This document shows positions 1-38,044 of a stretch of DNA of 38,044 nt, one piece after another. Below the pieces are notes generated by a model, which was given only the letters and a program-made list of their open reading frames with translations, was not told the DNA's origin and did not search any database. The translations under genes were made by a program, and so were the position numbers. Source of the stretch: Thioclava dalianensis (lineage in GTDB: Bacteria; Pseudomonadota; Alphaproteobacteria; Rhodobacterales; Rhodobacteraceae); contig NZ_JHEH01000027.1 in the NCBI RefSeq assembly GCF_000715505.1, positions 1-38,044 on the forward strand, given 5' to 3'. The first letter of the stretch is position 1, and every line of letters begins with the position of its first letter.

Positions 1-497
1 AAGGCCGCAGGCTGCCACGGCTCGGGCGCAAGCCCGGGCAGGCTTTGCAACAGGCTTTGCGCATCGGTGAACTCGGCGGCCTGCGCGGGCGGATCGCTCA
101 GCGAGATCAGCGCCACCCGCCGCCCCGATTGCTCCGCCGCATTCAGCGCGCGCTCCATCCGCGTGATCTGACGCGGCCAATTGCGGGCCGAGGCCCAGCT
201 TGCATCCGTCACGATCAAAAGCGGCCCGGTTCCGGTCTGCGCCTGTTGCGGGTTCAGCACCGGACCGGCAAAGCCGATGATCGCGGCGGCCAGCGCCAGC
301 AGGCGCAGCAGCAAAAGCCACCACGGCGTGCGCGCGGCCTCGACCTCGGCATCTTTCAACCCCAGCAGCAGCGCCACGCCCGGAAAGCGCCGCCGGATCG
401 GGGCGGGCGGCACGGCGCGCAGCAGCAGCCACAAAAGCGGCAGCGCCAGCAGCCCCAGCAAAAGCCAAGGCGCGGTGAAGCCAATCGGACCGATCAT
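1..497 (-). CDS. BatA/DUF4159-type membrane protein, N-terminal part (cut by window edge)
   Basis: About 165 N-terminal residues are visible; the gene runs off the left edge. The protein begins MIGPIGFTAPW and has two hydrophobic segments (roughly residues 8-26 and 55-76) with an Arg-rich link, the double-transmembrane start of BatA-like proteins that usually carry a DUF4159 domain further on. A von Willebrand A-like start follows (LLIVTDASWASA). The chosen ATG overlaps the DUF58 stop as ATGA; another ATG lies two codons upstream (503). It is the last visible gene of the MoxR-DUF58 cluster. In this family the proteins are thought to act with a MoxR chaperone ATPase at the membrane; the precise substrate is not known. 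The family call is fairly safe; the missing C-terminus prevents confirming DUF4159. Confidence 0.8.
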   Translation of the reverse strand, partial: MIGPIGFTAPWLLLGLLALPLLWLLLRAVPPAPIRRRFPGVALLLGLKDAEVEAARTPWWLLLLRLLALAAAIIGFAGPVLNPQQAQTGTGPLLIVTDASWASARNWPRQITRMERALNAAEQSGRRVALISLSDPPAQAAEFTDAQSLLQSLPGLAPEPWQPAA

Positions 498-1417
498 GCC
501 CATGCAGCCCCCCGCCCCAATGCGGAATAGAGCCACAACAAGGCGACCTGCGCAGGATCGCCGGTGTGATGGGTCGAGAATTGCCAGCCCGCGCCCTGCG
601 CCAGCCGCGAAAGCTGATCGCGCCGCGCCGCCAGACGCTCCAGATAGCGCGTGCGCAGATCGCCCGCCTTGCGGGTCTCGTGGATCAGTTTGCCCGACAT
701 CGACTGGAAGATCGTGCGCCCGTCATAGGGAAAGGCCTCTTCGTCAGGATCGAGCACCTGCACCATCACGCCGCTCACGCCGCGATCGGCAAGCTGGCCC
801 AAGGCCCGCTCCACCTGTTCCAGATCGCCCAGAAAATCCGACAGGAAGACCGCGCGCGATTGCGCCGAGACGCCCGCCACCTCGGGGGTGCCGTAATCGC
901 CGCGCGTGGCCTCGTTTTGCGACAGCAACGCGGCGAGGCTCATCAACTGCGCCCGGCCCGGACGCGGCGGAGCGTCTTGGCCCGTCAGCCCGACCCGCTC
1001 GCCGCCCCGGATCATCAGCACGGCCAGCGCGAGTGCCAGCACCCGGGCGCGCTCGGATTTCGACACCCGCGCATGACGCCCGCTCTCGGCCCCGGTGAAC
1101 TGCATCGAGGCCGCGTCATCGACCCAAAGATGCACCGATTGCGCCAATTGCCACTCGCGGTCACGCACATATTGCGTGTCCGACCGGGCCGAGCGGCGCC
1201 AATCGACGAAACGCGCCTCATCGCCTGCATGGGCGGGACGGTATTGCCAGAATTCCTCGCCCGTGCCGGGCCGTTTTCGGCCATGCGTCCCCATCTGGAC
1301 GGTCGCTGCCAATTGCTCGGCTGCGACCAGCAAGGCCGGAAGCGCCGCGGCTGCCCCCTCGGCCTCGCGGCGCAGTCCAAGAGCCTGCGCGAACCTATCG
1401 GGGGCAGGCGTGTTCAA
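494..1417 (-). CDS. DUF58 domain-containing protein
   Basis: 307 residues. The DUF58 signature is clear around residues 57-80 (QYRPAHAGDEARFVDWRRSA), followed by a von Willebrand A-like fold whose metal-site segment is degenerate (VDDAASM rather than DxSxS). The ATG overlaps the stop of the upstream MoxR gene by four bases (ATGA), and the stop overlaps the next gene in the same way, so the three genes are translationally coupled. DUF58 proteins almost always sit beside MoxR ATPases and are presumed clients or partners of that chaperone; the biochemical role is unknown. No signal peptide is visible, so it is probably cytoplasmic or membrane-associated. Confidence 0.9.
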   Translation of the reverse strand: MNTPAPDRFAQALGLRREAEGAAAALPALLVAAEQLAATVQMGTHGRKRPGTGEEFWQYRPAHAGDEARFVDWRRSARSDTQYVRDREWQLAQSVHLWVDDAASMQFTGAESGRHARVSKSERARVLALALAVLMIRGGERVGLTGQDAPPRPGRAQLMSLAALLSQNEATRGDYGTPEVAGVSAQSRAVFLSDFLGDLEQVERALGQLADRGVSGVMVQVLDPDEEAFPYDGRTIFQSMSGKLIHETRKAGDLRTRYLERLAARRDQLSRLAQGAGWQFSTHHTGDPAQVALLWLYSALGRGAAWA

Positions 1418-2445
1418 GCGGCGGCCCCTTTCGCCCCGGATTTGCGGGTCCCGGTCTCGGTCACCTCGGCCAGCACAGCCGCGATCAGCGCATCGAGCGT
1501 CTCGCCCCGTGCCCGCGCCGCAAAGCTCAGCGCCATGCGGTGGACCAGCACCGGGCGCGCCATGGCCTGCACATCCTCAAGGGTCGGCGCCAGCCGCCCG
1601 TTGATCAACGCCCGAGCCCGCACTGTGAGCATCAGCGCCTGCGCCGCACGCGGCCCCGGTCCCCAAGCCAGCGCATCGCGCGCAAGCGCAGAGGCTTCGG
1701 GCTCATTGGGACGGCACGCCCGCACGAGATCGAGGATCGCGTCGACGACTTTCTCACCCACTGGCATCTGACGCACGATGCCCTGCGCCTCGATCAGCTC
1801 GGCGGGGGTGAAGACCGCATGCGCGGTCTCGGCCAGCATGCCCGTGGTGGCCAGAAGGATGGATTTCTCGGTGTCACGGTCGGGATATTCGACATCGACC
1901 TGCACGAGGAACCGGTCAAGCTGCGCTTCGGGCAGCGGATAAGTGCCCTCCTGCTCAATCGGGTTTTGCGTGGCCAGCACGTGGAAGGGCGGGCCCAGCG
2001 GACGGTGCTGGCCCGCAATCGTGACCGCGCGCTCCTGCATCGCCTGCAGCAGCGCCGACTGGGTGCGCGGGCTGGCGCGGTTGATCTCATCGGCCATCAG
2101 AAGCTGGCAAAATATCGGCCCTTCGAGAAACCGGAAGGCGCGGCTGCCATCGGGTGCAGTCTCCAGCACCTCCGAGCCCAAAATATCAGCAGGCATAAGA
2201 TCGGGCGTGAACTGGATCCGATTCGAGCCCAGCCCCATCACCGTCGACAATGTCTCGACCAGAAGCGTCTTGCCGAGACCCGGCAAGCCCACCAAAAGCG
2301 CGTGCCCCCCTGACAGCATCGCCGCCAAAACCAGCTCTACCACGCGGTCCTGACCGATGAATCGCTTGTCGATCGAGGCGCGAGCCTGTGCCAGCTTGGC
2401 GCCAAGACGCTCGATATCTTCCATCAGTTTCTCGGGCTCGGCCAT
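1414..2445 (-). CDS. MoxR-family AAA+ ATPase
   Basis: 343 residues, a normal length for MoxR ATPases. Walker A GLPGLGKT is at residues 53-60, Walker B LLMADE ends at D119-E120, and a sensor-like ATQNP follows, all typical of the AAA_3 family. The open frame extends upstream to 2619, but the start at 2445 (MAEPEKLMED) matches the family and is preceded by GGGAGA six to seven bases away. MoxR proteins are chaperone-like ATPases that assemble or activate partner proteins, here presumably the DUF58 and BatA-like products encoded downstream with ATGA overlaps. It is divergently transcribed from the DUF1285 gene with a 72-base spacer, a layout I recall as common in Rhodobacteraceae. Confidence 0.93.
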   Translation of the reverse strand: MAEPEKLMEDIERLGAKLAQARASIDKRFIGQDRVVELVLAAMLSGGHALLVGLPGLGKTLLVETLSTVMGLGSNRIQFTPDLMPADILGSEVLETAPDGSRAFRFLEGPIFCQLLMADEINRASPRTQSALLQAMQERAVTIAGQHRPLGPPFHVLATQNPIEQEGTYPLPEAQLDRFLVQVDVEYPDRDTEKSILLATTGMLAETAHAVFTPAELIEAQGIVRQMPVGEKVVDAILDLVRACRPNEPEASALARDALAWGPGPRAAQALMLTVRARALINGRLAPTLEDVQAMARPVLVHRMALSFAARARGETLDALIAAVLAEVTETGTRKSGAKGAAA

Positions 2446-2517
2446 GACATTCTCCCAAAGGATCCTTATCTCTACAGTCAAACAGATATCCGGGCCCCAA
2501 GAAACGGCAAAACTCGC

Positions 2518-3111
2518 ATGACCCATCACAAAGAGACAGTTTCCGCCAATGCCCCCTCCGCCGACGGGCTGGCCGATGCCGCGCGGCGCGCCGCGCGCAA
2601 GGGGCCGCCGCCGGTGCATCTGTGGGATCCGCCCTTCTGCGGCGATCTCGATATGGAAATCCGCACCGACGGGTCATGGTTCTACCTTGGCACCCCGATC
2701 GGGCGGCCCGCGCTGGTGCGGCTCTTTGCCTCAATCCTGAAGAAGGAAGGCGACGCCTATTTCCTCGTCACGCCCGTCGAAAAAGTCGGCATCCGGGTGC
2801 AGGACGCACCTTTCGTGGCGGTGGATTTCGACGCGCAGGACACGGGCGAGGCGCAGGTGCTGCGCTTTGAGACCAATGTCGGCGATCAGGTCGTGGCCGA
2901 TGCCGATCACGCGATCCGGGTCGAGCGCAGCGCCGATGGCACGCCCCGCCCCTATCTGCATGTGCGCCGCGAGCTCGAGGCGCGGATCGACCGCAAAAGT
3001 TTCTACCGGCTGGTGGATCTGGCGGTCGAACGCCCGCATAAAGGGGAGGACTGGCTTGGCGTTCTCTCATCGGGTCAGTTCTTCCCGATCGCGCCTGTCT
3101 CGGAGCTGTAA
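2518..3111 (+). CDS. DUF1285 domain-containing protein
   Basis: 197 residues, fitting the DUF1285 family (WDPPFCGDLDMEI, the GSWFYLGTPIGR segment and a central LVTPVEKVGIRVQDAPF block). Its function is unknown. No signal peptide or membrane segment is seen, so it is likely cytosolic. The ATG at 2518 has no obvious Shine-Dalgarno sequence; translation may start on a short leader, or the start may be slightly different. The stop TAA is directly followed by the GTG start of the hydroxypyruvate isomerase gene, so the two are probably cotranscribed. The gene is divergent from the MoxR cluster. Confidence 0.88.
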   Translation: MTHHKETVSANAPSADGLADAARRAARKGPPPVHLWDPPFCGDLDMEIRTDGSWFYLGTPIGRPALVRLFASILKKEGDAYFLVTPVEKVGIRVQDAPFVAVDFDAQDTGEAQVLRFETNVGDQVVADADHAIRVERSADGTPRPYLHVRRELEARIDRKSFYRLVDLAVERPHKGEDWLGVLSSGQFFPIAPVSEL

Positions 3112-3870
3112 GTGCCGCATTTCGCCGCCAACCTGACCTTCCTATTCACCGAGTTGCCCTTCATGGACCGCTTTGCCGCGGCAAGCGCCGCCGGGTTCGA
3201 CACGGTCGAGGTGTTGTTTCCCTACGAGTTCTCGGCGCAAGAGATGCGCCATCAGTTGATCCGTCACGGGCTGAGCCTCGCGCTGATGAATATCCCGCCG
3301 CCGAACTGGACGGGCGGCAATCGCGGCTTTGCCGCCGTGCCCGGCCTCGAAGAGCGGTTCCAGCGCGATTTCGACCGCGCGATGCGTTTTGCCGATCTGC
3401 TGGGGCCGCGCCATATCCATATCATGGCAGGCAAGGCCGAGGGGGCTGCCGCGCGTCAGACCTTCATCGAAAACCTCAAATGGGCCTGCGCGCGCAAACC
3501 CAAGCAATCCTTCACAATCGAGCCGCTCAACAAGATCGACATGCCGGGCTACTTCCTGAATGATTTCGATCTGGCGGGCGAGATCATCGCGGCTGTGGGC
3601 GCGCCCAATCTGGGGCTGCAATTCGACGCCTATCATGCCCATCTTCTCAGCGGCGATCTGCCCGCGCTCTGGGCCAAGCACGGACAGCTCACACGCCATG
3701 TGCAATTTGCCGACGCGCCCGGACGTGGCGCACCGGGCAGCGGCGAGATCGACCTGCCCGCGTTTTTCGCCGCCCTCGACGCGCAGGGATATGCAGGCTA
3801 TGTCAGCGCAGAGTATTCGCCGAACGGCGCCACGCCGGACACGCTCGGCTGGCGCGGCGGCGCAAGTTAA
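3112..3870 (+). CDS. hyi: Hydroxypyruvate isomerase (TIM-barrel sugar isomerase)
   Basis: 252 residues, close to the usual length (about 258). It is predicted to interconvert hydroxypyruvate and tartronate semialdehyde in glyoxylate metabolism. The TIM-barrel metal and catalytic residues of the Hyi family can be matched: E137 (FTIEPLN), D172 (LQFDAYHAH), Q198 (HVQFADAPGR) and E234 (VSAEYSP). The start is a GTG placed immediately after the TAA of the DUF1285 gene, so translation probably depends on termination upstream; no ATG fits the N-terminal PHFAANLTFLFTE segment. No glyoxylate carboligase or tartronate semialdehyde reductase gene is near. A related 2-oxo-tetronate isomerase (OtnI) is a possible alternative within the same superfamily. 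Confidence 0.85.
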   Translation: MPHFAANLTFLFTELPFMDRFAAASAAGFDTVEVLFPYEFSAQEMRHQLIRHGLSLALMNIPPPNWTGGNRGFAAVPGLEERFQRDFDRAMRFADLLGPRHIHIMAGKAEGAAARQTFIENLKWACARKPKQSFTIEPLNKIDMPGYFLNDFDLAGEIIAAVGAPNLGLQFDAYHAHLLSGDLPALWAKHGQLTRHVQFADAPGRGAPGSGEIDLPAFFAALDAQGYAGYVSAEYSPNGATPDTLGWRGGAS

Positions 3871-3881
3871 AGGGGGCGGGT

Positions 3882-4688
3882 ATGCTCAAACAAGTTATCT
3901 GCATCAATTGGGGCACGAAATATGGCCCCCCTTTCATCAATCGCCTCTATGCGATGGTTGCGCGCAACATCACGCCGCCCTTCACTTTCACCTGCTTCAC
4001 CGACAACGACACGGGCGTGCATCCCGATATCGACTGCCAGCCGCTGCCCGAGATGCCGATCGAGATTCCGAAAACACGGCGTGGCAAATGGCCCAAATCG
4101 CGGCTCTGGGGGCCAAAGCTAGGCACGCTGACGGGCAATGTCCTGTTTCTCGACCTTGATGTCGTCGTGACCGGCTCACTCGACGATCTGTTCACCTATG
4201 GCGATCCCGATCAGGTCATCTTGTCGCATAACGCCGCCAAACCGTTTGAACGCATTGGACAAACCTCGATCTTCCGCTTCCCGGTCGGCAAGCTGGTACC
4301 GCTTCAGAAGGCCTTTTGCGCCGATCCGATCGGAATTTCAGAGAAATATGTTTTCGAACAGCGCTTCGTCACCCAGATGGCTCCGGGCGGAATCGATCTG
4401 TTCCCGCGCCGCTGGATCCGGCATTTCCGCTATCAATGCCTGCCGGTCTTCCCGTTCAATCTGATCCGCGAGGCAAGCCCCGGGCGCGATGCCCGCGTGG
4501 TGATCTTCCCGGGCGGCGTGCATCCGCAAGTGGCCATCGATGGCGGATGGGTGGGGCGCGAAGGCTGGAGCGTCGGCGAGCATCTGCGTGGCGTCTCCAA
4601 ACGCGATCCCTCAGAGGGCTCGGCCTGGCGCTACCTGCGCCATTACACCAAGCCCACGCCCTGGGTCGAACAGGCCTGGCGCGAGTGA
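3882..4688 (+). CDS. Small glycosyltransferase-like protein with DxD motif
   Basis: 268 residues. The N-terminus VICINWGTKYG and the segment NVLFLDLDVVVTGSL (DxD at D91/D93) resemble nucleotide-sugar-dependent glycosyltransferases of the GT-A fold, similar to GT8 or capsule-modifying enzymes. A C-terminal stretch PGGVHPQVAIDGGWVGREG probably forms part of the acceptor site. No membrane helices or signal peptide are visible, so it likely acts at the cytosolic face. A strong ribosome site (AGGGGGCGGGT) precedes the ATG, 11 bases after the isomerase stop, so it may be the third gene of that operon. Donor and acceptor cannot be read from the sequence. Confidence 0.75.
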   Translation: MLKQVICINWGTKYGPPFINRLYAMVARNITPPFTFTCFTDNDTGVHPDIDCQPLPEMPIEIPKTRRGKWPKSRLWGPKLGTLTGNVLFLDLDVVVTGSLDDLFTYGDPDQVILSHNAAKPFERIGQTSIFRFPVGKLVPLQKAFCADPIGISEKYVFEQRFVTQMAPGGIDLFPRRWIRHFRYQCLPVFPFNLIREASPGRDARVVIFPGGVHPQVAIDGGWVGREGWSVGEHLRGVSKRDPSEGSAWRYLRHYTKPTPWVEQAWRE

Positions 4689-4714
4689 ACGAAGCGGCCG
4701 CCTGAGCGGGTAGC

Positions 4715-5626
4715 TCAATCGGCATGAGCCGGCGGATCGGCGCAGCCCAACTGCGCTGTTTCTGGCTCCAGCGTCGCGTGATGAATGTCAAAGCGCGCAG
4801 CCAGCATCGCCTTGGCCCGCGCGATAACCGGCGCGTAGGGCGCATCCGCCGCCAGCACCAGATGCGCCTCGACCGAGACCCGGCGCTCGTCGATCTGCCA
4901 CAGATGCACGTGATGGACGCCCTTCACCCCCGCGATCTCGGACAGCGCCGCGCGAACTTCGGTGCTGTCAGCTTCAGGTGGGGCGCCCAGCATCAAAATG
5001 CGCAGAACCGGCTTCATATCGCCCCAGACATGCCAAAGGATGAAGGCCGAAATCCCGATCGTGAGCAGCGGATCGATCAGCCGCCAGTCATAGAGCAAGA
5101 TCACCGCGCCGCCGACAATCACCGCCACCGAGGCGCCCGCATCCGCGAGATTGTGCAAGAAGGCCGCGCGGATATTGAGACTGTGCTTGGAGAGCGCATA
5201 GGTCAACGCCGCCGTGCCGAGATCGACAATCAGCGCCAGACCAGCCAGCCAAACCACGATCCAGCCATCCACCTGCGGCGGATCGATCATCCGCCCCAAG
5301 GCCTCGACAACCAGCCAGATCGAAATCAGGATCAGCGCGATATAATTGACAAAGGCCGCGACGATTTCGGCGCGCGCCCAGCCAAAGCTCATCGCCGCAT
5401 CGGCCCCGCGCCGCGCCAGCCTGCGTGCGCCGAAGGCCAGCACCAGCGCCGCCGCATCCGAGAAATTATGCACTCCATCAGCCACCAGCGCGACCGATCC
5501 TGCGATGGCCCCGCCGCCAATCTGCGCGACGGTCAGGAGCACATTCACCGCAACGGCGAAGAGAACCTTGGCATCGCCCGCGTTCGGGTCGACATGATGA
5601 TGATGGTGGTGATGATCATGTGGCAC
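4715..5626 (-). CDS. Cation diffusion facilitator (CzcD/ZitB-type zinc exporter)
   Basis: 303 residues with about six transmembrane helices and a cytosolic C-terminal domain. Two HxxxD metal-site motifs, H53-D57 (GVHNFSD) and H158-D162 (LHNLADA), match zinc-type CDF transporters, which exchange cytosolic Zn2+ for protons. The N-terminus is a run of eight histidines broken only by one aspartate (residues 3-11), a likely metal-binding tail. The C-terminal segment GVKGVHHVHLWQID is the typical CDF dimerisation domain. The gene lies downstream of polA, separated by a hairpin-forming repeat pair, so it probably has its own promoter; no metalloregulator gene or obvious operator is next to it. Confidence 0.9.
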   Translation of the reverse strand: MPHDHHHHHHHVDPNAGDAKVLFAVAVNVLLTVAQIGGGAIAGSVALVADGVHNFSDAAALVLAFGARRLARRGADAAMSFGWARAEIVAAFVNYIALILISIWLVVEALGRMIDPPQVDGWIVVWLAGLALIVDLGTAALTYALSKHSLNIRAAFLHNLADAGASVAVIVGGAVILLYDWRLIDPLLTIGISAFILWHVWGDMKPVLRILMLGAPPEADSTEVRAALSEIAGVKGVHHVHLWQIDERRVSVEAHLVLAADAPYAPVIARAKAMLAARFDIHHATLEPETAQLGCADPPAHAD

Positions 5627-5673
5627 CGGGTGCGCCTTCCTTTCCAGTTTAATGCAGGATCAGCCGTCGGACG

Positions 5674-5748
5674 CTCCGCGGGGGATATTTAAGACGAATT
5701 CGAAGCCACACCCTGATTTCGACTTTGCCTTAAATATCCCCGCCGGAG
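5674..5748. repeat. Inverted pair of Rhodobacteraceae-type intergenic repeats
   Basis: Two copies of a GC-rich sequence containing GGGGATATTTAAG lie head to head. The first copy is 5674-5706 on plus; the second is 5709-5748 on minus and reads GCCTCCGGCGGGGATATTT. The 13-base cores at 5681-5693 and 5729-5741 are perfectly complementary and would form a stem with a 35-base loop. A third copy lies at 13299-13331. The pair sits between the 3' end of polA and the CDF gene, where it could stabilise or terminate the polA transcript. Confidence 0.7.
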
Positions 5749-5782
5749 GCATCCACCGTAACCGCAGCGCAGAGAAATGAGA

Positions 5783-8599
5783 TCAATGCGCCTCGGCCCA
5801 GCTTGCGCCCTGCCCGGCATCAACGACCAAAGGCACGGAGAGTTTCATCACCGGCTCCGCCGCCCCTTCCATGACGCTGCGGGCCGCCGCGATCAGTGCC
5901 TCGGCCTTGCCCTGTTCGACCTCGAAGATCAGTTCGTCATGCACCTGCAATAGCATTTTGGCGGGCAGATCCTTGATGGCGGCAGGCATGCGGATCATCG
6001 CACGGCGGATGATATCGGCAGCCGCTCCTTGGATCGGCGCGTTGATCGCGGCGCGTTTGGCAAATCCCGCAGCCGGGCCTTTGGCGGCAATTTCGGGCGT
6101 GTGGATGCGCCGCCCAAAGAGCGTTTCGACATATTTATGTTCTTTGGCGAAGGCCACCGTGTCATCCATATAGGTGCGGATGCCCGGGAAGCGCTCGAAA
6201 TAGCGGTCGATGAAGCCTTGGGCCTCTTTGCGCGGAATGCGCAGGTTGCGGGCCAGACCAAAGCCGGAAATGCCGTAGATCACACCGAAATTGATCGCCT
6301 TGGCCTGCCGACGGATTTCCGAGGTCATCTGATCGAGCGGCACGTCGAACATCTCCGAGGCAGTGGCGGCGTGAATGTCCAGCCCATCGCGGAACGCCGC
6401 TTTCATCTCGGGAAGGTCGGCGACATGCGCCAGAATCCGCAGCTCGATCTGGGAGTAGTCGAGGCTCACAATCGTCATCCCCGGCCCCGCCACGAAGGCC
6501 TCGCGAATGCGCCTGCCCTCTTCGGAGCGCACGGGGATATTTTGCAGGTTCGGATCGGTCGAGGCCAGACGCCCTGTATTGGCCCCCGCGATCGAATAGG
6601 AGGTGTGAACGCGGCCTGTCTCGGGATGCACATGGGTTTGCAGCGCATCCGTATAGGTCGATTTCAACTTGGAGATCTGCCGCCAGTCGAGCACGAGCGA
6701 GGCCAGTTTCGCAGCGCCCGGGTTCACGTCCTCCAGCGTGGCGACGTCTTCGAGCACGTCGGCGCCGGTGCCGTAGGCCCCGGTCTTGCCCTTCTTGCCG
6801 CCTTCGACGCCCATCTGGTCAAACAGGATCTCGCCCAATTGCTTGGGGGAGCCCACGTTGAAAGGCGTTCCCGCCACCTGCGCGATCTCTTCTTCGAGAC
6901 CTGCCATTTTCTGCGCGAAGGCGTTGGACATCCGCGAGAGCACCTGCGCATCGACGCGCACCCCCGCCATCTCCATATCAGCCAGCACCGGGATCAGCGG
7001 GCGCTCTTCGGTCTCATAGATCGTGGTCGCGGCCTCGCGGTGCAGGCGCGGCTTGAAGCGCCGCCAGAGCCGCAGCGTAATATCGGCATCCTCGGCGGCG
7101 TAGCGCGTGGCCTTGTCGATGGCGACTTTGTCGAATGTGACCTGCGATTTGCCCGAACCGATCAGCTCTTTGATCGGGATCGGCTGATGGCCGAGATAGC
7201 GATCCGAGAGCGTATCCATGCCGTGATTGTGCAGGCCCGAGAACATCGCGTAGCTCATCAGCATCGTGTCTTCGATCGGGCCGACGCGGATGCCATGGCG
7301 GGCGAAGATCTTGAAATCGTATTTCATGTTCTGACCGATTTTCAGGATCGCGGGATCCTCAAGCACGGGTTTGAGCAGAGACAGCGCGGTCTTGAGATCC
7401 ATCTGTCCCTCGGCGCGCTCGGCACCGCCAAAGAGATCGCCATCGCCCGTCGTATGGCCCAGCGGCAGATAGGCCGCCTGCCCCGGCTCGATGCACAAGG
7501 ACACGCCCACCAACTCGGCGCGCATCTCGTCCAGCGAGGTGGTCTCGGTATCGACGGCGACCCAGCCGCGCGCCCGCGCCTGATCGAGCCATTGGCGCAA
7601 CATGTCCGCATCGCGGATGCAGACATAGTCATCCGGCGAGGGCGCGGGCTCGTCCGGCTCGGCGAGCGGGGCTGCCTCGGGGGCGGCCAGCTCGGGCGCG
7701 GGCGGCGGCTCTGCGTCGAATTTCTCGGCCACGCGGCGGGTGAGAGTGCGAAACTCCATGGCGTTGAGAAAGCCCAGAAGGGTTTCAACATGAGGCTCGC
7801 GGATCTCAAGATCGTCGAGCGTGAAGCTGAGCGGCGTCTCAGGATCGAGCGTCACGAGCTTTTTCGACAGCCGAATCTGGTCGGCATTGTCGATCAGGGT
7901 CTGGCGGCGTTTGGGCTGCTTGATCTCCTCGGCGCGCGCCAGCAGCGTCTCAAGATCGCCAAACTCGTTGATCAAGAGCGCCGCCGTTTTCACGCCGATC
8001 CCCGGCGCGCCGGGAATGTTGTCGACCGAATCGCCCGCCAGCGCCTGCACATCGATCACCCGGTCGGGGCCCACGCCGAACTTGGCCTCGACCTCTTCGG
8101 GTCCGATCACCTTGTTCTTCATCGCGTCGAACATCTCGACGCCGCCGCCCACCAATTGCATCAGATCCTTGTCCGAGGAGATGATCGTGACACGTCCGCC
8201 CGCCTCGCGGGCCTGCCGCGCCAGCGTTGCGATCATGTCATCGGCCTCATAGCCCTCTTGCTCTTCGCAGGCGATATTGAAGGCGCGCGTGGCCTCGCGG
8301 GTCAGCGGCATCTGCGGGCGCAGATCGGCCGGCATCTCATCGCGATTGGCCTTGTAGAGATCATAGAGATCGTTGCGGAACGTGTGGCTGCCCTTATCGA
8401 AGATCACCGCCGCATGGGTCGGCGCATCCGCCCCTTTGGCATCCTCGATATATTTCCACAGCATGTTGCAGAACCCAGCGACCGCACCGATCGGAAGCCC
8501 GTCGGATTTGCGCGTCAGCGGCGGCAGGGCGTGATAGGCCCTGAAAATGAAGGCCGATCCGTCGATCAGATGCAGGTGACAACCTTTGCCGAATGCCAT
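5783..8599 (-). CDS. polA: DNA polymerase I
   Basis: 938 residues (E. coli 928). Domains in order are a 5'-3' flap exonuclease (about 1-290), a 3'-5' proofreading exonuclease (about 330-520) and the family A polymerase. Proofreading looks intact: the ExoI motif has D350 and E352 (VDTETTSL). Polymerase motif A has D714 (DYSQIELRILAHV), motif B is RRQAKAINFGVIYG, and motif C has D888-E889 (QVHDELIFEV). The frame stays open upstream to 8743, but the true start is the ATG at 8599 (MAFGKGCHLHLIDGSAFIFR), preceded by AAGGAGG at nine to ten bases. The enzyme fills gaps in excision repair and removes Okazaki primers. A small gene is divergently placed 147 bases upstream. Confidence 0.97.
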   Translation of the reverse strand: MAFGKGCHLHLIDGSAFIFRAYHALPPLTRKSDGLPIGAVAGFCNMLWKYIEDAKGADAPTHAAVIFDKGSHTFRNDLYDLYKANRDEMPADLRPQMPLTREATRAFNIACEEQEGYEADDMIATLARQAREAGGRVTIISSDKDLMQLVGGGVEMFDAMKNKVIGPEEVEAKFGVGPDRVIDVQALAGDSVDNIPGAPGIGVKTAALLINEFGDLETLLARAEEIKQPKRRQTLIDNADQIRLSKKLVTLDPETPLSFTLDDLEIREPHVETLLGFLNAMEFRTLTRRVAEKFDAEPPPAPELAAPEAAPLAEPDEPAPSPDDYVCIRDADMLRQWLDQARARGWVAVDTETTSLDEMRAELVGVSLCIEPGQAAYLPLGHTTGDGDLFGGAERAEGQMDLKTALSLLKPVLEDPAILKIGQNMKYDFKIFARHGIRVGPIEDTMLMSYAMFSGLHNHGMDTLSDRYLGHQPIPIKELIGSGKSQVTFDKVAIDKATRYAAEDADITLRLWRRFKPRLHREAATTIYETEERPLIPVLADMEMAGVRVDAQVLSRMSNAFAQKMAGLEEEIAQVAGTPFNVGSPKQLGEILFDQMGVEGGKKGKTGAYGTGADVLEDVATLEDVNPGAAKLASLVLDWRQISKLKSTYTDALQTHVHPETGRVHTSYSIAGANTGRLASTDPNLQNIPVRSEEGRRIREAFVAGPGMTIVSLDYSQIELRILAHVADLPEMKAAFRDGLDIHAATASEMFDVPLDQMTSEIRRQAKAINFGVIYGISGFGLARNLRIPRKEAQGFIDRYFERFPGIRTYMDDTVAFAKEHKYVETLFGRRIHTPEIAAKGPAAGFAKRAAINAPIQGAAADIIRRAMIRMPAAIKDLPAKMLLQVHDELIFEVEQGKAEALIAAARSVMEGAAEPVMKLSVPLVVDAGQGASWAEAH

Positions 8600-8746
8600 T
8601 CCCGAGGCCCTCCTTCGCGCGTGTGGTTTGGTTGTGCCACAGCGCGCCGCGCAGTGCCATCCCTCGATCCCGGCCTCATGCGACGCTTGCGCGCGGCGCG
8701 GCGATACCCCATTTGAGAGCGCAGGTATTCCGAAAAGGATCAAACA

Positions 8747-8908
8747 ATGGATTATTCCAAATCAGGCGGCGCGAAACAGTCGAAAAACGCCCCTGCCCAT
8801 ACCGAGCACAACGCCAAGGGCACCGATAAGAACCCCTATGGCAAAGCCGCGCCCAAGGCCGAGCTGCTGGCCCGCATGAAGGCCGCAGCCGCCGCGAAGA
8901 AAGACTAA
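8747..8908 (+). CDS. Small basic conserved-looking protein, 53 aa
   Basis: This 54-codon frame starts MDYSKSGGAKQSKNAP and ends with an alanine/lysine-rich helix (ELLARMKAAAAAKKD). AAGGA seven bases before the ATG is a good ribosome site, and a hairpin terminator follows 12 bases after the stop, so it looks like a complete one-gene unit. The protein is lysine-rich, lacks hydrophobic segments and is probably cytosolic, perhaps nucleic-acid associated; that is a guess. I recall similar short proteins in other Rhodobacteraceae but recognise no named family. It is divergent from polA. Confidence 0.72.
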   Translation: MDYSKSGGAKQSKNAPAHTEHNAKGTDKNPYGKAAPKAELLARMKAAAAAKKD

Positions 8909-8920
8909 GCGCGTGCAAGA

Positions 8921-8944
8921 AAGGCGGCCCCACGAGGCCGCCTT
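8921..8944. terminator. Hairpin terminator between convergent genes
   Basis: AAGGCGGCC (8921-8929) pairs perfectly with GGCCGCCTT (8936-8944), a nine-base stem with a six-base loop. It lies between the 53-aa gene (plus) and the zinc-finger gene (minus), and could serve both directions. The T-tract is short, so it may not be fully factor-independent. Confidence 0.65.
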
Positions 8945-8978
8945 CAAACTACAGTTCAGCTAGCCCTTCGAGCCTGGC

Positions 8979-9182
8979 TCAGTGATCGTCATGCGCGTTG
9001 TCGCGGTCGATCACATATTTCTTGTCGCAATAGCCGCATTCGACGAAACCCGTGTCGCGCGGGATCGACAGCCAGACGCGGGGATGGCCCAAAGCCCCCT
9101 CTCCGCCATCGCAGGCAATCTTCCAATGGGTGACGACTTCGGTTTCCGGGGCGTCGGGCGCAGGCGAATTGGTGGCAGTCAT
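8979..9182 (-). CDS. Zinc-finger domain protein (zf-CHCC, NDUFS6-like)
   Basis: 67 residues from the ATG at 9182 (MTATNSPAP), which is preceded by GGAG; the frame remains open further upstream but without support. Cys24, His33, Cys49 and Cys52 ([30 protein letters not shown]) form the CHCC zinc site found in the mitochondrial complex I subunit NDUFS6 and in short alphaproteobacterial homologues. By analogy it may be an accessory of NADH dehydrogenase, but no nuo genes are present here, so that is inference. It is divergently transcribed from the ABC ATPase gene across 82 bases. Confidence 0.85.
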
Positions 9183-9264
9183 GGCGGCTCCGTCTATATA
9201 AGGGCGCAAAGGGACGCGCCCATCGCTTGGGTGCCATTCTAGCAATCGCGAAAGGCGGGGCAAG

Positions 9265-10197
9265 TTGGAACAACAGGCAATCGAAGTCAAAGGTCTGCGC
9301 AAGGTCTATGCAGGCAGCAAGAAGCAAGAATCGAAAGAGGCGATCAAGGGGCTGGATCTGTCGATCCCGGCAGGCTCGATCTTTGGGCTTTTGGGGCCGA
9401 ACGGCGCGGGCAAATCGACCCTTATCAATATTCTGGCCGGCTTGGTGAAGAAGACCGAAGGCCAAGTCGTGATCTGGGGCTTTGATCAGGATGTGAACCC
9501 GCGCCAGAGCCGGGCCGCCATCGGGGTCATGCCGCAAGAGATCAACATGGACCCGTTCTTCACGCCGCGCGCCGCGCTCGAGACGCAGGCGGGGCTTTAC
9601 GGCGTGCCGAAATCCGAACGCTGGACCGACGAGATCCTTGAGCTTGTGGGCCTCTCGGACAAGGCCGAGGCCCATGCGCGCGGTCTGTCGGGCGGGATGA
9701 AGCGGCGGCTGTTGCTCGCCAAGGCGCTGGTGCACAAACCGCAGATCCTCGTGCTGGACGAGCCGACGGCGGGCGTCGATATCGAGCTGCGCGCGATGCT
9801 GTGGCGCAATGTGCGCAAGCTCAACGAGCAGGGCATGACGATCATCCTGACCACGCATTACCTCGAAGAAGCCGAAGAAATGTGCGACGAGATCGCGATC
9901 ATCAACCATGGCAAGCTGATCGTGCGCGACACCACGGCAAAGCTGCTGGGGCGGATGGACCGCAAGACTTTGGTGGTGGAGCCGCGCGCCACGCCCAGCG
10001 CCGAGATCCGTCTGCCCGAGGGCGTGACGCAGGAAACCCGCTCGGGCGGCAGGTTGGCCTTCAGCTATTCGCGCGCGCAGACCGGGCCGGAGGACATCTT
10101 GCTGGCGCTGCGCGATGCCGGGATCGAGATTCGCGATTTCGCGACCGAGCAGCCGGGGCTTGAAGAGGTCTTCGTCTCGCTCACCTCGAACCAATAG
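9265..10197 (+). CDS. ABC-2-type transporter ATP-binding protein (YadG-like)
   Basis: 310 residues with a single nucleotide-binding domain. Walker A GPNGAGKS is at 44-51, the signature LSGGM at 142-146, Walker B ILVLDEP at 162-168, and the [13 protein letters not shown] switch region follows. The CcmA/YadG subfamily couples to ABC-2 permeases that export drugs, polysaccharides or lipids. The start is a TTG ([10 protein letters not shown]) behind AAAGGCGGGG; no suitable ATG exists before the conserved core. No permease gene follows: the next gene is dapA on the other strand, so the partner must be encoded elsewhere. Its transcription ends at the strong hairpin at 10229-10261. Confidence 0.9.
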
Positions 10198-10228
10198 GTC
10201 TGGGTGCGCGCGCCGCCTGACACGCCTA

Positions 10229-10261
10229 GAAAAAAGCCCAGGATCGCGCGATCCGGGGCTT
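10229..10261. terminator. Bidirectional rho-independent terminator
   Basis: An 18- to 20-base-pair-class hairpin is built on the palindrome GGATCGCGCGATCC (10241-10254), flanked by AGCCC (10235-10239) and GGGCT (10256-10260). On the minus strand it is followed by six T residues, so it is a strong terminator for dapA. On plus it is followed by TTCTTCGTT and probably ends the ABC ATPase transcript as well. Confidence 0.85.
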
Positions 10262-10281
10262 CTTCGTTCAGATGTGGTGGT

Positions 10282-11154
10282 TCAGATCAGGCCCGCATGG
10301 ACCATCGCCGCGTCAATCGCAGCCTTGGTGCCGTCGAGCAGTTCGGTCAGCGGCAGCCGCACCTCGGGCGAGATCAGCCCAAGTTTCGACATCCCGTATT
10401 TCGCGCCTGCCACGCCCGGCTCAAGGAAAATCGCCATATGCAGCGGCATCAGCTTGTCCTGGAATTCCAGCGCGCGGGCGTAATCGCCTGCCAGCATCGC
10501 CTCTTGGAACTGCGCGCATAGCTTGGGCGCGACATTGGCTGTGACCGAGATGCAGCCGACGCCACCATGGGCGTTGAAGCCAAGCGCCGTGGCATCCTCG
10601 CCCGACAGCTGGATGAAATCGGCACCGCAGGTCATGCGCTGCATCGAGACGCGCTCGATCTTGCCGGTCGCGTCCTTCACGCCAATGATGCGCGGCAGGC
10701 GGGCCAGCTCTCCCATCGTCTCGGGCGCCATGTCGATGACCGAGCGACCGGGAATATTGTAGATGATGATCGGCAGATCGCAGGCATCGTGCATCGCCGT
10801 AAAATGGGCGACAATCCCGCGCTGCGTGGGCTTGTTGTAATAGGGCGTCACGACAAGCGCGGCATCGGCCCCGGTCTTGGCGGCATGCTGAATCAGCTCG
10901 ACCCCTTCAGAGGTCGAGTTCGAGCCCGCACCAGCGATCACCGGAATGCGACCTTTTGCAGCCTTCACCACTTCGGTGATGACAATCATGTGCTCTTCAT
11001 GGCTGACGGTAGGGCTTTCGCCCGTCGTGCCCACGGGCACAAGGCCGTGACTGCCTTGCTCGATATGCCATTCGACCAGCTTCTTGAGCGCGTCCAGATC
11101 CAGCGCGCCGTCCTTGAACGGCGTGACCAGTGCGGGAAGAGACCCTGTGAACAT
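10282..11154 (-). CDS. dapA: 4-hydroxy-tetrahydrodipicolinate synthase
   Basis: 290 residues, normal for DapA. It condenses pyruvate with aspartate semialdehyde, the first committed step of lysine and diaminopimelate synthesis. Active-site residues are visible: T43-T44 in VGTTGES, Y106 (TPYYNKP), Y132 and R137 (IYNIPGR) and the Schiff-base lysine K160 (IGVKDATG). The ATG at 11154 has AAGGAG six bases upstream, and a promoter-like TTGGCA-N17-TATAAC sits at 11244-11216. A bidirectional terminator follows the stop. The gene is divergent from the lytic transglycosylase, a sensible pairing since both touch peptidoglycan metabolism, though that link is not proven. Confidence 0.96.
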
Positions 11155-11215
11155 GACACGCTCCTTGTTTCTGGTTGGTCGCCGGGATCATTGGGTTCCG
11201 GCGGAAATCGGCCGG

Positions 11216-11244
11216 GTTATAGGCCCTCCGCGCGCGCTTGCCAA
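11216..11244 (-). promoter_or_regulatory. Sigma-70-type promoter for dapA
   Basis: Read on the minus strand, TTGGCA (11244-11239) and TATAAC (11221-11216) are separated by exactly 17 bases. The -10 element is about 60 bases upstream of the dapA ATG. Both boxes differ from consensus by only one or two bases. Confidence 0.65.
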
Positions 11245-11307
11245 CTTGTGAATCATCGCCAGCTATGCGAGGCGTTGCAAAAGGGAAACCCCGCAAACCG
11301 AGCAGCC

Positions 11308-13254
11308 ATGATGAACCGACGTCAGTTCCTGACGACCCTCGCCGCGACCACAGCCCTGATCCCCGCAGCCACGCTGAAGGCCTACGCCTCGAGCGCACTG
11401 GCTCAGGCGCTCTCCAAGGGCAATAGCGGCGATTGGGACACGGCCCGGGCCGAAGCCCGCCGCGCCGGACCGCTTGGTTTCGACATCGTGGAATGGAACC
11501 GGCTGCGCGCGGGCGAAGGCACATTCGCCGACTATCTCGACTTCGCCACCCGCCGTGCCGACTGGCCGGGCATGGCGCTGCTGCGCCGCAAGGGCGAGGA
11601 CACGCTCGATGGCATTCCTCCGGGAGAAGTGATCCGCTATTTCCAACTCGGCGCGCCCCAGACCGGCACCGGGGCGCTGGCGCTGATCGCGGCGCATCTC
11701 GCGCTTGGCCAGAAATCGGCGGCCTCGGATGTTGCGCGGACTGCTTGGCGCAATCTCGCGATGAGCGCCGATGAGCAAGCCCAGTTCGTGCAGACCTATC
11801 CCACGCTGATCGCGGGCAATTCCGGCGGACGGATGCAAAACATGCTCGACCGGGGCGAGCTGACACAGGCCCGCCAGATGCTGAGCCTTGTAAGCTCTGG
11901 CACCCGCGCGGTCGCAGAGGCCCGCATCGCGCTTCAGGCCCGCGCCGACGGTGTCGATGCGCTCGTTGCGGCCGTGCCCGATTACATGGTGCAGCGCTCA
12001 GCCGGGCTTGCGCGCGACCGGGCTTGGTGGCGCTGGCGGGCGGGGCTGGAAGATGGCGCAGCCGAGTTGATCCTCGAGCGCTCCGATTCTGCCGCCGATC
12101 TTGAGGACCCCGCGCTTTGGGCCCGCCTGCGCGGCTATCAAGCGCGCTGGGATCTGCGCAACGGCAATACCAAGCGCGCCTATCAGCTTGCCGCATCGCA
12201 TAGGTTGACCCCCGGCGGCGCGGATTTCGCCGATCTCGAATGGGTGTCGGGATATGCCGCCCTCAAACTCGGCGATCCCACCACCGCGCTGCGCCATTTT
12301 CAAGCGCTCGAACAGGCGGTCGACGGGCCGATCTCGTCGGCGCGCGCCCATTACTGGCAGGGCCGCGCCTACGAGGTGCTGGGCCAAAGCGCCAAGGCAC
12401 AGGCGGCTTGGACCCGCGGCGCGGGCGAGCAGACTGCTTATTACGGATTGCTCTCGGCGGAACGGTTGGGGCGCGGCCTGCCCGCCGTCTATCGCAGCGG
12501 CGTGAGCTTGCCGAATTGGCACGAGTATAAATTCCGCCACAGCTCGGTCTTTCAGGCAGCCGAACTGCTTTATGAAGCCGATGAGCGCGAACTGGCCGCC
12601 CGTTTCATCCTGCATCTCGAAGAAAGCCTCGGGCCGGGCAATTTCGGCGCGCTGTCGCAATATGCGCTGGAGCGCAAGGATGACTATCTTGCGCTCGTAA
12701 TCGGCAAACGGGCCGATGCCAAGGGCGAGACGATCCCGCAGGCGCTCTGGCCGATCCCGCCGCTCACCAGCCACGATCTGGGCGTGCCCGAAGCGCTCGT
12801 GCTGGCCGTGGCGCGGCGCGAAAGCCAGTTCAGCCCCGGGGTCGCGAGCAGCGTCGGCGCACAGGGCCTGATGCAACTGATGCCCGGCACTGCCAAGATG
12901 ATGGCGCGCAAAGCCGGGATGGGCTATTCGCATGACCGGCTGACCGCCGATCCGACCTATAACCTGCAGTTGGGCGGCGCCTATCTGGCCGAACTGCGCG
13001 AGGATTTCGACAATTCGGTGGTGCTCGTAGCGGCGGGCTACAATGCCGGTCCCGGACGCTCGCGGCGCTGGATCGAGGAGCAGGGCGATCCGCGTATCGG
13101 CACGGTCGATGTGATCGACTGGGTCGAGATGATCCCGTTCCACGAGACCCGCAACTATGTGATGCGGGTCTCCGAGGCGATCCCGCCCTACCGCGCGCGC
13201 CTGCATCAGGAGGAAGTCCGGTTCACCGATATCCTGCGCGGTCGCGCCGACTGA
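11308..13254 (+). CDS. Soluble lytic transglycosylase with Tat-type signal
   Basis: 648 residues from the tandem ATGs at 11308/11311; the longer open frame upstream overlaps dapA and is not real. The N-terminus NRRQFLTTLAATTALIPAA has a twin-arginine pattern (RRxFL) before a hydrophobic core, suggesting export by Tat. A long helical repeat region (about 30-470) resembles the superhelical U- and L-domains of Slt70. The catalytic SLT domain starts near 490: catalytic E505 in RRESQFSP, then GLMQLMPGTA and AAGYNAGPGRSRRW. The enzyme cleaves peptidoglycan glycan strands to 1,6-anhydro products in the periplasm. It resembles E. coli Slt in length (645). Confidence 0.93.
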   Translation: MMNRRQFLTTLAATTALIPAATLKAYASSALAQALSKGNSGDWDTARAEARRAGPLGFDIVEWNRLRAGEGTFADYLDFATRRADWPGMALLRRKGEDTLDGIPPGEVIRYFQLGAPQTGTGALALIAAHLALGQKSAASDVARTAWRNLAMSADEQAQFVQTYPTLIAGNSGGRMQNMLDRGELTQARQMLSLVSSGTRAVAEARIALQARADGVDALVAAVPDYMVQRSAGLARDRAWWRWRAGLEDGAAELILERSDSAADLEDPALWARLRGYQARWDLRNGNTKRAYQLAASHRLTPGGADFADLEWVSGYAALKLGDPTTALRHFQALEQAVDGPISSARAHYWQGRAYEVLGQSAKAQAAWTRGAGEQTAYYGLLSAERLGRGLPAVYRSGVSLPNWHEYKFRHSSVFQAAELLYEADERELAARFILHLEESLGPGNFGALSQYALERKDDYLALVIGKRADAKGETIPQALWPIPPLTSHDLGVPEALVLAVARRESQFSPGVASSVGAQGLMQLMPGTAKMMARKAGMGYSHDRLTADPTYNLQLGGAYLAELREDFDNSVVLVAAGYNAGPGRSRRWIEEQGDPRIGTVDVIDWVEMIPFHETRNYVMRVSEAIPPYRARLHQEEVRFTDILRGRAD

Positions 13255-13265
13255 TCCTTGGGGAG

Positions 13266-13298
13266 AGGGGCGCTGCCCCTCCGGCGCGCAGGCGCGCC
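13266..13298 (+). terminator. Tandem GC hairpins after the lytic transglycosylase gene
   Basis: AGGGGC-GCT-GCCCCT (13266-13280) forms a six-base-pair hairpin and is followed by a second GC-rich inverted repeat (GGCGCGC / GCGCGCC, 13283-13298). They lie 12 bases after the stop codon. No T-tract follows, so they may stabilise the 3' end rather than terminate on their own. Confidence 0.5.
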
Positions 13299-13331
13299 TC
13301 ACCCCGGGATATTTTTGCGAATTCGAAGGCG
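13299..13331 (+). repeat. Third copy of the GGGATATTT intergenic repeat
   Basis: GGGATATTT (13306-13314) followed by CGAATTCGAAG (13318-13328) matches the plus copy at 5682-5705 closely: the same 9-base and 11-base blocks with a spacer differing by one base. It sits between the convergent lytic transglycosylase and EamA genes. Confidence 0.7.
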
Positions 13332-13333
13332 GC

Positions 13334-14206
13334 TCAGCTTTCGGCTGCAACTTTCGCACGCCACAGCGTGAAGAGCCCCGCGCAGACCACGACGGCGGCG
13401 CCGATCACCACATTCAGCTCGAGCGGTTCGTGGAAGATCACGACCCCCAGCGTCGCGGCGAAGACGAGTTGGAGATAGGCGAAGGGCTGGATCGCGGAGG
13501 CCTCGGCCACCTCATAGGCTTTGATCAGCAGAAAATGCCCGGTCGCCGCCGTGCAGCAGAGCACGGCCATCCACGCCCAGTCGCCGGGCGTCATGTTTTC
13601 CCAGTGCCATATCCCGACCGCCGTGACGACGAGCGCGCCCACGATCCCGGTGTAGAAAAACGACACCGAGGCCGGATCGACCCTTCCCACATAGCGCGTC
13701 ATCAGGGAATAAAGTGCAAAGAGCAGCGCGGCTGCCAGCGGGATCAGCGCGTAGGGCGAGAACACGCCCACCCCGGGCTGCAAGATGATCAGAACGCCCA
13801 GAAAGCCGATTGCGATGGCCACGATGCGGCGCCAGCCGACCTTCTCGCCCAGCACCGGCCCCGAAAGCGCAGCCACCAGAAGCGGATAGCAGGCAAAGAC
13901 CGCGTGGCTATGCACGAGGCCCAGATGGACGAAGGCCTGCACCATCACGATCACCTCGACGATCAGCACGACCGAGCGGATGAGCTGCGCCCATGGCAGC
14001 CCCGAGCGCGCGGCCCGCGCGATGCCGCCGGGGCTGCGCGCGGCAATCACCAGCACAAAGCCCGCGAAGAACCAGAACCGCACCATCAGCGCCATATAGA
14101 CGTTGTACGTATCGGCCAGATGCCGCGAGATACCGTCCTGCATCGCGAAGATGAAAGTCACCATGATCATCAAGAAGATGCCCCGGCGATTGCTTTGCTC
14201 AACCAT
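13334..14206 (-). CDS. EamA/DMT-family transporter
   Basis: 290 residues with about ten hydrophobic helices in two EamA repeats (about 10-140 and 150-285), the usual architecture of drug/metabolite transporters such as RhaT or S-adenosylmethionine permeases. The start chosen is the ATG at 14206 (MVEQSNRRGIFLMIMV) with AAAGG eight bases upstream. It overlaps the end of mnmD by eight bases, so the two are cotranscribed and translationally coupled. Repeat 2 contains the typical FHEPL motif near the C-terminus. The substrate cannot be deduced. Confidence 0.88.
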   Translation of the reverse strand: MVEQSNRRGIFLMIMVTFIFAMQDGISRHLADTYNVYMALMVRFWFFAGFVLVIAARSPGGIARAARSGLPWAQLIRSVVLIVEVIVMVQAFVHLGLVHSHAVFACYPLLVAALSGPVLGEKVGWRRIVAIAIGFLGVLIILQPGVGVFSPYALIPLAAALLFALYSLMTRYVGRVDPASVSFFYTGIVGALVVTAVGIWHWENMTPGDWAWMAVLCCTAATGHFLLIKAYEVAEASAIQPFAYLQLVFAATLGVVIFHEPLELNVVIGAAVVVCAGLFTLWRAKVAAES

Positions 14207-14888
14207 TTTTGCTGCCTTTCGACATATGCCGCTTATGGCCGAAGCCCGGAGCGCGGGTGACATCGAAGCCTGCGGCGCTCAAGCCACGGCGCACGAAGCC
14301 CGCAGCCGTATAGGTCGCGCAGGTTCCGCCCGGCGCGGTGTGAACGCCCACCTGCGCCAGCAGCGCCTCGCCCCAAAGCTCGGGGTTTTTCGCCGGAGAG
14401 AAGCCGTCGAGAAACCACGCATCGGCCCGGCCCGGCCATGCAGGCAGGGTTTCGCGCGCATCGCCCTCGATCACCTCGACCGCGATCGGGCCGAGCTGAA
14501 AGGTGCGCGCGCCGGATTGCCACACCGAAAGGAAGGGGGCGGCCACGGGCTGCAGCTCGGGGAAGGTTGCAAGCGCGCGGGCGATCTCCGCGCCGTGCAT
14601 CGGATAGGCCTCGAACGAGGTGAAGCGGATCGGCAGATCGTCCGGGCAGATCAACCGCAGCGCCAGCAGGTTCAACCCGGTGCCAAAGCCCAACTCGGCC
14701 ACATGAAAGCCCGGCACCAGCCGCGCGGGCAGTTCATTGCCCGACAGGAACACGTGGCGGGTCTCATCCAGTCCGCCGCCCAGTGAGAAATACGGATCGT
14801 CGAAGCGGCGCGAAACCGGCACGCCGCCGTCGCGCCACTCGAGATTGGCGGCACTATCGGGGGTCGGGCTCTGGTCAGGCTGGCGCAT
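14199..14888 (-). CDS. mnmD: tRNA (mnm5s2U34)-methyltransferase, MnmD / MnmC N-domain
   Basis: 229 residues, matching the DUF752/MnmC methyltransferase domain. The SAM-binding loop is ELGFGTGLN (65-73), and the conserved RFDDPYFSLGGGLDETRHVFL segment precedes it. The catalytic region includes WFLDGFSPAKNPELWG, diagnostic for the family. It methylates nm5s2U to mnm5s2U in the wobble position of some tRNAs. The ATG at 14888 fits the family N-terminus; the frame is open further upstream without support. In E. coli this domain is fused to the FAD oxidase; here the oxidase-like partner is a separate divergent gene starting 48 bases away. Confidence 0.9.
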   Translation of the reverse strand: MRQPDQSPTPDSAANLEWRDGGVPVSRRFDDPYFSLGGGLDETRHVFLSGNELPARLVPGFHVAELGFGTGLNLLALRLICPDDLPIRFTSFEAYPMHGAEIARALATFPELQPVAAPFLSVWQSGARTFQLGPIAVEVIEGDARETLPAWPGRADAWFLDGFSPAKNPELWGEALLAQVGVHTAPGGTCATYTAAGFVRRGLSAAGFDVTRAPGFGHKRHMSKGSKNG

Positions 14889-14936
14889 CGGGGGTATCCG
14901 GTTGTGACCACGGACCATTGCCGCAAGGAGCCTCCG

Positions 14937-15986
14937 ATGACAAGTGCAGGACCTCATCTCACCGTGCGCGGCGGCGGCATTTTCGGGCTGTCCATCGCCT
15001 GCGAAGCCGCGCGGCGCGGCGCGCGGGTGCGGTTGATCGAGTCCGTGGCCATCGGCGCGGGCAGCTCGGGCGGGCATGTCGGTGCGCTGGCCCCGCATGT
15101 GCCCGAGCAGTGGAACCCGAAAAAGCAGTTCCAGTTCGAAAGCCTGCGCATGGCAGAGGCGTTCTGGGCGTGGGTCGGCCAGACCGGCGGGATCGATCCA
15201 GGCTATGCGCGGCTAGGCCGCATCCAGCCGCTGGCCGACGCAGCCCAAGTAGAGCGCGCGCAGGCGCGGGCTGCAGGCGCGGCCGAGCTGTGGGATGGGT
15301 TTGCCGAGTGGCAGGTCGCTGAGGCGGCTGAGTTTGCGCCTTTCGTGCCCCCCTCTCCCACCGGGCTTGTAATCCATGACACGCTGAGCGCGCGGATTGC
15401 CCCCCGCGCGGCTTGTGCGGCTCTGGCCTCTGCTCTGAAAGCATTGGGGGGGCAGATCGTGATCGGCGCCGCAGAAGAGATCGGTCCGGTCATCTATGCC
15501 ACGGGCGCACCGGGGCTTCTCGGCTTGAGCGAGGCGCTGGGCGCGCCTGTGGGCAATGGCGTGAAGGGGCAATCCGCGCTGCTGAGCCATGACGCGGGGG
15601 CGGTGCCGCAGGTCTATGCCGAGGGCCTGCATATCGTGCCGCATAGCGATGGGACGGTGGCGATCGGCTCGACCTCCGAGCGCCTCTATGACGCGCCCGA
15701 GAGCACCGATGCACAGCTTGAGACGCTGATTGAGCGGGCGCGCACGCTCTGCCCCCAACTCCGCGATGCGCCTGTCATCGACCGTTGGGCCGGGCTGCGC
15801 CCCCGTGCGAAGTCTCGCGCCCCGATGCTGGGCGGCTGGCCCGGGCGCGAGGGCCATTTCATCGCCAATGGCGGGTTCAAGATCGGCTTTGGCATGGCGC
15901 CGAAAATCGCCGACGTGATGGTCGATCTGGTGCTCGAGGGGCACGACGCGATCCCGCAGGGGTTTCGCGTCACCGACAATCTTTGA
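14937..15986 (+). CDS. FAD-dependent oxidoreductase, candidate MnmC oxidase half
   Basis: 349 residues of the DAO family. The dinucleotide-binding motif RGGGIFGLS is at 11-19 with the acidic strand end E35, and the C-terminal FAD-binding segment NGGFKIGFGMAPKIAD is clear. The ATG at 14937 has AAGGAG six bases upstream; a GTG 33 bases earlier is also in frame. Its position back-to-back with mnmD and its SSGGHVGALAPHV segment, comparable to the GNRQGALYP stretch of MnmC, suggest it removes the carboxymethyl group from cmnm5s2U34 so that MnmD can methylate it. A glycine or D-amino-acid oxidase role is the alternative. Confidence 0.82.
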   Translation: MTSAGPHLTVRGGGIFGLSIACEAARRGARVRLIESVAIGAGSSGGHVGALAPHVPEQWNPKKQFQFESLRMAEAFWAWVGQTGGIDPGYARLGRIQPLADAAQVERAQARAAGAAELWDGFAEWQVAEAAEFAPFVPPSPTGLVIHDTLSARIAPRAACAALASALKALGGQIVIGAAEEIGPVIYATGAPGLLGLSEALGAPVGNGVKGQSALLSHDAGAVPQVYAEGLHIVPHSDGTVAIGSTSERLYDAPESTDAQLETLIERARTLCPQLRDAPVIDRWAGLRPRAKSRAPMLGGWPGREGHFIANGGFKIGFGMAPKIADVMVDLVLEGHDAIPQGFRVTDNL

Positions 15987-15996
15987 GCGCGCGGCC

Positions 15997-16518
15997 TTAG
16001 CGCTGCGTGAGGATCGCGCGCAGTTGCGCCTCGGGATCCTCGCCCAGCGGCACCTGTCCGTCGATCACCAGCGAGGCGAGGCCGTGGACCAGCGCCCAAT
16101 CATGCAGCGCCATCTCACGCGAGTCCACCAGCGCCAAAATCGGCGCGAAGGCCGCCTTGCGTTGTGCGCGCAGCTCCTCCCCCTCGGCGCTGTCATCGCG
16201 GCGCCCCTCACCGAACATCAGCCGATAGAGGCCGGGGTTGGAGCGCGCGAAAGCCAGATAGGCCAGCCCGACCTCCAGCGGATCATGCCCTGCGCCTTCA
16301 AGGTATGCGGCCAGTTCGGCAAACCCCTCGCGCGCCAGCGCGAGCGTCAGCGCCTCAAGCCCCGCGAAATGGTTATAGACCGACGGGGCCGCAACCCCCA
16401 CCGCGCGCGCCAGCGCCCGCAGGCTAAGCGATGCGGGGCCGTTCGCCTCGAGAGCCTGCCGGGCCGCCGCGAGAAGGGCTGCGCGGAGATTGCCGTGATG
16501 ATATTTCCGTTCGGCCAT
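15997..16518 (-). CDS. TetR/AcrR-family transcriptional repressor
   Basis: 173 residues. The N-terminal helix-turn-helix is clear (LSLRALARAVGVAAPSVYNH, 31-50), and the C-terminal ligand domain carries the WALVHGLASLVIDGQ pattern of the WHG-type TetR subfamily. It is the second gene of a two-gene unit with the membrane protein at 16528, separated by nine bases. A perfect palindrome (17058-17072) in front of that unit is the likely operator, implying autoregulation. The inducer is unknown. Confidence 0.9.
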   Translation of the reverse strand: MAERKYHHGNLRAALLAAARQALEANGPASLSLRALARAVGVAAPSVYNHFAGLEALTLALAREGFAELAAYLEGAGHDPLEVGLAYLAFARSNPGLYRLMFGEGRRDDSAEGEELRAQRKAAFAPILALVDSREMALHDWALVHGLASLVIDGQVPLGEDPEAQLRAILTQR

Positions 16519-16527
16519 CTTGCACTC

Positions 16528-17040
16528 TCAGAACAAGGCGGCGCGCGGCGCGAAGGCACGGCGGAACTGAAGCGCCGTACCGCCCCAGAACGCGCCCGCG
16601 ACCAGCCCGGCGATCCCCCCGAACAGCAGCGCAAATCCGGCTTGAGCCGCGAGTTCGGGCTCCATCGCAAGCGCGACATTGAGGGTATATTTTGCGCAGA
16701 AGGCTATGAGGATCAGGACCAAGGTCATCGCGGTGCCCGGACGCCACATCAGGCCGGTCTCCGGGTTGTAGCGGGCGGCGGGCAGGCGCAGCGTATTGAT
16801 CCAACCTCCCGCGAAGCCAAGGGCCAGCGCGATAGCAAAAGCCGCCAGAGCGGTTCTCCAGTCGGTGAGTTGGTTGCAGATCGCGATCAACGACCATGCG
16901 AGAAACACCCCCGGTATGATCAGCGCCCGCCATGGCGGCATCTCTTGCGGTTGCCGGGCCTTGAGCCCGCGCTGCACCAGAAAGGCGAGTAAAACCCAGA
17001 CCCAGACCGGGGTGTTCGATAGAATGGACGTAATCAGCAT
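16528..17040 (-). CDS. DUF6622-like four- to five-helix membrane protein
   Basis: 170 residues from ATG 17040, with GGAG seven bases upstream; a TTG five codons earlier is less likely. Hydrophobic helices fall near residues 11-23, 40-55, 63-82, 104-122 and 132-150. The start MLITSILSNTPVWVWVLLAFLV and the NPETGLMWRPG loop fit a family of small uncharacterised bacterial membrane proteins (DUF6622, from memory). It shares an operon with the downstream TetR repressor and is preceded by its presumed operator, so it may be the regulated target, perhaps a stress or efflux-related protein. Function unknown. Confidence 0.78.
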   Translation of the reverse strand: MLITSILSNTPVWVWVLLAFLVQRGLKARQPQEMPPWRALIIPGVFLAWSLIAICNQLTDWRTALAAFAIALALGFAGGWINTLRLPAARYNPETGLMWRPGTAMTLVLILIAFCAKYTLNVALAMEPELAAQAGFALLFGGIAGLVAGAFWGGTALQFRRAFAPRAALF

Positions 17041-17057
17041 GGCGAGCTCCGGCAAAT

Positions 17058-17072
17058 ACTAACAGTGTTAGT
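17058..17072. promoter_or_regulatory. Palindromic operator, probable TetR site
   Basis: ACTAACA (17058-17064), a central G, and TGTTAGT (17066-17072) form a perfect 15-base palindrome 17 bases upstream of the membrane-protein ATG. Size and symmetry suit a TetR dimer. Part of the site (ACTA) recurs at 17077-17080. Confidence 0.65.
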
Positions 17073-17146
17073 TATGACTAAAACGGAGTCGCGCTTCAAT
17101 CAAGCCTGCGCCCCGTCGCCTCAACCGAACGTGACATCGCGCAAGA

Positions 17147-17178
17147 AAGCGCCCCCACGGTTTCCCGCGAGGGCGCTT
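17147..17178 (-). terminator. Hairpin after the polyamine-type ABC operon
   Basis: AAGCGCCC (17147-17154) pairs with GGGCGCTT (17171-17178), an eight-base stem with a 16-base loop. On the minus strand it lies 43 bases past the last permease stop and is followed by TTTCTTG, a moderate terminator tail. Confidence 0.55.
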
Positions 17179-17221
17179 GAGCGGAACCACTCCGGTCCCG
17201 AATAAGGCTCGAAGGGCTGAC

Positions 17222-18133
17222 TTAGCCCGGGCTCAAGCCGCGCAACCGCTCGGAGCGGCGGCGCAATAACTCGACCGTCGTGAGCAAGGCAATCGAGAAG
17301 AAGACGAGGATCGTGGCCACAGCAAGGATCGCGGGGCTGATCTGTTCGCGAATGCCGTTCCACATCTGACGCGGGATCGTTTGCTGATCGTAGCCGCCCA
17401 CGAACAGCACCACGACGACTTCGTCGAACGAGGTCACAAAGGCGAAGAGCGCGCCCGAGACCACACCCGGCAGGATCAACGGCATAATGATCTTGAAGAA
17501 TGTCGTTCGCGGATCGGCCCCCATATTCGCCGCAGCCCTGCTGAGCGAGTAGTCAAAGCCCACCAGAGTTGCGGTGACGGTGATGATCACGAAGGGAATC
17601 CCCAGCGTGGCATGCGCCATGATGATGCCCGGGAAGGTGTGGGCCAGCCCCACCTTGGAGTAAAAGAAGAACAGACCCGTCGCGGTGATGATGATCGGCA
17701 CGATCATCGGCGAGATCAGCACTGCCATAATCGCCCGACGATAGGGCATCTCAGGACGCGACAGGCCAAGCGCCGCCAGCGTTCCCAAAGCTGTGGCAAG
17801 GATCGTCGAGAAGAACCCGATGATGATCGAGTTTTTCGCGACCCCGATCCATGTCGCGTGCTGCCATGCGTCCATCCACCACGACCAGCCGCGCTCGGCC
17901 TGCGGTTCCTGCATGCCGAAGGTCAGCAGCAGGTCATACCAGCGCATCGAATAGCCCGCCGGATTGAAGTTCAACATCTCCTTGGTGAAGGTGAAATAGG
18001 GCTGCGCGTTGAACGACAGCGGAATGATCACCACAATGGGCGCGATCAGGAAGAAGAAGATCAGGCCGCAGAGCACGAGATAGGTGTAGTGCCAGACGCG
18101 CTCGAGCGGGCTTGCGTATGCGGGAAGTGCCAT
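17222..18133 (-). CDS. ABC transporter permease, PotC-like
   Basis: 303 residues with six predicted transmembrane helices. The binding-protein-dependent transport signature near 205-235 (SRAAANMGADPRTTFFKIIMPLILPG) contains the EAA-loop-like contact to the ATPase. It is the fourth gene of a minus-strand operon (ATPase, binding protein, permease 1, permease 2); only 11 bases separate it from permease 1. The family imports spermidine, putrescine or related organic cations and, in some members, other small solutes. A loop of about 40 residues between helices 1 and 2 is rich in Trp and aromatic residues. Confidence 0.9.
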   Translation of the reverse strand: MALPAYASPLERVWHYTYLVLCGLIFFFLIAPIVVIIPLSFNAQPYFTFTKEMLNFNPAGYSMRWYDLLLTFGMQEPQAERGWSWWMDAWQHATWIGVAKNSIIIGFFSTILATALGTLAALGLSRPEMPYRRAIMAVLISPMIVPIIITATGLFFFYSKVGLAHTFPGIIMAHATLGIPFVIITVTATLVGFDYSLSRAAANMGADPRTTFFKIIMPLILPGVVSGALFAFVTSFDEVVVVLFVGGYDQQTIPRQMWNGIREQISPAILAVATILVFFSIALLTTVELLRRRSERLRGLSPG

Positions 18134-18144
18134 GCCGTCTCTCC

Positions 18145-19395
18145 TCAGCCCAGTTTCATGTTGTCGATGCCCACCAGCCGGTCATAGAGCCAGTAGAGGA
18201 TGATCACCCCGCCCAGAAGCAGCGAGGCAAGCGCGGCCGCCAGCGACCAGTTGAGCGATTTCTGCATATGGAAGGCGATCATGTTCGAGATCAGCTGACC
18301 ATCGGCACCGCCGACCAAGGCGGGCGTGATGTAGTAGCCAACCGAGAGGATGAACACCAAGAGCGCCCCCGCCCCGATCCCCGGCAGGGTCTGCGGCAGG
18401 TAGATCTTGCGAAACGCCGTCCACGAGGTCGCCCCAAGACTGCGCGCGGCGCGCACATAGGAGGGCGGGATCGTGCGCATCACCGAATAGAGCGGCAGCA
18501 CCATGAAGGGCAGCAGGATATGCGTCATCGCGATGATCGTGCCGGTCTTGTTATACATCATCTCAAGACGACCATCGTTGTTGAGGATCCCCAGCCAGAC
18601 CAGCACATCGTTCAGCACGCCTTGCTGTTGCAAGAGCACCATCCACGAGGTCGTGCGCACCAGAAGCGAGGTCCAGAATGGCAACAGCACGAAGATCATC
18701 AACAGGTTCGATTTCGCAAGCGGCAGCGTGGCCAGCAGATGCGCGATGGGAAAGGCCAGCAACATGCACAGCACGGTGATCACGATCGACAAGATCGCGG
18801 TGCGCAAGAACAGCTTGCCATAGATCGCGCGGCCCTCGTCGACCGGGACGATGTTGTTGTCCTTGTCGCGGGTATGGTCGAGCGCTGCGAGGTAGAAATC
18901 AATCGTGTAAGGGTTCGAGGCCGACCGCATCGCGCGCCACAGATTCGGGTCGGCCCAATCCTCATTCTCAGCCAGCAGAGCCTCTTTCCAAGGAGCCTCC
19001 ATCCGGTTGATCTTGCGCGCGGTCGAGGTGAACAGCGAACGCGTACCCGCCACGTCATAGTTGATCCGCGTCCCCGCCTGCCCCTGCGTGCGGTTCTCGC
19101 GCATCAGCTTGAGGTCGGAGGCAAGTGCGGCATAGGCGCTCTCGTCATAGGGCGTGCCCAGCGGGTGTTCGCTGAACCATTCCTTCAGCGCAGGCGCGGT
19201 CGAGGAAAACCCGTCATTATGGACCGACTGAAACAGCATCTGCCCGATTGGCACAACGAAGGTGACCAGAACGAAGAGGAAAAGCGGCGCAACAAGCAGG
19301 AATGCGCGGCGCTTGGCCCGCATCATGCTCGCCGCGAGCGCGGCCTTGAGCGGCTTGCCATCGGCTGTCGTGAGTGGGGTCGTGGCGTCGGACAT
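18145..19395 (-). CDS. ABC transporter permease, PotB-like, with enlarged periplasmic loop
   Basis: 416 residues from the second of two tandem ATGs (19395), which lies five bases after AGGAG; the first ATG at 19398 is too close. After helix 1 (about 28-52) comes a hydrophilic loop of about 150 residues (roughly 55-205) before the permease core. Classical PotB has about 285 residues in total, so this loop is the extra mass; I recall similar 410-420-aa permeases in other proteobacterial polyamine-type systems. The EAA-like motif is YVRAARSLGATSWTAFRKIYLPQTLPG, written here in parts: the AARSLGA and LPQTLPG ends are diagnostic. It would form a heterodimeric channel with the downstream permease. 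Confidence 0.9.
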   Translation of the reverse strand: MSDATTPLTTADGKPLKAALAASMMRAKRRAFLLVAPLFLFVLVTFVVPIGQMLFQSVHNDGFSSTAPALKEWFSEHPLGTPYDESAYAALASDLKLMRENRTQGQAGTRINYDVAGTRSLFTSTARKINRMEAPWKEALLAENEDWADPNLWRAMRSASNPYTIDFYLAALDHTRDKDNNIVPVDEGRAIYGKLFLRTAILSIVITVLCMLLAFPIAHLLATLPLAKSNLLMIFVLLPFWTSLLVRTTSWMVLLQQQGVLNDVLVWLGILNNDGRLEMMYNKTGTIIAMTHILLPFMVLPLYSVMRTIPPSYVRAARSLGATSWTAFRKIYLPQTLPGIGAGALLVFILSVGYYITPALVGGADGQLISNMIAFHMQKSLNWSLAAALASLLLGGVIILYWLYDRLVGIDNMKLG

Positions 19396-19536
19396 CATCT
19401 CTCCTCGGGAAGCGGGGTCGCACTGGCGCGCGTAGCGGCGTTGATCGCACGGGCCAGTCGCAACGGCCCTATACACAGGCGTTCAGCGCCTGGTCTGGCG
19501 CGCTCAGGCGCACCGTATCTTGCCGGAAACCGGAAC

Positions 19537-19563
19537 GGGCCGCGCGGGAGTGCCGCGCGGCCC
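19537..19563 (-). other. Strong intercistronic hairpin after the binding-protein gene
   Basis: GGGCCGCGCGG (19537-19547) and CCGCGCGGCCC (19553-19563) form a perfect 11-base-pair GC stem with a five-base loop, 11 bases after the binding-protein stop. No T-tract follows. Such structures often protect the binding-protein mRNA and limit readthrough into permease genes. Confidence 0.65.
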
Positions 19564-19574
19564 GAAGGATCAAA

Positions 19575-20651
19575 TCAGCTCGACAGCCAAGCGTTGAAAC
19601 GCTCGCTCAGCTCGGTGTCGTGATCGGCCCAGAACTCCGAGTCATTGACCAGAGCGTTCGTCATGTTGTCCGGCGCGGTGGGCATTTCCGGACCCATCTC
19701 GGTCTTGCCGTCCTCATAGAGGCCAACCATCGGAGCCGAGGATTTACGAGCCGGACCGTAGGAGATCCATTTCGCCTGATCCGCAAGCGGCTTCGTACCG
19801 GTGGCAAATTTCAGGTATTCCTTGGCTTCCTTGAGATGCGGTGCGCCCTTCGGGATCACGAAGAAGTCGAAGTCCAGAAGCTGACCGTCCCAGACGATCT
19901 TGAAGGGCTGATCCTCGGCGACCTTGGCGTTGAAGATACGCCCGTTATAGGCGGTGCTCATCACCACTTCGCCATCGGCCAGAAGCTGCGGCGGCTGTGC
20001 GCCCGCATCCCACCACACAACGTCGCCCTTGATCTTGTCGAGCTCGGCAAACGCCTTGTCGACGCCTTCTTGAGTGCCAAGTTCCTTATAGACATCGGAG
20101 GCCGGAACGCCCGCGCCCATCAGCGCGAATTCCAGCGTGCCTTTGGCCGATTTGCGCAGACCGCGCTTGCCCGGATATTTCGTGGTATCGAAGAAATCCG
20201 CGATGGTGGTGGGATCGCCGTCGACCTTATCGGTGTTATAGGACATCACCGTCGACCACACGATATTGGCCACGCCGCAATCGGTGAACGAGCCGTCGAT
20301 GAAATCGTCGCTCGCAGGCGTGCCATCGGGGGCCGCCGCCAGATCGGTATCGGGATCGAGCGGCTCCAGCAGGCCTTCGTCGCACAGACGGATCGCATCG
20401 GATTTCTCGACATCTGCGACATCGATCGACACGTTATTGGCCTCAACCTGTGCCTTGATCGGCGTGGCGGGGTTGTCCGCCGCCTCCATGTTCACCGAGA
20501 TCCCGGTCGCTTCGGTGAAGGGCTTGTTATAGGCTTCGACTTGGCTCTTTTCATAGGACCCGCCCCACGACAGGACAGTCACGCTCTGCGCGCTGGCACT
20601 CCCAGCCGCAAGACCCGCAATTGCGGTACTCAGAACAAGAACTTTCTTCAT
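19575..20651 (-). CDS. Polyamine-type ABC transporter substrate-binding protein (PotD-like)
   Basis: 358 residues. The signal peptide is MKKVLVLSTAIAGLAAGSASA with likely cleavage after A21. The mature protein begins SVTVLSWGGSYEKSQ, typical of the extracellular solute-binding family that contains PotD, PotF and related proteins. Acidic residues in the body (DVADVEKSDAI, WWDAGAQPPQLL) fit a cationic ligand but do not identify it. The gene lies between the ATPase and the permeases, with structured RNA on both sides, so its expression may be raised relative to the permeases. Alternatives are opine, spermidine-preferential or mannopine-type uptake. Confidence 0.9.
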   Translation of the reverse strand: MKKVLVLSTAIAGLAAGSASAQSVTVLSWGGSYEKSQVEAYNKPFTEATGISVNMEAADNPATPIKAQVEANNVSIDVADVEKSDAIRLCDEGLLEPLDPDTDLAAAPDGTPASDDFIDGSFTDCGVANIVWSTVMSYNTDKVDGDPTTIADFFDTTKYPGKRGLRKSAKGTLEFALMGAGVPASDVYKELGTQEGVDKAFAELDKIKGDVVWWDAGAQPPQLLADGEVVMSTAYNGRIFNAKVAEDQPFKIVWDGQLLDFDFFVIPKGAPHLKEAKEYLKFATGTKPLADQAKWISYGPARKSSAPMVGLYEDGKTEMGPEMPTAPDNMTNALVNDSEFWADHDTELSERFNAWLSS

Positions 20652-20678
20652 CGGATACTCCCAGTTGATTGATTATGT

Positions 20679-20739
20679 CGGTGTTTTCACCGTTGGCCGC
20701 ATCATTGCGGCAGATCGTGCAGGCGCGAGGGCCCGCACG
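20679..20739 (-). other. Hairpin cluster between ATPase and binding-protein genes
   Basis: Three short stem-loops lie in the 96-base gap: CGGTG-TTTT-CACCG (20679-20692), GCCGCA-TCAT-TGCGGC (20696-20711) and CGTGC / GCACG (20716-20739, partly bulged). They could be mRNA processing or stability sites. The same region could also hold a separate promoter for the binding-protein gene, which I cannot confirm. Confidence 0.45.
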
Positions 20740-20747
20740 ATGCAGTC

Positions 20748-21851
20748 TTACATCGGCTCCAGCGCCCGCGCGTCTTGCGGATGCCAGCCGATCTTGATCG
20801 TCTCGCCCGGTGTCAGGCGTTTCTGATCGAGCGTATTGCGCGACTTCATCACGAATTCGGTGGAGCCCGCGACTTTCATGCGGGTCCGGAAAATATCGCC
20901 CATATAGATCACCTCGAGAACCTCGGCGGAGATCATATGCGAGCCCTCGGGCATCATCTCGGGCTTGAACTCAACGCGCTCAGGGCGGATCGAGACCAGC
21001 GTCTCCTGCCCGGATTGTCCAATATTGACTGCCGTTGCGGCGATAATCTCGCCGGTTTCCAGCCGCACCGTGCAGGTATCGCCATTGAGGCTTTCGACTT
21101 TGCCCGGCAGCTTGTTGTTCTCGCCGATGAATTGCGCCACGAAGCTGTTTTGCGGCCGTTCATAAAGCTCATCGGGCGGCGCGAGCTGTTGAATGCGCCC
21201 ATCGTCGAACACCGCGACCCGGTCGGACATGGTCAGCGCCTCGCCCTGATCGTGGGTCACGTAGACCACCGTGATCCCAAGGCTCTCGTGCAGGTGTTTG
21301 ATCTCGAATTGCATATGCTCGCGCAATTGCTTGTCGAGCGCGCCCAGAGGCTCGTCCATCAAGACCAGCTCGGGGTCGAAAACCAACGCGCGCGCCAAAG
21401 CGATCCGCTGCTGCTGACCACCCGAAAGCTGCGCCGGGCGGCGGTTGATGAAACGGCCCATCTGCACCATGTCGAGCGCGCGTTTGACCTTGGTCTCCTG
21501 ATCGCTCTTGTTCATGCCGCGCACATTCAGCGGAAAGGCGAGGTTCTCGCCAACCGTCATATGCGGGAACAGGGCGTAATTCTGAAACACCATGCCGATC
21601 CCGCGTTTATGCGGCGGCACATTGTTGATGTTGCGCCCGTCCAGACGAATCTCACCATGCGTGGCCATCTCAAAGCCCGCCAGCATCATCAGACAGGTCG
21701 TCTTGCCCGAGCCCGACGGGCCCAGCATGGTCACGAATTCCCCCTTTGAGATTGAGAGGTTGAGATCCTTCACGACGAGCGTCTCGCCGTCATAGCTCTT
21801 TTGCACGCGGTCGAATACGACGAATCCATCGCCGCTGTCAGCGTTTGTCAA
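20748..21851 (-). CDS. Polyamine-type ABC transporter ATP-binding protein (PotA-like)
   Basis: 367 residues, typical of PotA. Walker A GPSGSGKT is at 44-51, Q-loop Q90 (GMVFQNYALFPH), signature LSGGQ at 142-146 and Walker B LVLMDEP at 162-168. A TOBE_2 regulatory domain follows (about 275-360; VSIRPERVEF). The start is a TTG (MTNADSGDGF) preceded by GGGGAG; no in-frame ATG fits. It is the first gene of the four-gene importer operon and powers uptake through the two permeases. A candidate promoter lies at 21929-21901. Confidence 0.93.
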   Translation of the reverse strand: MTNADSGDGFVVFDRVQKSYDGETLVVKDLNLSISKGEFVTMLGPSGSGKTTCLMMLAGFEMATHGEIRLDGRNINNVPPHKRGIGMVFQNYALFPHMTVGENLAFPLNVRGMNKSDQETKVKRALDMVQMGRFINRRPAQLSGGQQQRIALARALVFDPELVLMDEPLGALDKQLREHMQFEIKHLHESLGITVVYVTHDQGEALTMSDRVAVFDDGRIQQLAPPDELYERPQNSFVAQFIGENNKLPGKVESLNGDTCTVRLETGEIIAATAVNIGQSGQETLVSIRPERVEFKPEMMPEGSHMISAEVLEVIYMGDIFRTRMKVAGSTEFVMKSRNTLDQKRLTPGETIKIGWHPQDARALEPM

Positions 21852-21900
21852 AGCGGGCTCCCCATTGGTTTTTTATAGTTGGTCACTTCCCGTAAAGTTG

Positions 21901-21929
21901 ACTAAAGCAACAGGATTTTTGAATTTCAA
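21901..21929 (-). promoter_or_regulatory. Candidate promoter of the polyamine-type ABC operon
   Basis: On the minus strand TTGAAA (21929-21924) and TTTAGT (21906-21901) are 17 bases apart, in a stretch far richer in A+T than its surroundings. It lies about 50 bases upstream of the TTG start. The rest of the 21852-22131 gap shows no gene or other structure I can support. Confidence 0.4.
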
Positions 21930-22131
21930 CAAAAATTTTCATGCAGATGTCATCTCCCCCGGCGCAGACGTGAACTGCCCGAAAAAATGTCAGCGCAAAC
22001 ATGGCGACGCGCAGTGCGCGACCATTCCCTGTCTATAGTGGCGCTGAAATGGCGTTTTGAGAGAGTTTGAGGCAGGAGAGCCAGCCTGCTTTCGTTCAGG
22101 ATACCGCGGGAAATGCCGGAGCCCGGAATGC

Positions 22132-22163
22132 AAAAAGCCCGGACACAAGGTCCGGGTGTTTTT
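22132..22163. terminator. Rho-independent terminator after tRNA-Leu
   Basis: CCCGGAC (22138-22144) and GTCCGGG (22150-22156) form a seven-base-pair stem with a five-base loop, flanked by AAAAA at 22132-22136 and TTTTT at 22159-22163. On the minus strand it directly follows the tRNA and ends with a T-run; it would also work in the plus direction. Confidence 0.85.
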
Positions 22164-22167
22164 GAAA

Positions 22168-22254
22168 TGGTGCGGTCGAGAAGACTCGAACTTCCACGGG
22201 AGTTACCCCACAGCGACCTCAACGCTGCGCGTCTACCAATTCCGCCACGACCGC
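22168..22254 (-). tRNA. tRNA-Leu (anticodon GAG)
   Basis: 87 nucleotides including an encoded CCA. Acceptor strand GCGGTCG pairs with CGACCGC, the discriminator is A, and the D-arm reads GGCGGAATTGGTAGAC. The anticodon stem CAGCG/CGCTG encloses loop TTGAGGT, giving anticodon GAG (complement of 22218-22220). The long class II variable arm TGGGGTAACTCCCG and a T-arm with loop TTCGAGT complete it. It reads CUC and CUU leucine codons. The transcript ends at the terminator at 22132-22163. Confidence 0.97.
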
Positions 22255-22623
22255 ACTGTCTAGGCTTGGTGTGGCGCGTCTTAGCCAAAGGGCGCGGGGA
22301 TGAAAAGGGGGTATTTCAGCTTCACGCATAGTTTTTTGACGAGAGGGTCCAGAGCGCGACGGCAAGCCTCCTTTGGCGGGGCCGCCGGCTGCCTGTCTGA
22401 TCGGCTGCGCGGCGCCTTGATTCCCGACGAAAGAGAAGACCCCGCGTACCGCGGCCCTCCCGGTGTGCCTGCATGCGACATGTCCCGCCCGCAAGGCATC
22501 CGCCTCTTGTGTTTCTGCCCCGAACCCTCCAATTCACTTTCGTCCGGCCTGCCCGATGGGCAAAAGGCGATGCTAGGAACGTTGGCCATGGGTCAGGAAG
22601 CCCTGCCCCGGAAAGGAAGCAAG
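22255..22623. other. Intergenic region between tRNA-Leu and lipB
   Basis: 369 bases separate the divergent tRNA-Leu and lipB genes. Open frames exist on both strands, including an in-frame extension of lipB, but none has a good ribosome site or recognisable protein. It must hold the promoters of both genes; I cannot point to convincing -35/-10 pairs. Confidence 0.5.
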
Positions 22624-23301
22624 ATGGTCGAGTGGCGCATAAGCGAAGACCCGGTGCCCTATGACGAGGCCCTTGCCTTCATGGAGGCCCGCGTGGCGCA
22701 GATCTCGGCCGGTGAGGCCTCCGAGATGATCTGGCTGCTGGAACATCCCCCTCTTTATACCGCCGGAACCTCGGCGCGGCGCGAGGATCTGGTCGATCCA
22801 GATCGCTTTCCAGTCTTTGAGGCCGGGCGTGGCGGGCAATATACCTATCACGGGCCGGGCCAGCGCGTGGCCTATGTGATGCTCGATCTCAACAAGCGTG
22901 GACGCGACGTGCGTTGCTTCGTGCGCAAGCTCGAGGCTTGGGTGATCGCGGCACTGGCCGAGTTCAACGTCAAGGGCGAGCTGCGCGATGGGCGCGTCGG
23001 CGTCTGGGTGAGCCGCCCCGACAAGCCAAGGGCTGCGGACGGCTCGATACGCGAGGACAAGATCGCGGCGATCGGCGTCAAGCTGCGCCGCTGGGTGAGC
23101 TTCCACGGGATCTCGATCAATCTGGAGCCCGAGCTGTCGCATTTCGACGGAATCGTGCCCTGCGGCATCCGCGAGCACGGCGTGACAAGCCTCGTTGATC
23201 TCGGAATCCCCGCAACGATGCCCGATCTGGACGTGGCGTTACGTGCGACATTCGCGCACAGCTTCGGCGCTCTGCCCGCCTCAAGCCCAGAAAACGGCTG
23301 A
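22624..23301 (+). CDS. lipB: Lipoyl(octanoyl) transferase
   Basis: 225 residues (E. coli 213). It moves octanoyl groups from acyl carrier protein to lipoyl domains of 2-oxoacid dehydrogenases and the glycine cleavage H protein. The family signature [12 protein letters not shown] is at 69-80, and the catalytic Lys and Cys are K153 ([10 protein letters not shown]) and C180 (GIVPCGI). The start chosen is the ATG at 22624 ([10 protein letters not shown]) with AAGGAAG upstream; the frame stays open 324 bases further without support. The lipoyl synthase gene lipA is not in this window. Confidence 0.95.
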
Positions 23302-23327
23302 CAAAGCCCCCGTGCTGCGTGCTAAAA
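23298..23327 (+). promoter_or_regulatory. Weak candidate promoter for the cytochrome c gene
   Basis: CTGACA (23298-23303) and CTAAAA (23322-23327) are 18 bases apart in the 104-base gap between lipB and the cytochrome gene. Both boxes deviate from consensus. Confidence 0.25.
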
Positions 23328-23405
23328 AGCGCCCAAGGCAGCGACGCTGCCAATGACGGCAGGGCCGAGCGGCTCCGCCAGCTACCGCAAGACAAGGAAA
23401 ATGCG

Positions 23406-23837
23406 ATGAAACTCAGCCTGATTGCCACGCTCGCTGCGATCACACTGGCCGGCCCCGCGCTCGCGCAGGATGTCGCCAAGGGCGAAAGCGACTTCAAACG
23501 CTGCAAAGCATGCCACTCGATCATCAAGCCCGACGGCACTGCCGTCGTCAAAGGCGGCAAGGTCGGCCCGAACCTCTACAACATCGTCGGGCGTCAGGTC
23601 GCCAGCGAACCGGGCTTCAAATACAAGGAATCGATCCAGGAAGTTGGCGCCAAAGGCGTGGTCTGGACCGAAGATATGCTGATCCCCTACATGACCGATC
23701 CCAAGGATTGGCTCAACAAAGAGCTTGGCATCGACAATGCCCGCACCGGCATGACTTACAAACAACGGAATGATCAGGCCGATATCGCGGCCTATCTCGC
23801 CTCGGCGGCCGTGTCGCCCAACAACCCGGCGAACTGA
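23406..23837 (+). CDS. cycA: Cytochrome c-550 / c2-type electron carrier
   Basis: 143 residues. A Sec signal peptide (MKLSLIATLAAITLAGPALA, cleavage after A20) is followed by a class I cytochrome c with heme site C33-KA-C36-H37 and distal ligand M116 (TGMTYKQ). The sequence resembles my memory of Paracoccus denitrificans c-550 in the signal peptide and the GGKVGPNLYNIVGR, SEPGFKYKE and TDPKDWL stretches. It carries electrons in the periplasm from the bc1 complex to terminal oxidases and denitrification enzymes. The ATG at 23406 follows AAGGAAAATGCG. The next gene is ctaD, the same order as in P. denitrificans. Confidence 0.93.
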   Translation: MKLSLIATLAAITLAGPALAQDVAKGESDFKRCKACHSIIKPDGTAVVKGGKVGPNLYNIVGRQVASEPGFKYKESIQEVGAKGVVWTEDMLIPYMTDPKDWLNKELGIDNARTGMTYKQRNDQADIAAYLASAAVSPNNPAN

Positions 23838-23850
23838 TCGGACTGATATA

Positions 23851-23874
23851 GGTCGGGGCGTTCGCGTCCCGGCC
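23851..23874 (+). terminator. UUCG-capped hairpin between cytochrome c and ctaD
   Basis: GGTCGGGGCG (23851-23860) and CGTCCCGGCC (23865-23874) form ten base pairs, two of them G-U, closed by a TTCG tetraloop. It lies 13 bases after the cytochrome stop. With no T-tract it may be a 3' stabiliser or partial attenuator rather than a full terminator. Confidence 0.6.
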
Positions 23875-23967
23875 TTGCGCCGCGCCACCCGCTCGCGCCG
23901 CGCCCAAGCTCACGGCAGAGCACACGCAGACTTCACGCAACCGCGACAAATTTTCACGTCCGCGTGT

Positions 23968-23994
23968 CTGACAATCTTGCCCCGAGGATAAAAT
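23968..23994 (+). promoter_or_regulatory. Weak candidate promoter for ctaD
   Basis: CTGACA (23968-23973) and TAAAAT (23989-23994) are 15 bases apart, shorter than ideal. The position, about 70 bases before the ctaD start, suits a separate promoter. Confidence 0.3.
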
Positions 23995-24064
23995 CCCCAT
24001 AACGTCACGCTGAGTCAGGTCACGGGAGGGAGCCCCGGCCTGCACGAAGATATGGGAGAACATC

Positions 24065-25738
24065 ATGGCGGATGCAGCCGTTCACGGCGATGGTAAGCAT
24101 GATCCTCGCGGGTTTTTCACCCGTTGGTTCATGTCGACCAATCACAAGGATATCGGGATCCTCTACCTGTTTACCGCAGGTGCGGTCGGTCTGATCTCGG
24201 TCCTTTTCACGGTTTATATGCGCCTTGAGCTGATGGAGCCAGGCGTTCAATACATGTGTCAGGAAGGCGCGCGCTTCATCGCGAACGCCTCTGCGGAATG
24301 TACCCCCGACGGCCATCTTTGGAACGTCATGATCACCTATCATGGCGTGCTGATGATGTTCTTCGTCGTGATTCCGGCGCTGTTTGGCGGCTTTGGCAAC
24401 TACTTCATGCCGCTGCAGATCGGCGCGCCCGACATGGCGTTCCCGCGGATGAACAACCTCAGCTACTGGCTCTATGTTGCAGGCACCTCGCTGGGCGTGG
24501 CCTCGCTGCTCGCACCGGGCGGCAGTGGCGGCATGGGCTCGGGCGTGGGCTGGGTGCTCTACCCGCCGCTATCGGTCAACGAGGGCGGCTACTCGATGGA
24601 TCTCGCGATCTTTGCCGTGCACGTCTCGGGCGCCAGCTCGATCCTCGGCGCGATCAACATGATCACCACCTTCCTCAACATGCGTACACCGGGCATGACG
24701 CTGCACAAGGTGCCGCTCTTTGCCTGGTCGATCTTCGTCACCTCGTGGCTGATCCTGCTGTCGCTTCCGGTGCTGGCAGGCGCGATCACCATGCTGCTGA
24801 TGGACCGCAATTTCGGCACCACCTTCTTTGATCCGGCTGGCGGTGGCGATCCGATCCTCTACCAGCACATCTTGTGGTTCTTCGGCCACCCGGAAGTCTA
24901 CATCATCATTCTGCCGGGCTTTGGCATCATCTCCCACGTCATCGCGACCTTCTCCAGAAAGCCGGTCTTTGGCTACCTGCCGATGGTCTATGCGATGGTG
25001 GCAATCGGGGTGCTGGGCTTTGTCGTGTGGGCGCACCACATGTACACGGTCGGCCTAAGCCTCACACAGCAAAGCTACTTCATGGTCGCCACGATGGTGA
25101 TCGCGGTGCCCACCGGCGTGAAGGTCTTCTCATGGATCGCCACGATGTGGGGCGGCTCGATTGAGCTGAAAACCCCGATGCTCTGGGCGCTCGGCTTCCT
25201 GTTCCTGTTCACCATCGGCGGCGTGACCGGCGTGGTACTCAGCCAGGCTCCGCTGGATCGCGTCTATCACGACACCTATTACGTCGTGGCGCATTTCCAT
25301 TACGTGATGAGCCTTGGTGCGGTCTTTGCAATCTTTGCCGGTGTCTATTTCTGGATCGGCAAGATGTCGGGTCGGCAATATCCCGAATGGGCCGGAAAGC
25401 TGCATTTCTGGATGATGTTCATCGGTTCGAACATGATTTTCTTCCCGCAGCACTTCCTCGGCCGTCAGGGCATGCCGCGCCGCTATATCGACTATCCGGA
25501 GGCCTTCGCGACCTGGAACTATCTCAGCTCGATGGGCGCGTTCCTGTCCTTCGCATCTTTCCTCTTCTTCATCGGGATCGTGTTCTACACCCTGATCTGG
25601 GGCAAGCGCGTGACCGAGAACAACTATTGGAACGAATATGCCGATACGCTCGAATGGACCCTGCCCTGCCCACCGCCGGAGCACACGTTCGAGCAGCTTC
25701 CCAAACGTGAGGACTGGGATCACGCCCACGCGCATTAG
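24065..25738 (+). CDS. ctaD: Cytochrome c oxidase subunit I, aa3-type
   Basis: 557 residues with twelve transmembrane helices. Heme a ligands are H93 and H412, heme a3 ligand H410, and CuB ligands H275, H324 and H325, with the cross-linked Y279 (HPEVY). D-channel residues D123, N130 and N131 and K-channel K353 are present, so both proton paths of a type A oxidase are intact. Numbering is one less than in P. denitrificans. The ATG has GGGAGA upstream. It follows the cytochrome c-550 gene, its likely electron donor; subunits II and III are not in this window. A strong terminator follows. Confidence 0.97.
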
Positions 25739-25763
25739 CGGCGCCCTTGCGTAGCAGCCTTGC

Positions 25764-25792
25764 ATGGCCCCGGAGTGATCCGGGGCCATTTT
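25764..25792 (+). terminator. Rho-independent terminator of ctaD
   Basis: ATGGCCCCGGA (25764-25774) and TCCGGGGCCAT (25779-25789) form an 11-base-pair stem with a GTGA loop, followed by TTTT. It lies 26 bases after the ctaD stop. Confidence 0.9.
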
Positions 25793-25873
25793 CGTATCGC
25801 CTCGGGATCGGTGCGCTTTGCCCAAGCGCCGATCGGGGTTATCATCTGAACCAGTTTCTCAACGAGTAGCCCG

Positions 25874-26401
25874 ATGCCCTATCGCTGGACCCAGAGCGAC
25901 GCCGGAGCGCAATTGCCCCCAGACACCACGGAGCTTCATCTGTGGCCCTATCGCTCACTGCCGCGCAAAGGCTTCGTTATCTTCATCGCGATCACACTGG
26001 TGATGGTGAGCCTGCCGCTATTGGCGCTGCTGGGCACGATTGAGATGTGGTGGGTTTTGGCCTTCATCGCGATGGCCGTGGCGGGCGTGTGGTGGGCGCT
26101 GTCTCATAGCTATCGCACGGGCGAAGTGCTGGAGGTTCTCTCGCTGAGCCCGCGTAGCTTGCGGCTGACGCGGCACGATCCGGGCCGCAAACCCGCGCGC
26201 CATTGGGAGGCCAATCCGCATTGGGTTCGGGTCGCATTGGACCGCTCCGGCGGGCCGGTGCCCGATTACCTGACTTTGACAGGAGGTCCGCGCGAGGTTG
26301 AGCTGGGCGCGTTTCTCACCCCCGAGGAACGCCGCGCGCTTTATGATGAGCTGCGCCGCAATCTCGATCTGGCGCGCGCCCCGATCGGCATGCCGCGCTA
26401 G
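25874..26401 (+). CDS. DUF2244 integral membrane protein
   Basis: 175 residues. Two adjacent transmembrane helices (about 33-54 and 57-76) follow a short N-terminus with the family start LWPYRSLPRKGF. The C-terminal half is soluble and contains PARHWEANPHWVRVAL and GAFLTPEERRALYDELR, both typical of DUF2244. Function is unknown; I recall such genes near cytochrome oxidase genes in alphaproteobacteria, which fits its place behind ctaD. It converges on the DUF3008 gene with only eight bases between the stops. Confidence 0.87.
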   Translation: MPYRWTQSDAGAQLPPDTTELHLWPYRSLPRKGFVIFIAITLVMVSLPLLALLGTIEMWWVLAFIAMAVAGVWWALSHSYRTGEVLEVLSLSPRSLRLTRHDPGRKPARHWEANPHWVRVALDRSGGPVPDYLTLTGGPREVELGAFLTPEERRALYDELRRNLDLARAPIGMPR

Positions 26402-26409
26402 GCCTGAGC

Positions 26410-26592
26410 CTAAGAGCTATTTTCGGGCAAATCAGAGCGCGGAGTCGAGGCCATCTCTTCAAGCTCGGCCTCGCTCATCGTGTCATACATCTCGCGCGAC
26501 GCGCCCTGAAGGTCCGAGACCTTCGCCTCGCCCCGCTTGGCGGAAAGCGCCGCCCCGGCGGCGCGCTGCTGAGATTTGGATTGTGCTTTCAT
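26410..26592 (-). CDS. DUF3008 small protein
   Basis: 60 residues from the ATG at 26592 (MKAQSKSQQRAAGAALSAKRG); an ATG three codons earlier is possible. The pattern KSQQRAAGAALSAKRGE, then SDLQGASREMYDTMSEAELEEMA is the DUF3008 family, short charged proteins of unknown role often found in genomes of soil and water bacteria. No signal peptide or membrane helix. It lies 60 bases behind yqeY on the same strand. Confidence 0.82.
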   Translation of the reverse strand: MKAQSKSQQRAAGAALSAKRGEAKVSDLQGASREMYDTMSEAELEEMASTPRSDLPENSS

Positions 26593-26652
26593 GGGCCCCA
26601 CCTTGGCTGAGTTCCCAAAAGGAACGCCGTGGCGGGGTCGCAGTTCCGGCGC

Positions 26653-27117
26653 TCAGGAGGATAGGCGATCCTTCACCTGCGGGCCAACCCGCGAGAAATC
26701 CATCTGGCCGGTATATTGGCCTTTCAGCTCGCCCATCACTCGGCCCATATCGCGGATCGAATCTGCACCGAGCTTGGCAATCGCGGCATCAATGGCCGCC
26801 GAGACCTCCTCTTCCGAGAGCTGGCGGGGCAGGAAATCCTCGATCACCGAGATCTCCGAGAGCTCCTTTTCAGCGAGTTCCAGCCGCCCGCCCTCTTCGT
26901 AGGCGCGTGCGCTTTCCTGACGCTGCTTGACCATTTTTCCCATGATCGCAAGAACTTCGGGATCGCCGACCGTTTGCTCCCCCTCGCCTTCGGCGCGCAT
27001 CGCGATCTCACGATCTTTGATAGCCGCATTGATCAGCCGCAGCGTCGAAAGCCGCTCCTGATCCTTTTCCTTCATTGCAGTCTTAAGTGCGGCTGAAAGC
27101 CGTTCGCGCATTTCCAT
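26653..27117 (-). CDS. GatB/YqeY domain protein
   Basis: 154 residues, the usual length for stand-alone YqeY proteins. The N-terminus MEMRERLSAALKTAMKEKD and the EDFLPRQLSEEEVSAAI and ADSIRDMGRVMGELK segments match the family, which shares the tRNA-binding domain of the amidotransferase subunit GatB. The function is not settled; a role in tRNA handling is inferred from homology. It is divergent from carA across 168 bases, and a promoter-like pair sits at 27175-27147. Confidence 0.92.
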   Translation of the reverse strand: MEMRERLSAALKTAMKEKDQERLSTLRLINAAIKDREIAMRAEGEGEQTVGDPEVLAIMGKMVKQRQESARAYEEGGRLELAEKELSEISVIEDFLPRQLSEEEVSAAIDAAIAKLGADSIRDMGRVMGELKGQYTGQMDFSRVGPQVKDRLSS

Positions 27118-27146
27118 GATCCACGTCCCCTATGCATCAGGGCGCT

Positions 27147-27175
27147 ACAATAGCCCCATTGCGAAATGCACACAA
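27147..27175 (-). promoter_or_regulatory. Candidate promoter of yqeY
   Basis: On the minus strand TTGTGT (27175-27170) and TATTGT (27152-27147) are 17 bases apart, about 30 bases upstream of the start codon. Confidence 0.5.
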
Positions 27176-27225
27176 CCGAGCCAAGTGTTTGAAAATGTTG
27201 AACAATACAAATATCCTAACGCCCC

Positions 27226-27253
27226 TTGACCCGCCTGCGCCGCGCGCCTAAAT
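27226..27253 (+). promoter_or_regulatory. Candidate promoter of carA
   Basis: TTGACC (27226-27231) and CTAAAT (27248-27253) are separated by 16 bases and lie about 33 bases before the carA ATG. The -35 box is one base from consensus. Confidence 0.55.
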
Positions 27254-27285
27254 TCCGGCGAATTTTGTCTCGGGGGAAACGTGCC

Positions 27286-28452
27286 ATGCCTGTAAGCCAC
27301 ACCGCATCGGAAAAGCCCACCGCGCTCATCGCGCTGGCAGACGGACAACTCTTTTACGGGCGCGGCTTTGGCGCACCGGGCGAAACGGTGGCCGAGCTGG
27401 TCTTCAACACCGCGATGACGGGCTATCAGGAAATCATGACCGACCCGTCCTATGCCGGTCAGGTCGTGACCTTCACCTTCCCGCATATCGGCAATACGGG
27501 CGTGACGCCCGAGGATGACGAGACCGCAGAGCCCGTCGCCGCAGGCATGGTCGTGAAATGGGATCCGACCGAGCCCAGCAACTGGCGCGCGGCCGAGACG
27601 CTCGAGGACTGGCTGGCCAAGCGCGGCCGGATCGGCGTGGGTGGGATCGACACAAGACGCCTGACCCGTGCGATTCGCCAGCAAGGCGCGCCGCATGTGG
27701 CCCTCGCCTACAATCCCGATGGCGTATTCGACATCGAGGCTCTGGTCCGCAAGGCGCGCGAATGGTCCGGCCTTGAAGGGCTCGATCTGGCCAGAGATGT
27801 CACCTGTGCGCAAAGCTATAGCTGGGATCAGATGCGTTGGGCCTGGCCCGAGGGCTACCAGCCCGCGAAGGGCAACGACCTCAAGGTCGTGGCGATCGAT
27901 TTCGGCGCCAAGCGCAACATCCTGCGCTGTCTGGCCTCGGCGGGCTGCGATGTGACGGTTCTGCCGGCCACCGCCACCGCCGAAGACGTGCTCGCGCTCA
28001 AGCCCGACGGGGTGTTCCTGTCCAACGGTCCGGGCGATCCTGCCGCGACCGGTGCCTATGCCGTGCCGATGATCAAGGGCGTGCTGGAGACCGACCTGCC
28101 GGTCTTCGGGATTTGTCTGGGCCACCAGATGCTGGCGCTCGCCCTCGGCGCGCAGACGATCAAGATGAATCACGGCCATCACGGGGCCAACCACCCGGTG
28201 AAGGATCTGACCACCGGTAAGGTCGAAATCACCTCGATGAACCACGGCTTCACCGTGGACAGCCAGACCCTGCCCGATGGCGTGGACGAGACCCATGTCT
28301 CGCTGTTCGACGGCTCGAATTGCGGCATCGCGCTCAAAGACCGCCCGGTGTTTTCGGTCCAATACCACCCCGAAGCCAGCCCCGGCCCGCAAGACAGCTA
28401 CTACCTGTTTGAGCGCTTCGCCGATGCGATCCGCGCCCGCAAAGCGTCCTGA
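27286..28452 (+). CDS. carA: Carbamoyl-phosphate synthase small subunit
   Basis: 388 residues (E. coli 382). It hydrolyses glutamine and passes ammonia to CarB for carbamoyl phosphate, the precursor of pyrimidines and arginine. The N-terminal CPSase domain (about 10-150) is followed by a class I glutamine amidotransferase domain with catalytic C277 (GICLGHQ), H361 and E363 (YHPEASPG). The ATG at 27286 (MPVSHTASEK) is preceded by GGGGGAAACG; a frame extension to 27226 would start inside the promoter-like region. carB is not in the window, so the two subunits are encoded apart, as is common in alphaproteobacteria. Confidence 0.96.
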   Translation: MPVSHTASEKPTALIALADGQLFYGRGFGAPGETVAELVFNTAMTGYQEIMTDPSYAGQVVTFTFPHIGNTGVTPEDDETAEPVAAGMVVKWDPTEPSNWRAAETLEDWLAKRGRIGVGGIDTRRLTRAIRQQGAPHVALAYNPDGVFDIEALVRKAREWSGLEGLDLARDVTCAQSYSWDQMRWAWPEGYQPAKGNDLKVVAIDFGAKRNILRCLASAGCDVTVLPATATAEDVLALKPDGVFLSNGPGDPAATGAYAVPMIKGVLETDLPVFGICLGHQMLALALGAQTIKMNHGHHGANHPVKDLTTGKVEITSMNHGFTVDSQTLPDGVDETHVSLFDGSNCGIALKDRPVFSVQYHPEASPGPQDSYYLFERFADAIRARKAS

Positions 28453-28502
28453 TCGCACCCCCACCCGGGCCGCTTAAGACATTTTTGATCGGAAGGGGCG
28501 GA

Positions 28503-28519
28503 GTTAACGTGTCGTTAAC
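28503..28519. promoter_or_regulatory. CtrA-type binding site (TTAA-N7-TTAA)
   Basis: GTTAACG-TGT-CGTTAAC is a perfect 17-base palindrome whose core TTAA (28504-28507), seven bases, TTAA (28515-28518) equals the CtrA consensus. It sits 53 bases upstream of the glycosyltransferase ATG, in the 119-base gap after carA. CtrA is the response regulator that controls motility, gene transfer agent and surface genes in Rhodobacterales. A chance match is possible but unlikely at this GC content. Confidence 0.6.
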
Positions 28520-28571
28520 CCTGCCCCCCGCATGCTTGACCGTGTGAGCCGTCACCGGGGAGCTGCAAATC

Positions 28572-30620
28572 ATGGCACATGCCACGCCGATCAAACTGGA
28601 GTTTGCCCTCGGCGCGGATGCGGTGGCAGGCCCGTTCTCGGCACAGATGCGCGCGCGTGGCGATCCCAGCGGGTCCGCGCGCGCCACGACAGCCGCTCGC
28701 CCACGCCGCACACCGCTTGGACAGATCCTGCTTGAGATGGGCGCGGTCGAGCCGGGACATTTGCTCAAGGCGCTCGCGCTGCGACGCCGGGAAGATGTAA
28801 GGCTCGGGGATATTCTGCTGACCCATGGCTGGGTACGCGAGCCGGTCCTGATGGCCGCCCTCGCGCGGCAATGGTCGGTCTCGGTCGTGGATCTCATCGC
28901 ACAGCCCCCCGACCCCCGCCTGATCGATGCAATCGGACCGGAGCGCTGCCTGTCAGAGGCGATGGTGCCGTGGTGCACACTGGGCGGCGAGACCGTGATC
29001 GCCACCGCCCGCCCCGAAGATTTCCTAAGGCTCAAGCCCACCCTTGTGGCCCGGTTCGGCCCCTGCCGCATGGTGGTCGCGGACGAACGCAGCATCCACG
29101 AAAGCCTGCTGGCGCGCCGTCAGACGGCCTTGGTGCGCCGCGCCGAGATTAAGGTGGACCCGCGCGAAAGCTGCCGCAACCGCAACGAAGCCCGCGCGGC
29201 GCGCATTGCGGGTGGCTGCGTCGCGGCCCTGCTTGTCGGGCTCTATCTCGCCCCTGATCTGTTGCTCTGGCTGCTTTTTGGTTGGGTGATGCTGACCCTG
29301 ATCGGCACGATGGGGCTGAAGCTGATGGCCTTTACCTCGGAATTTTTAGCCCTGCGCAAGATGCAGGCCCGCCCGCCCGAGGTCCTGCGCGCCCAACATG
29401 GCCCGATGCCACGGCTGCCGATCATCTCGGTCATGGTGCCGCTCTTTCATGAGACCGATATCGCCGCACGCCTTGTGAAACGCCTCGGCACGCTCACCTA
29501 TCCGCGCGAATTGCTCGATATTCTGCTGGTGGTCGAACAAAGCGACCAGATGACCCAAGAGGCGCTTAGCCAAGCAGATCTTCCGCGATGGATGCGGGTC
29601 GTGACGGTTCCCGACGGCCCGATCAAGACCAAGCCCCGCGCGCTCAACTATGCGCTCAGCTTCTGTCGTGGCTCGGTGATCGGCATCTGGGACGCCGAGG
29701 ATGCGCCCGCCGCCGATCAGCTTCACGTGGTGGCGCGCCGCTTTGCGCAGGCCCCTCCGCAGACCGCCTGCCTGCAGGGCATTCTGGATTACTACAACCC
29801 GCGCACAAACTGGCTCGCGCGCTGCTTCACGATCGAATATGCGACGTGGTTTCGGATGTTTCTGCCGGGGCTTGCGCGGCTGGGCTTTGTGGTGCCTCTG
29901 GGCGGCACGACACTATTTTTCCGCCGCGACGCGCTGGAGGATCTTGGCGGCTGGGACGCGCATAATGTCACTGAAGATGCCGATCTGGGCGTACGGCTCG
30001 CCCGGCACGGATACCGCACAGAGCTGATTCCCGCCGTCACCTATGAAGAGGCCAATTGCCGCGCGATCCCGTGGGTCAAGCAACGCTCTCGCTGGCTCAA
30101 GGGCTATGCGATGACATGGGCCGTGCATATGCGCGACCCCGCGCGGCTCTGGCGCGAGCTGGGACCGAAACGCTTTATCGGCGTGCAGATCCTGATCCTC
30201 GGCTCCTTGTCGCAATATATCCTCGCGCCGGTGCTATGGAGCTTCTGGCTCACGCTGTTGGGCATCTGGCACCCGATTGCCTCGCATATCCCCGCCATTG
30301 CCTTCTGGCCGATGATGGCGGTGTTCGTGGGCTCGGAGCTGATCAATATCGCGGTCGGTATGTGGGCGGTCCGCGGGGCTGAGCATCGGCACCTGATCAA
30401 ATGGGTGCCCACGCTTATGGCCTATTTTCCGCTCGGCGCGCTGGCGGGCTGGAAGGCGATCTACGAGGTGATCCTGCGGCCGTTCTACTGGGAAAAAACC
30501 CGCCATGGAATCTATGATATCGCCCCAACCCATATGCATCCCGTGGCGCAAGACGGCCCTTTGCCCAGCCTCACACAGCCGGTCATGCCGCGCCTGAACC
30601 GCGCGCCGCTGATCGATTAA
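28572..30620 (+). CDS. Membrane glycosyltransferase family 2 with N-terminal MshEN-type domain
   Basis: 682 residues. Residues 48-71 and 77-100 are two 24-residue MshEN motifs five apart (PLGQILLEMGAVE.., RLGDILLTHGWVR..); the rest of a T2SSE_N-like domain runs to about 180. MshEN domains bind cyclic di-GMP; motif 2 fits the consensus fully, motif 1 has P48 for Arg and R71 for Gln. Helices at about 213-250 precede a processive GT2 domain with D374-A-E-D377, T468-E-D-A-D472 and Q504xxR-W508, the catalytic set of cellulose-synthase-like enzymes. Several C-terminal helices (535-640) would form an export channel. GGGGAG lies nine bases before the ATG. Polymer unknown; no PilZ domain, no bcs genes nearby. 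Confidence 0.88.
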   Translation: MAHATPIKLEFALGADAVAGPFSAQMRARGDPSGSARATTAARPRRTPLGQILLEMGAVEPGHLLKALALRRREDVRLGDILLTHGWVREPVLMAALARQWSVSVVDLIAQPPDPRLIDAIGPERCLSEAMVPWCTLGGETVIATARPEDFLRLKPTLVARFGPCRMVVADERSIHESLLARRQTALVRRAEIKVDPRESCRNRNEARAARIAGGCVAALLVGLYLAPDLLLWLLFGWVMLTLIGTMGLKLMAFTSEFLALRKMQARPPEVLRAQHGPMPRLPIISVMVPLFHETDIAARLVKRLGTLTYPRELLDILLVVEQSDQMTQEALSQADLPRWMRVVTVPDGPIKTKPRALNYALSFCRGSVIGIWDAEDAPAADQLHVVARRFAQAPPQTACLQGILDYYNPRTNWLARCFTIEYATWFRMFLPGLARLGFVVPLGGTTLFFRRDALEDLGGWDAHNVTEDADLGVRLARHGYRTELIPAVTYEEANCRAIPWVKQRSRWLKGYAMTWAVHMRDPARLWRELGPKRFIGVQILILGSLSQYILAPVLWSFWLTLLGIWHPIASHIPAIAFWPMMAVFVGSELINIAVGMWAVRGAEHRHLIKWVPTLMAYFPLGALAGWKAIYEVILRPFYWEKTRHGIYDIAPTHMHPVAQDGPLPSLTQPVMPRLNRAPLID

Positions 30621-31274
30621 TTACAACGCCTCGGCCCAATGCCCGACCGTGCCGTGCCCATCGGCATCCAGCTTGAGCCGGGTCTCAAAGGCGCGCGAGA
30701 TATGGAGCCGCAACGCCGCAGCCGCAGCTTCACCATCGCCCGCCGCAATCGCATCGACAATCGCCTGATGCTCGGCCAGTGCCGCCTCGACACGGCCTGT
30801 CACCGCAAGCGAGGTCGTCGCCAGCAAGGCCATCGAGCGATGCACGAGATCAAGCTGTTGCACCAGATAGCGGTTATGCGAGGCCAGATGAATCTGGTGA
30901 TGGAAGCGCCGGTTCGAACGGCTCAGCGCTTCGGGCGAGTCGAGTTGGCCGCGATCCTCATCAATCATGGTCTGCAAGACGCGGACCTCCTCGGGGGCGG
31001 CATGTTTCGCAGCAAGCCCCGCGGCCAGCGCCTCCAGCTCTGCGCGCACGACATAAAGCTCGGCCAGTTGGTTATGATCCAGCGAGGCTACGATCAGCGA
31101 ACGGCCATCGCGCGCCAGCATCTGCTGCGTCTCAAGGCGCTGCAACGCCTCGCGCACCGGCGTGCGCGACACCCCGAACCGCTCGGCGAGCTCGGATTCC
31201 ACCAACCGGTTGCCGGGGCGGTAAATCCCCGCATCTATCGCTTCGAGAATGAGTGTGTAGGCGTCTTTTTGCAT
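30621..31274 (-). CDS. GntR-family (FCD subfamily) transcriptional regulator
   Basis: 217 residues from the ATG at 31274 (MQKDAYTLILEAIDAG); the 150-base open extension upstream lacks support. The winged helix-turn-helix is textbook GntR (LVESELAERFGVSRTPVREALQRLE, in parts 24-48), followed by an all-helical FCD domain that normally binds organic acids through Asp/His residues (H174-like in RFHHQIHLASHNRYL). Its stop is directly against the stop of the glycosyltransferase gene with no base between. The regulated genes are not evident; the divergent HAD gene is a candidate. Confidence 0.92.
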   Translation of the reverse strand: MQKDAYTLILEAIDAGIYRPGNRLVESELAERFGVSRTPVREALQRLETQQMLARDGRSLIVASLDHNQLAELYVVRAELEALAAGLAAKHAAPEEVRVLQTMIDEDRGQLDSPEALSRSNRRFHHQIHLASHNRYLVQQLDLVHRSMALLATTSLAVTGRVEAALAEHQAIVDAIAAGDGEAAAAALRLHISRAFETRLKLDADGHGTVGHWAEAL

Positions 31275-31368
31275 ATGTCCTGCCTTGATACCGGGGCAGA
31301 GTAGGCCCGCGCCCGGGCGGAAGACAAGCAGATTGCACCGCAGCGCCGGCCCTCTTAGGGTGCGCCGC

Positions 31369-32019
31369 ATGATGCATAGCGACTTCTCCGACGTGACCGA
31401 CTGGGTCTTCGACCTCGACAACACGCTTTATCCGCCCTCGGCGCGGCTGTTCGATCAGATCGAGCTGCGGATGGTGGATTTCGTGATGCGCACGCTGAGC
31501 GTGGATCGCGCGCAGGCCAATTACCTGCGCGGTCACTACTGGCAGCTTTATGGCACGACGCTTGCCGGGCTGATGCATGAGCACGGCGTCGATCCGGTGC
31601 CGTTTCTCGACGAGGTGCATGAGATCTCGCTCGATCATCTGGAGCATGATGTGGCATTGCGTGCGGGCATCTCGGCCCTGCCCGGCCGCAAGATCGTCTA
31701 TACCAACGGCTCGGCACCTTATGCGAAACGCGTGCTTGAGGCGCGCGGGCTGTCGGGGCTTTTTGAAGACATCTACGGCGTCGAGCACGCCGACTTCCAT
31801 CCCAAGCCGCGCGCGCAGGCCTTCGATACCGTCTTTGCCAAAGCGGGGATCACGCCCGCCCGGGGCGCGATGTTCGAGGATGATCCGCGCAATCTGAGCC
31901 ACCCCCACGCGCTCGGCATGCGCACGATCCATGTCGCCCCGGAGCCCGTGTCAGAGCCGTTCATCCAACACCACACAGACGATCTTGCGGGCTTTCTCGC
32001 GCGGCTGGCTCAGGGCTAG
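31369..32019 (+). CDS. HAD-superfamily phosphatase, SDT1-like pyrimidine 5'-nucleotidase type
   Basis: 216 residues from tandem ATGs at 31369/31372. HAD motif I is D15-L-D17-N-T (WVFDLDNTLYPP), motif II YTNGS, motif III the lysine of HPKPRAQAF, and motif IV FEDDPRN. The FDLDNTLYP start and all-helical cap are typical of the pyrimidine 5'-nucleotidase group (yeast Sdt1-like), which dephosphorylates nucleoside monophosphates or related phosphates. The ribosome site is weak (AGGG). It is divergent from the GntR gene across 94 bases. Confidence 0.88.
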   Translation: MMHSDFSDVTDWVFDLDNTLYPPSARLFDQIELRMVDFVMRTLSVDRAQANYLRGHYWQLYGTTLAGLMHEHGVDPVPFLDEVHEISLDHLEHDVALRAGISALPGRKIVYTNGSAPYAKRVLEARGLSGLFEDIYGVEHADFHPKPRAQAFDTVFAKAGITPARGAMFEDDPRNLSHPHALGMRTIHVAPEPVSEPFIQHHTDDLAGFLARLAQG

Positions 32020-32124
32020 CCCCAAGCATGCGACGTTTTGGCACGCATCAGGGACTCCCCACGAACCGTTACGACCGCTAAATCGGTCCAAGCTATCTGG
32101 GAGATAGGCAAGGGAGACTTGAAG

Positions 32125-32358
32125 ATGACCACGACGACCGCTGAACGCGGCCTTGCGCAACATGCGCACCAGTCCGACCACCACGCCGAGACAGAAGGCG
32201 AGATCTCGGCGCGCACGATGTATCTGCTGGCCATTGTCATCATCGGGATTGCCGCTGGATTGACAGCGACAATGGGGCTTGGCGGATTGATCCTCTGGGC
32301 GGTCTGCGCCGCATGGGGCATGCTCGTGCTGCTGGTGATCATGACCGCAGGCGGCTAA
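32125..32358 (+). CDS. Unknown two-helix membrane protein, 77 aa
   Basis: The ATG at 32125 is preceded by AAGGGAGA eight bases away; the frame is open to 32038 without a better start. Residues 10-26 are rich in His, Gln and acidic residues (AQHAHQSDHHAETEGE). Two transmembrane helices follow (about 32-50 and 54-75) separated by a glycine turn, with a very short C-terminal tail. I do not recognise a family; it does not match the aa3 oxidase subunit IV pattern I considered. A rho-independent terminator ends the unit 26 bases after the stop, so it is expressed on its own or with the HAD gene. Confidence 0.7.
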   Translation: MTTTTAERGLAQHAHQSDHHAETEGEISARTMYLLAIVIIGIAAGLTATMGLGGLILWAVCAAWGMLVLLVIMTAGG

Positions 32359-32383
32359 CTCTGCGCAATTTCGCACAGGCGAG

Positions 32384-32405
32384 AGGGGCAAGCTGGCCCC
32401 TTTTT
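32384..32405 (+). terminator. Rho-independent terminator
   Basis: AGGGGC (32384-32389) and GCCCCT (32396-32401) pair around AAGCTG, followed by a T-run to 32405. It ends the 77-aa gene and insulates the hydroxylase gene downstream. Confidence 0.88.
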
Positions 32406-32522
32406 GGTCGTATCAGCTGCAAGCTGCCTGTGCGCAGATGTCGCCGGGTTGCGGGGGCCGCTCGCGATTGCACTGGCCGCGCGAAACGCGCATTGTGTCG
32501 GGGTATTTCGAAAGGCCTCCTC

Positions 32523-33728
32523 ATGTCGCAGCACATCCAGCAAACCGATATCCTGATCTCGGGCGGCGGCGTCGCCGGATTGACCGCAGCGGCGGCCTTT
32601 GGCACGGCGGGCTTCACCACGATCTGCGTCGATCCGAACCCGCCCGTCACGACCGAGTCGGATGCCGGGGCCGATATGCGCAGCACGGCTTTCTTGCAGC
32701 CCGCACGCAAGGTGCTTGAGGCCGCAGGCCTATGGGCGCGCCTTGCGCCGCATGCCGCGCCCTTGCAGATCATGCGGATTGTCGATGCAGGCGGCGAGAC
32801 CTCCACAGCGCGACTGACGCGCGACTTTAACGCCGCCGAGCTGTCGCAGGAGCCGTTCGGCTGGAACTTCCCCAACTGGCTCTTGCGCCGCGAGATGGTC
32901 GCACGTCTGGCCGAAATCCCGCAGGTCGATTTCCGCCCCGGCATCGCGACCACGGCCCTCGCCACGCGCGAGAGCGGCGCCGAGGTCACGCTGAGCGATG
33001 GCAGTCATGTGCACGCCCGGCTGGTGATCGCCGCCGACGGTCGCAACTCTGATATCCGCGAGGCCTCTGGGCTGAGCGTCTCGCCCACCCATTACGGTCA
33101 AAAGGCGCTGGCCTTCGCGGTCACCCATCCGATCCCGCATCAGAATGTCTCGACCGAGATCCACCGCTCGGGTGGCCCCTTCACCCTCGTGCCGCTGCCT
33201 GATCGCGACGGGATGCCCTCCTCTGCGGTGGTCTGGATGGAGCGCGGCGCCGAGGCCGAACGTCTCGCAGCCCTGCCCGTGGACGAATTCGAGGCCGCGA
33301 TGCTGGAGCGCTCCACCGGCCTTCTCGGGCCGCTCAAGCTAGAGACCCGCCGCGCGCTCTGGCCGATGATGACGCAGATCGCCAATCGGTTTTCGGCCCA
33401 GCGCGTGGCGCTGATCGCAGAGGCCGCCCATGTCATCCCGCCCATCGGGGCGCAGGGGCTCAACATGAGCCTCGCCGATCTGGCCTGCCTGCTTGAGCTA
33501 TGCGACCGCGACCCTGCGCATCTGGGCGAGCGCGCGATGCTTGACACCTATCACCGCCGCCGCTGGCCCGAGGTGAAGGCCCGCGAGATCGGGATCGACA
33601 TGCTCAACCGGATCTCGATGGTGGAAGCCCGTCCGCTGCGCGATCTGCGCGCGGGCGTGTTGGGCGCGCTTTACTCGCTGGGTCGGGTGCGCAAAGGGCT
33701 GATGCGCGCAGGGCTGGGCGTGAATTAA
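32523..33728 (+). CDS. UbiH/UbiF-family FAD-dependent hydroxylase
   Basis: 401 residues from ATG 32523 (MSQHIQQTDILISGGG); the longer open frame has no good start. The FAD-binding GGGVAG is at 14-19, the second motif AADGRNSDIRE near 175, and the third motif IAEAAHVIPPIGAQGLN near 300, with Glu where many family members have GD. Such enzymes add hydroxyl groups to the ubiquinone ring; which position cannot be read here, since alphaproteobacteria use UbiH, UbiF or UbiL-type enzymes in varying sets. It is convergent with the MATE gene. Confidence 0.87.
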   Translation: MSQHIQQTDILISGGGVAGLTAAAAFGTAGFTTICVDPNPPVTTESDAGADMRSTAFLQPARKVLEAAGLWARLAPHAAPLQIMRIVDAGGETSTARLTRDFNAAELSQEPFGWNFPNWLLRREMVARLAEIPQVDFRPGIATTALATRESGAEVTLSDGSHVHARLVIAADGRNSDIREASGLSVSPTHYGQKALAFAVTHPIPHQNVSTEIHRSGGPFTLVPLPDRDGMPSSAVVWMERGAEAERLAALPVDEFEAAMLERSTGLLGPLKLETRRALWPMMTQIANRFSAQRVALIAEAAHVIPPIGAQGLNMSLADLACLLELCDRDPAHLGERAMLDTYHRRRWPEVKAREIGIDMLNRISMVEARPLRDLRAGVLGALYSLGRVRKGLMRAGLGVN

Positions 33729-33742
33729 CACGGCCCGCCCGC

Positions 33743-35122
33743 TTACATCGGCGCCAGCCACGGCCCGCGCCAGAAGCGGGTCATCATCAGCGCGCCTGCG
33801 CAGGCCAGCCCGATCACCAGACCAAACCAGAGCCCCACCCCGCCAAAACCCAGCGGGAAGGCCAGAACATAGCTCATCGGAATGCCAATCAGCCAATAGC
33901 TGAGCACTGCCATCCACATCGGCACGCGGGTATCTTGCACCCCGCGCAAAAGCCCCAACGCCATCACCTGCATCAGATCGAACAGCTGAAACAGCGCCGC
34001 GACCATCAGGAAGCGGGCGGCAAAGACCACGATCTGCGGGGTCGCCGGGTTATCGGCATCCAGAAACAGCTTGGAGAGCGGCGCACCGAAGGCAAAGAAG
34101 CCCGCCATCGCCAGCAGCCCCACGCCCAGCGACAGGCTCACCACCACAAGGGCCCCGTCGCGCAGACGCCGCGAATCGCGCGCACCATGCGCCCGACCGG
34201 CACGCACCGTCGCCACGTTCGACAGGCCCACATGGATCATGAAAACCACCGTGGTGATTTCGAGCGCGATCCCATGGGCGGCCAGTTCTATCGTGCCGAC
34301 CCAGCCCATCATCAGCGCCGAGGCCTGAAACATCGAGCCCTCCGCCACCGATGTCAGCCCGACCGGCACGCCCATCCGCACGACGCTCCAAAGGGTCTCC
34401 CAATCGGGCCGCCAGAACCGCGAGAACAGCGCAATATGGCGCAGCCCCGGCGCGCGCGCGGCATAGATCGCCTGCGCCACAAGGCTCAGGCAGGTGACGC
34501 TCAGCGAGGCAATCGCAGCCCCTCGCACGCCCATCTCGGGCGCGCCCAGATTGCCGAAGATCAGCAGCCAGTTGATCGCCGCGTTCAACACGACCGCGCC
34601 CAGCGTGATCCACAACAGCACCTGCGTGCGCTCATGTGCCGAAAGATAGGAACGCAGCACCATCATCGACAGCGCAGGCGCCAAGGCAAAGCCCAGCACG
34701 CGCAGATACTCTTGCGCCAAAGCCGCGATTTCGGGCGTCTGGCCCAGCCAGCCCAGCACCGTTGCGGAATGCCATGTCAGCGGCAGCACGGCTACGCCAT
34801 AGAGCACCGAAACCCAGATCCCCATGCGCGTGTCGCGCCGCGCCTGCACCTCGTCGCCCGCCCCAAGACTGGCCGAGACCCGCCCCATGACCGCCAGCGC
34901 CACGCCATTGCCCAGCATGAACAGCGAGAAGAAATAGGACGATCCCAGAACGAGCGCGGCGAGCGCCTCCACCCCGTACCAGCCGACCATCACCGTGTCG
35001 GTGACGTTGAGCAGCATCTGGGCGAGATTGGAACCGATCAGCGGCAAGCCCAAAACACAGATCGCCCGCATATGGCGGGCGATCGGCATGGGCGCCGTTT
35101 GGGATGGGGCGAGATCGGTCAT
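33743..35122 (-). CDS. MATE-family multidrug/sodium antiporter (NorM-like)
   Basis: 459 residues with twelve predicted transmembrane helices in two MatE repeats (about 22-185 and 245-410). The first repeat contains LPLIGSNLAQMLLNVTDTVMVGWYG, in parts diagnostic: LNVTDTVMVG is the MATE signature. NorM-type proteins export cationic drugs and dyes in exchange for Na+ or H+. The ATG at 35122 lies 39 bases from the neighbouring cytochrome b stop, on the same strand; they may share a transcript. Substrate unknown. Confidence 0.92.
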   Translation of the reverse strand: MTDLAPSQTAPMPIARHMRAICVLGLPLIGSNLAQMLLNVTDTVMVGWYGVEALAALVLGSSYFFSLFMLGNGVALAVMGRVSASLGAGDEVQARRDTRMGIWVSVLYGVAVLPLTWHSATVLGWLGQTPEIAALAQEYLRVLGFALAPALSMMVLRSYLSAHERTQVLLWITLGAVVLNAAINWLLIFGNLGAPEMGVRGAAIASLSVTCLSLVAQAIYAARAPGLRHIALFSRFWRPDWETLWSVVRMGVPVGLTSVAEGSMFQASALMMGWVGTIELAAHGIALEITTVVFMIHVGLSNVATVRAGRAHGARDSRRLRDGALVVVSLSLGVGLLAMAGFFAFGAPLSKLFLDADNPATPQIVVFAARFLMVAALFQLFDLMQVMALGLLRGVQDTRVPMWMAVLSYWLIGIPMSYVLAFPLGFGGVGLWFGLVIGLACAGALMMTRFWRGPWLAPM

Positions 35123-35161
35123 GCGGGATCGCTAGCCCCGCAGGTTCAACCGGTCAAGCGC

Positions 35162-35785
35162 TCAATCCTCTTTGACGATCTTCTTGCCGGTGATCATCGG
35201 CTTGATAAGATTTTCACGCTTCCAGAACCGGTAATACAGAACCGCCGCGATATGCAGGCAGACCACGATCAGCAGCACGCTGGAGATCGTCTCATGCACA
35301 TTGGGCGACAGGCTTTGTGAGATGCTGTCGGGCACATATTGCGCCCAAGGACCGACATTGATGAAATCCTGCGGATCCGATGTCAGCCCGGTGAGAACCT
35401 GCAAAATCAAAAGCCCGAGCATCGCAAAGACGGACCATGCGCCCAGCGGGTTATGGCCCGGCCAATGCGAGGCATTGCGCGTGGGCAGATGGCGCAGGTA
35501 ACGCAGGGTGGCGTTCGGCCCATAGATGAAGCTCGTGAACCGTGCGGGGCGCGGCCCGATAAGCCCCCAGATCAGGCGGATCACCACAAGGCCCCCGATC
35601 GTGTAGCCAAAATAGAAATGCCAAGTCATCTGGTTCGGGCCCCATTCCCCCAAGCCCCAGGCACCGGCAAACGCCAGCACCAAGAGCCAGTGGAACGACC
35701 GCACAACCGGATCCCAGACCTTCACGACACGAGCTTTGGAAGAGCTGTCCGCCTGCATCGAGTTACTTCGCGCGGAATTCGTCAT
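35162..35785 (-). CDS. Membrane cytochrome b (b561 / Ni-Fe hydrogenase-type cytochrome b)
   Basis: 207 residues with four to five transmembrane helices. Likely heme ligands are H32 (RSFHWLLV), H56 (WHFYFGY), H164 (NVHETISS) and H178 (VCLHIAAV). The start VWDPVVRSFHWLLVL is the family hallmark. The ATG at 35785 overlaps the cytochrome c' gene by 23 bases; an alternative ATG at 35758 avoids the overlap and gives a more typical N-terminus, and neither has a strong ribosome site. With cytochrome c' it probably forms a membrane-to-periplasm electron route; no hydrogenase genes are near. Confidence 0.88.
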   Translation of the reverse strand: MTNSARSNSMQADSSSKARVVKVWDPVVRSFHWLLVLAFAGAWGLGEWGPNQMTWHFYFGYTIGGLVVIRLIWGLIGPRPARFTSFIYGPNATLRYLRHLPTRNASHWPGHNPLGAWSVFAMLGLLILQVLTGLTSDPQDFINVGPWAQYVPDSISQSLSPNVHETISSVLLIVVCLHIAAVLYYRFWKRENLIKPMITGKKIVKED

Positions 35786-36206
35786 GGCAGCTCTTGCATG
35801 CGCCGCCGACCTGACCGAGCGCCGGGCCGAGCGTGTCCTTGCTGGCCGCCGCTGCCGGAAGCGCTGCCACCGCCTCTTTCAACGCGGCATATTTCGCGGT
35901 GAAATCGCTCGGTTTTTCCCAGATCCCGGGCTTGGCACGGGTGTTGCTCATCGTGTCGGTCGAAGTGCCCTTCACGAAGAGCGGCGTGATATCGACATTG
36001 GTCAGCGCCACCATGTTATTGGCCGCAACGCCTGCTGTGTCGGCGTTGAACTCCGTCTTGCCCTGAGCCATAGGCGCGAGCACGGACATCTGGGCGCTGA
36101 GCAGATGGAAAAAGCCCTGACGCGCCTTCACGGCATCGTCGGGCGACTGGGCTGCAACCATTCCAGCAGGCAGCGTCAGGCAAAGGGCGAGAAGGGTCTT
36201 GCGCAT
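35763..36206 (-). CDS. Cytochrome c' (class II cytochrome c)
   Basis: 147 residues. The signal peptide MRKTLLALCLTLPAGMVAA is cleaved before Q20. A four-helix-bundle body ends with the C-terminal heme site C137-KS-C140-H141, the position typical of cytochrome c'. Other marks are ARQGFFHLLSAQM and KPGIWEKPSDF. The ATG at 36206 has GGGAGA eight bases upstream; the open frame continues to 36272 without support. Cytochromes c' bind NO and may protect against nitrosative stress; pairing with a cytochrome b suggests an electron-transfer role. Operon with the downstream cytochrome b gene. Confidence 0.92.
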   Translation of the reverse strand: MRKTLLALCLTLPAGMVAAQSPDDAVKARQGFFHLLSAQMSVLAPMAQGKTEFNADTAGVAANNMVALTNVDITPLFVKGTSTDTMSNTRAKPGIWEKPSDFTAKYAALKEAVAALPAAAASKDTLGPALGQVGGACKSCHDEFRAK

Positions 36207-36234
36207 CGTGATCTCCCAATCGTTGAAAATTGTT

Positions 36235-36248
36235 ACGATCTCGATCGT
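36235..36248. promoter_or_regulatory. Inverted repeat upstream of cytochrome c' gene
   Basis: ACGATC (36235-36240), TC, GATCGT (36243-36248) is a six-base inverted repeat, flanked by GTTAC-like ends. It lies 28 bases upstream of the cytochrome c' start and may be an operator; the regulator is unknown. Confidence 0.35.
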
Positions 36249-36416
36249 TACACGAAGCGGAGGATAGCCCAAGCCCTAATCGCTGTGCGGCCAGACACAT
36301 TTGGTCTGCCAAGCTGCGGAACAGGCACTATTTCTTGCGCGACTTTCCGCGCACACGCAAGATTTCTACGACGGAACCGCCCGACATCGCCGTTTAAGGC
36401 CCTTTGGCAAACACGC

Positions 36417-37019
36417 TCAGCGCTCGGGCTTTCGCACGACGAAATCGATCAATGCCGCGCGCCCCGAATGCCCTGTACCCGAATCGAGATCGGCGTCGTA
36501 ATCCGCTTGATGCAGCACCTCCCAGCGCGGGAAGGCTTGGTGCAGCAGATCAAGATCGTAGAGCTGCGAAACCTGCCCTGGCCCGCCGCTGCCATATCGG
36601 GGCTGACGCCGGGCAAAACCGTGGATCATCGCGATCCCGCCGGGCGTGAGGGCCTGCGCGATCCCATCAAAAATCTCATCGCGGAACGCCGGGTCTGCAA
36701 ACTGGAAAAAGCACCCTAAAACAAAATCATAGATGCCATCTGGCCAGTCATATCCACGCAGATCATCGGAAATGAACGCCAGCGACACGCCGCGCTCACG
36801 CGCCAGATCGGCCGCCTTGCCACGCGCATTGGCCGACGATTCGAGCGCTGTCACCTGCGCGCCCTGCTCTGCGAGATAGACGGCATTGCGCCCCTCGCCC
36901 TCGGCAATCGACAGGACCTTGGCACCGCGCGGAATGCGCCATTGCTGGCGTGCGACAAAATCGGCGGGCGCGCGACCATATAGGTAATCCACACCCGAAA
37001 AGCGCTCATTCCAATCCAC
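36417..37019 (-). CDS. Class I SAM-dependent methyltransferase (TehB-like)
   Basis: 200 residues from GTG 37019 (MDWNERFSGVDYLYGRAP). An ATG six codons upstream (37037) would place the ribosome site AGGGAGG (37031-37025) inside the gene, whereas that site is five bases before the GTG, so the GTG is the likely start. SAM-binding motif I is VLSIAEGEGRNA (35-46), with acidic E60 after strand 2. A DFVLGCFFQFADP segment and a C-terminal AALIDFVVRKPE complete a Methyltransf_25/TehB-type fold. Substrate is unknown; tellurite or thiol methylation is only an analogy. Confidence 0.87.
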   Translation of the reverse strand: MDWNERFSGVDYLYGRAPADFVARQQWRIPRGAKVLSIAEGEGRNAVYLAEQGAQVTALESSANARGKAADLARERGVSLAFISDDLRGYDWPDGIYDFVLGCFFQFADPAFRDEIFDGIAQALTPGGIAMIHGFARRQPRYGSGGPGQVSQLYDLDLLHQAFPRWEVLHQADYDADLDSGTGHSGRAALIDFVVRKPER

Positions 37020-37298
37020 AGCAACCTCCCTATCCATAAAGATGAGATGGGGGGCACTCAGAGCGAGGGCAAGTTTACGCGCACGGCGCTTGGGCGTGTT
37101 TTTGCCGCCACCCTACACCCGGTGCCGCCACTGCCCAACAAATACGCATTGCGCCGAAAGGATCGCATCAAATGAGACGCGCGGCGCGGCGAACAAAGTC
37201 GTGTGAACCGATGTCACATCTGACAAAAACTCGCAGCATGCGGGCTTTCCATTTCCTGCTGCGCACCGGCATACCATGTGCAACAGAGGGAGATCCTG
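37020..37298. other. Intergenic region between divergent methyltransferase and GST genes
   Basis: 279 bases. Apart from the ribosome sites at both ends, I see no RNA gene, repeat or supportable protein. Short frames here overlap the start of the GST gene in other phases and look like chance. Confidence 0.5.
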
Positions 37299-37958
37299 AT
37301 GACCACGCTTTACGGAAACTACCATTCCCGCGCCAGCCGCGCCCTGTGGCTGCTTGAAGAGATCAAACTGCCCTTCAAGCTGACCCATGTCGTGCAGGCC
37401 GTGCGCCTCGCCGATCCGTTGGCACCCGACGCGCCGCTCAACACGCGCTCGGCAGAGTTTCGCAAGCTCTCACCGATGGGCGCGATCCCGGTGCTTGAGG
37501 ATGATGGGCTGATCTTGGCGGAATCGCTGGCCATCAACCTGCATCTCGCACGCAAGTCCGGCGGACCGCTCGCCCCCGCCAATGAGCGCGAGCTGGCCCT
37601 GATGGAGCAATGGGCGCTCTTTGCCGCCACTTGGATCGAGAATGACACGCTGGCGCTGACGCTGCTTTATCGGCGGGGCGAGCAAGACAGCGAGGCCGGA
37701 CGGCAAGAGATCGCGCGGCTCACCGGCAAGCTGGCGCGCCCGCTCGCAGCGCTCGAAGCCCATCTGGAAGGGCATAGCCACATGGTCGGCGGGCGTTTCA
37801 CCGTGGCCGATATCAACACCGCCGAGATCCTGCGCTACGGGATGGCCTATCCGCAGCTCCTCGACGCCTACCCGCGTCTGGCCCGCTGGCTTGAGCTGTG
37901 CCACGCCCGTGCAGGCTTCCGCGATATGTGGCGCAAATTCGAAGCCGAGCCCGTCTGA
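37299..37958 (+). CDS. Glutathione S-transferase family protein
   Basis: 219 residues. The N-terminal thioredoxin-like domain (1-85) starts MTTLYGNYHSRASRALWLLEE with a probable catalytic serine at S10 or S13 and the cis-proline motif GAIPVLEDDGLILAESLAI. The all-helical C-terminal domain (about 95-215) includes GGRFTVADINTAEILRY, the conserved N-capping box of GSTs. Start at 37299 is supported by AGAGGGAG six bases upstream. Likely conjugates glutathione to electrophiles or reduces thiol substrates; physiological substrate unknown. It is followed by 86 bases with no visible gene. Confidence 0.92.
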   Translation: MTTLYGNYHSRASRALWLLEEIKLPFKLTHVVQAVRLADPLAPDAPLNTRSAEFRKLSPMGAIPVLEDDGLILAESLAINLHLARKSGGPLAPANERELALMEQWALFAATWIENDTLALTLLYRRGEQDSEAGRQEIARLTGKLARPLAALEAHLEGHSHMVGGRFTVADINTAEILRYGMAYPQLLDAYPRLARWLELCHARAGFRDMWRKFEAEPV

Positions 37959-38044
37959 TCCGCGAATCGGGCCCTACCGCCCAGTGATTCGCAGCCCCGA
38001 ACGCGCTTTCCCTCCGTCTCCCCGCCCGACACCGACAGCGGCGG

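Follow-up and report, generated by a model that had tools for sequence, protein, structure and literature searches.

An N-terminal MshEN domain on a carA-linked glycosyltransferase of Thioclava dalianensis: a putative c-di-GMP-controlled polysaccharide synthase whose receptor varies among relatives

The DNA analyzed here, a stretch of 38,044 nucleotides from Thioclava dalianensis (contig NZ_JHEH01000027.1, positions 1 to 38,044; hereafter the window), encodes at 28572-30620 a protein that joins an N-terminal MshEN domain to a family 2 glycosyltransferase (GT2) of the membrane synthase type. We consider this protein likely to be a c-di-GMP-activated membrane polysaccharide synthase. In the mechanism we propose, binding of c-di-GMP would alter the packing of the MshEN domain against the catalytic domain, and at raised c-di-GMP this change would switch on polymerization and extrusion of a surface polysaccharide. 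The computed support consists of the domains, the MshEN fold in the predicted model, the conserved catalytic residues and locus, and the GGDEF proteins encoded in the genome. From these we infer c-di-GMP binding, processivity and the product. The sign of the regulation, activation, would follow by analogy with NfrB, where it is taken from mutants, and with BcsA, which c-di-GMP activates. A preliminary description, drawn from the letters of the DNA, had reported paired MshEN motifs ahead of a GT2 catalytic set and had read the enzyme as making and exporting a surface polysaccharide in response to c-di-GMP. What it observed is confirmed, and its interpretation is partly supported. The gene is laid out as follows.

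28572..30620, + strand: whole gene, N-terminal MshEN plus GT2 membrane synthase, 682 residues (ORF, domain searches, model)
28572..28712, + strand: variable tail, residues 1-47 (pLDDT below 50 for nearly all of 1-41)
28713..28784, + strand: MshEN motif 1, residues 48-71, with Pro48 and Arg71 where the consensus has Arg and Gln
28785..28799, + strand: spacer RREDV, residues 72-76, five residues
28800..28871, + strand: MshEN motif 2, residues 77-100, with 6 of 6 consensus key residues
28875..29102, + strand: MshEN C-terminal subdomain (PF05157), residues 102-177 (Pfam and structure match)
29187..29369, + strand: two predicted helices, residues 206-226 and 228-266, N-terminal of the GT domain (membrane placement inferred from sequence)
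29424..30101, + strand: GT2 catalytic domain, residues 285-510 (GT2 models and structure match)
29691..29702, + strand: DAED, residues 374-377 (D374 and D377 identical throughout an alignment of 61 sequences that includes the window protein)
29970..29984, + strand: TEDAD, residues 467-471 (alignment and motif search)
30081..30095, + strand: QRSRW (QxxRW), residues 504-508 (alignment and motif search)
30165..30476, + strand: C-terminal hydrophobic helices, residues 532-635 (model; membrane placement inferred from sequence)

The reading frame opens with ATG and runs for 682 codons. Downstream of the motif pair, Pfam MshEN scored 24.4 bits over residues 102-177, 1.3 bits above its cut-off of 23.1, so the T2SSE_N-like region that had been described there is recovered, barely above threshold; at E 0.001 this protein is the sole PF05157 match in its own genome. 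The two helices noted earlier were likewise predicted ahead of the GT domain. By sequence, the nearest solved structures for the front part are PilF (E 3.6e-9), MshE and PilB, and those for the remaining part are an archaeal mannosyltransferase (6yv7) and E. coli cellulose synthase. The preliminary assignment of the catalytic set held for D374/D377 and for QxxRW at 504-508; TEDAD lies at 467-471 and not, as had been given, at 468-472.

Motif 1 reads PLGQILLEMGAVEPGHLLKALALR and motif 2 reads RLGDILLTHGWVREPVLMAALARQ. The NCBIfam model NF053729, which describes an MshE-related c-di-GMP-binding motif, has a cut-off of 38 bits; over residues 48-100 it scored 44.8 bits (E 7.7e-12), so that this profile, like Pfam MshEN, passed its cut-off. 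The published relaxed form of the motif pair, searched with a spacer of 3-7 residues allowed, was located at the same residues. When the protein was shuffled 20,000 times, one relaxed motif turned up in 81 shuffles and a pair in none. The two 24-residue motifs set five residues apart stand as first described. The hydrophobic residues and glycines of the motifs are present (Leu49, Gly50, Leu64, Leu68, Leu78, Gly79, Leu93 and Leu97). Taken together, NF053729, the structure matches and the model agree on an MshEN-type receptor joined to a GT2 synthase-type enzyme.

Motif 2 is complete, whereas motif 1, with its Pro and Arg, misses the strict motif and fits the published relaxed one, which allows R/K/P/N at position 1 and Q/N/K/R/Y/W/S/T at position 24 and calls for case-by-case checking (PMC5013675). 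In the mutational results of that paper, changes to Arg9, Asp12 or Gln32 shifted affinity by at most fivefold, the drop exceeded tenfold when a conserved hydrophobic residue was changed, and a change of Gly11 abolished binding; its discussion also names Arg9 and Gln32 as important. E. coli NfrB carries the same letters as the window protein in motif 1, with Pro489 as its first and Arg512 as its last residue, and its MshEN part binds c-di-GMP with a Kd of 1.0 ± 0.35 μM (PMC8669469). Among 63 homologous rows with both motif cores (window included), Pro is the commonest residue at position 1 of motif 1 (37, against 12 for Arg), and Arg is the second commonest at position 24 (28, against 33 for Gln). 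The comparison of homologues proposed earlier thus shows both letters to be frequent. They are shared with a c-di-GMP binder as well, and thus represent a common family state that is compatible with binding. Judged by sequence comparison, the compatibility of Pro48 and Arg71 with c-di-GMP binding is largely answered. The two substitutions that had been pointed out are there, and the accompanying worry that affinity might be altered or lost is weakened by the relaxed motif, by the homologues and by NfrB.

An AlphaFold model, built without ligand on a 50-sequence alignment that included the window protein, had a mean pLDDT of 87.5 and a pTM of 0.86, with block means of 93-98 across residues 51-200. 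Foldseek matched it to MshE in complex with c-di-GMP (5htl_B, 139 residues; rank 49, E 2.2e-7, TM by target 0.84, rmsd 2.3 Å across 139 alignment columns), so in the predicted structure the motifs do form an MshEN fold, the structural point on which the earlier reading had been made to depend. The top matches were hyaluronan synthase (8smp) and BcsA cellulose synthase with c-di-GMP (4p00), both at about 1e-13, although TM by query was modest (0.36 and 0.42) and rmsd large. Across the first ∼20 synthase structures TM by query was 0.36-0.44 and rmsd 5-33 Å, and the match of the modeled synthase part is thus one of fold in general.

The features of processive GT2 enzymes (D...D, TED and QxxRW together with membrane helices) are all found in the protein, the membrane placement being read from sequence. 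It is possible, if unlikely, that the enzyme is instead non-processive and transfers a single sugar, or a few, onto a lipid or some other acceptor. Such motifs by themselves are no proof of processivity, 6yv7 is among the nearest matches by both sequence and fold, and neither a polysaccharide exporter among the scanned flanking ORFs nor BcsB in the genome was found. Against this, DAED, TEDAD and QxxRW are all present and invariant in the 61 aligned sequences (window included), hyaluronan synthase and BcsA lead the fold matches, and a distant full-length relative at locus L118 adjoins a BcsB-like gene and lies near a glycoside hydrolase.

The synthase is widespread in its family. The 295 genomes sampled from the window's family include its own genome, and a match at E 1e-50 or better turned up in 266 of them. 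Relatives that carry a name belong to Rhodobacter, Paracoccus, Thioclava and Roseovarius, among others; in a wider sample of the phylum, 88 of 398 genomes held a match at E 1e-30 or better. NF053729 matched in 172 of the 295 genomes at E 0.001 and above its cut-off in 123, a count that takes motif matches anywhere in the genome. Among the first 11 genomes listed in that count, eight have the motif inside the synthase match, two (G602 and G708) hold a synthase match whose place is unlisted, and one (G562) is without a synthase match. Two neighbors of the gene are conserved.

27226..28452, + strand: carA, carbamoyl-phosphate synthase small chain, conserved upstream neighbor (Pfam scan)
30621..31424, - strand: FCD-type GntR regulator, conserved downstream neighbor (Pfam scan)

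For the comparison of loci, 80 of the 85 relatives found were kept; 74 of these 80 loci had 2 kb of upstream and 73 had 1.5 kb of downstream sequence, and L076, whose contig starts within the gene, was placed among those without both cores. A carA gene on the same strand lies at most 1.5 kb upstream in 41 of 42 loci with both motif cores and 28 of 32 without, and a GntR gene on the opposite strand follows downstream in 37 of 41 and 23 of 32, respectively. Since the flanks are shared, this is the same gene in the same place whether the receptor is present or not. A Pfam scan of the 10 ORFs around the gene (24,065-36,272) gave COX1, DUF2244, YqeY, CarA, GntR, HAD, an FAD enzyme, a MatE transporter, cytochrome b561 and cytochrome c', and one small flanking ORF had no Pfam match; YqeY, carA, GntR and HAD are the nearest neighbors. 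No known polysaccharide exporter was found among these flanking ORFs, and BcsB had no match in the genome. The genome does contain five GGDEF matches, one PilZ match and five Wza-type export matches, the last all on other contigs. A scan for promoters and terminators found none, where 0.9 and 1.8 were expected by chance. We also considered whether the orthologue in R. capsulatus might be one of the known capsule genes for the GTA receptor and found no link in the text of PMC10218006, which gives rcc01081-01086 as a capsule cluster, rcc01932 as responsible for chain initiation and rcc01958-60 as wzc/wzb/wza.

While the enzyme and its locus are retained, the receptor in many relatives is not. 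Coded on stop-to-stop frames, on which L078 has both motifs, 133 rows (window included) divided into 63 with both cores, 12 with motif 2 alone, 7 with motif 1 alone, 46 degenerate and 5 in which the receptor was absent, so that about half of the relatives are without an intact receptor. Three rows (L031, L060 and L068) reach a contig edge, and a recount on the tree set aside L031, L046, L060 and L074. In a quickly built tree of 132 GT-part rows (SH-aLRT support only, several long branches), the "both cores" label changed 15 times overall and 12 times among the 105 rows on the window's side, where well-supported branches force at least four of the changes. Parsimony is blind to gain versus loss, but because remnants persist and distant relatives have full motifs, the simpler reading of these sequences is that the receptor was repeatedly eroded or deleted. 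Six degenerate rows (L061, L062, L063, L066, L069 and L071, four of them named Silicimonas) keep the enzyme in frames of 583-602 codons stop to stop and show no recognizable c-di-GMP motif pair; in L061 a trace of the C-terminal subdomain scored 18.8 bits, below the Pfam cut-off of 23.1. Loss of c-di-GMP signaling as the cause of receptor loss was rejected, given GGDEF proteins in 49 of 49 genomes searched, receptor-less ones included. Since in many relatives the enzyme persists with a broken or missing receptor despite these GGDEF proteins, even within the window's own clade (L022 and L024), c-di-GMP control is dispensable for it.

This pattern bears on whether the window's own N-domain still works. 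It might be a relic that is folded and non-binding, leaving the synthase constitutive or under transcriptional control, and the absence of Arg and Gln from motif 1 and the eroded or deleted receptors of many same-locus relatives, L022 and L024 among them, speak for this. We think it quite improbable, however. The key positions of motif 2 are identical in all 22 rows picked by hand around the window within its clade, and over these rows the 12 key motif positions had an identity of 0.955, compared with 0.833 for the rest of 48-100 and 0.785 for 102-180 (permutation p 0.018), with Leu68 as a weak key position (conservation 0.59). L022 and L024 fall inside the clade on the tree, have damaged motifs and stand outside the 22-row count; adding them (24 rows) gave 0.920 versus 0.807, 0.766 for 102-180 and p 0.029. 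Such conservation is not seen in nine rows on the Roseovarius side, where key positions had 0.51 and the rest 0.59, with 0.83 for the GT domain. NfrB, moreover, binds despite the same two changes, and a working c-di-GMP receptor remains the reading that we favor for the window protein. That the domain has its main role in assembly or in binding a partner, or responds to a different cyclic dinucleotide, is very unlikely: the subdomain trace in L061 without a motif pair and the weak binding of cGAMP that PMC5013675 also reports for V. cholerae MshEN would fit, whereas motif 2 has RLG...Q, the combination that paper describes for c-di-GMP, and GGDEF proteins occur in every genome searched.

Fusions of MshEN with glycosyltransferases are already known, C-terminal in NfrB and N-terminal in Sfz2 stalk proteins, and PMC5013675 mentions fusion of the domain with glycosyltransferase domains. 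NfrB is the c-di-GMP-activated glycosyltransferase of the phage N4 receptor system, in which c-di-GMP-site mutants lower N4 plating (PMC8669469). It resembles the window protein in being a GT2 and MshEN fusion, in the Pro and Arg of motif 1, and in DxD, TED and QxxRW. It differs in having the GT part N-terminal and MshEN C-terminal, the opposite end from the window protein, as the preliminary description had it. In addition, the GT parts are 22% identical, the NfrB spacer has four residues against five here, NfrB belongs to its own nfrA/ybcH operon, and the NfrB model NF008411 (cut-off 1170) gives the window protein 42.9 bits, best over the MshEN part.

Closer in domain order, comparing by description, are the Sfz2/XagB-like proteins of the twisted-stalk sfz cluster and the Xanthomonas xag operon, with an N-terminal MshEN (T2SSE_N) domain followed by GT2. 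Sfz2 has an N-terminal EpsE-like T2SS domain (IPR007831), then a GT2 domain with TED and QxxRW; PMC8250860 discusses a translocation role for it and looked for other c-di-GMP motifs (RxxD, RxxxR), and the term MshEN is absent from its main text. Genes of the sfz type have been likened to XagB (PMC4643136), itself described in PMC3609779. These genes sit in multi-gene clusters, whereas partners of this kind do not adjoin the window gene, judging from its Pfam neighbors and the lack of a genomic BcsB match. The cluster at L118 (BcsB-like, GT2 synthase, no match, GH113, no match, CotH) resembles the sfz cluster as published in PMC8250860. Its synthase gene (L118:6953-9013, - strand) encodes two complete MshEN motif pairs in tandem, at residues 11-63 and 68-120 and four residues apart, and the protein scores 112.6 bits in two stretches on NF053729. 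If the tandem pair holds for Sfz2, a putative twisted-stalk synthase would carry a double c-di-GMP receptor. Full-length relatives are present in a group of small genomes (f38) that, set against the sfz literature, is probably Mariprofundus-like.

BcsA, PgaC and hyaluronan synthase share the GT2 fold, membrane helices and QxxRW with the window protein. The BcsA model TIGR03030 gives it 40.0 of 699.1 bits, and the PgaC equivalog cut-off is likewise far above its score. The c-di-GMP receptor of BcsA is a PilZ domain, for which no match was found in the window protein. The N-domains of MshE, PilB and PilF have the MshEN fold and motif pair in common with it but are fused to ATPases rather than to a GT.

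We suggest, tentatively, that in Rhodobacteraceae/Paracoccaceae the carA-linked synthase could make a surface polysaccharide (adhesin) as a core enzyme of the group and might be the one still missing for the polar adhesins of Rhodobacterales, an order without hfs and upp genes, and that its c-di-GMP switch was discarded repeatedly, leaving the enzyme always on or otherwise controlled. In the open-licence literature we found no published account of the carA-linked N-terminal-MshEN form family-wide and of repeated loss of the switch. If the proposal is true, one conserved enzyme ties c-di-GMP directly to surface polysaccharide in a large bacterial group, and the intact, eroded and deleted receptors at one locus form a natural series on MshEN control of a synthase.

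Several minor observations accompany these results. In the frames at L102 (807 codons) and L104 (757 codons), a break at about residue 260-275 divides the synthase match, which suggests that extra sequence has been inserted after the membrane helices and ahead of the GT domain. A relative on a Hyphomicrobiales plasmid (L084:5983-7854, + strand) scores above the motif cut-off; downstream of it come ORFs for a protein unmatched in Pfam, for a response regulator and for a histidine kinase. In the window, a 439-codon ORF runs antisense to carA (27145-28464, - strand), and in 42 of 71 loci a family of minus-strand ORFs recurs upstream, one or two ORFs away from the synthase gene; the recurring ORF is probably the same high-GC shadow frame. 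Lastly, a tRNA-Leu (gag) gene lies at 22168-22254 on the minus strand.
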